Shown here: positions 1 to 64,000 of the stretch, piece by piece | Numbering within the stretch: the first letter of the stretch is position 1 | Layout of the letters: each line of letters starts with the position of its first letter | Origin: Marinobacter sp. | Lineage (GTDB): Bacteria; Pseudomonadota; Gammaproteobacteria; Pseudomonadales; Oleiphilaceae | Direction of reading: 5' to 3' | DNA: 64,000 nt | Assembly (NCBI GenBank): GCA_029264995.1 | Contig: JAJUKC010000002.1 | Coordinates: 47,266-111,265, forward strand | Position numbers and translations under genes: made by a program | The notes under the pieces: generated by a model | What the model was told of the DNA's origin: nothing | Databases searched by the model: none | Seen by the model: the letters and a program-made list of their open reading frames with translations, nothing else

Positions 1-748
1 CCCGAACGTGCGGGTCCATGGAACCGCCCACATCAAAGAAAATCAGCACCTTCACGGCATTGTGCCGCTCGGGAACCATTTTCAGGTCCAGATACCCGGC
101 ATTGCGGGCCGTTGAGCGGATGGTATCGTCCATGTCGAGCTGGTCTGCGGCGCCCTGTCGGGCAAATTTACGCAGCCGGCGCAAGGCCACCTTGATGTTG
201 CGGATGCCAAGGGTGATGCTGTCGTCCAGATCACGGAATTCACGCTTTTCCCAGACTTTGACCGCCCGGCCATGTCGACCTTTGTTCTGGCCAATGCGGA
301 AGCCTTCCGGGTTATAACCGTTGGCGCCGAACGGTGAGGTTCCGCCAGTACCAATCCATTTGTTCCCTCCGGCGTGACGTTCCTTCTGCTCTTCCATGCG
401 TTTCTTGAAGGTCTCAATCAACTCTTCCAGCCCGCCGAGAGACTCAATCTTGGCTTTCTCTTCGTCGGTCAGGTGTTTCTCGAATTCAGCACGCAGCCAA
501 TCGTCGGGAATCAGCGCCTCGAGCAGATCATCAAGATTCTCGATGCCTTCGAAATAGGCCTGAAAGGCGCGATCGAACTTGTCAAAGTGCCGCTCATCCT
601 TAACCAGGCACACCCTCGCCAAGTAATAGAACTCCTCCATGTCTGCGAACGCCAGACGCTGCTGAATGGCCTCCAGCAGGTCCAGGAATTCCCGCAGACT
701 GGCCGGCACCTTGGCCCGCCGTACTTCGAGGAAAAAATCAATCAACAT
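1..748 (-). CDS. VWA domain (CoxE-like) protein, 3' end truncated by window edge
   Basis: Read by hand on minus strand from ATG at 748: MLIDFFLEVRRAKVPASLREFLDLLEAIQQRLAFADMEEFYYLARVCLVKDERHFDKFD...VLIFFDVGGSMD; VWA-like DxGGS motif; adjacent to MoxR ATPase. Confidence 0.8.
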   Translation of the reverse strand, partial: MLIDFFLEVRRAKVPASLREFLDLLEAIQQRLAFADMEEFYYLARVCLVKDERHFDKFDRAFQAYFEGIENLDDLLEALIPDDWLRAEFEKHLTDEEKAKIESLGGLEELIETFKKRMEEQKERHAGGNKWIGTGGTSPFGANGYNPEGFRIGQNKGRHGRAVKVWEKREFRDLDDSITLGIRNIKVALRRLRKFARQGAADQLDMDDTIRSTARNAGYLDLKMVPERHNAVKVLIFFDVGGSMDPHVR

Positions 749-770
749 AAAGCAGAGCTCTTGTCGGTGA

Positions 771-1613
771 TCAGTTTCGGCGACGCGCCATGAAAGCCAG
801 CTTCTGCAGCAGATGAACGTCCTGCTCGTTCTTCACCAGAGCACCATAGAGCGGTGGCAGGGCCGAGCTGGAATCTTTTTCCTGCAGAGCCTTGGCAGAG
901 AGCTCATCCGCCATCAGCAACTTGAGCCAGTCGATCAGCTCGGATGTCGACGGCTTCTTCTTGAGCCCCGGCACTTTGCGAACGTCGAAGAACACTTCCA
1001 GCGCATCCCGCACCACCTGCTGCTGAATCCCCGGGAAGTGGACATCCACGATGTTTTTCATGGTGTCGTGATCCGGGAAACTGATGTAGTGGAAGAAGCA
1101 ACGGCGCAGGAAGGCATCCGGCAGCTCTTTCTCGTTGTTACTGGTGATCACCACAATCGGGCGCTTCTTCGCTTTTACGAACTCCTGGGTTTCGTAAACA
1201 AAGAACTCCATTCGGTCCAGTTCCAGCAGCAGATCGTTCGGGAATTCGATATCCGCCTTGTCGATTTCGTCGATCAGCAGAACTACCTGCTCGTCCGCCT
1301 CAAAGGCTTCCCAGAGCTTTCCTTTCACAATGTAGTTACGAATGTCTTTGACCTTCTCGTCGCCGAGCTGGGAGTCTCGAAGGCGGGACACCGCATCATA
1401 CTCGTACAGGCCCTGTTGGGCCTTGGTGGTCGACTTGATGTGCCAGGGAATCAGCGTCATTCCCAGCGCCGCGGCCATTTCCTCCGCCAGCAGGGTTTTA
1501 CCGGTGCCGGGTTCACCCTTGATCAACAACGGACGCTGCAGCGCGATGGCCGCATTGACTGCCATTTGCAGGTCATCGGTGGCTACGTATTTATCGGTGC
1601 CGGTAAACTTCAT
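771..1613 (-). CDS. MoxR family AAA+ ATPase
   Basis: 280 aa ORF; Walker A GEPGTGKT, Walker B LLIDEIDKAD. Confidence 0.92.
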   Translation of the reverse strand: MKFTGTDKYVATDDLQMAVNAAIALQRPLLIKGEPGTGKTLLAEEMAAALGMTLIPWHIKSTTKAQQGLYEYDAVSRLRDSQLGDEKVKDIRNYIVKGKLWEAFEADEQVVLLIDEIDKADIEFPNDLLLELDRMEFFVYETQEFVKAKKRPIVVITSNNEKELPDAFLRRCFFHYISFPDHDTMKNIVDVHFPGIQQQVVRDALEVFFDVRKVPGLKKKPSTSELIDWLKLLMADELSAKALQEKDSSSALPPLYGALVKNEQDVHLLQKLAFMARRRN

Positions 1614-1631
1614 GTGTCTGATTCCTGTTGG

Positions 1632-3761
1632 TTACTTTTTCGGATTCTCTTTCTTGTCCACCGGTTTGGGTTTTTCGCCCTCCGGAGACTCTTCATCATA
1701 ATCGGGCAAATCGTCGAATTCGGAGAGGTCGAAGTCTTCCAGACCAAACTCATCCTCATCAATGTCGAACTCGGATTCACTGATCTCATCGGCTTCCGAC
1801 GGATCTGGCTCCGCCTCGGCGCCAACCGTATCGTCTGCCACGGGAATTTCGTCCTCTTCCGGCTCCAGTTCAGCCGATGGCAGCTCTTCCGTTACTTCGG
1901 GTACGGCCTCATCCGGAACCTCGTCCGGTTCGCTGTCAGCTTGCGAGAGTTCCGGGATATCTTCAGGTTCCGGTTCCGACTCTTCGGCAGACGCCAGCTC
2001 TGGCTCTGTTTCCGGGGCAGGTTCAGGCTCCGCCTCAACCGACTCTGCCGCTGCCGGAGGCTCTGGCTCCACCACCGGTGGTTCTTCCGATTCTTCAGCC
2101 AGGTCCTCCAGGGTTTCACGCTCTGCCGCTGCCGCCTGCTCCTGTTCTGCCCTGGCCTTTTTCTGGCGCCATGCAAACAAACCAAGCCCCACGATAGCAA
2201 CCAGCAAGGCGGCGCCTGCACCCCAGGCCCACACCGGGATACCCAGGAGGGTCCCCTTCTCCGGCTCCTGTTCAGCAATCGGCTGTTCGACCGGCGCTTC
2301 AGGCTCTGGCTCGACGACCTGCGCTGGTTCTGGTTCGGGCTCAGATTCCTGCACCGGAGCTTCTACGGGCGGCTCGGCTTCCACTGGCGGCTCCGGTTCC
2401 GGAGACCCCGTTCCGCCGTCGAAATCCGGCAGCGGCTCCACCTGTTCAGACAGGTCGGGCACCATGGGTTCGGTTACCACCTCCAGCGGTGGCTCTTCCC
2501 CGGGCACCGTGAACGTCGTCATGGCGCTGAATTTGCGGGAGAAAGTTCCTGCATCCGCCACCACATCCACCTGATATCGGCCAGGCGCGGGCAATCTGGG
2601 TACCGTGTCCCGGTAAACACCGTCTTCCGGCGGCGTATCGGGAGACAATACCTTGGTACCTTTCCGGCCGTCACTGGCGGTTATCGACAGGCTAACGTCC
2701 ATCACCGAGAGAAAATCAGACCCGGTAATCTTTTCGGCTTCTTCATAAAAGGCCACTTCAATGGCCAGAGGCTGCTCTTCGGTAAACTCGGCGGGAACCG
2801 GATTGACGGCCATGCGCAGATCACTGACCACCGTCACGCGGCTCCCCTGGCCGAGGTCGCCAATGATACGCCAGCGGCCCGGGACCGGTTCAGTAACGGT
2901 GATCAGATCGTAGCCCGGCTCAGATGCCCAACGAACATTTTCCGGAGCGTTCTCCCGGGTGAAAGGCTCACCACCTGGCTGTGCAAGCGCCAACGGCTCT
3001 TCGCCAGAAGCATCCTGACCGGAGAAGATCAGTGCCGTAAACTCACTGATGCCCTCATCGACGGCAAAGCCATCGCCTTCAATGGGCACCTGTTCTTGCG
3101 GCACTGCGGTGTTCAGAGCATTGGCAAAGGCCAGGTTCAAGGCCTCGGCGGATTGCGCCAGCTGGAAGCTGCCACCGGTTTCGCGGGCCAGGTTACGCAG
3201 AAACCGGACATCCGCCTTCTCAGACAGACCAACCGTGTGGATCGTGGCGCCCTTGTCTTTCAGCGCTGGCAACAAGGAATCGAGAATGTGTTTTTCCTCG
3301 GCCTGACTGGCGTCTTCGCCACCAGGCACGTCGACCTTGCCATCGCTGAGGACAATAAGATGGGTGTTCTCGAGGGTACCGCCAGACAGCCAGTCGTTGG
3401 CGGCCTTTTCCATTGCCAAACCCAGGTTCGTGTGCAGCGCCACCGAATTGATCTGCTCGGAACGCTCAACAGCAATATCGCGCCAGGCCTGGTCAACCAT
3501 ACCGTAGGGCACCAGCATGTTGACGTACTGCCCGAAAGTCCAGAGACCGGCACTGGCCCCTTCCGGCAGGGTCCGAGCCAGCAGCCGGACCGCTGGGCGG
3601 CGGAGATTCTGTGGATCGGTTTCCTTCATGGAGCCGGAAATATCCACCACAATACGCACGTCTGCATTGCCGGGCAGAGACAGTGCCGGGTCCTGCGCAA
3701 ATACTTGCCAAGAGAACAGCAGCAGAACTGCAGCCACCCAAATGCGTTTAAACCCCTTCAT
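1632..3761 (-). CDS. VWA domain membrane protein with long acidic C-terminal tail
   Basis: Signal peptide, MIDAS DISGSMKETD, single TM (VWAWGAGAALLVAIVGLGLFAW), Glu/Pro/Asp-rich tail. Confidence 0.85.
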   Translation of the reverse strand: MKGFKRIWVAAVLLLFSWQVFAQDPALSLPGNADVRIVVDISGSMKETDPQNLRRPAVRLLARTLPEGASAGLWTFGQYVNMLVPYGMVDQAWRDIAVERSEQINSVALHTNLGLAMEKAANDWLSGGTLENTHLIVLSDGKVDVPGGEDASQAEEKHILDSLLPALKDKGATIHTVGLSEKADVRFLRNLARETGGSFQLAQSAEALNLAFANALNTAVPQEQVPIEGDGFAVDEGISEFTALIFSGQDASGEEPLALAQPGGEPFTRENAPENVRWASEPGYDLITVTEPVPGRWRIIGDLGQGSRVTVVSDLRMAVNPVPAEFTEEQPLAIEVAFYEEAEKITGSDFLSVMDVSLSITASDGRKGTKVLSPDTPPEDGVYRDTVPRLPAPGRYQVDVVADAGTFSRKFSAMTTFTVPGEEPPLEVVTEPMVPDLSEQVEPLPDFDGGTGSPEPEPPVEAEPPVEAPVQESEPEPEPAQVVEPEPEAPVEQPIAEQEPEKGTLLGIPVWAWGAGAALLVAIVGLGLFAWRQKKARAEQEQAAAAERETLEDLAEESEEPPVVEPEPPAAAESVEAEPEPAPETEPELASAEESEPEPEDIPELSQADSEPDEVPDEAVPEVTEELPSAELEPEEDEIPVADDTVGAEAEPDPSEADEISESEFDIDEDEFGLEDFDLSEFDDLPDYDEESPEGEKPKPVDKKENPKK

Positions 3762-3800
3762 TGAACTGCGCCCTTATCTTTTGTTGTTCTCAGAAACCGT

Positions 3801-4178
3801 TTACTTGCGTACCAGCCGGTACCGAACCAGATCAAGTATCCAGACCAGCAGCATGACGATCGCCGCAATGCTGAAGTTGAACAGTGCGCGACCGGCGGCA
3901 TCGGTGTCACCCAGAATCAGCTCATAGCCGGCAAACAGCCAGGCCGGTATCCACCAGCCGGCCACGTCTGGCGATTCCACGGGGGTCAGTACCAGTACCA
4001 CAAGCGCCGCCAACAGCAGTGTTCGCAGACCGTAAAAGGGCAATATCCGGAACAGTGATTTCATCATGTAGAAAAACACAACGAAAGCGACTGCATAGGC
4101 CGCCCAGAAAACTCCATAAGCCAGTGAAGCGTCTGTATCCATCATTACAGAATCCAGTGAATAATATGTTCTTCCCAA
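3801..4178 (-). CDS. Small hydrophobic membrane protein
   Basis: 125 aa ORF with several hydrophobic segments, between VWA and YcgN genes. Confidence 0.6.
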   Translation of the reverse strand: MGRTYYSLDSVMMDTDASLAYGVFWAAYAVAFVVFFYMMKSLFRILPFYGLRTLLLAALVVLVLTPVESPDVAGWWIPAWLFAGYELILGDTDAAGRALFNFSIAAIVMLLVWILDLVRYRLVRK

Positions 4179-4591
4179 TCCTCTTCCGGCACAGAATCCT
4201 CCGACACCACGTTACCCCGCACCGAAACACGGGCTTGATGAACGGTTTCAGGGTCTCCGCTGCGAAGCGGGTGCCAGTCCGGCAGAGGCCTTCCCTCGGC
4301 GAGGGTCCGGTACGCACAGGTGTACGGCAACCAGTGGTAGCTGAGAACCGTATCGGCGGTCAGTACCGTACACCCCGGTACCTTTTTCAATCGCTGCTCA
4401 TAGACCGTACAGCCACAGGTTTCGAGGTCCATATAACGGCACACAAGATCGGTGTGATACACCTCCCCCGTGTCCTCATCCTCCAGCTTCTGCAAACAGC
4501 ACTTACCGCAGCCATCACACAGGGACTCCCATTCCGGCTGCGTCATGTCTGCCAGTCGTTTGCGCTGCCAGAAGGGAATCTGTGCAATCAT
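4145..4591 (-). CDS. YcgN family cysteine cluster protein
   Basis: 148 aa; CDGCGKCCLQKLEDEDTG and further Cys typical of YcgN/UPF0260. Confidence 0.88.
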   Translation of the reverse strand: MIAQIPFWQRKRLADMTQPEWESLCDGCGKCCLQKLEDEDTGEVYHTDLVCRYMDLETCGCTVYEQRLKKVPGCTVLTADTVLSYHWLPYTCAYRTLAEGRPLPDWHPLRSGDPETVHQARVSVRGNVVSEDSVPEEDWEEHIIHWIL

Positions 4592-4881
4592 TTCCGGTGT
4601 TGCTCGATCTTGCGTTTGAAGTCGACGATGTAGGTGTCCTGCTCTTCCGGCATCTGCAGAAAAAAGTCCTTTTCCTCAATTGCCGCCAACACTTCCTTTC
4701 CGGTTGTGCGCGCGAGCTTCTTGTCTGGCGTCAGCAGCAGATCCATCGAGTGGATGGGCGAACCGAAGATACCTCTCAGCGCCTCCGGTAAATCGTCCCA
4801 CTTTTGCCCGCGGCGAACAAAGAGATAGGTGTCGCCTTTCTTGCTGCTGCGAAACACTGATACAAATTCACGTTCAGTCAT
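4588..4881 (-). CDS. YcgL domain-containing protein
   Basis: 97 aa; VFRSSKKGDTYLFV...LPEALRGIFG; next to ycgN and rnd. Confidence 0.88.
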   Translation of the reverse strand: MTEREFVSVFRSSKKGDTYLFVRRGQKWDDLPEALRGIFGSPIHSMDLLLTPDKKLARTTGKEVLAAIEEKDFFLQMPEEQDTYIVDFKRKIEQHRK

Positions 4882-6029
4882 TGGCTGAGCAGTTCCTCAA
4901 TATCTTGCTTTACCGGCGCAATGATTTGCGCGCGCCAGCCCTCAAAAAACGCCTGGCCCGCCAGGGTGCCATCCTGAATCAGCTTTTCAATACGCTTACG
5001 CGGTGCCAACAATTCCATAGGAATATCAACGCGTTCGGCCGCATTACTAAAGTAACGCTTAACTTTCTTGTAAAGCGCTTGCTGATCCCGGCTCAGCGGT
5101 CTGGGAATAAGCTCAAGCTCTGAATTATCGGTATCGCGGGCGGCCTGTACAAGTTCAACCAGCTGCTCACCATAACGTTTAACGAAACCACCGGGTACGC
5201 CCTGAACGTCCCTGATCACTGCAGCTGATGACGGCAACCGCTCAGCAACGGCGATCAGCAATCCATCGTTCAGGATCCTGTTACGGGGTCGGTCCTGGCG
5301 ACGACACTCCTGCTCGCGCCAGGCGACCAGTGCCCGGAGAACCGCTTGCTGTTCCCGGTTCAGGGTCCAGCCGCCCCGGAGTTTCAGATAATGCTGCTCC
5401 GGGTCTTCCTGGGTAGCGGCCTCGTTGGCAAATCGCCGGGACTCATCCGCCAGGGCATGTTCCAGGTTACGCTGCCTGAGGTTAGCCAACACCCATCCGT
5501 AAAGTGGCTCAAGAAAACGGATGTCGTCCAGGGCGTAGCGCTCCTGGGCCGGCGTCAGTGGCCGTGACACCCAGTCCGAACGGGTGGCGGATTTATCGAG
5601 TGCTTCACCGAACAGCGTCTCAACCAGGCGGGCATAACCAACGGAGAATCCGGCACCGGCCAGTGCGGCACCGATCTGCAAATCCAGCACGCCGGCTGGC
5701 TCCACATTCAGCCAGTGGCGGAATAACTCCAGATCCTCACTCATGGCATACAGCAGTTTTGGCCGGCTTTCATCGGCCAGCATCGCCCGGAACGATTCCG
5801 AAGCCTCAGCCACCTCCGGATCCACCAGCCAGAACTGTCCGCCAGCGCCCAACTGCACCAGGCCAGGAATCGGGTAGAAGGTGGACACCCGCTCGAACTC
5901 CGTGTCGAGTGCGACCGGCATGCCGGGTTCAAGGCTTTCGAGCCACTGATCCAGCTGCTCGGGTGTCTCCAGCCAGCGAACGGTATCCGGGGCCGGTGGA
6001 ATGGCTACGGCCGGGTCGGTTTGGGTCAT
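4878..6029 (-). CDS. rnd: Ribonuclease D
   Basis: 383 aa; DEDD exonuclease motif (ALDTEFERV) and HRDC-like C-terminus. Confidence 0.92.
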   Translation of the reverse strand: MTQTDPAVAIPPAPDTVRWLETPEQLDQWLESLEPGMPVALDTEFERVSTFYPIPGLVQLGAGGQFWLVDPEVAEASESFRAMLADESRPKLLYAMSEDLELFRHWLNVEPAGVLDLQIGAALAGAGFSVGYARLVETLFGEALDKSATRSDWVSRPLTPAQERYALDDIRFLEPLYGWVLANLRQRNLEHALADESRRFANEAATQEDPEQHYLKLRGGWTLNREQQAVLRALVAWREQECRRQDRPRNRILNDGLLIAVAERLPSSAAVIRDVQGVPGGFVKRYGEQLVELVQAARDTDNSELELIPRPLSRDQQALYKKVKRYFSNAAERVDIPMELLAPRKRIEKLIQDGTLAGQAFFEGWRAQIIAPVKQDIEELLSQ

Positions 6030-6046
6030 AGACAGAACCTGGGAAC

Positions 6047-6649
6047 TTATTCAGACAGGGGTTTGCGACCCCGGAATGCATGGGTGAGTGTAAATCCGTC
6101 GACATAGCCCAGCTCACCGCCAACCGGAATGCCATGGGCCAGGCGTGTAATCAGGATATTCTGGCCATCAAGGCGGTCAGCAATGTAATGGGCGGTGGCT
6201 TCGCCTTCCACCGTGGGGTTAGTGGCCAGGATCAATTCCGTTACGCCTTCACGGCGCACCCGATCCAGCAGGCGTTCAATCCCGATCTCCTCCGGGCCCA
6301 CGCCATCGATGGGCGACAGATGCCCCATCAACACGAAGTAACTGCCTTTGTAATCGCCGGCCTGCTCAATGGCGAGCAGGTCTGAAGGGCTTTCAACGAC
6401 ACACAGGGTGCCATTGCGGCGCTCGGGTTTCTCGCAAATCTGGCAGATTTCGGTATCCGAAAAATTCTGGCAGCTGTCGCAACGGCGAACGCCGTCCATC
6501 GCGTGATTCAGCGCCGCTGCCAGCCGTGTTCCGCCAGAGCGCCCCCGCTCCAGCAGATGAAAGGCCATGCGCTGGGCCGTTTTCTGGCCAACACCGGGCA
6601 GGCATCGCAGGGACTCCACCAATTCATCAACCAGGGGGCTGAATGCCAT
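6047..6649 (-). CDS. recR: Recombination mediator RecR
   Basis: 200 aa; [21 protein letters not shown], Cys4 zinc finger, TOPRIM. Confidence 0.97.
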
Positions 6650-6682
6650 GACTACTCCTTAAAAAATCGATGGCAGGCTGGC

Positions 6683-7006
6683 TCAGAACGGCATCTTGAA
6701 ACCGGGCGGCATCCCCATGCCAGACATCATGCCCGACATTTTTTCTTTCTGGTTGGCCTCCACCCGGCGAACCGCATCGTTCACGGCGGCAGCCAGCAGG
6801 TCTTCCAGAATTTCCTTGTCTTCAGACAGCAGGGAGGGATCGATATCCACCTTGCGGACATCGTGCCGGCCGTTCATGGTGACTTTCACCAACCCGGCGC
6901 CGGATTCCCCGGTGACTTCGGCTTTGGCGATCTCTTCCTGGGCCTTCTGCATCTGCTCCTGCATCTGCTGGGCCTTTTTCATCAGGTCGCCCATGTTATT
7001 CATCAT
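6683..7006 (-). CDS. ybaB: YbaB/EbfC family nucleoid-associated protein
   Basis: 107 aa; [45 protein letters not shown]. Confidence 0.95.
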
Positions 7007-7010
7007 CTAC

Positions 7011-8918
7011 TCATCTCCTGGCTGTTTCTGCGGGGCGGATACTTTCTTCGACGACCCGCCCTTCAAATCGTTCCACAATACTCTTGACCAGAGGATCCTG
7101 CCGGATGGACTCTTCCGCGGCTTTCTGGCGTGCCGCCCTCTGGCGCTCCTCGAAGGCTGCCGGCGTATGCAACCCCGGCACACCCTGCTCTATCTTCAAC
7201 TGTGTGGCGTCGCCGAAGCGCGATCTCAAGGCCGCCAGTATCTTTTCTTCGTGACGAGTGTTGAGCAGCCGCGCATGGCCTTCGTCCAGAGTCAGAACAA
7301 CTACCTGCCCTTCCATTCTCATGGACGAATAACTGGCCAGGTTACCGGGCATGCCGGTAATACCCAGCGAACGGAAATCGCGTTCCCAGACAAACCCATC
7401 GGCGGTAACTGGTTGCTCGCGCTCGGCCGGTGCCGGCTCAGACTCTTTCAACGGGGCCAGGTCGGCGCTTGGTTCTGATTGCACGGGCGCAGGGGCCGGC
7501 TCTGGTTCCGGCGCTGGCTCGGATATCGCCTCTGCCTCAGGTTCAATACTGGAATCCGGTTGCGGCACCGGCTCTTGCCACTCGGGTGATTCAGCCTGAA
7601 CGCCGTAGTCCTCTGGTTCCCAGGGTGGCGGGTCATCCACCATGGGTGGCTGTGGCTCGGGTTCAGCTACCGGCTCCGGGCTGGGAACCGGCTGGGGTGC
7701 CGGCTCAGGTTGCGGTGCCGCAGTGACAGCCTGGGTCGGCGCGGTTTGCGGAACCGGGCCAGGCTCAGGCTCTGACTCCGCCGGGCCGGCATTGCTGTTG
7801 CCCGAAGCCAGCGCCGGCGGTTCCCGGCGATCGGCACCCGGGCGAAACGCCAGCATGCGCAGCAAGGTCATTTCAAAGCCCATTCGGGCATCCGGCGTCA
7901 CCGACAGATCTTTCCGGCCGATCAAGGCGGTCTGGTAGAACAACTGGGCATCTTCGGCACTGAGCCGACGGGCCAGTTCCTGCACCTGGGCGGCATCGCC
8001 CATGGCGTTGTCGGCACTGCCCGGCACCACCTGCTCCATGGTGACGCGATGGAACAGGGACAGCATGTCGGACAGAATCACGCCGTAATCCGGCGCAAAA
8101 TCCGAGATCCGGCTAATCTCAGACAGCAGCCCGGGGCCATCACGCTCAACCAATGCGTTAACAATGCGCTGGATATCGCGCTGATCGATGGTGCCCAGCA
8201 TATTGCTGACATCACTGGCAGCCAGGTTCTCGTTGCCGAACGCAATTGCCTGGTCGGTCAGGCTGAGGGCATCCCTCATACTGCCATCGGCCGCCCTCGC
8301 CAACAGCCACAGAGCCGGGTCTTCAAACGGGATCTGTTCTTCGGTCAGAACGTGCTTCAGGTGGCCAACGATGTGCTCCGGCGTCATCCGCTTGAGATTG
8401 AACTGCAAGCACCGTGAGAGCACCGTCACCGGCAGCTTCTGGGGATCGGTGGTGGCCAACAGGAACTTGACGTGTTCCGGCGGCTCTTCCAGGGTTTTCA
8501 GAAAGGCGTTGAAGGACTGGTTGGTGAGCATGTGCACCTCGTCGATGAGGTACACCTTGTAGCGGCCGCGCGTGGGAGCGTACTGCACGTTGTCGGTCAG
8601 TTCCCGCATGTCGTCTACGCCGGTGCGGGAGGCGGCATCGATCTCGATCAGATCGACAAACCGGTTCTCCAGAATCTCCTTGCAGCTGTCGCACTCACCG
8701 CAGGGATTCGGTGTTATGCCGGTTTCGCAGTTCAAACAGCGGGCCAGCAGGCGACCAATGGTGGTTTTGCCCACGCCCCGGGTGCCGGTAAACAGATAGG
8801 CATGGTGCAGGCGTTGGTGCTCCAGGGCGTGAATCAGTGCCTGCAACACATGCTCCTGCCCCACCATGTCTTCAAAGGTACGGGGGCGCCATTTCCGGGC
8901 TAAAACCTGATAGCTCAT
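7011..8918 (-). CDS. dnaX: DNA polymerase III subunits gamma/tau
   Basis: 635 aa; MSYQVLARKWRPRTFEDMVGQEHVLQAL, GTRGVGKTTIGR, zinc Cys cluster; Pro/Glu-rich linker. Confidence 0.97.
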   Translation of the reverse strand: MSYQVLARKWRPRTFEDMVGQEHVLQALIHALEHQRLHHAYLFTGTRGVGKTTIGRLLARCLNCETGITPNPCGECDSCKEILENRFVDLIEIDAASRTGVDDMRELTDNVQYAPTRGRYKVYLIDEVHMLTNQSFNAFLKTLEEPPEHVKFLLATTDPQKLPVTVLSRCLQFNLKRMTPEHIVGHLKHVLTEEQIPFEDPALWLLARAADGSMRDALSLTDQAIAFGNENLAASDVSNMLGTIDQRDIQRIVNALVERDGPGLLSEISRISDFAPDYGVILSDMLSLFHRVTMEQVVPGSADNAMGDAAQVQELARRLSAEDAQLFYQTALIGRKDLSVTPDARMGFEMTLLRMLAFRPGADRREPPALASGNSNAGPAESEPEPGPVPQTAPTQAVTAAPQPEPAPQPVPSPEPVAEPEPQPPMVDDPPPWEPEDYGVQAESPEWQEPVPQPDSSIEPEAEAISEPAPEPEPAPAPVQSEPSADLAPLKESEPAPAEREQPVTADGFVWERDFRSLGITGMPGNLASYSSMRMEGQVVVLTLDEGHARLLNTRHEEKILAALRSRFGDATQLKIEQGVPGLHTPAAFEERQRAARQKAAEESIRQDPLVKSIVERFEGRVVEESIRPAETARR

Positions 8919-9040
8919 GATCCATCAACTGCTCTGAAAAATGGGAACAACTCTAGCATGGACAGACAATGAGAAGAAGCATGCGCTTGCGCAACAAACG
9001 GGAGAGGAAACGGACAAAACAAGGGGCTGGAAATGGGGGT

Positions 9041-9144
9041 GACCCCACCAGCAATCCCCCGGCACACACATCCACCGCTTCGGCTGCTCCCTTCCGGGCC
9101 TGACCGGGTTCACGGTTTCATGTTGCGGAGGCACCAATGGGGCC
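9041..9144 (-). ncRNA. ffs: Bacterial small SRP RNA (4.5S RNA)
   Basis: Minus-strand core GGTCAGGCCCGGAAGGGAGCAGCCGAAGC plus GTGTGCCGGG; ends GGCCCCA/TGGGGTC pair; downstream of recR-ybaB-dnaX block. Confidence 0.93.
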
Positions 9145-9210
9145 ACCATAACGGCGTTTCGGGGCAATTCCCTCGAAAGCGGCGCGCATATTAACAGAAG
9201 GGTATAAGGA

Positions 9211-9971
9211 CTACAACGGCAAAGGGACTTCGTCCTGCCGGAACCAACAGGCAATGCTGTATCGGGTGCGATTGGCAGGCAATACCTCGTGGGGCACATC
9301 CTCACTCAAAAACAGGGCTGCCCGCCCTGCTTCAGGTCGGACCAGGCCCACCATCCGGTCTTCGTTATCGGGGCTGAACACCCGCAACTCTCCCCCGTCC
9401 TCCAGCTGCCAACCCTCATTCAGATACAGCACCAGACTGACCACGCGTGAGGCCCTGCCCCGGAAGCTGTCCAGGTGGCGTTTGTAGAAATCACCAGGCT
9501 GATAGGTGGCATAGTGTGCCTCATAACGCTTCAGCCCAAGAAACAAGCGCTGGTTCAGACCAGCCCGCAGGGCATCAAAGAACCGGAACAACTCTGCCTG
9601 GGCGACGGTATAACCATCCAGCCAGGCAATTTTATCCCGGCGGACACTGCGATCGCGGGTCAGGTCGGCACCGCGCCCGATCCCTGCCCGCCCATGGCTT
9701 CAGTACGGTCCAGTATCTCCACCTCGTTACGAAGCGCCGCGATCAATCCAGCGGGTAAATGCCCGAGCAGATCGAGCTCAATCCAGGCTTTCTCGCTCAG
9801 GTTATCGGCCAGCTCATCCAGCCAGTCATCAGGCATCGACACCGAATCACAGCGGCCAGCATCGCCGATCTTGGCGCTGTCACCAGCCACCTTGTCCAGC
9901 TGCCCGGCAGACTGCTCAAGCAGCGGCTCCGGCATCCGCAAAACCACCGCCACAGGATTTTCGGATTCCAT
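9211..9971 (-). pseudogene. 2OG-Fe(II) oxygenase, apparently frameshifted
   Basis: N-terminal half in ORF 9660..9971 (...DDWLDELADNLSEKAWIELDLLGHLPAGLIAALRNEVEILDRTEAMG), C-terminal half in another frame (AGIGRGADLTRDRSVRRDKIAWLDGYTVAQAELFRFFDALR...HLDSF...); junction near 9675-9690. Confidence 0.75.
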
Positions 9972-10062
9972 GTTCAGACCCTCACAATTTTGGCGTATTG
10001 TATTCGGAAACTCGCCGCGCGCACGGTTTTAAATTACTCTGAAGCTACGGAGTTTTACCTAA

Positions 10063-10326
10063 GGAGCCTCTGATCAACTCCAGATCGACTCTGCGAGCCC
10101 TGAGAGCTTCAGATGTAAGGCGCAGTTCGCAGCCAATGGCCGTAGCCCTTGGCAAGAGCTGCAACACAGCAGATGAAGCTCTCAGGGCTCGCCCTACGGG
10201 GCCTGCAGAGCGATCCACACTCCGCGTTGCGACTTTTTGAAAGGCAACCAGCCTTCCTGCAAAGTCGCGTCTTGATTGTGAACCGCTCTGAAGGCCAGAG
10301 ACGATTTGGAGTTAATCAGAGGCTCC
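10063..10326. mobile_element. MITE-like element with 25-bp TIRs and CTAA target duplication
   Basis: ggagcctctgatcaactccagatcg (10063-10087) pairs with cgatttggagttaatcagaggctcc (10302-10326); direct repeat CTAA at 10059-10062 and 10327-10330; internal perfect 18-bp inverted repeat 10093-10110/10175-10192; second stem 10200-10212/10284-10296. Confidence 0.88.
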
Positions 10327-10348
10327 CTAAAGGACGCAGTTTCTGAAT

Positions 10349-11269
10349 ATGTCGGACAGCAGTAGCAAGCCGCCAGCAACCGGAGGCCCCGGCAACTGGT
10401 CATTCACCCGCTGGAGTACCATCGGGCAACTGGAGGCACTTGAGGTTCATCACCCATTGTTCCAGGCCACGGTGTTTCTGCAGGGCGCACACCTCACTCA
10501 TTTCTCGCCAAAAGACGAACGTAACTGGCTCTGGCTCAGTGAACTCGCCCGCTTTCAACCCGGCCGGGCGATTCGCGGCGGTATTCCCGTGTGCTGGCCC
10601 TGGTTTGGAGACCCACTCCGGAACCCGCCGGAGATCCGCAAGCGAATAGTGTCTTCCTCAGCCCACGGCTTCGCCCGCACTGCTTTATGGCGACTGGAAG
10701 ATGTTCGGGAAAGCGCCCATGAAGTAGAGATCAGCCTGTCGCTCAGCGCCAACGACGATTTTGAAGAACACTGGGACGGCCACGCCCTGGCCCTGATCAC
10801 CTTCAGTTTTTCCGTTCGCGGTTGCCAGATCGCCCTGACAACCACCAATCTTTCAAAAGCGCCGCTGGCGTTCAGCCAGGCGCTGCACACCTACCTGCCC
10901 ACAGACGACATCCAGCGAACCCGCGTGCTGGGTCTGGGAAACAGCCAGTACATCGACACTCTGAAAGACTGGGAATACGCCTCACAGGAAGGGCCGGTCT
11001 ACTTCGAGGGTGAAGTAGACCGGATATACGAAACCGGCGAAGCACTGACCGTAGTATCACCCTCCGGCAAGCGAAAGCTTACGTCTGTAGGTAGTGACTC
11101 AACGGTGGTCTGGAACCCAGGCCCCGGAAAAGCGCAACGCCTGTCAGATTTTCCGGATTCTGCCTGGCAGAAAATGCTCTGCGTCGAAACAGCCAATGCA
11201 GCCTCGGATTACCGGGTATTAAATGAAGGCCAGAGCCACACACTGGGTGTATTCATCGGCCGCGCCTGA
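10349..11269 (+). CDS. D-hexose-6-phosphate mutarotase (YeaD family)
   Basis: 306 aa; HHPLFQATVFLQGAHLTHF, RGGIPVCWPWFG, aldose 1-epimerase-like fold. Confidence 0.9.
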   Translation: MSDSSSKPPATGGPGNWSFTRWSTIGQLEALEVHHPLFQATVFLQGAHLTHFSPKDERNWLWLSELARFQPGRAIRGGIPVCWPWFGDPLRNPPEIRKRIVSSSAHGFARTALWRLEDVRESAHEVEISLSLSANDDFEEHWDGHALALITFSFSVRGCQIALTTTNLSKAPLAFSQALHTYLPTDDIQRTRVLGLGNSQYIDTLKDWEYASQEGPVYFEGEVDRIYETGEALTVVSPSGKRKLTSVGSDSTVVWNPGPGKAQRLSDFPDSAWQKMLCVETANAASDYRVLNEGQSHTLGVFIGRA

Positions 11270-11281
11270 GCGGCGACTTCT

Positions 11282-12115
11282 TTGACACAGGGAGCGGGCA
11301 TGGGCCTGGCATCGTATCTGAGATCGAAACTGATACCGGCGGAACTGGACGAGCAGGTAAACCGCATTCGCAAACCCATCGGCACACTAGGCTACGATCC
11401 CTGGGGTTATAACGACGAAGCGGTGAAATACGGCTTTTCCGTTGCCCGGCAAATCTACGAGAAGTACTTCCGGGTCAGTGCCTCCGGCGTTGATAACGTG
11501 CCGGCAGAAGGCCCGGTACTGATTATCGCCAACCACTCCGGCCAGTTGCCCATCGACGGTCTGCTCATTGGTTATGCCCTCGCCTCACGGGAAAAAAATC
11601 CTCGAATTCCCCGCGCCATGATCGAGCGGTTCTTTCCGACGGTGCCGTGGCTTGGCAACCTCCTGAACGAAATCGGCGCGGTACTTGGAGATCCCGTCAA
11701 CTGCGCGAAGATGCTGGCCAACAATGAAGCGGTGATTGTGTTTCCGGAGGGCGTGAGAGGCTCCGGCAAGCTCTATCGCGACAGGTATCAGCTGAAACGT
11801 TTCGGCAACGGCTTTATGCATCTGGCCATGAAGTACAAGGCGCCCATTGTTCCCGTGGGGGTTGTGGGTTGCGAAGAGACCATCCCGGCCATCGCCAACA
11901 TCAAACCCCTGGCCAATGCCCTGGGCGTACCCTACGTTCCCGTCGCACTGCCGGTGGTGCTCCCCGCCAAAGTGCACCTGAATTTCGGCGAACCCATGTA
12001 TTTCGATGATGCCGAAATCCCTGAAGAACAGGTGACCGAACGGGTAGAGGCAGTGAAGGCCGAGATCAGCCGACTGATTGACAAAGGGCTGAGCGAAAGG
12101 AAAAGGCTGTTCTGA
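11282..12115 (+). CDS. Lysophospholipid acyltransferase family protein
   Basis: 277 aa; NHSGQLPIDG (HX4D-like) and FPEGVRGSGK motifs. Confidence 0.87.
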   Translation: MTQGAGMGLASYLRSKLIPAELDEQVNRIRKPIGTLGYDPWGYNDEAVKYGFSVARQIYEKYFRVSASGVDNVPAEGPVLIIANHSGQLPIDGLLIGYALASREKNPRIPRAMIERFFPTVPWLGNLLNEIGAVLGDPVNCAKMLANNEAVIVFPEGVRGSGKLYRDRYQLKRFGNGFMHLAMKYKAPIVPVGVVGCEETIPAIANIKPLANALGVPYVPVALPVVLPAKVHLNFGEPMYFDDAEIPEEQVTERVEAVKAEISRLIDKGLSERKRLF

Positions 12116-13062
12116 TGAGCAAGCACCAACGACCCCGCATTCTGATTACCGGCGCTGCCGGCGCACTGGCCCAACAGGTGATCCGCCGCCTGCGAGAAAC
12201 CTGCGATCTGGTGGCTGTCGATTTCCGGGAACAGGTTTACCTGGGCGACGACATTCCCAGCTACTGCATTGACTTCAACAAGCGGGTCTTTGAAGACCTG
12301 TTCCGACGCTACGAGTTTGATGGCGTGATACATCTCGGCCGCATACTCTCCAGCCAGCTGACCCGCATGCGCCGCTATAACGCCAATGTACTGGGCACCC
12401 AGAAGCTGCTGGATCTGTCGCACAAATACGGCATACGCCGGGTGATTGTGCTCTCCACTTACCATGTCTATGGTGCGGTGGCCTATAACCCGGCGCTGAT
12501 TGACGAATCCGCCCCCCTCAAAAGCGCGGGCCTGAGCGCCGATCTGGTGGATTCGGTGGAGCTTGAGAATCTGGCCAACATCTATCTTTGGCGATACCCG
12601 GAACTCAACATCACTATTCTTCGGCCCTGCAACATCGTGGGCCCCGGTGTTCGCAACACCATGAGCACCTTGCTTGGCAGCGAACGTGCGCCGGTACTGG
12701 CAGGCTTTTCGCCGATGATGCAGTTCATCCATATCGACGATATGGCCGACGCCATCGTCGCCGCCTGGTCCAAGCCGGTAAAAGGCGTATTCAATGTTGC
12801 TCCGCAAGACTGGGTGGCCTACCAGCACGCGCTCAAGCTCTGCGGCTGTAAAACCATCCCCATTCCCTCCATTCCACCAAGCGTGCCGAAGGCCATTGCC
12901 CGGATTCTGAACCTGCGCAGCTTTCCGTCCTTCCTGATGGCATTCTTCAAGTACCCGGTGGTTATTGACGGTCGCGCCTTCGCCCGGGAATTCGGTTTCC
13001 AGCCCAAACGGCCACTGAAAGAGATTTTCCGGTATTATCGCGATAACAAAAAACCGGTGTGA
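12115..13062 (+). CDS. NAD-dependent epimerase/dehydratase (extended SDR)
   Basis: 315 aa; ITGAAGALAQQVIRRL, YHVYG. Confidence 0.87.
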   Translation: MSKHQRPRILITGAAGALAQQVIRRLRETCDLVAVDFREQVYLGDDIPSYCIDFNKRVFEDLFRRYEFDGVIHLGRILSSQLTRMRRYNANVLGTQKLLDLSHKYGIRRVIVLSTYHVYGAVAYNPALIDESAPLKSAGLSADLVDSVELENLANIYLWRYPELNITILRPCNIVGPGVRNTMSTLLGSERAPVLAGFSPMMQFIHIDDMADAIVAAWSKPVKGVFNVAPQDWVAYQHALKLCGCKTIPIPSIPPSVPKAIARILNLRSFPSFLMAFFKYPVVIDGRAFAREFGFQPKRPLKEIFRYYRDNKKPV

Positions 13063-13186
13063 AACCCATCGGTAATTTGAGCATTCAAATAGACGAACGG
13101 CCGGTTTCGGCGCTACCCTGTACAAATTAGATACAGTACCCGGGCACCGGTAGGCCCGGGATTCCCGGGGTTCAAGGAAAGAGCTA

Positions 13187-15325
13187 ATGTTCAGGGATCT
13201 CAGCGTGATCAGTCACGGTGCGGCAGCCGCTGTCTTCGCGGTTCTGGCCGCTCTCGTGGCTACCCGTTATCTTCGGCGCGACATTGATCGTGCTCTGTTC
13301 CTTGCTGCCACCGTGACCGCCCTGTGGGCCTCCGTACTGGTTACCCAGAGCCTCTGGGGATCGCCCGGGTTCTTCACCCGCTATCTGTTGGAACTGCTCA
13401 GAGACACCGCCTGGATACTCCTGCTGTTCGCCATGCTTCGCGACGGTTTTCGCCAGGGCCGATTTGGCAGTCAGATCAAAAAAGTATTGGGTGCCGCGAC
13501 GGCGATACTGATTATCACCTTACTGGCCCTTGGTACACTGGAGTTCGCCCTTAATATCGATCTGTTCAGCGGTAAAACCAAAGTAATTGGCCAGATAGCC
13601 CTGTCACTTCTGGGCCTGTCTCTGGTCGAACAGATCTGGAGAAACTCTACCGCCTTCGGCCGGTCCAGCATGAAGTACCTGTGCATCGGCGTTGCCACCA
13701 TCTTCGCCTTTGATTTCTTCATGTATGCCGATGCACTGCTGTTCGGGCAAGTCGCGGATTCGTTCTGGAATGCCCGCGGATTTGTGAACGCCGCACTCAT
13801 GCCCCTGTTCGCCATCAATGTTGTGAACACACGCAAACAACCAGTGGACTTCCAGCTTTCCCGTTCGGCGGTCTTCCACGCCGGCACCCTCATCTTCGCC
13901 GGCGGCTACCTGTTGCTGCTGGCCATCGGCGGTTACTACGTGCGGGCTCTCGGTGGTGAGTGGGGCGAAGCCCTTCAGGTTCTTTTCATCACCGTCTCCC
14001 TGGCGTTTCTGGTCACACTTCTGTTGTCGCGGCGTATTCGTGGCCGCCTGATGGTATTTATCAGCCAGAACTTCTTCGACTACAAGTACGACTACCGGGA
14101 AGAATGGCTCAAGCTCACCAAGGAACTGGCCAATCTGAGCAACGAACCGCCCCTGCCCGAGCGAGTGGTGCGCATTCTGGCCGGACTGGTGGAAAGCAAT
14201 GCCGGTGCGATCTGGATAAAGGGCGAGCAAAAAGATTTCCACCTGAAAGCCAGCGTGAACATCGCCACACCCAAGTACACCATCATTGATGAAGACTCGG
14301 ACATGGTGAAGTTCTTCAAAGATCGTGAATGGATCATAGACCTGAGCGAATACCGGGAAGACCCGGTGAGCTACAACCTGCTGGAAATACCAGACTCCAT
14401 CACCAAGACCCCGGAAGCCTGGCTGATCATCCCTCTGTATCTCGATAACGAACTCTACGGCATTGCCATGGTCGGCGCGCCCTACGCCAGGGTGGAGCTT
14501 AACTGGGAGAACTTCGACCTGATCAAGGTAGTGGCCCGCCAGACCTGTAACCTCATCGCTCAGAACGACGCCCAGAACCGGCTCTCACGGGCCATGCAGT
14601 TTGAAGCCGTCAGCAAGGCCAGCGCGTTCATGGTGCACGATCTGAAAACACTGATCGCCCAGTTGTCCCTGCTGGTCAAGAATGCCCCCAAACACCGGAA
14701 TAATCCGGCCTTTATCGACGACATGATTGCCACCACCGATCATGCGGTCCGTAAAATGTCGAACCTCGTGGATCATATCCGCAAACCATCCTCCGGGGCG
14801 GACGAGCAACGTGCTCCCATAGACCTGACCCAACTGGTCCGCGAGCTGATTGAAGACAACAGCCGCCGCAGCCCGGCACCGATGCTACTGGGTGCTCCAC
14901 CCGCCATCCAGGTATGCGCCGACAAAGAACAGCTGCGCAGCGTGCTGGGCCACCTGATTAGCAACGCCCAGGACGCCACGGCTCCAACCGGGGAAATCAC
15001 ACTGAACCTGAAAACGGCCAAAGGCAGCGTGGTGCTGTTTATCCAGGATACCGGCAGCGGCATGACGGAAGAGTTTATCCGCACCCGGCTTTTCAAACCC
15101 TTCGAAAGCACCAAAGGGCTTACCGGCATGGGCATTGGAGCCTATCAGGCCCGGGAATACATACAGGAGCTCGGCGGTTCAATTGACGTAACCAGCGAGC
15201 CCGGTCTGGGCTCCTGCTTTTCGGTACGTATTCCGCTGGCCAATGCGGCGACCGGTGAAGTGACCGGGAACAAGCCGGAACCGACAGATTCCGGTTTGCA
15301 CGAAGGCAGGCAAGCCGTCAATTAA
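13187..15325 (+). CDS. prsK: PEP-CTERM system histidine kinase PrsK
   Basis: 712 aa; multi-TM N-terminus, GAF-like middle, HDLKT H-box and HATPase (DTGSGM); followed by PrsR. Confidence 0.9.
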   Translation: MFRDLSVISHGAAAAVFAVLAALVATRYLRRDIDRALFLAATVTALWASVLVTQSLWGSPGFFTRYLLELLRDTAWILLLFAMLRDGFRQGRFGSQIKKVLGAATAILIITLLALGTLEFALNIDLFSGKTKVIGQIALSLLGLSLVEQIWRNSTAFGRSSMKYLCIGVATIFAFDFFMYADALLFGQVADSFWNARGFVNAALMPLFAINVVNTRKQPVDFQLSRSAVFHAGTLIFAGGYLLLLAIGGYYVRALGGEWGEALQVLFITVSLAFLVTLLLSRRIRGRLMVFISQNFFDYKYDYREEWLKLTKELANLSNEPPLPERVVRILAGLVESNAGAIWIKGEQKDFHLKASVNIATPKYTIIDEDSDMVKFFKDREWIIDLSEYREDPVSYNLLEIPDSITKTPEAWLIIPLYLDNELYGIAMVGAPYARVELNWENFDLIKVVARQTCNLIAQNDAQNRLSRAMQFEAVSKASAFMVHDLKTLIAQLSLLVKNAPKHRNNPAFIDDMIATTDHAVRKMSNLVDHIRKPSSGADEQRAPIDLTQLVRELIEDNSRRSPAPMLLGAPPAIQVCADKEQLRSVLGHLISNAQDATAPTGEITLNLKTAKGSVVLFIQDTGSGMTEEFIRTRLFKPFESTKGLTGMGIGAYQAREYIQELGGSIDVTSEPGLGSCFSVRIPLANAATGEVTGNKPEPTDSGLHEGRQAVN

Positions 15326-15460
15326 CCGACGGCCAAGACTATTTTGTGAAGCGAGCATTGCAAAGTGTCAATGTTCAGTTAAGAATCAGAGTCATGGAAT
15401 CGCGTTCGCCTCATGGGCGTCTATCCGATATGAACACGGAACAAAGGACTGGTTGTTGTT

Positions 15461-16831
15461 GTGAAGCAGTTATTGATAGTCGAGGATGATCCTGGCCTCC
15501 AGAGCCAGATGCGATGGTGCTTCAGTGAAGACATTGAAGTCTCGGTAGCCGCTGATCGGGAGGCAGCGCTAACGGCACTTCGGCGTCTTGAGCCTGAAGT
15601 GGTGACGCTGGATCTTGGCTTGCCACCCGACCCCGGCGGCGCCACTGAAGGTTTCGCCCTGCTGGAAGACATCCTTCGCCTGGCGCCCATGACCAAAGTG
15701 ATCGTGGTGACTGGCAGGGAAGACAAGGAAAACGCCGTCAAGGCCATAGGCATGGGAGCCTGCGACTTCTATCAGAAGCCCCTGGATGCCGACATCCTCA
15801 CCTTTGTGGTAAATCGGGCATTCCGCCTCGCGGAACTGGAAAAAGAAAACCGCGAACTGTCCTCGCAAGGCAATGGCACCAACATCAAAGGCATTGTTGC
15901 CGCCAGCCCCGAAATGCTGGTGATTTGCCGCACGGTTGAAAAAGTTGCGCCTACCGATGTCACCACCCTGATTACCGGAGAAACCGGTACCGGCAAGGAA
16001 CTTCTGGCCCGGGCCCTGCACGACCTGAGCCATCGCGCCGACAAACCCTTTGCGGCCATCAATTGCGCCGCCATTCCGGAAAACCTGCTGGAAAGCGAAC
16101 TGTTCGGGTTCGAGAAAGGCTCCTTTACCGGCGCGACCCAGTCCAAGAAAGGCAAGATTGAGAGCGCCAACGGCGGCACCCTGTTTCTCGACGAGATTGG
16201 CGATATGCCGATGGCACTGCAGGCCAAACTGCTTCGCTTCCTGCAGGAACGAGTGGTCGACCGGGTAGGTTCGGTAAAACCGATTCCCGTTGATGTCCGG
16301 GTGGTGTGCGCCACCCACCGGAATGTTCAGGACCTGATTGCCCAGGGCGATTTCCGGGAAGACCTGTATTACCGGATCAGTGAAATCACACTGGATGTGC
16401 CTGCCCTGCGTGAACGGGATGGCGACCCACTGGTGATCGCACAATCCCTCCTGAAAACCCTGGGGAAACAAATGGACCGCCCTAACCTCACGTTCTCGGA
16501 CGATGCGGTTCAGGCAATCAATGCCTACAGCTGGCCAGGCAATGTGCGTGAAATGATCAACAAGGTGAAGCGGGCGATCATCATGGCGGATGGCAAGCGC
16601 ATTACCGCCGAAGACCTGGTTCTGCCCCTTGAAGCGTGCGACACCGACTTTCAGCTCAACCTGCGCCAGGTACGTGAAGCGGCAGAACGAAAGGCGATTA
16701 TTCAGGCCCTCACCACCAGTAATTTCAACATGGCTCAGGCATCGCGCCTTCTGGGCGTTACCCGCCCGACGCTGTACAACCTGACCGACAAGTACCGGAT
16801 TGAGACCAACACCGCCCCAAACGAGGCCTGA
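15461..16831 (+). CDS. prsR: PEP-CTERM-box response regulator PrsR, sigma-54 activator
   Basis: 456 aa; receiver domain, AAA+ (GETGTGKELLARALH), GSFTGAT, HTH_8 C-terminus; GTG start. Confidence 0.92.
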   Translation: MKQLLIVEDDPGLQSQMRWCFSEDIEVSVAADREAALTALRRLEPEVVTLDLGLPPDPGGATEGFALLEDILRLAPMTKVIVVTGREDKENAVKAIGMGACDFYQKPLDADILTFVVNRAFRLAELEKENRELSSQGNGTNIKGIVAASPEMLVICRTVEKVAPTDVTTLITGETGTGKELLARALHDLSHRADKPFAAINCAAIPENLLESELFGFEKGSFTGATQSKKGKIESANGGTLFLDEIGDMPMALQAKLLRFLQERVVDRVGSVKPIPVDVRVVCATHRNVQDLIAQGDFREDLYYRISEITLDVPALRERDGDPLVIAQSLLKTLGKQMDRPNLTFSDDAVQAINAYSWPGNVREMINKVKRAIIMADGKRITAEDLVLPLEACDTDFQLNLRQVREAAERKAIIQALTTSNFNMAQASRLLGVTRPTLYNLTDKYRIETNTAPNEA

Positions 16832-16881
16832 GACACCCAATGCTGGAACAGAACAAGACCCGACGAAGGAAGGACCAGGGC

Positions 16882-19584
16882 ATGAAGATCAGAACTATTG
16901 CGCGTGCATCACTGCTATCCGCTGCCATCGCTTTGGCCGTGACGGGGTGCAACAGCGAACCGGACATGTCTCAGGAAGACATTCAGTACATCAGCCATGT
17001 AGACCAGGCACGGTTTTTCCAGCGCCAGGGTGAGCTGAAGGCAAGCACCATCGAGGCCAGAAGCGCCATCGATCTCCAGCCGAATCGCACCGCCCCCTAC
17101 TTTGTCATCATCCACAACCTGCTAACTGCCGGTGATGCGGCGAACGCTGAACGGCAACTGGACAAGCTCCTTGAGAAGACGAACATTGAGGAGCTGGGCC
17201 AATCGGAACGCAACCAGGCTGCGTTGATCCGGGCTGAAGCCCGTATTCTCCAGGGTAAACACCAGGAAGCCCTGGAATCTCTGGACCAGATTTCATCGCC
17301 CTCTCCGGATCAACAGTTGCGGGCAGACAACCTGAAAGGTCGCGCCTGGTTGACCAGCGGCGACTTTGACAAAGCCGAAGAGGCCTACCAGAGCGCGTTC
17401 GACAAACACAGCAATAACGTTGTTGCCATGGTCGGCCTGTCCCGGGTTGCCACAGCCAAGGGCGACTTCGACACTGCAAAGGAACGCCTTGAGAAAGCCA
17501 TAGAAATTGACGCTGAACACGAGGACGTCTGGCTCTGGAAAGCGCAATTCGCCCATGCCCGCCAACAATGGGCCGAAGCAGAACAGGCGTACATACGCGC
17601 CCTGGAGACCATTGGCCAGTTCGACGTTATGACCTTCCGGAAATACCAGACCATTTCGGCCCTGATCACCGTTCTGCGTGAGCAGGGCAAATCGGCGGAG
17701 GCATTTGTCTATGAGGAAATCCTTGCCAAGTCCGGTCCGGGTACGATCAAAAGCAACCTGGAAGCCGCGGCCTCAGCCTATAATGATGGCGACCTGAATA
17801 CCGCCGCCAGGTATCTGCAGGAAGTCCTTAACCAGGTTCCCAACCATCAACAAAGCGCATTGATGCTGGGCGTAATACGTTATCGGCAAGGCCGCCCCGA
17901 GGAGGCGGAGAAACTGCTTGCACCGCTGGCCGATATGGAAAACGCCGATGAAGTACGCAAACTCCTGGCCGCCACCCGCATATCCATGCGCGACCCGGCT
18001 GGCGCAAAATCACTGCTGGAAGACCTGGAGGGCAGCGACGCCGATCCACAAACACTCGCACTGGTAGGCATTGCAAGCCTGGCTTCTGGCGACGATCAGA
18101 GTGGCCGCCAGCTCCTGGAAAAGTCGCTGGAACTGGCACCAGACAACCACAACCTGCGTTTGCGCTATGCGGCTTACCTCACTCAAACCCGTGATTTCGC
18201 CAATGCCATCAAACAGGCCAGTCAGATTCCGTCGGATGCCACGGAGGCCCTGCAGGCCACAATTCTGACATCTCAAGCCCAGGCGTTGTCTGGCAATTCG
18301 CAGGCGGCAACAGACACCCTGGATACCTGGCTTAAAGCCAATCCGGAAAGCATGGCGGCTTTGATCGCCCGGGGAAACCTGGCCAGCAGCCTGAACAACA
18401 CCCAACAGGCGGCCAGCTACTTTGAGCGGGCGCACAAGCAACACCCGGAAGAAGCAGCTCCTCTGGTAGCTCTGGGCAACCTTGCCCGCGAACAGCAGAA
18501 CACAGAGCAGGCGATTACCTGGTACCGCCAGGCGGTCGAAACCAACCCGAACAACCTGCCCGCCATTCAGGCCCTTGCCGGTGTGATGAAGCGCGATCAA
18601 CTGACCGGGCTGATGCAGGAAATCAGCACGCAACATCCTGAGGCAAACGGACCGCGGCTGATCCTTCTGGAATCCGCGCTGATCAACAACGATACGTTGC
18701 GAGCCGATGAACTGACCGCCCGGTTGATGGAAAGAGAGCGCGAAGACCAGCCCTCACCGTCTGAACCGCTGGTCGCTGCGGTGTATGAAGGCATTGCCAC
18801 TCAAATGGCACAGCGCGACAACAGCGAGCGCGCTCTGGAGATCCTGAGCCGCGGACGAGCGCTCTTCCCTGAGAACGAGGCCATTGCCCTAAAAGTGGCT
18901 GCCATCGAATTCAGCAATGGCAACGCAACCGCCGCGCGAAGCGCGCTGCAGGATGCCAAGCAGCATCATCCGGACTCCCCCGCGCCCTACCAGGTAGAAG
19001 CCAGCTATTACGAAAACCAGGGCGAACATCAGCAAGCTGCTGAGCTTTATCAACTGGCGCTGGCCAAGCGACAAACGGCGGAACTGGCCATCGCCCATGC
19101 TCGCGCACTCTCTAACGCCGGCCGATCTCAGAATTCGATAGAAGCACTGCAGGAAGCCAACAAACAATTCCCGAACAATTCGTCAATTCTGCTTACACTG
19201 GCGCTTCAAACCCAGCAAGCAGGCCAGACGGATGCGGCCATTGAGCACTACCAGCAGGTTCTGCAACTGGCTCCGGACAACGCCCTGGCGCTGAACAATC
19301 TCGCCTGGCTGTATTATGAGGCCGGCAACAGCGAAGCGGCATCACTGGCCAAACGCGCCTACGAACTGGTGCCCGAAAATGCTGCGATTGCAGATACCTA
19401 CGGCTGGATCCTGTTCGAGGCTGGTGAACACGAGCAAAGCCTGGCAGTACTGGAAAAGGCTCATTCTCTGGCCCCGGATTCCCAGGAAATCGCCATGCAT
19501 CTGGCCGAAGCTTATCGCGCCACCGGCCGCACGAAAGCTGCCCAACAGATCATGGACAAGTTCAGCACAGGCAACAACGGCTAA
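16882..19584 (+). CDS. prsT: PEP-CTERM system TPR-repeat lipoprotein PrsT
   Basis: ORF opens at 16840; MKIRTIARASLLSAAIALAVTGCNSEPD (lipoprotein signal) supports start at 16882; TPR repeats throughout. Confidence 0.92.
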   Translation: MKIRTIARASLLSAAIALAVTGCNSEPDMSQEDIQYISHVDQARFFQRQGELKASTIEARSAIDLQPNRTAPYFVIIHNLLTAGDAANAERQLDKLLEKTNIEELGQSERNQAALIRAEARILQGKHQEALESLDQISSPSPDQQLRADNLKGRAWLTSGDFDKAEEAYQSAFDKHSNNVVAMVGLSRVATAKGDFDTAKERLEKAIEIDAEHEDVWLWKAQFAHARQQWAEAEQAYIRALETIGQFDVMTFRKYQTISALITVLREQGKSAEAFVYEEILAKSGPGTIKSNLEAAASAYNDGDLNTAARYLQEVLNQVPNHQQSALMLGVIRYRQGRPEEAEKLLAPLADMENADEVRKLLAATRISMRDPAGAKSLLEDLEGSDADPQTLALVGIASLASGDDQSGRQLLEKSLELAPDNHNLRLRYAAYLTQTRDFANAIKQASQIPSDATEALQATILTSQAQALSGNSQAATDTLDTWLKANPESMAALIARGNLASSLNNTQQAASYFERAHKQHPEEAAPLVALGNLAREQQNTEQAITWYRQAVETNPNNLPAIQALAGVMKRDQLTGLMQEISTQHPEANGPRLILLESALINNDTLRADELTARLMEREREDQPSPSEPLVAAVYEGIATQMAQRDNSERALEILSRGRALFPENEAIALKVAAIEFSNGNATAARSALQDAKQHHPDSPAPYQVEASYYENQGEHQQAAELYQLALAKRQTAELAIAHARALSNAGRSQNSIEALQEANKQFPNNSSILLTLALQTQQAGQTDAAIEHYQQVLQLAPDNALALNNLAWLYYEAGNSEAASLAKRAYELVPENAAIADTYGWILFEAGEHEQSLAVLEKAHSLAPDSQEIAMHLAEAYRATGRTKAAQQIMDKFSTGNNG

Positions 19585-19704
19585 TCACTACTCACGCTAT
19601 AACCAAAGAGAGGACATAACGAAACGTTCCTAGCCGCCGGTGGCAGCCCTGACACACTGCAACAATACTTAACATATTGTTTCCAATAGCAAGGAAGGTG
19701 GGTT

Positions 19705-21669
19705 ATGGCTGCTATCAAAGTGTTGGGCGTGGGCACCGTGGTGGTTCTGCTCAGCGGCTGTCAGAGCTGGCAGTTCAAGGATATTGAGGATTTGCCGCCG
19801 ACAGCCTCGATACCGGAGACGAGCGAACCGGGGAAAGTCGATGTCTGGTATTTTGACGGAATCTCCGGAAACTACGTTCAGGGCATGCTGGATGCAGAGA
19901 AATACCCGGATTCGCCCGATGAAATTACTGAACTCACTCAGCTGCGCCAAGCTACCAGCCGAGCCAACAATTACGGCACGCTGATCCGGGGGTTCATCGA
20001 GCCCCCCCAAACGGGCGAATACACCTTTTACATCAGTGGCGATGATCAGACACAACTTTGGTTGTCTGACTCTCAAAACCCGGACGGTGCTGTTCAGATT
20101 GCCTCCACCATGTCCACCCCACTCGATAATTTCACCCGCTATGCCTCACAAACCTCCGGCGTACAATATCTTGAGGCTGGCAAAAAATATTACTTTGAAT
20201 TCCGACACAAGGAAGGTGGATGGGACGACCACTTTACCGTCGCCTGGTCCGGCCCCGGCATCTCTCAGCAAGTGATCAGCGGCAGCGCGCTCCATAGCTA
20301 CGCCCAGAAAGCCCCTGACTCGGCCCCCGAGATGACAACCGAAGAGGCTTACCATCTGGGTTATCGAATCGGTTACTTTGACGCTGAACAGGGACTCTCA
20401 TTCAACAGCCAGTACCCCCCACTTGATGCGGACAGTGATGATCTGTACGACAACTGGGAGATTGTGTACGGGCTGGATCCATCCAATGCGGCCGATGCAA
20501 AATCCGATACCGACAATGATCTGCTTACCGCCATGGATGAGTTCTGGGCCAGGACCAATCCCGGAACCGAAGATACTGATAACGACGGGATTCCGGATGG
20601 GTACGAATACGCCTATGGCACGGACCCCACCAACCCGGGCGATGCCAATGTAGATCTTGACGGTGATGGCTACACCATCCTGCAAGAGTACCAGGCCGGC
20701 ACCAATCCCACCGATGCCAGCGACTTCCCTGCCCCTCAGGAAGTGTACGCAACCGGATTCGTCGGCCAGTACTTCACAGGCACCGAGTTTGACAGCTTCG
20801 TTTACAGTCAGCGGGATGCGAGCGTCAACTTCAACTGGAATAGTGGAAGCCCGTCAGCGGAGCTTCCAAGAGACCGGTTCAGCGTGCGTTGGCAAGGATG
20901 GTTTACCCCCCCTCACAATGAAGGAACCCGGGACTACACCTTCACCACCACCACGGATGATGGTGTTCGGCTTTTCCTCAACGGGTCTACCGTCATTAAT
21001 CAGTGGAAGAACCAATCCCCTACCAGTTACAACGCCACTGCGAGTCTTGAAGCAGGTACCCCCGTTGCCATCACCATGGAGTACTTTGAATTCGGCTGGG
21101 GCGCCACCGCACAACTGGCGATTACCGATGCCACCACTGGGGATGCGATTTCCACAACCAACACCGTCCAGCATCTGGCGCTGGACAGCGAGTTCGCCGA
21201 AAGCACCTTGAACGACGGCATCGACGATCTTTACAAACTTCGCTACGGACTCCCCCTGATGCAACCATCAGCCAGCCAGGTGCTTAACGATAGCGGCGTG
21301 ACAGTTCTTGAGGCTTATCAATCGGGCCTGCACCCGTACACGCTCGAAACCGTATCGGAGCCAGAATCACCGGTCACCAGCCAGCCCGGTGGTACCGGCG
21401 ATGCCAGCGGCAGTGTGACACTGTCGTGGACGCCTCCCGGCACCAGGGTAGATGGCAGCAGCATTTCGCTGAGCGAAATTGACCGTTACCGGATCAACTA
21501 CGGACAGGATGCTGCAAACCTGACTCAAACTCTGGAGGTGCCTGCAGGCACAACCTCAACCACGGTTACCGGCCTGGCGCCCGGCACCTGGTACTTTACG
21601 ATTCAGGTAATTGATATCAATGGATTGAGTAGTGAACCGTCTGATCCAGTAGAGCATCAGGTTAACTAA
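19705..21669 (+). CDS. Lipoprotein with PA14-like domains, Asp-rich calcium-type repeats and C-terminal FN3
   Basis: Lipobox VVLLSGC; YTFYISGDDQTQLWLS and YTFTTTTDDGVRLFLNG (PA14); DTDNDGIPDGYEYAYGTDPTNPGD; FN3-like tail. Confidence 0.85.
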   Translation: MAAIKVLGVGTVVVLLSGCQSWQFKDIEDLPPTASIPETSEPGKVDVWYFDGISGNYVQGMLDAEKYPDSPDEITELTQLRQATSRANNYGTLIRGFIEPPQTGEYTFYISGDDQTQLWLSDSQNPDGAVQIASTMSTPLDNFTRYASQTSGVQYLEAGKKYYFEFRHKEGGWDDHFTVAWSGPGISQQVISGSALHSYAQKAPDSAPEMTTEEAYHLGYRIGYFDAEQGLSFNSQYPPLDADSDDLYDNWEIVYGLDPSNAADAKSDTDNDLLTAMDEFWARTNPGTEDTDNDGIPDGYEYAYGTDPTNPGDANVDLDGDGYTILQEYQAGTNPTDASDFPAPQEVYATGFVGQYFTGTEFDSFVYSQRDASVNFNWNSGSPSAELPRDRFSVRWQGWFTPPHNEGTRDYTFTTTTDDGVRLFLNGSTVINQWKNQSPTSYNATASLEAGTPVAITMEYFEFGWGATAQLAITDATTGDAISTTNTVQHLALDSEFAESTLNDGIDDLYKLRYGLPLMQPSASQVLNDSGVTVLEAYQSGLHPYTLETVSEPESPVTSQPGGTGDASGSVTLSWTPPGTRVDGSSISLSEIDRYRINYGQDAANLTQTLEVPAGTTSTTVTGLAPGTWYFTIQVIDINGLSSEPSDPVEHQVN

Positions 21670-21682
21670 GTGAGCATTCTGG

Positions 21683-21701
21683 TTGTCGAGTTATTTTACA
21701 A
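21683..21701 (+). promoter_or_regulatory. Candidate PrsR binding site (19-bp dyad)
   Basis: TTGTCGAGTTATTTTACAA; 14/19 identical to 56629-56647, both upstream of sigma-54 promoters of PEP-CTERM genes. Confidence 0.55.
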
Positions 21702-21752
21702 CCAAACATCAGGAACCAGAAAAGTTTATTAATATTCAATGACTTAAAATCT

Positions 21753-21769
21753 GGCACGAAGCCTGCTTA
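21753..21769 (+). promoter_or_regulatory. Sigma-54 -24/-12 promoter
   Basis: TGGCACGAAGCCTGCTT: GG-N10-GC upstream of PEP-CTERM gene, downstream of prsR locus. Confidence 0.8.
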
Positions 21770-21808
21770 TTAGACGATGACGTAACGCAAAGACCACTCA
21801 CTGGAGGA

Positions 21809-22498
21809 GTGACTCAAATGAAAAAATTGACTCAAGGCTTGGCAATGGCTGCAGCCGTCGGTTTTGCGGGAGTAGCTCAGGCTGCCTATATCGATTCTGT
21901 TGCCAATGCAAACGCACCTGGCGCTGTAGCTGAGCAAAGTGTTCCGGGAGACAACGATTACGCCACTCGCATTAGTGGTACCTGGACAGCCGATGCACCT
22001 CTGTACAACGTGGGTGATACCGTACTGTTCGGCCACAACCTGAAATCCACCAGCTCCGATCCGTTCAAGCTGACCTTCACCTACCTGGGTAAGGAAGCTT
22101 CAGACAACAACCAGTTCTACTGGGGTAACACGCTGGTATTCGATACCAATAGTTCCGTAGATGACCAATACAGTGCTGTATTCTACGGTGGTCTTGACGC
22201 CCTGCTGAACTTCAAGTTCATCAATGGCAGCGGAGTTACCATCAACAACGATGGCGCCAACGGCAGTCAGTTCAACGACATTACCAAGCCCAATTCCAGC
22301 ACAAACTTCAACCTCTTCTATGTTGAAGAAGATTACTTCGTAATTAGCCTGGACGATGGCTATGTTGGCGATGATAACCATGACGATATGGTGATCGCAG
22401 TTCGTGCCACCAAGGTTCCCGAGCCTGGCACGCTGGCACTGCTTGGCCTTGGTCTCGCTGGCATTGCAGTCCGGATGAAAGGCCGTAAAAAAGCCTGA
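21809..22498 (+). CDS. PEP-CTERM sorting domain protein
   Basis: 229 aa; signal peptide; C-terminus VPEPGTLALLGLGLAGIAVRMKGRKKA. Confidence 0.93.
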   Translation: MTQMKKLTQGLAMAAAVGFAGVAQAAYIDSVANANAPGAVAEQSVPGDNDYATRISGTWTADAPLYNVGDTVLFGHNLKSTSSDPFKLTFTYLGKEASDNNQFYWGNTLVFDTNSSVDDQYSAVFYGGLDALLNFKFINGSGVTINNDGANGSQFNDITKPNSSTNFNLFYVEEDYFVISLDDGYVGDDNHDDMVIAVRATKVPEPGTLALLGLGLAGIAVRMKGRKKA

Positions 22499-22521
22499 CA
22501 TCGAGTTCTATGCTACGCTTT

Positions 22522-22548
22522 AAAAGCCCTGCACTTGCAGGGCTTTTT
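22522..22548 (+). terminator. Rho-independent terminator
   Basis: aaaaAGCCCTGCacttGCAGGGCTtttt after PEP-CTERM gene. Confidence 0.85.
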
Positions 22549-22565
22549 CATTTCAGGTCAGGTTC

Positions 22566-23636
22566 ATGGATGTACTGATTGTTTATGCCAATAGCGGCAG
22601 AGGGCTGCAAAAAGATGCCAGGATACTGGAAGCAGCCCTACAGCGGCTTGGGCACCAGACCAGGCAGGTTCAACTGCCCCCTACTCCCGTATGGCGTTCC
22701 CGCCTTTCAGCCTATCGATTCAAGGCATTAGAACGATTTTGCCCCGGATTTCTCAGCAAACTCTTCTATCGCAGTCAGATCGGCTTGCTCAGGCTACTAC
22801 GTCCGGTTCAACAGGCAGATCTCGTCATTCACCTCGAGAATATCTGGATATCTCAATTGGCTGCTGGCCGACACCACTGGCTCATCCCTAACCAGGAATG
22901 GTTCATTGAGTCGAGAGGTCCCTACCTCAGCTTTACCAACCGTATACTCTGCAAAACACACCACGCGATATCGATTTTTTCCGCCTTACATGCAGACACC
23001 CAATACCTGGGGTTTACCGGCGGTGAAGTTAGCGCTCAGACCGGCTCAGAAAGGAAAGACTACCGTTTGGCTTTGCATGTAGCCGGAAACAGTCAGTTCA
23101 AGGGCACGCAGCGTGTTATGGCATGTTGGCAGAGGCACCCTGAATGGCCAGAACTGGTCGTTGTCTCCCAGCATCTAGACACCACCCCCGCCGCCAATAT
23201 CAGGGTAGCGAAAAATCTTACGAACAATGAACTGAACACACTCTGGGCCCAGGCCGGTTTCGCGGTACTACCTTCTGAGGTGGAGGGTTATGGCCAGGTA
23301 CTGGCAGAGGCCATGGCTTACGGCTGTATTACAATAACAACTGATGCACCGCCCATGAACGAGCTGGTTGGGAAGGACAGAGGCTTTCTGGCACACGTGG
23401 AAAGAAAGCTGACGTTTCGCCTGGGCACCCGTTACCTTGTCTCAGAGCAAGCTCTGGAGCAGAGCATTCAAGCTGCGATAGACCAGCCACCGGCCACGCT
23501 GGCCTACATGTCCAGGCGGGCAATCGAATGGTATTCAACCAACCACGAACAATTTCTTTCCCGATTAGAGAGCCAGCTCAAAGATCTGGTCGCACCACCT
23601 CTTGATCAATCTGCTCAAGAATCACCGGAAAGGTAG
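22566..23636 (+). CDS. Glycosyltransferase, GT4-like
   Basis: 356 aa; C-terminal LPSEVEGYGQVLAEAMAYGCITITTDAPPMNELVG. Confidence 0.75.
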   Translation: MDVLIVYANSGRGLQKDARILEAALQRLGHQTRQVQLPPTPVWRSRLSAYRFKALERFCPGFLSKLFYRSQIGLLRLLRPVQQADLVIHLENIWISQLAAGRHHWLIPNQEWFIESRGPYLSFTNRILCKTHHAISIFSALHADTQYLGFTGGEVSAQTGSERKDYRLALHVAGNSQFKGTQRVMACWQRHPEWPELVVVSQHLDTTPAANIRVAKNLTNNELNTLWAQAGFAVLPSEVEGYGQVLAEAMAYGCITITTDAPPMNELVGKDRGFLAHVERKLTFRLGTRYLVSEQALEQSIQAAIDQPPATLAYMSRRAIEWYSTNHEQFLSRLESQLKDLVAPPLDQSAQESPER

Positions 23637-25128
23637 ACTCGATAAACTCAGCAAGCGTTGCAGCCACCTCACAGCCATCGCACGCCACTGCAGAGATGAG
23701 TAAAGAGGCATCATCACGGCCACTGAAGAACCCGCCCACCTGAGCAAGCTTCGCGCGCCACTGATCGGTTTCCCACTGCCCCTGAACAAAGTAGCTATAC
23801 CCCAGATGCACACGTTGTCCGGAAACACGATGTTTCAGGGTGACTCCCTGCACCGGGATATTCAGGCTGTTTTCAACATCAAAGAAGCCTTCCGGAATCC
23901 AGAATTCACGGTCATAAAGGCGGTTACTGTACTGGATGAGTTCGGCGCGGTTTCTTTGATACTCGTATGTGAACGTGCCGAGATAAAATGTCATGCCCAC
24001 ACCTTGTCCTGCACGCGCCTGCAGACGGTCAAACATGGTCTGAACATACACCCGGTCCGGATTAAGAATGTCGGGGCGCCAGCCCTCAAGTCCCGAACCG
24101 AACACCGGGGCATACCGTTCACTCAAATCAATGACGTAACCTTCAGGTTCAGAAGCAATGTTGCCATGCTTGTCCGGTAAAGCGAGCCAGGTAGCCAGCC
24201 CCAGTGCGGCGATAACCGCAACTGCAGTCATATCATGTCCACTCGCAATACTTTCCCTTTCTATATCAATGCTTTGAGAGGACAAAGACTCATCGTCTCG
24301 TTTTTCCATTAGTCGAGCGAGGAAATAAAGCGGTACCAGAGTTCCTGCAAACACCCACCAGCCAAAATTTTCGTGATCATCAATCAGGCTGGACTGCATG
24401 TTTGTCTCATAACCCATGTAGATGATAACGAATACCCGAATCCAATTCGCAACCAGCGCAAACGCGACCCCAAGGCAGAATAAGGTGACGCGCGACCTAA
24501 GCCGGGAAAGATACATCTCTCCGTAAATCAGCACCAGCGCTTGCCCAACCAACAAATAGCGCAAGCCAGAACACCCATGTGCGACCTCAAAGGTGCCCAC
24601 ACCAATCAGGTAAACAAAGACTCCTTCAACCTCAAACTCTATGTTCGCAAAGCCAAGGAAAAACTGGTTGACGGATACGGTGATCAACTGAAGCGTCCAG
24701 GAAAGGAAATCCCAGACCGGAACCGTAAGGAACAAGAGACCAAGGGGCACCAGAAACCAACGTACCTGACGCCACCCCATCAACACGGCAAAGGTGCTGA
24801 GTAACATGGGCACCATTACAAGTTGCTGTAATGCCTGAAGGCGAATCAATCCACCCAGCCAGTAAACGATAAAGCACGCCGTGAGCGGCACTAGCCAAAA
24901 AGGATAGAATCCGGCTTTAACAGGGTGAATCCGTGCAGCACGGGCGGTCAGAAACAACGAAACACCGGCCAACAAAAAACCATGAGAGTAGGATTCATCG
25001 AGTTTAAGCCAGCGTGACACAATCCCTTCAGTGGTTGGGAACGTAACCAGAACCAAAACGCCGAATGTCGCCAGAAAGGGCCAGATTTGCCTGACTGCCT
25101 GCGGCCGCGGAATCCATTCCCTGTTCAT
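23578..25128 (-). CDS. xrtA: Exosortase A with C-terminal EpsI domain
   Basis: 516 aa; multi-TM; AHGCSGLRYLL (Cys), NWIRVFVII (Arg), DDHENFGWW (His); C-terminal periplasmic EpsI-like region. Confidence 0.9.
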   Translation of the reverse strand: MNREWIPRPQAVRQIWPFLATFGVLVLVTFPTTEGIVSRWLKLDESYSHGFLLAGVSLFLTARAARIHPVKAGFYPFWLVPLTACFIVYWLGGLIRLQALQQLVMVPMLLSTFAVLMGWRQVRWFLVPLGLLFLTVPVWDFLSWTLQLITVSVNQFFLGFANIEFEVEGVFVYLIGVGTFEVAHGCSGLRYLLVGQALVLIYGEMYLSRLRSRVTLFCLGVAFALVANWIRVFVIIYMGYETNMQSSLIDDHENFGWWVFAGTLVPLYFLARLMEKRDDESLSSQSIDIERESIASGHDMTAVAVIAALGLATWLALPDKHGNIASEPEGYVIDLSERYAPVFGSGLEGWRPDILNPDRVYVQTMFDRLQARAGQGVGMTFYLGTFTYEYQRNRAELIQYSNRLYDREFWIPEGFFDVENSLNIPVQGVTLKHRVSGQRVHLGYSYFVQGQWETDQWRAKLAQVGGFFSGRDDASLLISAVACDGCEVAATLAEFIESTFPVILEQIDQEVVRPDL

Positions 25129-25140
25129 TGATACACCTGC

Positions 25141-26262
25141 CTACAGACGAAAGAATCGATTAACGGAAGATACAAATTGTTGGGGTAAACAGGCCCGGGC
25201 ACCGTACGCCAGCTTCAACACCGGGGAGCGCACATACTCCACTGTGGTAAAGACCACCTTCTCGCCCTTGAAACGGCTCTTGTAGAAAGTGTTCTTGCCA
25301 GAACCTGCAAGCAAATCGTAACCCATGACCGCCGCATCATCGAATGCCCCTTCGATGGCGTAACCCAGATGCAGTGTACCGAGCGACAGCTTGGGGTGGA
25401 AATCCTCCATAAAACCCGCCTGGAGATTGTATACACGGTTGCCAGCTTGTACATCATAGAGCACAGAGACTATCTGCCCTTTGGCCCTCAAAGCTGAAAG
25501 CCTGGCTATTTGCCCAGAACACAATCGGTTGAGGAATGCCCGGTGAAAGGACACCGCGTGCCGGTCAAAACACGGTTTGCCCCAACGCTCACAATGAAAC
25601 TGGTTCAAGTGTTGCAGAAAACTCTCAGGGTCTTCCCAAGGGACATATTCACCAGCAACTTCTCTTTCAAACACCGCTCGACGGTTGAACGCCTTCAGAC
25701 GGGTGTTCTTACCCAGTCGTTCTAACCACCACCTGAAACCAGATTCAACTGGAACCAGGACCCCTTCCGCTTCGCTCCTGACCAGCCGGGTTATGCTCAT
25801 TCTCTGTGACAGAGCCGGCTCCAATAAACTCATAGATCTGGGTGAAGCGTCCGCCACGATCATCTCATCCCAGGCGAACCCGGCCAGATAATCTATAAGC
25901 TGTGACATGACAGGTTGTTGATAGCGGCGATCAACAATTAACCCAACGTATTCCGTCCGAACCGTCGGCCCTAGCTTCCAGGCGTTACCAATCACATGCA
26001 GACGGCGTACCCTCCAGCCCACAGGAGTTCTGACAGACTTCAGATACAATGGAGCAAGACCTACAAGCTCGTTGCACTGGTCGTAGACTCCTAGCAACAG
26101 AAGTTCCAGCTCCAATTCCCGGTTCCACGTCTCCCACCACGAAACCTGCCAGGCCCAGCTCATAAACAAAGGATCTGCATCACTGTGCTTGAGCAGTTCT
26201 CCCCAATTTTCCCAAAGGCTCAGGAAATCCGCCTCAGAGAGCCTGCGAACCGTAAAACTCAC
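25141..26262 (-). CDS. GNAT/FemAB-like (CelD/BcsL-type) protein
   Basis: 373 aa; MSWAWQVSWWETW and C-terminal YDLLAGSGKNTFYKSRF typical of acetyltransf_6 proteins in EPS loci. Confidence 0.78.
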   Translation of the reverse strand: MSFTVRRLSEADFLSLWENWGELLKHSDADPLFMSWAWQVSWWETWNRELELELLLLGVYDQCNELVGLAPLYLKSVRTPVGWRVRRLHVIGNAWKLGPTVRTEYVGLIVDRRYQQPVMSQLIDYLAGFAWDEMIVADASPRSMSLLEPALSQRMSITRLVRSEAEGVLVPVESGFRWWLERLGKNTRLKAFNRRAVFEREVAGEYVPWEDPESFLQHLNQFHCERWGKPCFDRHAVSFHRAFLNRLCSGQIARLSALRAKGQIVSVLYDVQAGNRVYNLQAGFMEDFHPKLSLGTLHLGYAIEGAFDDAAVMGYDLLAGSGKNTFYKSRFKGEKVVFTTVEYVRSPVLKLAYGARACLPQQFVSSVNRFFRL

Positions 26263-27188
26263 GTTCGCCTCACAGAAACGGGGCTAATCAGAGTCTTCAT
26301 GGCCAAACGCCAGGGGCCGGACCACAGGGGATCGTTTGCCAAGGACTTTCCAAGATCAGCCAAGGCAGTCCGGTAACGACCTTGAGATAGCTCGTAGCGT
26401 CCCTTGCGGACAAAAAACCGACTCATCCCATGACGGGCCTCACCACGGCTCAACGCCTCAGGAAACGACTCCAGAAAGGTCCGAATGATCTGCTCATTAG
26501 CCATAAGACGGCTGTCTTTGTCGCTGGAAATCTGATTTTCCATCACCCGGTAATAACCCAGAATCTCCGGTAGATACAGGAACTGGTAGCGCGTTGAGAA
26601 ACGTAACCAAAGGCCATAGTCTTCGGCCAATCGATCAGCGTTATCAAAACCGCCCATTTCTTCGAAACATCGCCTGCGAGTCATGGTCGTATTCATGCTG
26701 ATAAAATTATCATGGATGAGCTGGGAGGTAATCCGACCGGAATAGCGCTTCATTCGGTTAACGCCCTGCTCCTTACCCTCTTCATCTATCAGAATAAAAT
26801 CACCATAGACGATATCTGCTTCAGGATTCTCCTTAAACGCTTGAAGACTCTTACTCAACTTGGTTTCAAGCCAGGCATTGTCTGAATCAAGAAAACAAAT
26901 ATAGTCGCCTTTTGCGACTTCGATGCCTCGATTTCGCGCAACACTTTGACCTTGATTTTCCTGTTTAAAATATCTGACTCGCGAGTCTGAGGTGTACCGC
27001 TCCATTACTTCTGAAGTATTGTCGATCGAGCCATCGTCTATTACGATCAGCTCGAATTCCGGCATAGTTTGAGCGAGAGCACTTTCTACCGCGATAGGTA
27101 GATAATCTGCCCGATTAAACGTCGGTGTAATGATTGATACCAAAGGCTTTGAATACATGATTGACCTACCTCCGTGTGGTTCAGACAA
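26259..27188 (-). CDS. Glycosyltransferase family 2
   Basis: VSIITPTFNRADYLPIAVESALAQT; likely start MYSKPLVS at about 27158. Confidence 0.88.
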   Translation of the reverse strand: MSEPHGGRSIMYSKPLVSIITPTFNRADYLPIAVESALAQTMPEFELIVIDDGSIDNTSEVMERYTSDSRVRYFKQENQGQSVARNRGIEVAKGDYICFLDSDNAWLETKLSKSLQAFKENPEADIVYGDFILIDEEGKEQGVNRMKRYSGRITSQLIHDNFISMNTTMTRRRCFEEMGGFDNADRLAEDYGLWLRFSTRYQFLYLPEILGYYRVMENQISSDKDSRLMANEQIIRTFLESFPEALSRGEARHGMSRFFVRKGRYELSQGRYRTALADLGKSLANDPLWSGPWRLAMKTLISPVSVRRT

Positions 27189-27260
27189 TTATCATTCGAG
27201 CAGAGCGAGGTCCCGCTAACTGCATTATTAATTTATGTGGTCGACGTGCCATCCCTCTAG

Positions 27261-28307
27261 TCACGAACTTTTATGTCTCGAGGTTATACCGCCCTTTACG
27301 TTCAACCAGTTCTCTCTCGCAGCGCTTAAGAATTCACCGTCTGAATCACCACCCATAACAAACCACCCATGCTCACTGGCATCTTTTACACCTCCCAATC
27401 CACGATGCGAATGTACATACAATCTTGGGGCACTGCGGGTGAGAAAAAATCCTTCGCTGAAGAAAACCCTTTTCAACGCCGGATCGGATGTTACCGCCAA
27501 CCAAAGCCTTGCGCCGTGATAACGCAACACTGCAGCTTTCATCATTGACTTAAGCATCGAAGGGCGATCAGAACACCCGATATAGTCAACCACCCGAACC
27601 ACGCCTTCGTGTTCACGTAGCACGAGCATACCCTGCAACTTTCCAGACTCATCTCTAGCAACGAGGAACTCGTAAGATGCCAGTGGATGCTTTTGATAAC
27701 GCCAGTTCAAGTAATCATATGTACGACAAACAATTTTTCGATAAGTGGGTGCTGCTTCTTGCCACAGAGCATTCACTTCACGGGCGTCAGGAAGTTCTGA
27801 TTGGAATGTCAAATTTAATGAAAGGTCGAGCGGTATACGGAAAGCCAGTTTCATCATCGACTGTAAGCACTTTATTGCGCGATCTTTGAACGAAAATGCG
27901 GTGATGATACGCCTGAATGACCAAACCTCTGGACTCTTTGACCAGCCCATTTTTTCAAGGACAATTGCCGCTGTAGGGCTTACCCCAAAGGATAAGATAA
28001 CAGGAGCACGTTCCAGAAGTTCTTGTTTGATCTCTTTTCCAAGACCCTTGCCTCTAACCCGAGCAGCAACATAGAAATCACAACTCCAGAGCCCTTCAAC
28101 AACATCCTGTCCAAATTTGATTGAAACTGGCATGACGCCATTAAATCCTGAAACGCCCTGGTCATCCAATTTCACGATCGGGGAAAAGCCGCTGGCTAAA
28201 GCTCCCGGATTAGTCTCATATTGCCAGTTCCATATGTCATTCTTGAAAGGAGCATCGCGGAAAAACTCCAAGATTTGTGCGCGGTGTTCAGGCTTGTATT
28301 CACTCAC
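27261..28307 (-). CDS. GNAT family N-acetyltransferase
   Basis: 348 aa; VAARVRGKGLGKEIKQELLERAP acetyl-CoA loop. Confidence 0.75.
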   Translation of the reverse strand: MSEYKPEHRAQILEFFRDAPFKNDIWNWQYETNPGALASGFSPIVKLDDQGVSGFNGVMPVSIKFGQDVVEGLWSCDFYVAARVRGKGLGKEIKQELLERAPVILSFGVSPTAAIVLEKMGWSKSPEVWSFRRIITAFSFKDRAIKCLQSMMKLAFRIPLDLSLNLTFQSELPDAREVNALWQEAAPTYRKIVCRTYDYLNWRYQKHPLASYEFLVARDESGKLQGMLVLREHEGVVRVVDYIGCSDRPSMLKSMMKAAVLRYHGARLWLAVTSDPALKRVFFSEGFFLTRSAPRLYVHSHRGLGGVKDASEHGWFVMGGDSDGEFLSAARENWLNVKGGITSRHKSS

Positions 28308-28310
28308 GTA

Positions 28311-29216
28311 TTATAATTCCTGTCCTAAAAATGCGGAATCTCGCCATCGAACCATCGGTTTTCGATGCCAGACAAGCATATAGGATTGAGGAACATACTC
28401 CCCATTTTCGAATAGTTCGTTTCTCGTTTTTGACTTAGCGAGCGCGCTACCCGAATTGTCCGTTCCCAAATGAAAGCGCTCCGCTCCATACTTCAAAGGA
28501 TCATTTGCCAGATATGCAAGCCTGGGGCTGACCTTATCCAGTTGAGGGTCGTAAAACCAACTCGCTCCGCAGAACCCCTTGTGATCCAGGTTAACACTTA
28601 ATAGATCAGCGACCAGCTTATAGGTCTTAAGCCAACCCTCTTGGTTAAACCGGCTAAGTAGGCTAGTGTGCGTATGATGCTGAAAGTAGTATTTGTTACC
28701 AATGGGCATCCGCAACAGATGACGCACAAACCGAATCCGCTGAGAAAAAGCTCCGAATTTCAACGGGTGCCGCCATAAGGCACTATGGGTGTCCACAATC
28801 CCTGTATACACTGGCATCGATTTACCACGAAGTAACGAGAAATCCTTGTAAAAGGCATCGGCAAACGGATAGTAGTGTCCATGCTCAGAGGAGATTACCT
28901 CCTCATGTATCCGCTCACGTTCCTGTCGCATTTCTTTAATGATTGAATCAGGCACATTACAAAGCGGACGCCATTCGCTGTCGTCCAGAAATACCAGCAA
29001 CAGGTAACGAGCTAATAACTCAACGCTCTGTTTCCCAGATTCCGCTTCAACTTTATGGAAAAACGGCTCCAGGTCTCCAAGCCAAAGATAGCTATGAGCG
29101 ATCGGCAAGGATCGTGCGACAGTTAATGCCTCCTGCACTATCTCTGCATTGATTAGCTGAGTTTGGAGCCCAGTTTTCTCCCCCAGATTCTGCAACTCAA
29201 GAGTGACTAGTTCCAT
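28311..29216 (-). CDS. Hypothetical protein in EPS locus
   Basis: 301 aa ORF between GNAT and deacetylase genes, overlaps deacetylase by 10 bp; no family recognised. Confidence 0.7.
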   Translation of the reverse strand: MELVTLELQNLGEKTGLQTQLINAEIVQEALTVARSLPIAHSYLWLGDLEPFFHKVEAESGKQSVELLARYLLLVFLDDSEWRPLCNVPDSIIKEMRQERERIHEEVISSEHGHYYPFADAFYKDFSLLRGKSMPVYTGIVDTHSALWRHPLKFGAFSQRIRFVRHLLRMPIGNKYYFQHHTHTSLLSRFNQEGWLKTYKLVADLLSVNLDHKGFCGASWFYDPQLDKVSPRLAYLANDPLKYGAERFHLGTDNSGSALAKSKTRNELFENGEYVPQSYMLVWHRKPMVRWRDSAFLGQEL

Positions 29217-30271
29217 ATCGAACGCACCTTACCTCGAATCTGTCTGGCGAATGCCAGAAAGCCCGAGATCTCTGCCAAGAACTCATTATCGCTGATCGTC
29301 TGTTTATCCAGATAGCGTCTCAGGGTCAGATAATCATCGCCTTCTGACACAAAGCCCAGATTACAGGTAGTTGCTGACCGAATATTCATTTTATTGAGCC
29401 AAGGTAGCTGGGCCGGATCCCACTTACCGCTCGGATAACAGAAATGCTCAAGAGACTTACCGACAAGAGGCTCAAGAAACTCGCGATTTTCACGAATTTC
29501 ACGGTTAGCCTGGTCCTTATCCATAGGGAAAACGTGACGATGCGTGTGAAGCTGGACGTCAACCCCCTTCTCCGCAATCATCTGAAGTTCTTTCTTGCCC
29601 ATCAGCCTAAACATTCCAGCTGTCACCATACCGCCGTAATTCAATTCCAATTTGCCACACAAAGCTTTCAGAATATTTTGGCGGCCATCCTCGTCACAGT
29701 TTTCTCTACCGTAGTTAATTATTCTCTCGCACCACCTCTGCTTCTCCACAGAATCTCCAAGATCAATATGATTGACCCCGGGTAGCCCGATAGCAGAAAG
29801 ATCCCCCTTCAAACTAGACCTATCGGTTTTCCAAAACAGATACTGAACCATGACATTAAAAATAGGGGTCTGCTTCTCTGCGTAGTAAGAAGTCACGTAT
29901 ATAGTCAGCGGATAACCAAATTCCTGACAACATTCGACCAGGGTCTCTGGTGAGTTCAGATAACCATCATCGGCTGTAATCACAATTGAATTAGCCGGCA
30001 GTGATCCTCCGGATAACCTGTTTAGTGCATCTCCGAGCCCTAGCACCCGATATCCATGATCCTTTAACAGTTTCAACCTTCCACGAAACCTATCCTCTGT
30101 CATAAATACGCCTGGCCACCACTCGTGTTCATCATCCAGCGAGATACCGTGGTAGCAAAGGATCATCAACTTGTGCCGAAAAAGTCGCCGCATCAGATAA
30201 AAAGCGCCCAATCTCCTCAGCATTCCATAAACCCGATCTTTCACACCGTCATCCCCTTCGGTATTCAACAA
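29207..30271 (-). CDS. Polysaccharide deacetylase (NodB-like)
   Basis: 354 aa; CYHGIS, ITADDGYLNS, HTHRH, FCYPSGKW. Confidence 0.88.
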   Translation of the reverse strand: MLNTEGDDGVKDRVYGMLRRLGAFYLMRRLFRHKLMILCYHGISLDDEHEWWPGVFMTEDRFRGRLKLLKDHGYRVLGLGDALNRLSGGSLPANSIVITADDGYLNSPETLVECCQEFGYPLTIYVTSYYAEKQTPIFNVMVQYLFWKTDRSSLKGDLSAIGLPGVNHIDLGDSVEKQRWCERIINYGRENCDEDGRQNILKALCGKLELNYGGMVTAGMFRLMGKKELQMIAEKGVDVQLHTHRHVFPMDKDQANREIRENREFLEPLVGKSLEHFCYPSGKWDPAQLPWLNKMNIRSATTCNLGFVSEGDDYLTLRRYLDKQTISDNEFLAEISGFLAFARQIRGKVRSIWN

Positions 30272-32180
30272 GCCAAGCCTGGAACATCAAAATGCCCCAA
30301 AGCTCAAAACTATAATCTTCCCGGCCAGAAAGATGCTCCTTCCACATCCAGCGCACCATTCCCGTATGCCAGTATGCTTGCTGAGCAAGCCGATGTTCGG
30401 CCAGTAGCTCCTCCGCCCACTCCCGGAGCGCGCCTCTCAACCAAGCCGCGACCGGTACAGCGAATCCCTGCTTGGGACGGTCAATAAGGTCCCGCGGTAC
30501 ATAACGGTATAGCACAGACCTAAGGACCTGCTTGCCAACGCTGCCCTCCAGATTGAGGGAATCGGGTAGCCCCAGTGCGAACGACACAATTTCCGGAGCC
30601 AGCATTGGAATACGTGTTTCCAGGCTGCATGCCATAGCCGCGCGATCCACTTTGGTCAGAATGTCATCTGGCAGATACCAGTTAAGATCCCGCCACATCA
30701 GTGTCTTGAGCGTATTATCCGGGATCCCCTCAGCTAGTGCACTGTTCAATCCATAACCATAATCCCCGGCCTCCTTGAGCGCGATGGCAGGGTCTGGCCA
30801 GAGGGACACCGACCGGCGGTAAAATTCAGAAAGATCGGAGGCTTCGGCAATCGATCGAGTTCTACACAGCTGATACTGGATTGCTTCTACGCTTCGATGC
30901 CGCTGGGAATGCACCAGGACATGGACCAGCCGGGCAGACAGCCTCGGTGGTAAACTAGCAGCAATACGCTTAAGACGAGCAACAGCAGATGACCGGCTAT
31001 TCCACCCATTCAGCATGCCAGGATAACGGGTATAGCCACAGAACAACTCGTCGCCGCCATCGCCGGATAGGGCCACCGTGACATGCTTACGCGTCATCTG
31101 ACTAACCAGAAATGTGGGAATTTGCGAGGAGTCCGCAAAGGGTTCATCGTAAATTACAGGGATGTTCGGAACCAAGTCTCTGGCTTCCTGCTCAGTCACG
31201 TAAAGCTCGGTATGGTTCGTACCAAGATGCTTCGCGACCGCCGCTGCGTGTTCTGCCTCATTGAAGCCTTCTTCACGAAAACCAATGCTGAAGGTACGCA
31301 CTGGCTGACTGGCCATGCTCTGCATGATGCCAACCACGGTAGATGAGTCGATGCCACCGGACAAAAAAGCACCGAGTGGTACATCAGAAACCATTTGGTC
31401 ACTGATTGACTGCTTCAGTAGCCTTTCGAGCTCATCGGCAGCACTTTCTAACGTAAACCCGGACCGCTCCTCAAAGCAGGTTTCCAGCTTCCAATAACGT
31501 TTGGTCTCCGGTAGCTGACCGGACTGAGGATGATCGAGGTCGAGGCAGACATAAGAAGCCGGCGGTAGCTTGCATATACCCTGGTGTATGGTGCGGGGCG
31601 CCGGAATCACATTGTGGCGCAGAAGCGCAGGCAGGACGGATGTATCGATTGCCCCCTGCCAATCGGGATGTTGGCGTAATGCCCGAAGCTCTGAACCAAA
31701 AAGCAGGCTTTCACCCTGCCAGCCATAGTACAGGGGCTTCTCACCCATTCGGTCCCTTGCCAGATAAAGCTTACGGAACCGCTTGTCCACTAACGCGAAG
31801 GCGAACATTCCCGAAAGTCGCTGGAGTGCCGATTCGACCCCCCACGCTTCGAATGCTGCAAGCATGACTTCAGTATCTGAATGCCCTCGAAATATCGCAC
31901 CTTTGGCTTCCAGCTCTTTGCGCAGCAGGCGAAAGTTGTATATTTCACCGTTAAATGCAATGACAAAACGGCCGGACTCCGACGCCATCGGCTGGGCGCC
32001 AAACTTGGAAAGATCAATAATCGAAAGGCGACGGTGACTCAGGCCGAGGGACAAACCGTGGTCAAACCATATTCCCGCACCATCGGGTCCCCTATGCTCG
32101 ATAGCACGACCCATCTGCTCTAGAACATGTTCCGCGTCAGAAAACGGTTTTGTACTAACAAATCCGGCAAAACCACACAT
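30249..32180 (-). CDS. Asparagine synthase-like amidotransferase (XrtA-type)
   Basis: 643 aa; MCGFAGF N-terminal Cys, HRRLSIID, SGGIDSSTV PPi motif. Confidence 0.92.
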   Translation of the reverse strand: MCGFAGFVSTKPFSDAEHVLEQMGRAIEHRGPDGAGIWFDHGLSLGLSHRRLSIIDLSKFGAQPMASESGRFVIAFNGEIYNFRLLRKELEAKGAIFRGHSDTEVMLAAFEAWGVESALQRLSGMFAFALVDKRFRKLYLARDRMGEKPLYYGWQGESLLFGSELRALRQHPDWQGAIDTSVLPALLRHNVIPAPRTIHQGICKLPPASYVCLDLDHPQSGQLPETKRYWKLETCFEERSGFTLESAADELERLLKQSISDQMVSDVPLGAFLSGGIDSSTVVGIMQSMASQPVRTFSIGFREEGFNEAEHAAAVAKHLGTNHTELYVTEQEARDLVPNIPVIYDEPFADSSQIPTFLVSQMTRKHVTVALSGDGGDELFCGYTRYPGMLNGWNSRSSAVARLKRIAASLPPRLSARLVHVLVHSQRHRSVEAIQYQLCRTRSIAEASDLSEFYRRSVSLWPDPAIALKEAGDYGYGLNSALAEGIPDNTLKTLMWRDLNWYLPDDILTKVDRAAMACSLETRIPMLAPEIVSFALGLPDSLNLEGSVGKQVLRSVLYRYVPRDLIDRPKQGFAVPVAAWLRGALREWAEELLAEHRLAQQAYWHTGMVRWMWKEHLSGREDYSFELWGILMFQAWLVEYRRG

Positions 32181-32183
32181 TCC

Positions 32184-33698
32184 TTATTTCCTTCCCGCCA
32201 TACGAGCAATCCGTACATTCAGATATGCTCTCTCGTCCCTGTTTAATACCAGCAACCAAAACGCCATAAGCCACGAAATACTGCTCAGCAGTGCGCCAGC
32301 AACAATCTCCGAGTAGGAATCGTATGCCAGGAACTCACCCATACCCAATAGAATCAACGCCATTATCCCTGCCGGGGCAAATCCCGGCAGCACCGAAACA
32401 CGAAGGTACTCCGTGACAGATAGTTCCAGGTGCTTGCATGTATAATTGAGATATAAAGGCACAAAGATGAGCCCCGGTACCACTGAGGCAAAAGCCACAC
32501 CTTCCAGACCAAAAGGGTGCACCAGAACAAGGCTAAGACCAATATTCAATATCGCGGACAAAGGCGTAAGACGGGCAAAAATTCCATGCTTGTTAATCGC
32601 CGTAAGATAACGGCTGGCAAAAGGGTTTATGAATGGCAGAACGGTAAAGAAAACCAGAAACACGATAAGCCATTCCGCCTTCTCACCAAACTCGGGGCCC
32701 AGCCAAATCGAAATAAAAGGCACGCCCAACAACAGCGCCCCAGTACCCATGGCCAAAAGAATACTGACAACGTAACGGGACGAAACTAGAAAAATCTGCC
32801 GGATGGTGTCGTTCTCTGCCTTCGCGCTCAGGCCGCTAAATAGCGGCATAAAGGCGTGGGTTAGTGTCCACCCGAGATTTCGAATATGCTGAGTCAGGTT
32901 CGCTGGGATGCTATAAAACGGCACCATGGCGGGCCCCATAATCAAGCCAATAACCAAAACATCTGTGGCGTTTTCAACTCGGGTAGCAATACCCTGAATG
33001 AAGGATTTGAAACCGAAAACAATCAGATCTTTTAGCCGCAGCCAAGAGTACGATCGCCAACGGGCCCTAATCGCACCGAATGCCGGGCGGGAAAGTAACC
33101 ACATGAAGAGCAGGTATTTTATGGAAATCCCAATTGCATTAATGCCTGCTAAAAGCACCAGTCCGTTTTCAGGAGTGATGAACAGATAAAGAAGCGTGGA
33201 GCCTAATATGGAATTGATAATCGTGATGTTGTTTTTAAGATAGTACTTCTGGAAACCTTCCAGGTAGCTTTCTGCAACATACCCGGGAAATGAGATTAAC
33301 AGGTGGGCACCAATGATGATCAGAAACAGCGTGTATTTCTGGTAGGTCTCACCTTCCGGGGCGATTGCACCTGAAAACCAGACTCCCCAGCAAAAGAAGA
33401 ATGCGAAAAGAAGCAGCCCGACCATCATCATGAACGCAATTGCGGACATGTACACAGACTGAAGCGCCTGTGAATCCTGCTCCGCGTGGTGTTTCGCGGC
33501 ATACCGACTGATGGCAGGCCTCAGGCCTAGGTCCAATATCCCCATGTAGCCGATCACCGCGCCAATCATCTCCCACAAACCGTAGTCGTACTTTCCTAGG
33601 TTGTGAACGAAGACGGGGGTCATAATAAAGGTGATTATCAATTTAACGATCATCACCAGGACATTTGATCCGGTATTTACGAAAAGGGTTCGAATCAT
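32184..33698 (-). CDS. Polysaccharide flippase (Wzx/MATE-like)
   Basis: 504 aa polytopic; KYDYGLWEMIGAVIGYMGILDLGLRPAISRY. Confidence 0.87.
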   Translation of the reverse strand: MIRTLFVNTGSNVLVMIVKLIITFIMTPVFVHNLGKYDYGLWEMIGAVIGYMGILDLGLRPAISRYAAKHHAEQDSQALQSVYMSAIAFMMMVGLLLFAFFFCWGVWFSGAIAPEGETYQKYTLFLIIIGAHLLISFPGYVAESYLEGFQKYYLKNNITIINSILGSTLLYLFITPENGLVLLAGINAIGISIKYLLFMWLLSRPAFGAIRARWRSYSWLRLKDLIVFGFKSFIQGIATRVENATDVLVIGLIMGPAMVPFYSIPANLTQHIRNLGWTLTHAFMPLFSGLSAKAENDTIRQIFLVSSRYVVSILLAMGTGALLLGVPFISIWLGPEFGEKAEWLIVFLVFFTVLPFINPFASRYLTAINKHGIFARLTPLSAILNIGLSLVLVHPFGLEGVAFASVVPGLIFVPLYLNYTCKHLELSVTEYLRVSVLPGFAPAGIMALILLGMGEFLAYDSYSEIVAGALLSSISWLMAFWLLVLNRDERAYLNVRIARMAGRK

Positions 33699-34826
33699 TT
33701 ACAAACCGCCCGAGAGATTATGGTACAGACCCCGGAGGGTCCCTGCGGGCCTTTCAATTGCGAAACGTTGAACTGCTTCAGGTTGATACTTCCTGAACAC
33801 GTCTTTGGTCGGGTTTTCTATTTCTTTTGTGATCAATTCGGCGAGCCCCCCGACATCTCCCGGAGAAAAAATTCGGGCGGGTGATCCCGCGACAACCTCA
33901 CGAAGCCCTATGCAATCTGTCGAAATAAGCGGAACACCCGCCGCCAGGACTTCCATCCCCAGAAGACCACATGCCTCCCAGCGTGAGGGCATGACGACCA
34001 TATCCATCGCCTTGAGCATTGCGGGCATATCATCAGTTCCATCCATTTGGATAAAGCTGTCACCAAGCCCCAAACTCTCCAGATACGAATAATCTTCCCT
34101 AATAAACCCTCCCCACCCGAAAGTAACTACCACCGGAAGCGGACGATTACCCTCATTACGCTCCTTTATTAACGCAATTGCCTCAACAAGCGTGCGAAAT
34201 CCTTTCTGACCCATGAATCGGCCGAAAAAGCCAATAATAGGGACATGAGCTGAGATTGAAAGTTCTTCTCTTATGTTCCAAGGAACACCGCACTCAAAGT
34301 AATGCGTATCAATACCGTGAAGAATAGGGTAAAAAGCTGACTGGGAAACGCTTGGAAAAAACTCCTGAAAATTGCGGGTAGCGTCCTCGGTTACAGTATG
34401 TATCGCATCAATTCTATCGAAGACCAAAGCCATAATAACCTTTTTTATTTTGGATTTTACACCCAAAAACTGAGACGGAAGAAAGACATCATGTGCGGTC
34501 ATTAGATGCTTTGGACTAGCGACAAAAGTTGAGGCTATTTCAGTTAGTAATCCAGCTCCAAACCCATGCGAATGTATAAGGTCATAATCTTCTGATTTCA
34601 GCTTGTCCCTAACAGACCTTAAAAACTCGAGCGGAGTACATCCTGAGTGGATCACATTAATTTTTCCCGGCCCGACCGTCGCATTAAGGAAACATTGAAG
34701 TGAACCATCAGAATCCGGTGCAATAAGCACAAAGTTGTCGTCACTGAATGCTGGCTGCTGATACACGTACCGAAAAAAGGTTTTTATGCCACCACTTGGC
34801 TGCATTGCCGTCATTAGTACTTTCAT
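33699..34826 (-). CDS. Glycosyltransferase family 4
   Basis: 375 aa; IGFFGRFMGQKGFRTLVEA, MPSRWEACGLLGMEVLAAGVP. Confidence 0.88.
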   Translation of the reverse strand: MKVLMTAMQPSGGIKTFFRYVYQQPAFSDDNFVLIAPDSDGSLQCFLNATVGPGKINVIHSGCTPLEFLRSVRDKLKSEDYDLIHSHGFGAGLLTEIASTFVASPKHLMTAHDVFLPSQFLGVKSKIKKVIMALVFDRIDAIHTVTEDATRNFQEFFPSVSQSAFYPILHGIDTHYFECGVPWNIREELSISAHVPIIGFFGRFMGQKGFRTLVEAIALIKERNEGNRPLPVVVTFGWGGFIREDYSYLESLGLGDSFIQMDGTDDMPAMLKAMDMVVMPSRWEACGLLGMEVLAAGVPLISTDCIGLREVVAGSPARIFSPGDVGGLAELITKEIENPTKDVFRKYQPEAVQRFAIERPAGTLRGLYHNLSGGL

Positions 34827-34840
34827 ATATAAACCTAAAG

Positions 34841-36229
34841 TCAGCCGTTTAATTTCCCGGCTCGTCGAATAAACCTTTTTGCCAATGGAAACTTTAACTC
34901 AGTAGAAACCACCGCTTTATCAGCAACCGTCTTATTTATCAAAATATTATGAAAAGCCAAAGTCAGCCCACCAAATAAATACCAATAATATTGAGACAAC
35001 CCCCAATAATTTAAACTATAAACTGCATACATCCAAAAGACAGCAATCATGGATTTATTTAACATACGGTGGAAATTAAAACCATCGCCATCTAAGCCTT
35101 CAATCTTTGATTTATTTAAAGATAGTTTTTGATATACCCTGAAAAGAAAGACTAAGAAAATAATCGTCCCAATGATACCAAGCTCAATTAATAGCTCAGC
35201 ATATAGATTATGAGAAGCCTGTCGACGACCCAAGATGTGCGTTTTTGCCTCCGGAGTTGTACCTAAACCATGCCCCACAATTGGCCGCTCCAGACCTAGT
35301 GAAAACTCCCGAACAATTCCATCCAGTCGGCCGTCAACAGTGGTCGCATTAGAGGTCTCCGACTTACCAATTAGAGAGAGATATCGATCTTTTTGATCAC
35401 CACTCATACTACTCCATCCAAGAAATGCAATAACGATCGAGACTAAAACCAGTCTGAATTTCTGTTTAGACTCTTTAAAAATAAAGAAAGCAATCACTAA
35501 AAGAGCAACAAACGCGCCTCTGGATTGAGTAAGGATCAAAGCATAAAGAATTGGAAACAACAACAACAAATATATAACTTTATACTTCAAACCTCTCGAC
35601 CACAATAAATAGTGTATAAATGGTATTAAAGTAACAATAACGAATCCTAGTTCGTTTGGGTTAATAACATCTGAAGGAGCGCCAGCCAATCTTTGCGAAA
35701 ACTCACCGTGCCCGATATACGTCTTGCTTCCCCAATATCCCTCGGTAAGGTTGAGAAATAAAGGTTCGAAAATACGAACAACCTGACATCCTAAAAATAT
35801 AAAAAGAAATATCTTGAGTCTGCGTTCATTATCAACCAACAACGCCGTAAAGAAAAAAAACACAACAGCCTTCACGAAATCAGAAAGATTATTTCTCAAA
35901 ACGCTACCGGGCCACTCGACCAAAGGTAAAGAGATAAAAATATAACCTATCAAAACCAATAATACGGATGCTAATCGATCTTTACTCCAACCTGAAACCT
36001 TATCTCTCTGAACAAACAAAGAAATAGATATAATTAGCACGAGAAGCAAAGTAGGCCTAATAACACCGTATCCGGGTATTCGAGCAGAAAGATGCAGAAA
36101 AAAATCGATCAAAAAATATAAAAATATTACAAATGTAACACTGTTGATAGATCCTAAATTGCCTGCTTTTTTTTGATCACTCACGCCAATTACCGAGACT
36201 TTGGGACGGCTAATCATAATAGGTCTCAA
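34841..36229 (-). CDS. O-antigen ligase/polymerase (Wzy-like)
   Basis: 462 aa polytopic; LTQSRGAFVALLVI, GHGLGTTPEAKTHILGRRQASHNLYAELLIELGIIG. Confidence 0.85.
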   Translation of the reverse strand: MRPIMISRPKVSVIGVSDQKKAGNLGSINSVTFVIFLYFLIDFFLHLSARIPGYGVIRPTLLLVLIISISLFVQRDKVSGWSKDRLASVLLVLIGYIFISLPLVEWPGSVLRNNLSDFVKAVVFFFFTALLVDNERRLKIFLFIFLGCQVVRIFEPLFLNLTEGYWGSKTYIGHGEFSQRLAGAPSDVINPNELGFVIVTLIPFIHYLLWSRGLKYKVIYLLLLFPILYALILTQSRGAFVALLVIAFFIFKESKQKFRLVLVSIVIAFLGWSSMSGDQKDRYLSLIGKSETSNATTVDGRLDGIVREFSLGLERPIVGHGLGTTPEAKTHILGRRQASHNLYAELLIELGIIGTIIFLVFLFRVYQKLSLNKSKIEGLDGDGFNFHRMLNKSMIAVFWMYAVYSLNYWGLSQYYWYLFGGLTLAFHNILINKTVADKAVVSTELKFPLAKRFIRRAGKLNG

Positions 36230-37223
36230 CTAAATGATTCCGAAGCTGCATTCCCAAAAGCTCAACACCCGAGATCGATTTTAGGAATTGAAACCGATCT
36301 GGAGAGCCGGTATGCCTTCGCATGGCATAACGCTGAGCATGACCCTGAGTATCAGCGAACGCTACGGTGGCACAGGAAAATCCAGCTTCTTTAATAAATT
36401 TCACTTGGCTGCCAACAAAGTCGTCAGCTGTGCCATTGGGATAGCAAAATGACCTGATAGAATCTCCCAGCTTCTGCCTCAGTTTCTCGGCGCAACCAAA
36501 GATTTCATTCCTTGCCTCTTCCATTGACACCCGAGCCAAAGAAGGATGCGTAATCGTGTGCCCCCCGACCTCCAACCCTTCCGCCTGCATTTCCTCCAAT
36601 TGGTTCCAAGATACGGCTCGGTATTTTTTTGGCGGAATCTTTGGAAGATCAATTCTCCATGCTGCTGCCATTTCATTCAGACATCGTATCTTTTCGGCGT
36701 TATCGGCCTGAAGCATCAAGTGATTAATTTTCCAGTACTCAGCTTCGAACTGTTCATCCGGGATGGGCGTATTGATTCGTGCAATACTGAAGCTAAACTG
36801 GCCAGTGGAACATGGGGAATGTTCCAAGAGGTATCTAAGTTCATCGGGCCACAACCAGAGGTCTCCCGAAACGAATCCCGTCGTGACATAGAAGGTGGCC
36901 GGCACGCCATATTTCTTAAGAATGGGCCAGGCGATTTCGTAGAAATCTTCGTAACCATCATCGATTGTTATAGCAATTCGGTTCCTCGGTGTACGTTGCT
37001 TAAGATACAAATCCTCAGCAAGCTCAGAAACAGTGACCGGCTTATAGTTTTTGGCTATGTATTGAACTTGCCATTCGAACGTTGCAGCGTCCAAATGTCC
37101 GCGCTCCGCGTCTCGGGAAAAACGGTGATACATCAATATCCTGGGGTTCTTCGAAGTAATCAGCCTCGATAATTTATACCCCCCACAACTTCCGGCAAAA
37201 CGGACAAGGCGAGAAAGATTCAC
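36210..37223 (-). CDS. Polysaccharide deacetylase (NodB-like)
   Basis: 337 aa; MYHRFS, ITIDDGYEDFYEIAWPIL, GGHTITHPSLARV, FCYPNGT. Confidence 0.9.
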   Translation of the reverse strand: MNLSRLVRFAGSCGGYKLSRLITSKNPRILMYHRFSRDAERGHLDAATFEWQVQYIAKNYKPVTVSELAEDLYLKQRTPRNRIAITIDDGYEDFYEIAWPILKKYGVPATFYVTTGFVSGDLWLWPDELRYLLEHSPCSTGQFSFSIARINTPIPDEQFEAEYWKINHLMLQADNAEKIRCLNEMAAAWRIDLPKIPPKKYRAVSWNQLEEMQAEGLEVGGHTITHPSLARVSMEEARNEIFGCAEKLRQKLGDSIRSFCYPNGTADDFVGSQVKFIKEAGFSCATVAFADTQGHAQRYAMRRHTGSPDRFQFLKSISGVELLGMQLRNHLVETYYD

Positions 37224-38395
37224 TTTGCCTCCTGGGATGTAAACGACTCGGCATGGCTACCAATAAACGATTCATATAGGCGAACGTGAGCCTCAATCAT
37301 GTTACTCAGATCATGCCTTTTACTGGCCAGACGATAACCCGCCTCACCCATTTCACCTGCTACATCCTCTTCGTTACGCAATAGTTTGCTGAGATATGAA
37401 GCGAGACAGGCTACCTCCCCGCAAGGGTAAACATACCCCGTTCGCGTATGAACGACGGCCTCAGCATTGCCCCCTACATTAGATGCAACAACCGGCAAAC
37501 GTGCCCGCATGTACTCTACAATGGCATTGGAATAGCCTTCGGACTCAGAACAAGACAATCCGACATCCATCGCCGGCAAGATCTCCTTTACATCCGCTCG
37601 CGCCCCGAGGAAATGGACTCGTTCTTTTACGCCCAGCCGCAGAGCCAGCTCCCGGTATGGCCTCTGTTCGCCGGCTCCAACAAGCACCAACTGAGCATCG
37701 GGCACAGAACCTGAAAGAATGCTCATCGCACTGATTGCATCACCTATTCTTTTAATCTCACGGAGGTTAGCAACCAATATCGCAAAGCGCCCTTCGGCCG
37801 GGAGCCCCAACCGATTCCTCAGACGCTTTTTTTCCGCGTCTGACAACGGAAAACCTAGAGATTTATCTGTGGGGTAGCCATTGTAGATAATAGAGACTTC
37901 GTCGTGGTCGAAATGCTCTTTCTCTATAGTAACGCCTTTCACTGCTTCACTGTTTGCAATTACATGGCTTACAAAATGCCGCGTCTTTCGAAGAAGCGTC
38001 AGGTATCCCGATGTGTACCAAAACCCCATGTCACGGCGTGAGATAAAAGTCGGGATACCAAGCATCGCCATAATTGGTGGCAGAAGAATTGACGAATCGT
38101 TAAAGAAAACGTGGCATAGGCGATAGCCTGCCGCTTTCTTGCGTAACGCAAATCGCAGTAGCGAGATCCATGTTAATGGGCTCAGTACTTTCGATCGCCC
38201 AAGAACAGTGAATGAACAGGGCAAACCTCCCTCGCTCACAAACTTTGAGTTCCTCAAAACCAGAACTTCTGGATCAAAACGATCTGGCGGTAAGTTTTCT
38301 AACAATTGAATGAGTTGCCCTTCCGTACCGGCATAGGGACTCTCAAAGCAATCAATTACGTAGAGGATCTTCTTTGGAATTCCGCTTTCCATCAA
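37220..38395 (-). CDS. Glycosyltransferase family 4
   Basis: 391 aa; NLREIKRIGDAISAM, CSESEGYSNAIVEYMRARLPVVASNVGG. Confidence 0.9.
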   Translation of the reverse strand: MMESGIPKKILYVIDCFESPYAGTEGQLIQLLENLPPDRFDPEVLVLRNSKFVSEGGLPCSFTVLGRSKVLSPLTWISLLRFALRKKAAGYRLCHVFFNDSSILLPPIMAMLGIPTFISRRDMGFWYTSGYLTLLRKTRHFVSHVIANSEAVKGVTIEKEHFDHDEVSIIYNGYPTDKSLGFPLSDAEKKRLRNRLGLPAEGRFAILVANLREIKRIGDAISAMSILSGSVPDAQLVLVGAGEQRPYRELALRLGVKERVHFLGARADVKEILPAMDVGLSCSESEGYSNAIVEYMRARLPVVASNVGGNAEAVVHTRTGYVYPCGEVACLASYLSKLLRNEEDVAGEMGEAGYRLASKRHDLSNMIEAHVRLYESFIGSHAESFTSQEAK

Positions 38396-38410
38396 AACAA
38401 CTTCCTGGAA

Positions 38411-39292
38411 TTAGGTGATCGCTTCACGACCCCGGATTACGTCGAACGACCGCTTAGGGTCCCCAATGCCAGCCCGAAATAGATGCGCGATAGCATGAAG
38501 GAAACGACCTTGTTTCCAACGAACTTGTGCCATACGAAAATGCAGAAGCGCCATTCTCTTCCTGAGGACTGATTTTCTATAAGGATAGCGAGACTTGGCT
38601 CGGTTAAGAATCTCAAATCCGGCCCTCCAACGTCGCTCAAGACCAGTTTTACTGATCGACTCTCCATGTTTTCGATAGAAGAATACTGTTCCCCTAAGAA
38701 AGGTGTATGGTGCTATCTCGGCGATGCGTAAAACCATATCGTGGTCTTGCCCCGCCCGAAATCGCTCTTCAAAGAAACCAGCTTGCTGAAACACCTTCGA
38801 CCTCACCATGGCACCACCAGGTAATGCCATGTAACAATCCAAGAGAAGATCGTTGGGATCGCCCGTTTCCTTGTGACCATCGGGCGGAAGCGGAAAAAGA
38901 TGTTGCCCATTCTCTGACACGGCCATTGCTTGGCCGTACACCATCCCAACCTCGGGGTGCGCCTCGAGATAAGCTACCTGATCACGAATCTTGTCTTCGT
39001 GAAGATAGTCGTCACTATCCAAAATGACGATGTATTTTCCTTTCGCAGCCTTCAACCCCAGATTCAACGCAGATGACTGCCCCTTATTCTCGCGATTGGA
39101 GTGCGACAGCAACTCAAGCTTTTTGTCGGCCTCATACTTTTGCAGAATTTCGAATGTTCCATCGCTGGATCCATCATCAATAACGATGAATTCGATGCAG
39201 GGATAAGACTGGCCAAGCACCGACTCCACTGCTTCAGTGATATACTCCGCCCGATTAAAAGCCGGAGTGATTACGGTTACTAAAGGGTTCAA
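38411..39292 (-). CDS. Glycosyltransferase family 2
   Basis: 293 aa; VTVITPAFNRAEYITEAVESVLGQSYPCIEFIVIDDGSSDGT. Confidence 0.92.
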   Translation of the reverse strand: MNPLVTVITPAFNRAEYITEAVESVLGQSYPCIEFIVIDDGSSDGTFEILQKYEADKKLELLSHSNRENKGQSSALNLGLKAAKGKYIVILDSDDYLHEDKIRDQVAYLEAHPEVGMVYGQAMAVSENGQHLFPLPPDGHKETGDPNDLLLDCYMALPGGAMVRSKVFQQAGFFEERFRAGQDHDMVLRIAEIAPYTFLRGTVFFYRKHGESISKTGLERRWRAGFEILNRAKSRYPYRKSVLRKRMALLHFRMAQVRWKQGRFLHAIAHLFRAGIGDPKRSFDVIRGREAIT

Positions 39293-39685
39293 AGATTCAC
39301 CTGCTAACAGTTAAACGACTACAAACCACCTAACGGCAATATTTCGATCATAATGATTTTTTGGAATCAACATCGTCTTTATAGGTGCTTTTCCACTATC
39401 TAACTGACTTATCCGTGGTAACCATCAGTAATTGGCTAGCCCTGAAGACCTAACCGGCGATACCTTTTGAAACATCAATTTACACAAAATTACAGAGAAT
39501 AACCACCTGTGCGCGGCGCCAATTGATCAATTATTCATCAGGCTCTCAATAATCCAATTCAACGGCGTTAGGCGGGAGAAATCGTGAACAGGCGCCATGT
39601 ATTTTTCACAGAATCAGCTAACATTAACTAAAGAGCCACGTGCCAAGTGAACACTGTTGAAACGCTCAAGCCTACGGGTGGCATT

Positions 39686-41065
39686 ATGAAGCACACAAAC
39701 ACCGTCTCGATAGCAATGTCTTTTGTCTCGGCCGCAGCGATTACATACGGAAATGGCGCCGTTGCTGCACCGCAAATTAACCAAACAGACCTCTCCAACA
39801 CTTCGATCACCATCTATGGCACCGGGTTTGGCAAAAAGGATCAACCCGCCCCTGTACTTTGGGCATTTGGTCAGGACATCCGAGAAAACGGCGTCCAGGT
39901 TGCTAAGGAGAGAGAGATCAGTTTTGGTAGACCCGTGCCGGTGGGGAAAGATCCGAGTTCTAGTATTTGGTCCAGCGGAACGGGTGCAACTTTCAGTGAA
40001 ATCACTAGAACCTCGGGCGTGACACATACATACCGAGCTAACAACGAAGGTTGGCTTGGCTGGCCTCATGCATTTGGTGGAGGCAACACTCCATACTCGG
40101 ACAAAGCATACATCTCCTGGCGATTTAAACCAGCGGGAGACATCAATAGTTACAGAACCGTCCGGATATCAGATGTTAGCGGCGTATTTGATTCTGGGAA
40201 GGATCCGTTCTCTCCCGGGGAGCCGATTCAGATCTTAACTGCCAGCGGGAGTGAAATCGGAGGGAAGATTGTTCATTTTGATTCGGCGAATTCCCTGGTA
40301 CACCTCGAAGCAGGGACTCTTCAGTCAACCGATAGCATTGGAGCAAAGATAATAGGCTTGAACAGCAGAGCCTCTGGTTTACTAAGAGGGGATGAATACT
40401 TCCGCTCTTCGATCTCGGGAAAATACCTCCGATCCTATGAAACCGTCAACCAAGGTGGCACCAACTCTGTTTTCTCAACTAACAGGTGGATTGCAGTCCA
40501 ATTCGATAGTAGTGGTAAGGAGTTGCGCCGGGGTTTTGAAACACAGTCCGATACCGGCTACGGAGTACCTGATGTATCTGATACCACGGACTGGAAGCTG
40601 CTTGAAGCTTTCATCGATCTCTCAGGAGAGTACGGCACCGGCTACATTTCGATGGACAGCAAGGATCAAAAGTGGTTTAAAAATCTCTATATCGGAGACT
40701 CGAAGCCCAAAGACGCAGGCCCCACTATTTCTAACATCGGCTGGGAGCCAGCGGGTGGCGCAGACTCTGTGAATGTGGGTTTAAACTTTGGGGAAATTTA
40801 TTTCGATACCACACCACAAAGGGTGGTTTTGAGCGACCAAGGCCTTTTTTCTGACGTACAGGGGAACCAAGAATTCCAATATATTACTGACTGGGCTGAT
40901 CAAAAGATTGTAGTCGAGCTGAAGCATGGTGAACTAAATCAAAACGCACCTCTTTTCATATACGTCTTTGATGAGAACAACAATGTTAACGCAACTGGAT
41001 TTTGTGTCGCTAACTGCGAAGCGGATATGAGTCCCCCGAGTAAGATAGATCTTGGTATCAATTAA
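39686..41065 (+). CDS. Secreted protein of unknown function
   Basis: ORF opens at 39647; MKHTNTVSIAMSFVSAAAITYGNGAVAAPQ signal peptide suggests start at 39686; only plus-strand gene between two minus-strand EPS clusters. Confidence 0.75.
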   Translation: MKHTNTVSIAMSFVSAAAITYGNGAVAAPQINQTDLSNTSITIYGTGFGKKDQPAPVLWAFGQDIRENGVQVAKEREISFGRPVPVGKDPSSSIWSSGTGATFSEITRTSGVTHTYRANNEGWLGWPHAFGGGNTPYSDKAYISWRFKPAGDINSYRTVRISDVSGVFDSGKDPFSPGEPIQILTASGSEIGGKIVHFDSANSLVHLEAGTLQSTDSIGAKIIGLNSRASGLLRGDEYFRSSISGKYLRSYETVNQGGTNSVFSTNRWIAVQFDSSGKELRRGFETQSDTGYGVPDVSDTTDWKLLEAFIDLSGEYGTGYISMDSKDQKWFKNLYIGDSKPKDAGPTISNIGWEPAGGADSVNVGLNFGEIYFDTTPQRVVLSDQGLFSDVQGNQEFQYITDWADQKIVVELKHGELNQNAPLFIYVFDENNNVNATGFCVANCEADMSPPSKIDLGIN

Positions 41066-41108
41066 TTAATGCTCGCGTGGGTTCGGACCAGGCTTCTCCA
41101 AACCCACT

Positions 41109-42053
41109 CTACCGCCCTCGAAAGATACTATTCACGAACCCTCCTGCTCGCCCAAAATAATAAACAAATGAGAGAACGAACGAGAAGAAAAGAGATTCTA
41201 TAGGAACGCCCTTTAGACTCTGCGACTTAATCTGATTTATAAAGAAAGCTAGAGGGCAAATAATAACAAATACAGAACCCCACAAGGCAAGAGGAAAATC
41301 TGTAAAAAAATAAACCAATAATGATGCCATTGAAAATAAAAAAAGTATTACCGTCAGGAACATTTTATCCTTAAAACCGTAGTTGGATTTCAAGTAACTT
41401 GACGCATGCCAGAACTCCCTCTGAAAAAAACCTCGCAGCGTTGTAGGGTAGCCAAGATGAACCACATAGCATTCCGCCAAAAACCAAAGCTCGAAGCCCT
41501 GGTCAGCAATGTCCACTGACAACTTGGTATCTTCGCCAGCGTTAATGACCTCATTGAAACCACCCAACTGATCAAATAGAGCCCTTTTCATTATAAAGCT
41601 GCCCCCAGCAAGAGCCTTAACCCTGCGAGTCTCCTTGACGGAGTTAAGCTTCCACCCACGTTCAACCCAAGATGGTCGATCTCGGAGAAGGCACCCTCCA
41701 CCGACACCTCCAACTTTCTCATTAGCAAGGACCTCTACTGCTTTTGACAACCATTTATCGGTAGCCACGCAGTCGCCATCAATAAACGCTAGAATTTCAC
41801 CTTTGGCCTGCATAACACCAAAATTTCGCACACCACCAACCTTCACACCCTCTTTGATGAAGACTTTGTCAGTGAACTTTTTTGCGATACCCACGCTATT
41901 GTCCGTCGATCCATTATCAACAACAATCACTTCATAGCGATCTTTCGGGTACTCCTGACATAACAATGCACGAAGACATTCGCCAAGATCCTTCGACTCA
42001 TTAAAAACTGGAACAACAATCGAAACGTAAGGAAAAACAACATCATCTTTCAT
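41109..42053 (-). CDS. Glycosyltransferase family 2 (membrane anchored)
   Basis: 314 aa; VSIVVPVFNESKDLGECLRALLCQEYP, C-terminal TMs. Confidence 0.9.
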   Translation of the reverse strand: MKDDVVFPYVSIVVPVFNESKDLGECLRALLCQEYPKDRYEVIVVDNGSTDNSVGIAKKFTDKVFIKEGVKVGGVRNFGVMQAKGEILAFIDGDCVATDKWLSKAVEVLANEKVGGVGGGCLLRDRPSWVERGWKLNSVKETRRVKALAGGSFIMKRALFDQLGGFNEVINAGEDTKLSVDIADQGFELWFLAECYVVHLGYPTTLRGFFQREFWHASSYLKSNYGFKDKMFLTVILFLFSMASLLVYFFTDFPLALWGSVFVIICPLAFFINQIKSQSLKGVPIESLFFSFVLSFVYYFGRAGGFVNSIFRGR

Positions 42054-42089
42054 AATTTAAAAATTTTCGATTAATGTTTTCAAATAGTA

Positions 42090-43337
42090 CTATAAATTTT
42101 GGATAAAGTACGTATGCTTTCCTTCATCAAGCCGACGGTCATCAATTATCACCCTGACTATAACGTGGTCTTTTAAAGAAAGACTATTTCTTAAATTAGA
42201 CTGAAGAAACAACTCCAGGTCTCGTATACCTAGGATGGGGGGCTCGGACACATAAACGTTAAATTCACTATAATCAACCTGGATAATGGTGAACCTCAAA
42301 CAGTCTCCAGTCTTTTCCATATACGCATTAAGTGCTCGCCCAAATATGACGGCATGAAATTTCTGGCCTGGATTGATGTAAGCAAACTGTTCAACTGTGC
42401 GGCCTAGGAGCTCACCGATCATCAAGTTCGAACCCAACTCGCTACAATCACTTTGAGTGATCTTGATTGAGTCTCCTAGCTGATAACGCACAAGACTCTG
42501 GGACTCCCGCACAACATCTGTAATCAGCACGGTCTCATCTTTTGACTCGACCCAAAGCCAAGGGTTGACCAAGTGTAAGTGCCCTCTTGAGCATTCAAAG
42601 GCAATAACATCAAACTCGGTGGACCCATATTCCTCTAGAACCGGAGCTCCAAACACCTCTGCGATAAACTTCTTCTGCGCGGGCAGGATCGACTCCGCCG
42701 TGCAGATCACGGCTTTTACGCCCCTGGGGTTAAGTCCCTTCTTTTGCGCAATCTGCGCGGCCTCAAGGATGAGCGACGTATATCCATACAGATACTCAGG
42801 GCTCCACTTGACCAGTTTTTCAACCGTTTCTTCAGCACCATCCTCCGCCGGGTAGAACACCTTACGGTTCAACAAAAAATCGCGGATCTTTGCCGTTAGG
42901 GAATTGGCCGCCCTACCCCATACTCGCGCTTCTCTCTGACCCAGTTTCAGACCGTGCTTGTTATAGCAATACGCCCTGACGGCAAGCATCTGTGCCAGCT
43001 CAGTTCTGGACAGAGAAATATGTGTTGGCTCTCCGGTAGTGCCCGCAGTGTGCCGGGAAAAACTCGATGCCACAGTGCTGCTGGCAGCGGATATTGCTCT
43101 GAGATCAGCCTTGCTCATTGGCGGTCTATCCGGCAATTCCGACAGAGAATGCACCGCCACACCCTGGGCATCTTTAGGCTGATTCTTGTTGAGTATACAA
43201 GACAGGCGTTGCAGTCTTTCGTTTGGCTCTAACCCCCAAAGGTCCTCTACTTCAGCCTGAAAACTGGCAACAGGAAGCCGCAGAACCAGGTAGGTTAAGC
43301 GCGCCAAGACATACCGAAAAAAAAACAAAGCCTTCAA
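42090..43337 (-). CDS. Phenylacetate-CoA ligase/CapK-like adenylate-forming protein
   Basis: 415 aa; SFSRHTAGTTGEPTHISLSR, VLEEYGSTEFDVIAFEC. Confidence 0.82.
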   Translation of the reverse strand: MKALFFFRYVLARLTYLVLRLPVASFQAEVEDLWGLEPNERLQRLSCILNKNQPKDAQGVAVHSLSELPDRPPMSKADLRAISAASSTVASSFSRHTAGTTGEPTHISLSRTELAQMLAVRAYCYNKHGLKLGQREARVWGRAANSLTAKIRDFLLNRKVFYPAEDGAEETVEKLVKWSPEYLYGYTSLILEAAQIAQKKGLNPRGVKAVICTAESILPAQKKFIAEVFGAPVLEEYGSTEFDVIAFECSRGHLHLVNPWLWVESKDETVLITDVVRESQSLVRYQLGDSIKITQSDCSELGSNLMIGELLGRTVEQFAYINPGQKFHAVIFGRALNAYMEKTGDCLRFTIIQVDYSEFNVYVSEPPILGIRDLELFLQSNLRNSLSLKDHVIVRVIIDDRRLDEGKHTYFIQNL

Positions 43338-44458
43338 GATGCCACCACCCCGTTATATACGCGCAGATACTGTTCGGCCATTGATCTTGCGGACAACTCT
43401 CCGGAGACTTTATGAAAAGCTTGCTCAGTTTTCCGATGAGTGGCCTCTGTCTCGTTGAGCACGAGTTCTATGGCATCAACCAACTCTGAAGCAGGATCCT
43501 TTACCAGAACGCCGCTATCCCCTTCATCCAGAACAAACGAGATCTCGCCAACGCCGGTAGATACAACGGGCAGGCGGACAGCCATCGCTTCTAGCAAGGT
43601 GATCGGCAAGCCCTCGGTAGACGAGGAAATAACCAAAGCAGACGAGCGCGCCATCAAAGCAGGCACATTGTCGCAATACCCGGGCAAGCAGACATCGCTA
43701 CCAAGACCGAGACGTGCAACCTGGTCTTCCAGATCCTTACGCAGCATTCCATCGCCAACAATCAGCAATCCAGCTTTAGGAGCCGATTTTTTGATCTCAC
43801 GGAAGCTATTAACAAGATGACTGAAGCCCTTTTCCTTGGATAGACGACCAACCCCGAGAATCACCGGCTCATGGGTGTTAAAAAAGTCTTCCAACGCCTC
43901 TGGCAAGGGTTCAGATGCCTTGCGCTGGGTGTCGTCTACCGCCAGTCCGTTTCTTATTATCGTTAGGTGACGGGGACGAATCAGGCCCGTTGATAGTTCC
44001 TTCTTCATCGCCGCGCCAACCATGATCACTCCATCCAACCGACTGATCGCCAGTCGATCAAGCAATTCATATACCCACATCCTGGAGAAGCGAGGCGCGT
44101 GAACGTACCCGTGCAAGGTACTCACAACGGGAACCTTCCGACTAAACCGACTAAAGAGAGACATCAGAATATTGAACTTGTACCCGTGAGAATGCACCAG
44201 TTCGACGCCCCAATGCTCGGCCCACTCACAGATTTCCCGAGTTTCCGAGTAATTCAAGCCCGGAGTCATTCGCCATACTACAAGCGGCAATCCCAGTTTC
44301 TCAGCCTCGATCTCAAGCGGCTTTTGGTGAATCCCTTGCTCACCGGCACTGAGAATCATGGGCTCCAGCCCCTGTTTGATTTGCTCTGCTACCAGAGTCA
44401 ACAGCATTCGCTCTGCGCCGTACAGGCCGCCACTATCAATCAGGTGCAATACCTTCAA
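43334..44458 (-). CDS. Glycosyltransferase family 4
   Basis: 374 aa; GVGRLSKEKGFSHLVNSF, SSSTEGLPITLLEAMAVRLPVVSTGVG. Confidence 0.92.
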   Translation of the reverse strand: MKVLHLIDSGGLYGAERMLLTLVAEQIKQGLEPMILSAGEQGIHQKPLEIEAEKLGLPLVVWRMTPGLNYSETREICEWAEHWGVELVHSHGYKFNILMSLFSRFSRKVPVVSTLHGYVHAPRFSRMWVYELLDRLAISRLDGVIMVGAAMKKELSTGLIRPRHLTIIRNGLAVDDTQRKASEPLPEALEDFFNTHEPVILGVGRLSKEKGFSHLVNSFREIKKSAPKAGLLIVGDGMLRKDLEDQVARLGLGSDVCLPGYCDNVPALMARSSALVISSSTEGLPITLLEAMAVRLPVVSTGVGEISFVLDEGDSGVLVKDPASELVDAIELVLNETEATHRKTEQAFHKVSGELSARSMAEQYLRVYNGVVAS

Positions 44459-45597
44459 CTGGAACGCTCCCTGGCCGCGAGGCTCTCCATTCCGGATGGA
44501 TTACCCGCCTTCGGTGAGCGTCCAGGCTTTGTTCCAACTACCTCATAGCGGTGCTTTAATCGCAGGAATCGTTTTTCGAGAAAATGGTAAGACGCTGAGG
44601 CAAGCACACCACTGAGAATCACGCCAGCCAGGAGCTGTAACCACTCGGGGAGAAAATTCAGTTTGTCGCCGGCCTGCAGGCCCCATACATGCCAAAGATA
44701 GATCGGGTAGGATATAACTCCGAGATAGACCGACACAGGGTGGTTCAACCAGCCCCAGAAAGCCCCTGAGCTGAGCCTGATCAATTGCAACAATAGAATC
44801 GCGAGCAACAACGCATCAACCGTAAACGCCGGGCCGTAGGCATAATCGCCGCTGCCGTACTCTTTTGACAGGAACAACAGGCCCAAGGGGATAAAAGGCA
44901 TCCAAAACCGGCTGCTGATGCTATTGAACACGGACATCCAACGCGGCTTTTGCGCCAGAAACGCCAAAAGGCATCCCAGAGCCAGATTATCAAAACGCGT
45001 ATCGAACGCGTTGTAGGCGTAGGATGGTCCGTAGTCCAGGTAGGTATAGGAATAGGAGCGCCAAGCCAATACAACCAAACTGGCAATAATCAGGAAGGCA
45101 ACCGCGTACTCCCGGCCGCGCCTCATCAGAAATACGAAAAGCATCGGCCAGATCAGATAGAACTGCTCTTCAACGGCCAGAGACCACACATGCGCAATGG
45201 ACGACGACGAATGTCCCCCCAGCGCGTTGTGGTAGTTCATAAAATAGAACAAGCCGGGGACTATGGCTTCTTTGATGTCGTCATTTCCGCGGAACAAATC
45301 CCACGAAATCGATACCAGTAAGAAAGCGTAGTAAGCCGGGAAGATGCGAAGAGACCGGCGCATGTAAAACTTTCTGAAGGAAACGGTTCCCGTTTTGGCA
45401 TGTTCCTTTAACAAAAGCCAGGTAATCAAAAACCCACTCAGAACGAAGAAGCCAGCCACGCCATGGCGTGCCGAAAAGAACAGCGTGCCTACCCCTGAGT
45501 GAGCCAGCACCACGGCCATCACGGCAACCATTCGAAATCCATCAAGCCCGGGGAGTTTTTTCTCCTCCAGCAAGGCTTCCAGGTTGGGCAATGCCAT
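44455..45597 (-). CDS. Acyltransferase family 3 (OafA/YrhL-like)
   Basis: 380 aa; LDGFRMVAVMAVVLAHSG, RRSLRIFPAYY. Confidence 0.9.
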   Translation of the reverse strand: MALPNLEALLEEKKLPGLDGFRMVAVMAVVLAHSGVGTLFFSARHGVAGFFVLSGFLITWLLLKEHAKTGTVSFRKFYMRRSLRIFPAYYAFLLVSISWDLFRGNDDIKEAIVPGLFYFMNYHNALGGHSSSSIAHVWSLAVEEQFYLIWPMLFVFLMRRGREYAVAFLIIASLVVLAWRSYSYTYLDYGPSYAYNAFDTRFDNLALGCLLAFLAQKPRWMSVFNSISSRFWMPFIPLGLLFLSKEYGSGDYAYGPAFTVDALLLAILLLQLIRLSSGAFWGWLNHPVSVYLGVISYPIYLWHVWGLQAGDKLNFLPEWLQLLAGVILSGVLASASYHFLEKRFLRLKHRYEVVGTKPGRSPKAGNPSGMESLAARERSS

Positions 45598-46754
45598 TAT
45601 CCCTTCCTTGGGTTCCAGACAACCTTCTTTTCGCCCTTGGCGAAGGCGACAAATGCCTTAAAGGACGCAAGGTTTAACAATACGAAGTAGTAAGGCAGGG
45701 CATACACGGTAGAAAGCGATTGCCCCCGGCTTTCTTTTTGATAGCCCGCCCACGCGAAATAGAGAAACAGGCCGTACCCTATCGCGGCTAACGCATACAA
45801 CCCTTTCACCGGCGCCAGGTAAAGGGCAGCAATCGCAAGGGTTATCATGGGTGCAAAGGCCGCGTAGCGCAGCAGCTTGTGGGAGATAAGCTGCCAGGCA
45901 AACACTGGATCGTTGGCCGGGCTCATGAGCTGTTTCATGTCTTTGAGCGCCCACAGTGCACGGAGGCTTACCCGCACCCGCATGCTGAATTCACTGCCCC
46001 CATCGCTTAACGCTTCTTCCTTGAGCAGCGCCCCAGGTTCATAAACAACGCGGTACCCCTGCTCAACCACTTTGAGTGGCTGAACAAAATCCGGCAACTG
46101 ATCGGCATTCAGCTCGGAATGCAGTTCTTTACGCATGGCGTCAATGCCACCGTCAACGCCCACCACAGAGCCTACCAGAGTCTCCTGTGCCCTGAGCCAG
46201 TTCTCATACTTCATGTAAGCGCTGCAGCCGTCGCCAATCAGGGCGCCCTCCGGGTTCACATAGACCATTTTTCCGGTTACGTATCCCACCGCTGGGTCGT
46301 TGAAGTTACTCACCAGTGCTTTCAGGGCTTGTTGATCCCATTCGGAGTTGGCATCCGAGAACGCCAGGATCTCCCCTTCCGCATGCTGTTTGAGCATGTT
46401 GAGCCCCGCGGTTTTGCCCTGACGGGGTACCTGACGAAACAGTTTGACCGGGAAAGGCGCATCAGCAGCAACAGCCTGGACAATCTCGTCGGTTCCGTCC
46501 TCCGACTCATCGGAAACCACCAGGATCTCCAATTGCTCCCTGGGATAGTCCAACGCCAGCTTATTCCTGAGTGTAGCCTCAATGTCTTTGGCCTCGTTGT
46601 AGGCGGCGATAAGAATCGAGACTTTCGGCTGGTAAGCGCCGCTTTTGTTTACGGGCAAGGGTCGTGCGGATGCCAGCAGTCTGATACAGACGGGATAGCC
46701 GAAGTAGATGTAAGCCAACAACAGGAAAGATATCCAGAATACTGCGACCATCAT
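45597..46754 (-). CDS. Glycosyltransferase family 2
   Basis: 385 aa; VSILIAAYNEAKDIEATLRNKLALDYP, C-terminal TMs. Confidence 0.9.
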   Translation of the reverse strand: MMVAVFWISFLLLAYIYFGYPVCIRLLASARPLPVNKSGAYQPKVSILIAAYNEAKDIEATLRNKLALDYPREQLEILVVSDESEDGTDEIVQAVAADAPFPVKLFRQVPRQGKTAGLNMLKQHAEGEILAFSDANSEWDQQALKALVSNFNDPAVGYVTGKMVYVNPEGALIGDGCSAYMKYENWLRAQETLVGSVVGVDGGIDAMRKELHSELNADQLPDFVQPLKVVEQGYRVVYEPGALLKEEALSDGGSEFSMRVRVSLRALWALKDMKQLMSPANDPVFAWQLISHKLLRYAAFAPMITLAIAALYLAPVKGLYALAAIGYGLFLYFAWAGYQKESRGQSLSTVYALPYYFVLLNLASFKAFVAFAKGEKKVVWNPRKG

Positions 46755-47653
46755 GCCATCCCTGCCACAGAGCTGGAACCTAGGGTGTTCGATGAGGGCT
46801 CAAGAACCCCTTCGCTTTCCAGAACCTGGCTCATGGTGGTAAACCGGAAATCCGACAGCAACTTGGTCAATCGTTGTTCACATACGTCAAGGTTGTTGTA
46901 ATGACGGAAACGGGAGAACCATTTTACCTCTAGCCTGGGTTGCCCCGGGTCGATTTCCCAGGGATGCAGATAGAATACAAATGGCCGTTGCTGACGATTG
47001 ATGCTGCCCAGGCCCCAGCGGCTGAACCAATACGGAAACAACCGGAAGTACCCCCCACCTGCGATAGGTAGCGTGTAGCCCGGGAACTGCAACGTGCTGA
47101 GAGGGAACTCGGCAAGCTCATAGCCCTTATCAGTAGTCAACCGGTGGGGCCAACGGGGTGTTCCCGGCATTCCATAACGGTCGTGGTGAACCGGGAAGAT
47201 AGACGAATCCCAGGTAAACCCCTCCTCCGCCAGAATATCCAGCGCCCAGCGGGACTGGTTCGTAATGGAGTAGCTCGCAGCCCGGTAGCCCGTAATGGGC
47301 TCTCCGGTAATGTCTTCGAGAATCTGTTTAGATCTACGAGTCTCTTCCCGGAAAACCTCTGGTGTCTGGTTGTAGATAAGCTGGTGACTGTAGCCGTGAC
47401 TGGCAACCTCGTGCCCCGCATTCTGTATGGCTTTCACAAGCGCAGGAGACTTGTTTGCGACCCAGCCCAATGTGAAGAACGTAGCTTTACATTGTTGGCT
47501 ATCGAGCAATTCCAATAGCCGATTTACGTTGGCCTCCACCCGGTATTCCATGGCGTGCCAATCATCACGGTCGACTGCCTCTGCCAACGCCGCTACCTGA
47601 AAGTAGTCTTCGACATCGATGGTCAATGCGTTAGAAATCGAATGCTTGGTCAT
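46751..47653 (-). CDS. XrtA-system polysaccharide deacetylase (DUF3473 type)
   Basis: ORF to 47734; internal MTKHSISNALTIDVEDYFQVAAL at 47653 is the likely start; SHGYSHQLIY, FVFYLHPWEIDPGQPR. Confidence 0.9.
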   Translation of the reverse strand: MTKHSISNALTIDVEDYFQVAALAEAVDRDDWHAMEYRVEANVNRLLELLDSQQCKATFFTLGWVANKSPALVKAIQNAGHEVASHGYSHQLIYNQTPEVFREETRRSKQILEDITGEPITGYRAASYSITNQSRWALDILAEEGFTWDSSIFPVHHDRYGMPGTPRWPHRLTTDKGYELAEFPLSTLQFPGYTLPIAGGGYFRLFPYWFSRWGLGSINRQQRPFVFYLHPWEIDPGQPRLEVKWFSRFRHYNNLDVCEQRLTKLLSDFRFTTMSQVLESEGVLEPSSNTLGSSSVAGMA

Positions 47654-49158
47654 GGCGCTTGCATCGCCTCCGGTTTTTCCTGCAGAGAACAACGGTGAAG
47701 CTCTACCGCTATATTGCTGTATGCGCTCTCGCACGGGCCTAAGGTAGATTCAACCTGTTCTCGGTACTGTTCCAGCTTCCTACTTTCCGCTTCTGAGAGA
47801 TGGGTCGTCACCAACCATATGGTTCGGTAGTGATCGAGCCCACTCAATTCGGCGGGGTAATCATCCGTGGTTCTGAAATAGTTCTCTGGTACTAACTCGA
47901 ACGGCAACGACTTGAGGCCGCAATCAAGCGGAGCCTGCTTCTGGTAATAATTGATGGCAGCCTGCCCCCTCGGGTTCATATAAAGCACTGCCTGACCGGT
48001 AGAGCAATGCTCTGCGAGGTAATGAAAAACGCCTGCCCAACGATTCGGTTCGCGATGTGTATAAGCGTGAGCAGACACTGCGAGGAACAGCATCGCCAGT
48101 GCCATCGGTGCAAGAGCCCAGGAACGAAACACCTTTGCGGCTCCGATAGCCCCGAGCATCAGATAAAAAGGCATGAACGGTGTGAAAAAGCGTGTCGAGA
48201 AAACCGGCTCAACCTGAGAAACCAGAAATACAATCCCAACAGGCACCACAGCGATGACGAGCGCGCTAATCCATAGTTGGAGCGGCCTGTTTCCCCGCAC
48301 TTTCACTCCACCCTCGGAATGCAGCAGCCACAACAAGCCGATCGGTATCAGACTGCCTAAAGCAAGCAGCAAGCCAAAGCGCACCAGGTCACTGGCCTCC
48401 GGCGCGGCTCCGGAATAATCAAAACCAAGGTAAATCAGAGATCTCAGGTCGGGGGTGGTCAGCCACGCCAGTTGGCCACTTTCCTTGAACACCACAAACG
48501 CAAGAATAGGAAGAAAACTCAGTCCGATGAGAATGTGGGCGCCCAACCACTTACCCACATCCCCACGCCCCTTCAGTGAAGGTAAGGCCATCAGGCCGAG
48601 ACAAAATATGCCAAGCGCGATAAAAAAATGGGTATGTACTGCAAACATCCCCGCTAATGCGTACCACAACCAGTATCCCCGATTACCGTCGAGTACGATG
48701 CGAGTCCAGCAGAACCACATGAGCGCCATGAACAGCAGGGCAAGCGCATAGCCCCGAATCTCGACACTGTATCGGGCGAGATAGAAATGGCAGAGGCTAA
48801 GAGCCAGGAAAGAAAATGCAGCTCTTAAGCCAAAATACTTACGTATCGGCAGGAACATTAGCCAGAGCGCGCCGGCAAAACACACCAGGGAAAATAGCCG
48901 AAGGAAAAGCTCTGATTCTGCGGCCATGCTCCAGATCTTGAGCAGGATGTAATACAGAGCCATGTTCGCTTCATATCGGGCAATGAATTGAAACAAATCG
49001 CCCCAGTTCAGGTCGATAAAATAGGTCGTCAGCGCTTCATCAAACCATACACCCTCGCTGAGGCTGTAGTTCAGGCCATAAAACAAACATAGGCCGACCG
49101 CTACCAGCAAGGCGACAACCCACAGGTTTCTCTCGGCAACAGATAGTTGGGAGGTCAT
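47650..49158 (-). CDS. GT39-like membrane glycosyltransferase
   Basis: 502 aa polytopic; LSEGVWFDEALTTYFI, YSVEIRGYALALLFM. Confidence 0.82.
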   Translation of the reverse strand: MTSQLSVAERNLWVVALLVAVGLCLFYGLNYSLSEGVWFDEALTTYFIDLNWGDLFQFIARYEANMALYYILLKIWSMAAESELFLRLFSLVCFAGALWLMFLPIRKYFGLRAAFSFLALSLCHFYLARYSVEIRGYALALLFMALMWFCWTRIVLDGNRGYWLWYALAGMFAVHTHFFIALGIFCLGLMALPSLKGRGDVGKWLGAHILIGLSFLPILAFVVFKESGQLAWLTTPDLRSLIYLGFDYSGAAPEASDLVRFGLLLALGSLIPIGLLWLLHSEGGVKVRGNRPLQLWISALVIAVVPVGIVFLVSQVEPVFSTRFFTPFMPFYLMLGAIGAAKVFRSWALAPMALAMLFLAVSAHAYTHREPNRWAGVFHYLAEHCSTGQAVLYMNPRGQAAINYYQKQAPLDCGLKSLPFELVPENYFRTTDDYPAELSGLDHYRTIWLVTTHLSEAESRKLEQYREQVESTLGPCESAYSNIAVELHRCSLQEKPEAMQAP

Positions 49159-50138
49159 TTTACCGGTTCCCTGGCTGCCGCAATTACGGAATTCTTGCGC
49201 TCGTTCTCGCTGCCTCGCACGTGTTCCTGAATCAGGTACAGTGGACGTCGCTTGGTCTCATCGAACATCCGCCCGAGATATTCTCCCAATACACCAAGGA
49301 ACATCAGCTGGATTCCGCCAATAAACAGAATCACTGTCATGAGCGACGGGTAACCTGGAACCGGATCGCCCCAGAGCAGGGTTTTGACAACAACATAGGC
49401 TCCATACACAAACGAGCCGAAAGCCAACAAGACACCGATATAAGAGGCCAGTTTCAGCGGAAGCGTGGTAAACGATGTGATGCCGTCCAGGGCAAAATTC
49501 CATAGCTTCCAGTAGTTGAATTTGGTGTCACCCGCATGTCGAGGATCACGCGAGTACTTAAGCGCTATCTGTGGGTAACCGATCCACGAAAACAGCCCTT
49601 TCATGAAGCGGTTTGATTCCGGCAGGCTCTTCAGCGCATTGACCGCCCGACGACTCAATAATCGAAAATCACCGGTATCGCGGGGAATCGAGAATCGCCC
49701 AACATGAGCCATTAATCGGTAAAAGGCACTGGCGGTCACTTTCTTCGTAAACGATTCGCCATGACGTTCCGTTCTCTGGCCATAGACCGTGTCGTAGCCT
49801 TGCCGCCAAAGCTTGAGCATGTCTGGAATGAGTTCGGGGGGATCCTGCAGGTCTGCATCGATAATAATGACCGCATCGCTATCGACATGATCCAGGCCTG
49901 CGGTCAGCGCGGCTTCCTTTCCGAAATTCCGAGACAGCCTTATCAAGGAAACGCGGGGATCATCCTGAATCAGGTCGTGAAGCAGTTCTATGGACCGATC
50001 TGAGCTACCGTCATCAATAAATAACAACTCGAAACGGGTACCTTTCAAAGTCTCACAAACATCGACTGTTCTGCGATAGAACTCGCCAATCACCGCTTCC
50101 TCATTGTAAACCGGCACTAAAACAGTCAAAGAATCCAT
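49155..50138 (-). CDS. Glycosyltransferase family 2 (DPM/ArnC-like)
   Basis: 327 aa; VLVPVYNEEAVIGEFY, DADLQDPPELIPDML, two C-terminal TMs. Confidence 0.92.
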   Translation of the reverse strand: MDSLTVLVPVYNEEAVIGEFYRRTVDVCETLKGTRFELLFIDDGSSDRSIELLHDLIQDDPRVSLIRLSRNFGKEAALTAGLDHVDSDAVIIIDADLQDPPELIPDMLKLWRQGYDTVYGQRTERHGESFTKKVTASAFYRLMAHVGRFSIPRDTGDFRLLSRRAVNALKSLPESNRFMKGLFSWIGYPQIALKYSRDPRHAGDTKFNYWKLWNFALDGITSFTTLPLKLASYIGVLLAFGSFVYGAYVVVKTLLWGDPVPGYPSLMTVILFIGGIQLMFLGVLGEYLGRMFDETKRRPLYLIQEHVRGSENERKNSVIAAAREPVK

Positions 50139-50151
50139 TCTCGGCGCTCGC

Positions 50152-50559
50152 TTAAGTCCCGAAGGTCCAGGACTTATTAAGTAAAAAAGTAATCAGAAAC
50201 ACTAATCCCGTGGCAAGAACCTGAGCCACAATGTATTGCAGAGCGAAAAGGCTATTTAAAACAAACATGGCCGCCAGATTGATGCAGAAACCCACCGCAG
50301 CAATAATCATGAATTTTACGGCCGTGTGCCCGTAGCTCTTGCCCCGAGCATCAAATACGAATCGGCGATTGAGCTCGTGATTTACAACCGCGCCGAGAAC
50401 GAAACCAATGGATGTTGCGCTCAATACCGAGAGCCCAAAAATCTCTACCGTGCTCAATAGCATGGCGTAGTGCGCCATTGTTCCTACGACACCCGCAGCT
50501 CCATAACGAAAGAGAGCCGCGACGTTACTTTGCGTGCCCAAGAACATATCGCGGCTCAC
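50152..50559 (-). CDS. GtrA family protein
   Basis: 135 aa, 4 TM; FRYGAAGVVGTMAHYAMLL, ELNRRFVFD, LLNKSWTF. Confidence 0.9.
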   Translation of the reverse strand: MSRDMFLGTQSNVAALFRYGAAGVVGTMAHYAMLLSTVEIFGLSVLSATSIGFVLGAVVNHELNRRFVFDARGKSYGHTAVKFMIIAAVGFCINLAAMFVLNSLFALQYIVAQVLATGLVFLITFLLNKSWTFGT

Positions 50560-51842
50560 CTCAGTCGGTATTCCAGACCAACCAACACCCAGTTCTCATC
50601 GTACTCCCGACTGGAAATATCGCTGGACTTGGTGTCGTGCCCTACCCTGGCCAACAAACTCAAATCCCTGGTTGCCTGGTGCTCAGCGCCGATCACAAGC
50701 CGGGCAACTTCGTCCTGGGTGTCGTCGCGTTCATAACTCAGGTGGTCGAAGCCCAGCGCCAGGTATCCGGTGGTCAGTTCCGAAAACTGGCGAGAATAGC
50801 GGGCATTAATGCCGGCTTTGTCTTCTTTCTCGTCGCTTTCCAGGTAATCCGAGCGATAAGCATAGAGGTCAAGATTCAGTGAGGAGGCGTCGGAAAACTG
50901 CTTGTTGATGCCGGTCGACAAAACGCTGTTTTCAACGGTGATGCTTTCGCGGAGGTTGAACTCGAACTCTCCGAAACGAAGGTCAAGCGTGGACGTGCGG
51001 TCTGTCAGCTCCCTTGAGGCATTCAGGTACCATTCGGTACTCGGATTGATTTGCCGGGTAAGGTTTATCTGGCCTACCAGCCCATCGCTCGACTGGTTGG
51101 TATTGGCGTAATCCGTTTCGATTTCACTCACGCCAACAGAACCGGAAAGAGACGTGGTCGCCCAACGGTTCTCGAAGGTAACCTGGGCACTATTCACATC
51201 CACTTCTGCGCCATAGTCGAACTCGGTTTGACTGTGGGAAACGCTCAGGCCCCCGGTGAATGTTGAACTGAACAGGTGGTTCCAGGCGATAGAACCGGTA
51301 TAGCGCTCACTGTCCGTTTCCTCCGGTTCGTCGTACTCGGTGTTGGCATAGCGGGCAGAAAGATTGAGCCAGTTGGTGTCATTCAGACGCCAGAGGTATC
51401 TGGGGCCAGTGCTGAACACGTTTTTTCTGGTTCGGTTGTCCGGTGTGTCGCTCTGGCGAGTGTCCTGGTTCACTTCCCTCAGGTTGTTGTCCACTTCCCA
51501 GTAAAGCTGGTTGGCGAGCTCGCAATCGCCCTGGAAGTCCATTTCCGCGAAGCTCTCGCTGTCAAAGCTATCGTCCTGCCACCAGGAATACCCCAGAGTG
51601 CCCAGGAAATCAGCGTTGCAGCGTCCGGGATCTGTCTGGTAACCAGCGGTAAGGTAGGCACGGGTCTCGAAATCGCTGTCTTCATTCGTATCTGCTTTGC
51701 GGGCATTGTCGGTGAAGCGGCTGTCCAGCCCGAACGTGACCTCACTTTGCGCAAACACGGGGAACGAGCAGGCACCAGCCAGTAACATTACTGGTATTGC
51801 CTTTACTGCAACGGGTGTCCCTACCCTCTGCTGATCAGCCAT
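50556..51842 (-). CDS. PEP-CTERM-system-associated outer membrane beta-barrel (TIGR03016-like)
   Basis: 428 aa; signal peptide, beta-rich repeats, C-terminal NWVLVGLEYRLR. Confidence 0.85.
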   Translation of the reverse strand: MADQQRVGTPVAVKAIPVMLLAGACSFPVFAQSEVTFGLDSRFTDNARKADTNEDSDFETRAYLTAGYQTDPGRCNADFLGTLGYSWWQDDSFDSESFAEMDFQGDCELANQLYWEVDNNLREVNQDTRQSDTPDNRTRKNVFSTGPRYLWRLNDTNWLNLSARYANTEYDEPEETDSERYTGSIAWNHLFSSTFTGGLSVSHSQTEFDYGAEVDVNSAQVTFENRWATTSLSGSVGVSEIETDYANTNQSSDGLVGQINLTRQINPSTEWYLNASRELTDRTSTLDLRFGEFEFNLRESITVENSVLSTGINKQFSDASSLNLDLYAYRSDYLESDEKEDKAGINARYSRQFSELTTGYLALGFDHLSYERDDTQDEVARLVIGAEHQATRDLSLLARVGHDTKSSDISSREYDENWVLVGLEYRLR

Positions 51843-52740
51843 TGATCACCGCTCCTACAAACTTGTCCGGATTGAAAGCCGTCGCAGCTTGTTCGGCCGT
51901 CGCCGCAGTGATCTTGCCGTGAGGTACCACCAGCATGGCGTAATCGCAGAGTTCGGTCAGAATGCGGGCATCCGGAGATTCGGATATCGGCGCCGTGTCC
52001 AGCACGATGAAACGGTCCGGATAGCGACGGCGGATCGCCTGCAGGAACTGCTTCATCCGGAATGAAGTGAAAAATTCTGCTGGCGTTTCACGGCGACTGC
52101 CCGCCGGAATCAGTCTCAGCCTGGGAATACCGGTTGGATAGAGTATCCGGGCAATGTCGTAATCCGGGTCGTCAAGAAAATCTGTCAGCCCGGTCTCCGG
52201 CATCACATCCAGCGTGGAATGCAACGAAGGTTCACGCAGATTGCAGTCGATGATCAAAGCCGTCTTGGCCTGGTCGAAAGCAAAGGCGGCCGCGAGATTC
52301 AGGGCCACAAACGAGGAACCGGCGCCAGAGCTGGCCCCGCTCACTACCAGGGTGAAGTTGTTGCCCCCGGAAACCTCAAGCAGCTTGGTTCTAAGATCCC
52401 GGAAACGGTTGACCAGGGTGCGGTTTCGGGATTCGGGATAGATAATCCGCCGCTCGTCGAGGTCGTCGTGCGTGAGCCGACGCGGCTCCTGCATTCGCAC
52501 GATCTGTTTGCTGATAACGTACTTATCAACCGCGCCTGGGCCAAGTTCAAGGGAGCTCGGCACCAGCATCCGGGAATCTTCGTCATCATGAAAATCCAGT
52601 TCCTGCTTCAGCCGTTCCTTGCGCTTCAGCCAAAAGGAATGCTCTTCACTTGCTGCCGGGCCACTGCCGGGTCTCTCATTGCCAGAATCCTGGGATTCTG
52701 CGGGATCAAATCCGGGCTGATCATTTCGTTGTTCTGGCAT
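51835..52740 (-). CDS. BY-kinase/ParA-like polysaccharide protein with degenerate Walker A
   Basis: 301 aa; VVSGASSGAGSSFVALNLAAAFAF, ALIIDCNLREPSLHS, FIVLDTAPISESPDARIL; next to Wzz. Confidence 0.8.
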   Translation of the reverse strand: MPEQRNDQPGFDPAESQDSGNERPGSGPAASEEHSFWLKRKERLKQELDFHDDEDSRMLVPSSLELGPGAVDKYVISKQIVRMQEPRRLTHDDLDERRIIYPESRNRTLVNRFRDLRTKLLEVSGGNNFTLVVSGASSGAGSSFVALNLAAAFAFDQAKTALIIDCNLREPSLHSTLDVMPETGLTDFLDDPDYDIARILYPTGIPRLRLIPAGSRRETPAEFFTSFRMKQFLQAIRRRYPDRFIVLDTAPISESPDARILTELCDYAMLVVPHGKITAATAEQAATAFNPDKFVGAVING

Positions 52741-54257
52741 CAGATCACTCCCATTTGAGCTAGCACAACGATGGTCACATACACTGCTACCGTGAGCACC
52801 GCAAAAATCCCGATCAGTACCGTAACCTTGCGATCCCGGCGCTTTTCGAAGGGTGTCCGCACTTCCGGAATTTCAACAAGAACCGGCAAACCAATGTCTT
52901 CTTCAAGCTGTTTCCTGGCACGAATGCGGGGGTCTACCTGCAGTAAGCCGGCAACAGCACCAAAGGGCGCTACCAGCCCCAGAAACAACCCAGCCGCGGC
53001 AAACATGGAGAACTGCGGGCCAGAAGGCGTGCGCGGGAATTGAGCGGTTTCATTAATGCGGTAGTTCAGCCCCTGCCCTTCAATGTCCAGGTGCATGGAA
53101 ACCCGGGCCTTTTCACGGCGCTTGAGCAGGTCATCGTATATTTCGCGATTCACTTCCATGTCACGAGTGAGCTCGGAGTACTGGGCCTTGTTGGCCTGGA
53201 TACGTTCCATGCGTTTGGCCTGCTGCTCCAGCAAACGGGTGAGAGACTCGATTCGGGTTTCCACCGTCGCCATGTCCGCTCGAGTGGTGGAGAGGTTTGC
53301 CCGCAATTCCTGATAGAGCGGGTTAACGGCTTCTTCGCCCTCAAGTGAACTTATGTTCGTCGGCTGTTCTGCCGCCTGATCTCGTTGTTTGCGCAGTTCC
53401 GCCAGCTGTTCCCGAAGTATCACGATATCCGGGTAGGTATCGTGGTACTGCAGCCGCAAGCTGTCCAAGCGCTCCTCAAGGATACGAATCCGCTCTCTGT
53501 AGGCGTCTTCTGTTCGACCCTGGCGAATCGTGGGCCGAATACCGGAAAGCTGGCCCTGTAGGGAAGCAGCACGGGTTTCGAGTTCTTTCTTCTCAAGTTC
53601 AGCCAGTTCCAGCTGATTACGAAGCTGCGCCATGCGGGCGTTGGCCTCTTGCTCGGTTCCATCGGTGTTCTCAGAGAGGAACTCTTTCAATCGGTTCTCA
53701 GCCTGTGCCAGTTGCTGCTCGTAACTCTTGACCTGTTTGTCGATGAAATCGTAGGCGTTACGGCTTTCCGCTCGCTTGCGGTCTTTGGTTTCTTCAATAA
53801 AGACCTGCCCCAACCGCTGGGCGACGCGGAATGCTTCCATCTGGGAAGTGGAAGAGAAGCCAATGCTGAAATAACTATCGCCCCGGGGCCGAACCGACAA
53901 ACCGGAGCGAATATTGGCAATCCGGTATTCAAGAGCTGCCGGATCAGAGGGCGCATCCGGATAGATTTCTGGGTCCAACGCCACTTTCTCGATCAGGCTT
54001 CGGCTCATCAGCAATTCCTTTGCGGCCGAGGTACGGTCGTTGATCTCCGTAGCCACGGCGCGCCCTTCCATCAACGGCGCAATGATATTGCGGTCATCTA
54101 CAAAGATGATGGTCTCGGACTGATACTTATAGGGCCATACAAAGCCTGCTCCAAGCACAGCAAAACTGACAATCACAAACGCGAGGAACGCGAGGCCCTT
54201 TCGGCCCCGGACCTCGCGAATGATCTCCTGCGGTAACTGGGATAACGGTAATGCCAT
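52740..54257 (-). CDS. XrtA-system chain length determinant (Wzz-like)
   Basis: 505 aa; two TMs flanking coiled-coil, FPRTPSGPQ proline-rich motif. Confidence 0.92.
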   Translation of the reverse strand: MALPLSQLPQEIIREVRGRKGLAFLAFVIVSFAVLGAGFVWPYKYQSETIIFVDDRNIIAPLMEGRAVATEINDRTSAAKELLMSRSLIEKVALDPEIYPDAPSDPAALEYRIANIRSGLSVRPRGDSYFSIGFSSTSQMEAFRVAQRLGQVFIEETKDRKRAESRNAYDFIDKQVKSYEQQLAQAENRLKEFLSENTDGTEQEANARMAQLRNQLELAELEKKELETRAASLQGQLSGIRPTIRQGRTEDAYRERIRILEERLDSLRLQYHDTYPDIVILREQLAELRKQRDQAAEQPTNISSLEGEEAVNPLYQELRANLSTTRADMATVETRIESLTRLLEQQAKRMERIQANKAQYSELTRDMEVNREIYDDLLKRREKARVSMHLDIEGQGLNYRINETAQFPRTPSGPQFSMFAAAGLFLGLVAPFGAVAGLLQVDPRIRARKQLEEDIGLPVLVEIPEVRTPFEKRRDRKVTVLIGIFAVLTVAVYVTIVVLAQMGVI

Positions 54258-54296
54258 AACCTAACCCGCCTTCAGGCCTTTGAACTCAACAACCAC

Positions 54297-54941
54297 TCAG
54301 AAACTGCGTTCTGGAATGGTAAGAATGTCGCCCGGCCGCATGCCGTAGTTGGTTTCAACCCGGCCTTTGTTAAGGATGTCGTCCAGTTTTACGGGAATGG
54401 CAACCACCTCGCCCTCGAGCTTGCGATAGAGCATGGCGTTGTTCAGCGCGGCAAATTCGTTAGCGCCACCGGCACTCAGGAAGATATCCAGCACGGTCAT
54501 ACCGCTCTGGTGAGGTACCGAAATTGGCTGGCGAACCGCACCGGTTACGCGCACCCGGTCTGTGAATTCGTGGCTGCCCATGGAGGTCACCACCACACTC
54601 ACTTGTGGCTCCCGAATGTACTCGGTCAGGGAGGTACGAATGGAACTGGCCAACTCTTCGGGCGTGCGGCCACTGGCCTGTACGTCGCCTACCAGGGGCA
54701 CGGAGATTTTGCCGTCAGGCCGAACTGGAACGGCAATACTGAGATCCTCGTTACGCCACACAGAAACCCGAACGACATCCGTTGCGCCCAGTATGTACTG
54801 GTCCACGCTATCGCGGGTATCAACGGCCAATGCGCGCTGGATCTGTTCTGAAGAGGAAGCGGAAGGGCCGGCACAACCCGTTGCCAAAGCTACCGCCATG
54901 AGGGACACAATAAGCCCTTGGATGAGATACTTCCGTGACAT
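54297..54941 (-). CDS. Polysaccharide export lipoprotein (Wza-like)
   Basis: 214 aa; lipobox ALATGCAGP, YILGATDVVRVSVWRNEDLS, VRPDGKISVPLVGDVQASGRTPEEL. Confidence 0.93.
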   Translation of the reverse strand: MSRKYLIQGLIVSLMAVALATGCAGPSASSSEQIQRALAVDTRDSVDQYILGATDVVRVSVWRNEDLSIAVPVRPDGKISVPLVGDVQASGRTPEELASSIRTSLTEYIREPQVSVVVTSMGSHEFTDRVRVTGAVRQPISVPHQSGMTVLDIFLSAGGANEFAALNNAMLYRKLEGEVVAIPVKLDDILNKGRVETNYGMRPGDILTIPERSF

Positions 54942-55005
54942 CTTTATTCCTCTCTTGTGAGGTCCGTGCTGTATTCCATGTTCCGGGAACAGCTGACTCC
55001 CGAAA

Positions 55006-56418
55006 CTACCTTGATCCTTTTTTGAACAATACCACTTCTACTGTCTGAATTATAATCAACAGATCAAGAAGTAAACTCTGGTTCTTGATGTAGTAGAGGT
55101 CGTAGCGCAGCTTTTCCCGGGTGTCCTCTTCGTTATCCGCATAGGCGAAACACAATTGGGCCCAACCGGTCAGCCCGGGCTTTACCCGGTGCCTTTCTGC
55201 ATAAAACGGAATCTTTTCAGACAGCTGCTCAACGAACACCGGCCGTTCTGGCCTCGGCCCGACAAAGGCCATGGTGCCATTCAGTACATTAAAGATCTGT
55301 GGCAGCTCATCAATCCGCACCTTACGGATAAATTCGCCAACGCGTGTCACCCGGGTATCGTTCTTCCTGGCCCAGACCGCGCCGTTCTTTTCCGCGTCGG
55401 TAATCATGGACCGAAACTTGTGCACCTTGAACACCTGGTTGTTCAGACCTACCCGCTCCTGACTGTAGATCACCGGTGCTTTCAGTCCATCTTCCAGTTT
55501 GATGGCGATGGCGGTGAGAATCATGATGGGGAAAGTGGCCAGCAAAAGTGTACCGGAGGCCAGAACATCCAGCGCCCGCTTGCCAACGCCATACACTGAA
55601 GAAACCGTGAATCCGTCAGAGAACACCAGCCAGCCGCGGGTGATCATCTCCAGGGCCACTTTGCGGGATTCACGCTCATAGAAATTGGCACCGTCGATAA
55701 TCTGCACACCTTCCATTTTGCATTCCAGAAGGTCTTCCATCGGCAAGCCCCGACGGCGGTCATCCACCGCAACCACAATTTCCCGCACCGGGTGTCGAAG
55801 TACGTAGTCGTGCAGTGATGTTGGCAGGTTGATGAGGTATTGCTCATCAACTTCCACGGTGTCATCCGGCATGGGAACGAAACCGTCCAGCGAAAAACCT
55901 TTACGGTTAAAGGGAGTGGTCAAGTCCTCAAACATCTGTTTTGCACGGCGACCGGCACCCAACACCAGAACCCGACGCTTGAAGCGGTCCTTGCCTACCA
56001 CAGCAAAGAACACCACTCTCGCAATACCCAGCGAAAATATCGACAGCACCGTTGCCGAAGTTAGCAACCCGAAACTGCCCAGATACCAGAGCCAGTCATC
56101 AGCCACGAAATAGGCAAACCCATGCAGCGGTATAGCCAGAATCATGGCCATGATGGTGCGTAGCATCATGCCGGACATGCCTTCTTCCACACGAGACTGG
56201 TGCACGCCCAGAGCGATCATGACGATCAGATTGAACAACGCAAAGATCGTGATGGAAGGGAGGACAAAAACAAGATTATCGAGGAAGAAATCGAGCTCGC
56301 CGAAGAAGCGGAAAAACACCGCCAGTGCGAACGCAAGGCCCATGACGATCAGATCGATCAGGCCGAGAATAACAAAAGGTAAGTGTATATAGTGTCTGAA
56401 CAACCTGACGTGGGCCAC
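55006..56418 (-). CDS. XrtA-system undecaprenyl-phosphate sugar phosphotransferase
   Basis: 470 aa; KRALDVLASGTLLL, KVHKFRSMITDAEKNGAVWA, RVRIDELPQIFNVLNGTMAFVGPRPERP. Confidence 0.93.
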   Translation of the reverse strand: MAHVRLFRHYIHLPFVILGLIDLIVMGLAFALAVFFRFFGELDFFLDNLVFVLPSITIFALFNLIVMIALGVHQSRVEEGMSGMMLRTIMAMILAIPLHGFAYFVADDWLWYLGSFGLLTSATVLSIFSLGIARVVFFAVVGKDRFKRRVLVLGAGRRAKQMFEDLTTPFNRKGFSLDGFVPMPDDTVEVDEQYLINLPTSLHDYVLRHPVREIVVAVDDRRRGLPMEDLLECKMEGVQIIDGANFYERESRKVALEMITRGWLVFSDGFTVSSVYGVGKRALDVLASGTLLLATFPIMILTAIAIKLEDGLKAPVIYSQERVGLNNQVFKVHKFRSMITDAEKNGAVWARKNDTRVTRVGEFIRKVRIDELPQIFNVLNGTMAFVGPRPERPVFVEQLSEKIPFYAERHRVKPGLTGWAQLCFAYADNEEDTREKLRYDLYYIKNQSLLLDLLIIIQTVEVVLFKKGSR

Positions 56419-56568
56419 GTCGACTCCTTGTGCGGTTCACACTGCCTGTACTGCAAGCATCCTTTGCTACACACTGTAACAAACCGTTACGGGATTGTAC
56501 GGCAATTCATTGAAACTGCAATGTGGGCCACTCGCCCATTTCGTTCAATTTTACAAATATTTTATAGT

Positions 56569-56612
56569 TGCGACACAAACTCGTGCACCGGCACAACCTC
56601 AAGCTCCCCTGC
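56569..56612 (-). pseudogene. Relic of a prpD 3' end
   Basis: Minus strand reads QGAGELEVVPVHEFVSQL*, matching intact PrpD end [17 protein letters not shown]; nucleotide match 41/44 to 57458-57501. Confidence 0.75.
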
Positions 56613-56628
56613 CCCCTGCAAATTCCAA

Positions 56629-56647
56629 ATGTCATGTTTTTTTACAT
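56629..56647 (+). promoter_or_regulatory. Candidate PrsR binding site (19-bp dyad)
   Basis: ATGTCATGTTTTTTTACAT; 14/19 identical to 21683-21701. Confidence 0.55.
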
Positions 56648-56712
56648 ATAGTACTGACTAAACGCATCAAACATAGCACTCATATCTTGTTATTAATGCA
56701 ATTTTTTCCATC

Positions 56713-56729
56713 CGGCAAGAATATTGCTT
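56713..56729 (+). promoter_or_regulatory. Sigma-54 -24/-12 promoter
   Basis: CGGCAAGAATATTGCTT: GG-N10-GC upstream of PEP-CTERM gene. Confidence 0.77.
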
Positions 56730-56787
56730 TGCGGTCGCCGCCCTAAATGGGTTAATAAAATACATACTTTCAAGGAGATGAAAGACA

Positions 56788-57387
56788 GTGAAAGCCATGA
56801 AATATCTCGCAGCCAGTTCTTTATTGGCCGCAAGTGCGACGAGCCAGGCAGCCCTCATCAACTTTACCGGTGAAATCGAATATCACAACGACGTTGTTTA
56901 CACTTATTTCACGCTGAACCAGGACACCAATAACGTAAGAGTCTGGACGGATTCTTTTCAGAACGGCGATAACTTTGATCCTATCACCGCCCTTTGGAGT
57001 GGTGACGGCAATCTGATCGCACAGAACGATGACGATGCTTCCATCAATCCTGACACCCAGACCTATTATGACTCAGGTTTCAACCTGTCATTCCTTGAAG
57101 CCGGTGATTACATCTTCACGGTAGCAACCTACAACAACTTTGCGTCCGGCAATTCATTGAGCGATGGTTTCAACTTTGACGGGCAAAACCCGATCCCGCT
57201 CGCAGATTGGGACCAACCTGCCAACGACGTGAACATGGGGCCAAACTGGAGCGTCTGGCTGGACGGTGCAGATTCCGCGTCTAACCCTGGGGCAGACGAC
57301 CCGGTTGCGGTACCTGAGCCCGGCACTCTGGCCCTGATTGCAACAGGTCTTCTTGGCCTGGGTTTGCGGCGTCGAAAGCAGGCGTAA
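56788..57387 (+). CDS. PEP-CTERM sorting domain protein
   Basis: 199 aa; signal peptide; C-terminus VPEPGTLALIATGLLGLGLRRRKQA. Confidence 0.93.
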   Translation: MKAMKYLAASSLLAASATSQAALINFTGEIEYHNDVVYTYFTLNQDTNNVRVWTDSFQNGDNFDPITALWSGDGNLIAQNDDDASINPDTQTYYDSGFNLSFLEAGDYIFTVATYNNFASGNSLSDGFNFDGQNPIPLADWDQPANDVNMGPNWSVWLDGADSASNPGADDPVAVPEPGTLALIATGLLGLGLRRRKQA

Positions 57388-57411
57388 TAACAGGGTTATG
57401 TAACAACGATT

Positions 57412-57439
57412 AAAAGCCAGGCCTTGTGCCTGGCTTTTT
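57412..57439 (+). terminator. Rho-independent terminator (possibly bidirectional)
   Basis: aaaAGCCAGGCcttgtGCCTGGCTttttt between convergent PEP-CTERM and prpD genes. Confidence 0.87.
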
Positions 57440-57447
57440 AATCCACC

Positions 57448-58929
57448 TCAGGTCAAATGCGACACAAACTCGTGCACCGGCATCACCTCAAGCTGCCCCA
57501 GGCTTGCACAACTACCCATGATGGCGTCGCATTGCTGGGCGGGAAAGCGTGTCTGCAGATTGGCGCGGAATTTCTCCACCAGTAGCGGCATACCTTCCTT
57601 GCGCCGGCGCCGGTGCCCTATCGGGTATTCCACGGCAACCTTGTCGGTACTGGAGCCATCCTTGAAGAAAACCTGTACCGCATTGGCGATTGACCGTTTA
57701 TCGGCCTCCAGGTATTCGCGGGTATAGCGCTCATCCTCGATCACTTGCATTTTTTCTCTTAGTCGGTCGATTTCAGGATGGGCCTGGTGAAAGCTGTCTT
57801 CGTAATGCTCTGCCGTCAGGTTGCCAAAGATCAGTGGCACCGCCGTCATGTACTGCAGGCAGTGATCCCGGTCTGCAGGATTGGCGAGTTTGCCCTGCTT
57901 GGAAATAATGCGAATGGCCGACTCGTGGGTAGTGATCTCTATGCGATCAATGTCGTCCAGCCGGCCCTTCACTTGTGGGTGTAGTTTTACCGCGGCCTCG
58001 GCTGCGGTCTGGGCATGAAACTCTGCCGGGAACGAGATTTTGAACAGAATGTTTTCCATCACGTAGGAGCCGAAAGGCTGTGGTAATGCGAAGCTACGTG
58101 ATGATTCAGGTTTCAGGGCCTGATCTCGATTGGTCTTGCTGAAGAGGACGTCGTAGAAGCCCCATTGTGGCGCCGTCAGCACCCCGGGAATGCCCATCTC
58201 CCCTCGCATGGCAATATCTGCCAGGCGAACACCCCGGGAGGTGGCATCGCCTGCCGCCCAGGATTTACGGGAACCGGCGTTGGGCGCGTGGCGATAGGTG
58301 CGCAGGGCCTGACCATCGACCCAGGCATGAGACAGCGCGGAGAGCATCTGTTCCCGGTTGGCGCCCATCAGTTTGGCACTGACGGCGGTCGACGCCACCT
58401 TCACCAACACAACATGATCCAGCCCGACCCGGTTAAACGAGTTCTCAAGGGCAAGTACACCCTGAATTTCATGGGCCAGAATCATGGCCTCAAGAACGGC
58501 CTTCATGGCCAGTGGCGCCTGGCCATTGGCAACGCGCTTCTGCGAGAGGTGATCGGCAACTGCAAGAATGGCGCCGAGATTATCGGAGGGGTGGCCCCAT
58601 TCGGCCGCCAGCCAGGTATCGTTGTAATCCAGCCAGCGGACGATACAGCCAATGTCCCAGGCGGCTTTCACCGGGTCCAGGCGGTATGGAGTGCCAGGCA
58701 CCCGGGCGCCGTGGGGAACGATCGTGCCTTCCACCAGCGGGCCCAGGTGTTTGGTGCATTCCGGAAAACGCAACGCCAGCAAGCCGCAGCCCAAGGTGTC
58801 CATCAGGCAATAACGGGCCGTTTCCCAGGCTTCTTCGCTTTCTATGCGGTAATCAAGGGCATAGTCGGCGATTTGTTGCAGTACGTCGTCGTAGTCCGGG
58901 CGTTCGTTGAGATCGTAAGTGGCAGACAT
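57448..58929 (-). CDS. prpD: 2-methylcitrate dehydratase PrpD
   Basis: ORF to 58950; likely start [14 protein letters not shown] at 58929; MmgE/PrpD family features, in methylcitrate operon. Confidence 0.92.
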
Positions 58930-58962
58930 ATTACGGCCCTCCTGTCCCAACTATAGGAGCTA

Positions 58963-60141
58963 TCAGAAGCTGTCGCCAGGCACCCTCACCCAACCTTCCA
59001 TGATAATCCGCGCACTGCGGCTCATGATCGCCTTGGAGGCAGTCCACTGACCATTTACTTCCTTCGCTTCCGCCCCCACCCGAAGGGTTCCGGACGGATG
59101 ACCGAAAGTCACATGGGTACGGTCTCCGCCGCCAGCGGCCAGATTAACCAGCGTGCCGGGAATTGCAGAGGCCGTTGCAATAGCCACCGCAGCCGTGCCC
59201 ATCATAGCGTGGTGCAGCTTGCCCATGGACAGCGCCCGAACCAGCACATCAATATCGGCGGCATTGATCTGTTTTCCGCTGGAAGACACGTAATCCGAAG
59301 GTTTGGCCACAAACGCCACTTTCGGAGTGTGCTGGCGACTGGCAGCTTCCGCGATATCCGAGATCAGGCCCATTTTCACCGCGCCATGGGCGCGAATGGT
59401 TTCGAACATGGCCAGGGCCTTGGGGTCGCTGTTGATGTCGTTCTGCAGCTCGGTGCCCTTGTAGCCAATGTCTTCGGCATTGACGAAAATGGTCGGGATA
59501 CCGGCATTGATCATGGTGGCATTCAAGGTGCCGACACCCGGCACTTCCAGCTCATCCACCAGATTACCCGTGGGGAACATGGCTCCTTCGCCATCGGCCG
59601 GGTCCATAAACTCGATCTGCACTTCCGCCGCCGGAAAGGTCACGCCATCCAGTTCAAAGTCACCGGTTTCCTGTACTTCACCGTTGGTGATGGGCACATG
59701 AGCCACGATGGTTTTACGGATGTTGGCCTGCCAGATACGAACGGTACAGATGCCGTTTTCAGGAATACGCTCTTTGGCCACAAAGCCGCCGTTAATGGCG
59801 AATGCGCCTACGGCGGCGGTGAGATTGCCGCAGTTACCACTCCAGTCGACAAAGGGTTTGTCGATGGACACCTGGCCAAACAGATAATCGACGTCGTGGT
59901 CCGGTTGCGTGGGCGCTGCCAGGATCACCGATTTACTGGTGCTGGAGGTGGCATTGCCCAGGCCATCAATCTGCTTTTCGTAGGGATCGGGGCTACCAAT
60001 TACGCGCAGCAAAAGCTTGTCTCGCGCTTCACCGGGTACCTGGCAGGCTTCAGGCAGATCTTGCAGACGGAAGAACACACCTTTACTGGTACCGCCACGC
60101 ATGTAGGTAGCAGGAATACGAACTTGGGGAGCAAAACTCAT
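58963..60141 (-). CDS. prpF: 2-methylaconitate cis-trans isomerase PrpF
   Basis: 392 aa; IPATYMRGGTSKGVFFRLQDLP, next to acnD. Confidence 0.95.
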   Translation of the reverse strand: MSFAPQVRIPATYMRGGTSKGVFFRLQDLPEACQVPGEARDKLLLRVIGSPDPYEKQIDGLGNATSSTSKSVILAAPTQPDHDVDYLFGQVSIDKPFVDWSGNCGNLTAAVGAFAINGGFVAKERIPENGICTVRIWQANIRKTIVAHVPITNGEVQETGDFELDGVTFPAAEVQIEFMDPADGEGAMFPTGNLVDELEVPGVGTLNATMINAGIPTIFVNAEDIGYKGTELQNDINSDPKALAMFETIRAHGAVKMGLISDIAEAASRQHTPKVAFVAKPSDYVSSSGKQINAADIDVLVRALSMGKLHHAMMGTAAVAIATASAIPGTLVNLAAGGGDRTHVTFGHPSGTLRVGAEAKEVNGQWTASKAIMSRSARIIMEGWVRVPGDSF

Positions 60142-60214
60142 TGAGCGAGCCTCACTTGAATGAATGTTTCAGGCAGGAGCCGGGAACAGCTCCCGCCTGA
60201 CCTTGCCAAGGCGA

Positions 60215-62839
60215 TCAGGCTGCGCTTTCAGACGCCAGGAAATCCTGGGCGAAGCGCTGCAGTACGCCACCGGCAGAGTACACGGTGACTTCTTCCGCGG
60301 TATCCAGGCGGCAGATCACCGGCACCCGGTCCACTTCACCACTCTTGCGGTGAATGACCAGTTCCAGCTTGGCGCCGGGGGCGGGCTTGCCTTCCACATC
60401 GTAGGTCTCGGTACCATCCAGCTGAAGCGTGTGGCGCGTGGTGCCTTCTTCAAACTGCAGCGGCATCACACCCATACCGATCAGGTTGGTGCGGTGAATC
60501 CGCTCGAAGCCTTCGGCGACGATGGTCTCTACACCTGCAAGGGCAACACCCTTGGCCGCCCAGTCACGGGAAGAACCCTGCCCGTAGTCTGCACCGGCAA
60601 TGATGATCAACGGCTGCTTGCGTTCCATGTAGGTTTCAATGGCTTCCCACATGCGCATGGTCTTGCCTTCCGGCTCCACACGAGCCAGGGAACCCTGCAC
60701 CACTTCCCCGTTTTCGTCCCGGACCATTTCGTTGAACAGTTTCGGGTTGGCGAGGGTTGCTCGCTGGGCAGTCAGGTGGTCACCACGGTGGGTGGCGTAG
60801 GAGTTGAAGTCTTCCTCCGGCAGGCCCATCTTGTGCAGGTACTCACCGGCAGCCGAGTCCATCATGATGGCGTTGGATGGCGACAGGTGGTCTGTGGTGA
60901 TGTTGTCCGGCAGGATCGCCAGCGGGCGCATGCCCTTGAGCGCGCGCTCGGCGGCCATGGTACCTTCCCAGTATGGCGGCCGACGGATATACGTTGACTG
61001 CGGCCGCCACTCGTACAGCGGGCTCTTGGCCTGTTCGGCCTCATCCAGGTTGAACATCGGGATGTACACCTGCTTGAACTGCTCTGGCTTCACGTATTCG
61101 CCGACAATGCGGTCGATTTCTTCATCGGACGGCCACAGGTCTTTCAGGGTGACAGGATTGCCATCCTTGTCGTAGCCCAGGGCGTCCTGTTCGATATCGA
61201 ACCGAACGGTACCGGCGATGGCGTAGGCGACAACCAGCGGAGGTGACGCCAGGAAGGCCTGTTTCGCGTACGGATGAATCCGCCCATCGAAGTTCCGGTT
61301 ACCGGAGAGAACGGCGGTGGAATACAGATCCCGGTCGATGATCTCCTGCTGGATTTTCGGGTCAAGGGCGCCAGACATGCCGTTACAGGTGGTACAGGCA
61401 TAGGCCACGATACCGAAACCCAGTTTCTCCAGTTCTGGTAACAAACCGGCTTCTTCCAGATACAGGCGGGCCACTTTGGAACCCGGTGCGAAGGAAGATT
61501 TCACCCACGGCTTGCGCACCAGCCCCAGCTCGTTGGCTTTCTTGGCCAGCAGGCCAGCCGCCACAACGTTGCGGGGATTCGAGGTGTTGGTGCAGGAGGT
61601 GATGGCAGCAATAATCACCGCGCCATCGGGCATCAGGCCCTTTTTCTCTTCTTCCAGTGCCTTGTCCAGATTCACGGCAATGCCGCGCTCGTGCAGATCG
61701 GACGTGGCGACACGGCGGTGCGGGTTGGACGGGCCGGCCACGTTACGAACCACGGTAGACAGATCAAACTCCAGCACGCGCTCGTACTGAGCCTCGGTCA
61801 TCTCGCTGGCCCACAGGCCGGTTTCCTTGGCGTACTTCTCAACCAGGTCTACCTGCTCTGGCTCACGGCCGGTCAGTTTCAGGTAGTCAATGGTCTGCTC
61901 GTCGATGTAGAACATCGCGGCCGTAGCACCGTATTCCGGGGTCATGTTGGAAATGGTGGCCCGGTCGCCGATGGTCAGGCTCGACGCACCTTCGCCGAAG
62001 AATTCCAGGTAGGCGCCGACCACACGCTCCTTACGCAGGAACTCGGTAATCGCCAGAACAATATCGGTGGCGGTAATGCCCGGCTGGCGCTTGCCAGTCA
62101 GCTTCACACCCACGATATCCGGCAGACGCATCATGGACGGGCGGCCCAGCATCACAGTTTCCGCTTCTAGACCGCCCACCCCTACGGCGATAACACCCAA
62201 CGCATCAATGTGCGGCGTATGGCTGTCGGTGCCCACACAGGTATCCGGGAAGGCAATCGGGTGACCGTCTTCATCCGGTCGGTTCTGAATCACCGGCGAC
62301 ATCTTCTCCAGATTGATCTGGTGCATGATGCCGTTACCGGCCGGAATCACGTCCACGTTCTTGAACGCGGTGCGGGTCCAGTTGATGAAGTGAAAACGGT
62401 CTTCGTTGCGACGGTCTTCGATGGCGCGGTTCTTCTCGAAGGCATCCGGGTCGAAACCCGGGGCTTCCACCGCCAGGGAGTGATCCACGATCAGCTGGGT
62501 GGGCACCACCGGGTTAACTTTGGAAGGATCACCGCCCTTCTCCGCGATGGCATCGCGCAGGCCGGCCAGGTCCACCAGGGCGGTCTGGCCCAGGATGTCA
62601 TGGCAAACCACCCGCGCCGGGTACCAGGGGAAATCCAGGTCGCGGCGACGCTCAATCAGCTGCTTGAGGGAATCGGTCAGGGATTCCGCATCGCAACGGC
62701 GCACCAACTGCTCTGCCAGAATCTTGGAGGTATACGGCAGCTTGGCGTAGGCGCCCGGCTGGATGTCTTCCACCGCCTGGCGCGTATCGTAGTATTTCAG
62801 TTCCGTGCCCGGCAGGGCTTTACGGTATTGGGTATTCAT
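60215..62839 (-). CDS. acnD: Fe/S-dependent 2-methylisocitrate dehydratase AcnD
   Basis: 874 aa aconitase family; ITSCTNTSNPRNVVAAGLLAKKA, GADYGQGSSRDWAAKG. Confidence 0.96.
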   Translation of the reverse strand: MNTQYRKALPGTELKYYDTRQAVEDIQPGAYAKLPYTSKILAEQLVRRCDAESLTDSLKQLIERRRDLDFPWYPARVVCHDILGQTALVDLAGLRDAIAEKGGDPSKVNPVVPTQLIVDHSLAVEAPGFDPDAFEKNRAIEDRRNEDRFHFINWTRTAFKNVDVIPAGNGIMHQINLEKMSPVIQNRPDEDGHPIAFPDTCVGTDSHTPHIDALGVIAVGVGGLEAETVMLGRPSMMRLPDIVGVKLTGKRQPGITATDIVLAITEFLRKERVVGAYLEFFGEGASSLTIGDRATISNMTPEYGATAAMFYIDEQTIDYLKLTGREPEQVDLVEKYAKETGLWASEMTEAQYERVLEFDLSTVVRNVAGPSNPHRRVATSDLHERGIAVNLDKALEEEKKGLMPDGAVIIAAITSCTNTSNPRNVVAAGLLAKKANELGLVRKPWVKSSFAPGSKVARLYLEEAGLLPELEKLGFGIVAYACTTCNGMSGALDPKIQQEIIDRDLYSTAVLSGNRNFDGRIHPYAKQAFLASPPLVVAYAIAGTVRFDIEQDALGYDKDGNPVTLKDLWPSDEEIDRIVGEYVKPEQFKQVYIPMFNLDEAEQAKSPLYEWRPQSTYIRRPPYWEGTMAAERALKGMRPLAILPDNITTDHLSPSNAIMMDSAAGEYLHKMGLPEEDFNSYATHRGDHLTAQRATLANPKLFNEMVRDENGEVVQGSLARVEPEGKTMRMWEAIETYMERKQPLIIIAGADYGQGSSRDWAAKGVALAGVETIVAEGFERIHRTNLIGMGVMPLQFEEGTTRHTLQLDGTETYDVEGKPAPGAKLELVIHRKSGEVDRVPVICRLDTAEEVTVYSAGGVLQRFAQDFLASESAA

Positions 62840-62847
62840 AGTCTCTC

Positions 62848-63981
62848 TCAGCTACGCTTGTCGATGGGCAACCAGTCTTGGTGTTCAGGGCCTGTGTACT
62901 CAGCGCTCGGGCGGATAATTCGGTTGTTGGCGCGTTGCTCTTTCACGTGGGCGGTCCAGCCGGATACCCGGGACATCACGAAGATGGGCGTGAACAACTC
63001 GGTCGGAATGCCCATGAAGTGATAGGCCGAGGCGTGGAAGAAGTCGGCGTTACAGAACAGTTTCTTCTCGCGCCACATGACTTCTTCACAGCGAACGGAA
63101 ACCGGGTACAGCACGGTATCGCCCACTTCCTTGGCCAGCTTTTCAGACCACTTTTTGATAATGGCATTGCGCGGGTCGGATTCGCTGTAGATGGCGTGTC
63201 CGAAGCCCATGATTTTTTCTTTGCGTTCCAGCATGCCCATCAGGCCGGCTTCGGCCTCTTCCGGGGTCTTGAACTTCTGAATCAGTTCCATCGCCGCTTC
63301 GTTGGCGCCGCCGTGCAGCGGGCCGCGCAGGGAGCCGATAGCACCGGTCACGCAGCTGTGGATGTCAGACAACGTGGAGGCGCATACACGGGCCGTGAAG
63401 GTGGAGGCGTTGAACTCGTGCTCCGCGTACAGAATCAGGGAGACGTTCATCACCCGCTCATGCAGCTCGCTGGGCTTCTTGCCGTGCAACAGCTCCAGGA
63501 ACACGCCACCAATGGAATCGCATTCGGTATTGGCGGTATCAATGCGAATGCCCTCGTGGGCAAAGCGGTACCAGTAGGTGATGATGGCCGGGAACACCGC
63601 CAGCATGCGGTCGATCTTGTCGTCCTGCTCGCTGAAATCCTGTTCGGTTTCCAGATTACCCAGCATGGAGCAACCGGTACGCATCACGTCCATCGGATGC
63701 GCGCCCTTGGGGATCTGCTCCAGCACCAGTTTCAGGGCATCCGGCAGGGTGCGCAGGCTCTTGAGCTTGGTTTTATAGGCATCCAGCTCGGCCTGGTTCG
63801 GCAGCTTGCCACGCAGCAGCAGGTAGGCCACTTCTTCGAACTGGGCGTTGTCAGCCAGGTCGGTGATGTCATAGCCGCGGTAGGTCAGGCCGGTACCGGT
63901 TTTGCCAACGGTACACAGGGCAGTTTCGCCAGCTACCTGGCCGCGCAGGCCTGCTCCACCTAGTTTCTTTGCTTCAGCCAT
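62848..63981 (-). CDS. prpC: 2-methylcitrate synthase PrpC
   Basis: 377 aa; citrate synthase fold, RGPLHGGANEAAMELI, GFGHAIYSESDPRN. Confidence 0.95.
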   Translation of the reverse strand: MAEAKKLGGAGLRGQVAGETALCTVGKTGTGLTYRGYDITDLADNAQFEEVAYLLLRGKLPNQAELDAYKTKLKSLRTLPDALKLVLEQIPKGAHPMDVMRTGCSMLGNLETEQDFSEQDDKIDRMLAVFPAIITYWYRFAHEGIRIDTANTECDSIGGVFLELLHGKKPSELHERVMNVSLILYAEHEFNASTFTARVCASTLSDIHSCVTGAIGSLRGPLHGGANEAAMELIQKFKTPEEAEAGLMGMLERKEKIMGFGHAIYSESDPRNAIIKKWSEKLAKEVGDTVLYPVSVRCEEVMWREKKLFCNADFFHASAYHFMGIPTELFTPIFVMSRVSGWTAHVKEQRANNRIIRPSAEYTGPEHQDWLPIDKRS

Positions 63982-64000
63982 GTTGGTCTCCCAGATTTTC

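Follow-up and report, generated by a model that had tools for sequence, protein, structure and literature searches.

A probable IS5-type MITE of Marinobacter and other gammaproteobacteria, with a conserved predicted three-way fold and copies inside cobalamin riboswitches

The window considered here, meaning the whole analyzed stretch of 64,000 nucleotides from a Marinobacter sp. assembly, carries a short element in the space between two divergent open reading frames (Table 1). Downstream lies a gene for aldose 1-epimerase (mutarotase), whose product matches Aldose_epim (PF01263, E = 2e-38) and whose ATG at 10349 follows the end of the element at 10326 after a gap of 22 bp, the distance already given in a first-pass annotation of this DNA. 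Upstream, an oppositely oriented open reading frame (9660-9971) drew no match in a Pfam search, and the one beyond it (9211-9591) matches 2OG-Fe(II) oxygenase. The 264-bp element itself contains no open reading frame of at least 80 amino acids, and a consensus scan found neither a promoter nor a terminator-like site in it. Assignment to a known RNA family was rejected, as no Rfam match was obtained up to E = 1.

Table 1. The element, its parts and the adjoining gene, in window positions
Feature	Positions	Strand	Basis
Left target duplication, CTAA	10059..10062		One CTAA at the G038 empty site; equal 4-bp flanks in 36/77 family members
MITE, 264 bp, oriented with arm A first	10063..10326	+	Copies in own genome and congeners; empty site
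Left terminal inverted repeat with core GGAGCCTCTGATCAACTCC; 5' half of stem P1	10063..10092	+	Inverted-repeat and covariation analysis
Arm A, a long hairpin whose 19-bp base pairs perfectly	10093..10192	+	Fold; covariation helices 2-4, 19/38 pairs changed on both sides
Junction linker, a tiny CC-TAC-GG hairpin	10193..10199	+	Fold; covariation helix 5, two pairs
Arm B, the other long hairpin, in part copying arm A in inverted form	10200..10296	+	Fold; covariation helices 6-9; reverse self-match
Right terminal inverted repeat; 3' half of stem P1	10297..10326	+	Inverted-repeat and covariation analysis
Right target duplication, CTAA	10327..10330		Empty-site comparison
Aldose 1-epimerase (mutarotase) gene	10349..11269	+	Profile match

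The outline drawn by the first-pass annotation, a 264-bp element with a CTAA duplication spanning 10059-10330, holds in every boundary, and only two of its internal lengths need adjustment. The terminal inverted repeats (TIRs), described as imperfect and 25 bp long, are present but reach further: pairing extends to about 30 bp, and inverted arms of 34 nt at 88% identity (10060-10093 / 10296-10329) take in most of the CTAA flanks. Likewise, the stem described as perfect over 18 bp is indeed perfect, but runs to 19 nt (10093-10111 / 10174-10192). The second stem (10200-10212 / 10284-10296), enclosing gcgacttt and aaagtcgc at 10229-10236 and 10261-10268, was recovered at the same positions. Whole elements also match themselves in reverse at 66-67% over about 280 nt. 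Folded as RNA, the window copy reached -160.3 kcal/mol, whereas shuffled sequences averaged -90.1 (z = -14.15, with none of 200 shuffles as good), and the opposite strand behaved similarly (z = -14.07). The predicted layout is the three-way junction that had been anticipated, with the addition of a tiny hairpin between the two arms.

Evidence for mobility comes from empty sites and from copies elsewhere. In the congener G038, whose flank is 92% identical, window segments 9500-10062 and 10326-11269 align next to each other, overlapping by 5 nt; the sequence TTTTAC-CTAA-AGGA there corresponds to TTTTAC-CTAA, element, CTAA-AGGA in the window. A similar empty site, with the element likewise missing, is found in G015. 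The element was inserted at a CTAA site. The genome from which the window derives is incomplete (2.62 Mb in 144 contigs, 72.85% complete) and holds a second copy (90%) on contig C124. Counting that genome, element matches occur in 28 of the 124 Marinobacter genomes searched, with 15 match rows each, partly reverse self-matches, in Marinobacter sp. SS21 (G099) and M. xestospongiae (G120). The 19-nt TIR core (up to 2 mismatches) reaches 80 of the 124 congener genomes, with 47+55 sites in G099 and 30+31 in G120; a reversed-core control was almost never matched, with 0 in nearly all genomes. Applied to named genomes, a TIR-pair pattern retrieved 45 stretches spanning Marinobacter, Alcanivorax, Saccharospirillum, Microbulbifer, a Pseudomonadales MAG and a Nevskia MAG. 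The first-pass annotation had proposed that a mobile element should leave multiple copies and empty CTAA sites, and that a single copy at one site in all relatives would argue otherwise; many copies and empty sites are what we find. Neither a plasmid search with the window copy nor a scan of viral contigs with the TIR-pair pattern gave a match, and a plasmid or viral carrier was rejected on that basis. The element is small, lacks a transposase gene and has several copies at unrelated sites. It is close to certain that it is a MITE, a type of non-autonomous transposon that carries transposase-recognized ends and no gene.

The duplicated target conforms to the same picture. Equal 4-bp flanks are found in 36 of the 77 distinct elements that measure 150 bp or more, a coincidence expected by chance for about 1 in 256 each, and in 30 of these 36 the flank is a YTAR sequence (CTAG 18, TTAA 6, CTAA 5, TTAG 1), which bears out the earlier reading of CTAA as a YTAR duplication. 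Identity extends to 5 bp in none. As a single CTAA in the empty site and a doubled one in the window, this is the 4-bp YTAR duplication of an IS5-type MITE.

Candidate partners are available in the genus. An intact insertion sequence (IS) of 1157 bp in G099 (L096:1330-2486) has CTAA on both sides, ends GGAGACTCTGAATAAGTCT and GGAAGGTCTGAATAACTGC, and a 314-aa transposase that matches the IS5 family (NF033581, E = 4e-103) and Pfam DDE_Tnp_1 and DUF772; G051 and G101 carry similar IS. The terminal core GGARNNTCTGAATAA is common to the MITE and to both ends of this intact IS. The TIR match is partial, with agreement confined to the terminal 15-19 bp (16/19 positions on the left, 15/19 on the right), and beyond the terminal 19 bp or so the ends of L095, L096 and L100 differ from the MITE. 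The IS found therefore did not give rise to the MITE by simple deletion; judged from the ends compared, such an origin is ruled out for these three loci, as distinct from an unseen IS. With this qualification, the proposal of a non-autonomous IS5-group derivative is supported. Congener IS5-family elements share the core; no IS with ends exactly matching the MITE was found. Nor was a DDE_Tnp_1 transposase found in the assembled part (73%) of the window's own genome, and the two found in G120, rich in TIR sites, lack the TIR. DDE_Tnp_1 loci in Alcanivorax, Saccharospirillum, Microbulbifer and Nevskia, considered as parents with identical ends, were rejected since they lack MITE ends. Separately, in G051 (L100:1028-2427) an IS5-family IS at 1028-2183 has a further IS-type left end about 240 bp downstream of it.

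Taken with the copies, the empty site and the YTAR flanks, an IS5-family IS with the same terminal core and target argues for a non-autonomous IS5-type MITE. An IS5-family transposase supplied from such an IS would move it in trans, insert it at YTAR and duplicate 4 bp; because no IS with the exact ends was found, the assembled part of the own genome yielded no DDE_Tnp_1 gene and the G120 transposases lack the TIR, we infer mobilization in trans, as probable, from ends and target. In the window's own genome, the element entered a CTAA between the two divergent open reading frames, adjoining the mutarotase ribosome-binding site, and would accordingly form part of the leader of that gene if transcription starts upstream. 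Its body consists of two partly mirroring predicted hairpin arms set on a terminal stem, as opposed to a leftover of the IS found.

Element length is largely constant. Across 82 elements, lengths of 262-266 bp account for 53, including most copies across genera, with 277-285 bp in 13 and 298 bp in 7, the last confined to G099; short forms measure 157-175 bp and 58-78 bp. G099 (L080-L093) also has further size classes, 279-283 and 298 bp, that arise from inserts in loops of both arms. When diverse members were folded, most gave the terminal stem and two arms; the Nevskia copy folded whole as one long hairpin, and its arms folded separately as hairpins like the others. In a MAFFT alignment of 32 elements, read against the fold of the window copy, 96.1% of cells are paired and 49 of 101 pairs are changed on both sides (274 such cells), with TIRs and both arms all covarying. 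When slid, the structure gave 7-19 such pairs and 14-41 cells, and the observed values were not attained in any of 500 shuffles; these controls are limited, since related sequences inflate shuffle tests and the structure comes from one aligned sequence. An RNAalifold consensus structure gave 48 pairs changed on both sides. By covariation, the predicted three-stem fold is unusually well conserved while the sequence changes, and as a result copies could sit inside transcripts as a self-contained folded domain.

Some copies do lie within a structured leader. Full copies of 265-266 nt occur in G003 (L063/L209), G010 (L065/L216) and G059 (L066) within a cobalamin riboswitch upstream of nrdA (ribonucleoside-diphosphate reductase alpha). 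In G059 the two halves of the riboswitch match RF00174 separately, at 39.3 bits (positions 1-118) and 19.9 bits (124-189; alone below the gathering score), which places the insert in the apical loop of the helix that bears the GCCACUG / GGGAAGGC motif. At the same place G013 (L219) carries a derivative, an 80-bp hairpin that pairs almost perfectly, and G044 (L237) a remnant; these two and one uninterrupted relative give whole RF00174 matches of 71-81 bits. Spacing is the usual 80-93 nt in all of the 30 riboswitch loci read except those of G003, G010 and G013. TIR substitutions with compensation on both sides are common to the full copies of these three Marinobacter species, which points to a single insertion; the nrdA starts of the other full-copy carriers share 79-84% identity with that of G059, a value no higher than for non-carriers. 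Relative to the stems, the three orthologs have 4 pairs compensated, 4 turned to G.U wobbles and 3 broken. In another species, G123 (L238; L021:1501-1766), a separate copy lies a few bases 3' of a cobalamin aptamer.

Reduction of a full copy is visible at a further site, occupied by a 265-bp element in G113 (L062) and by a 58-bp TIR-TIR hairpin in G093 (L071) and G078 (L072). The simplest account is internal deletion of the arms, leaving the short hairpin. The L071 and L072 sequences had been considered as ends of a parent IS and were rejected once recognized as these hairpins at the site of the full copy.

A further pattern concerns the mismatches within stems, counted as distinct pair types at pairs that are Watson-Crick in the reference, a count that makes no correction for phylogeny and depends on the reference structure. 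G.T outnumbers A.C in arm A (19:6 in Marinobacter, 10:4 in Alcanivorax, 3:2 in Saccharospirillum) and falls below it in arm B (5:6, 6:10 and 2:5), with the terminal stem even (7:8, 3:2). Pooled values of 32:12 and 13:21 differ at Fisher p = 0.003, uncorrected for shared descent; read on the opposite strand, arm B has the same tendency as arm A. The asymmetry is suggestive only.

We consider it very likely that an IS5-type MITE, moved in trans and endowed with a conserved three-way fold, best explains these observations as a whole. Two proposals address what maintains the fold. The body may be a structured RNA, or a strand-specific fold, under selection, so that the family would count equally as a mobile RNA domain and as a passive MITE. 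Covariation of the stems, the mismatch asymmetry and the riboswitch copy, which keeps its stems through compensated and wobble changes in three species, all favor this proposal, whereas the lack of an Rfam match or promoter-like site, the dependence of the asymmetry on shared descent and reference structure, and the pointing of arm B to the opposite strand, which fits one continuous transcript poorly, weigh against it; we hold it tentatively, at somewhat less than an even chance. In its fullest form the idea is of a self-folding domain, its branched structure selected as RNA or single-stranded DNA across gammaproteobacterial genera and graftable into working RNAs, with the nrdA riboswitch insertion retained and kept paired in at least three species and shortened to hairpins in two more. 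We give this form, too, somewhat less than an even chance; selection on the fold itself would be the inferred step. Alternatively, compensatory changes could be a by-product of quasi-palindrome correction, by template switching in replication, with no selection on the fold. Long near-palindromes are known substrates of that process, TIRs and arms all covary, and compensation is also seen at the fixed riboswitch site; yet most copies, whatever their genus, retain the 262-266 bp length and the branched architecture, conserved motifs remain at apical and unpaired positions, and arm A has its mismatch bias, so that we regard correction alone as a credible account falling a little below even likelihood. 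That the element simply serves the mutarotase gene as an ordinary regulatory hairpin or attenuator present in one copy, as its place 22 bp before the start codon might suggest, is already refuted by the empty sites in G038 and G015 and by copies elsewhere, the gene region being present in nearly all congeners and the element match in 28 only, with no terminator-like site.

MITEs are usually viewed as decaying leftovers. In this family a given site can hold a full-length copy, a shortened one or none, candidate transposases exist in the same genus and the fold covaries, which allows selection on the fold of a non-autonomous element to be tested against palindrome correction alone. The riboswitch copy is, in addition, a natural experiment on the amount of extra RNA that an aptamer helix can tolerate.

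No published description of the family, in Marinobacter or Alcanivorax, was found in the open-license literature, with most subscription journals outside the scope of the search; as far as could be checked, it is new. The IS5-family IS (NF033581 transpos_IS5_4; L096, L100, L095) resemble it in the terminal core and the 4-bp YTAR duplication, and differ in that the MITE lacks a transposase and has no obvious subterminal sequence in common with them. Correia/NEMIS, ERIC, RUP and QMITEs are likewise short, gene-free elements with TIRs, a target duplication and a stable predicted transcript fold, and MITE transcripts are described as forming stable folds and undergoing RNase III cleavage (review PMC10969869). 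The Marinobacter MITE has other ends and another target, and its fold is branched, with two long arms and covariation across several gammaproteobacterial genera. REPINs, mobile palindromic hairpin units whose spacer shows compensatory changes (PMC3116915), provide a parallel for such changes and for short remnants beside full units; they are much shorter and linked to RAYT transposases, and the 4-bp YTAR duplications and IS5-type ends seen here speak against REPIN/RAYT membership. The pneumococcal BOX element between two T-box riboswitches (PMC3049150) is similarly a repeat co-transcribed with riboswitches in a leader; BOX lies between aptamers, whereas the MITE, judged by sequence, lies within a single aptamer, in the apical loop of one of its helices.
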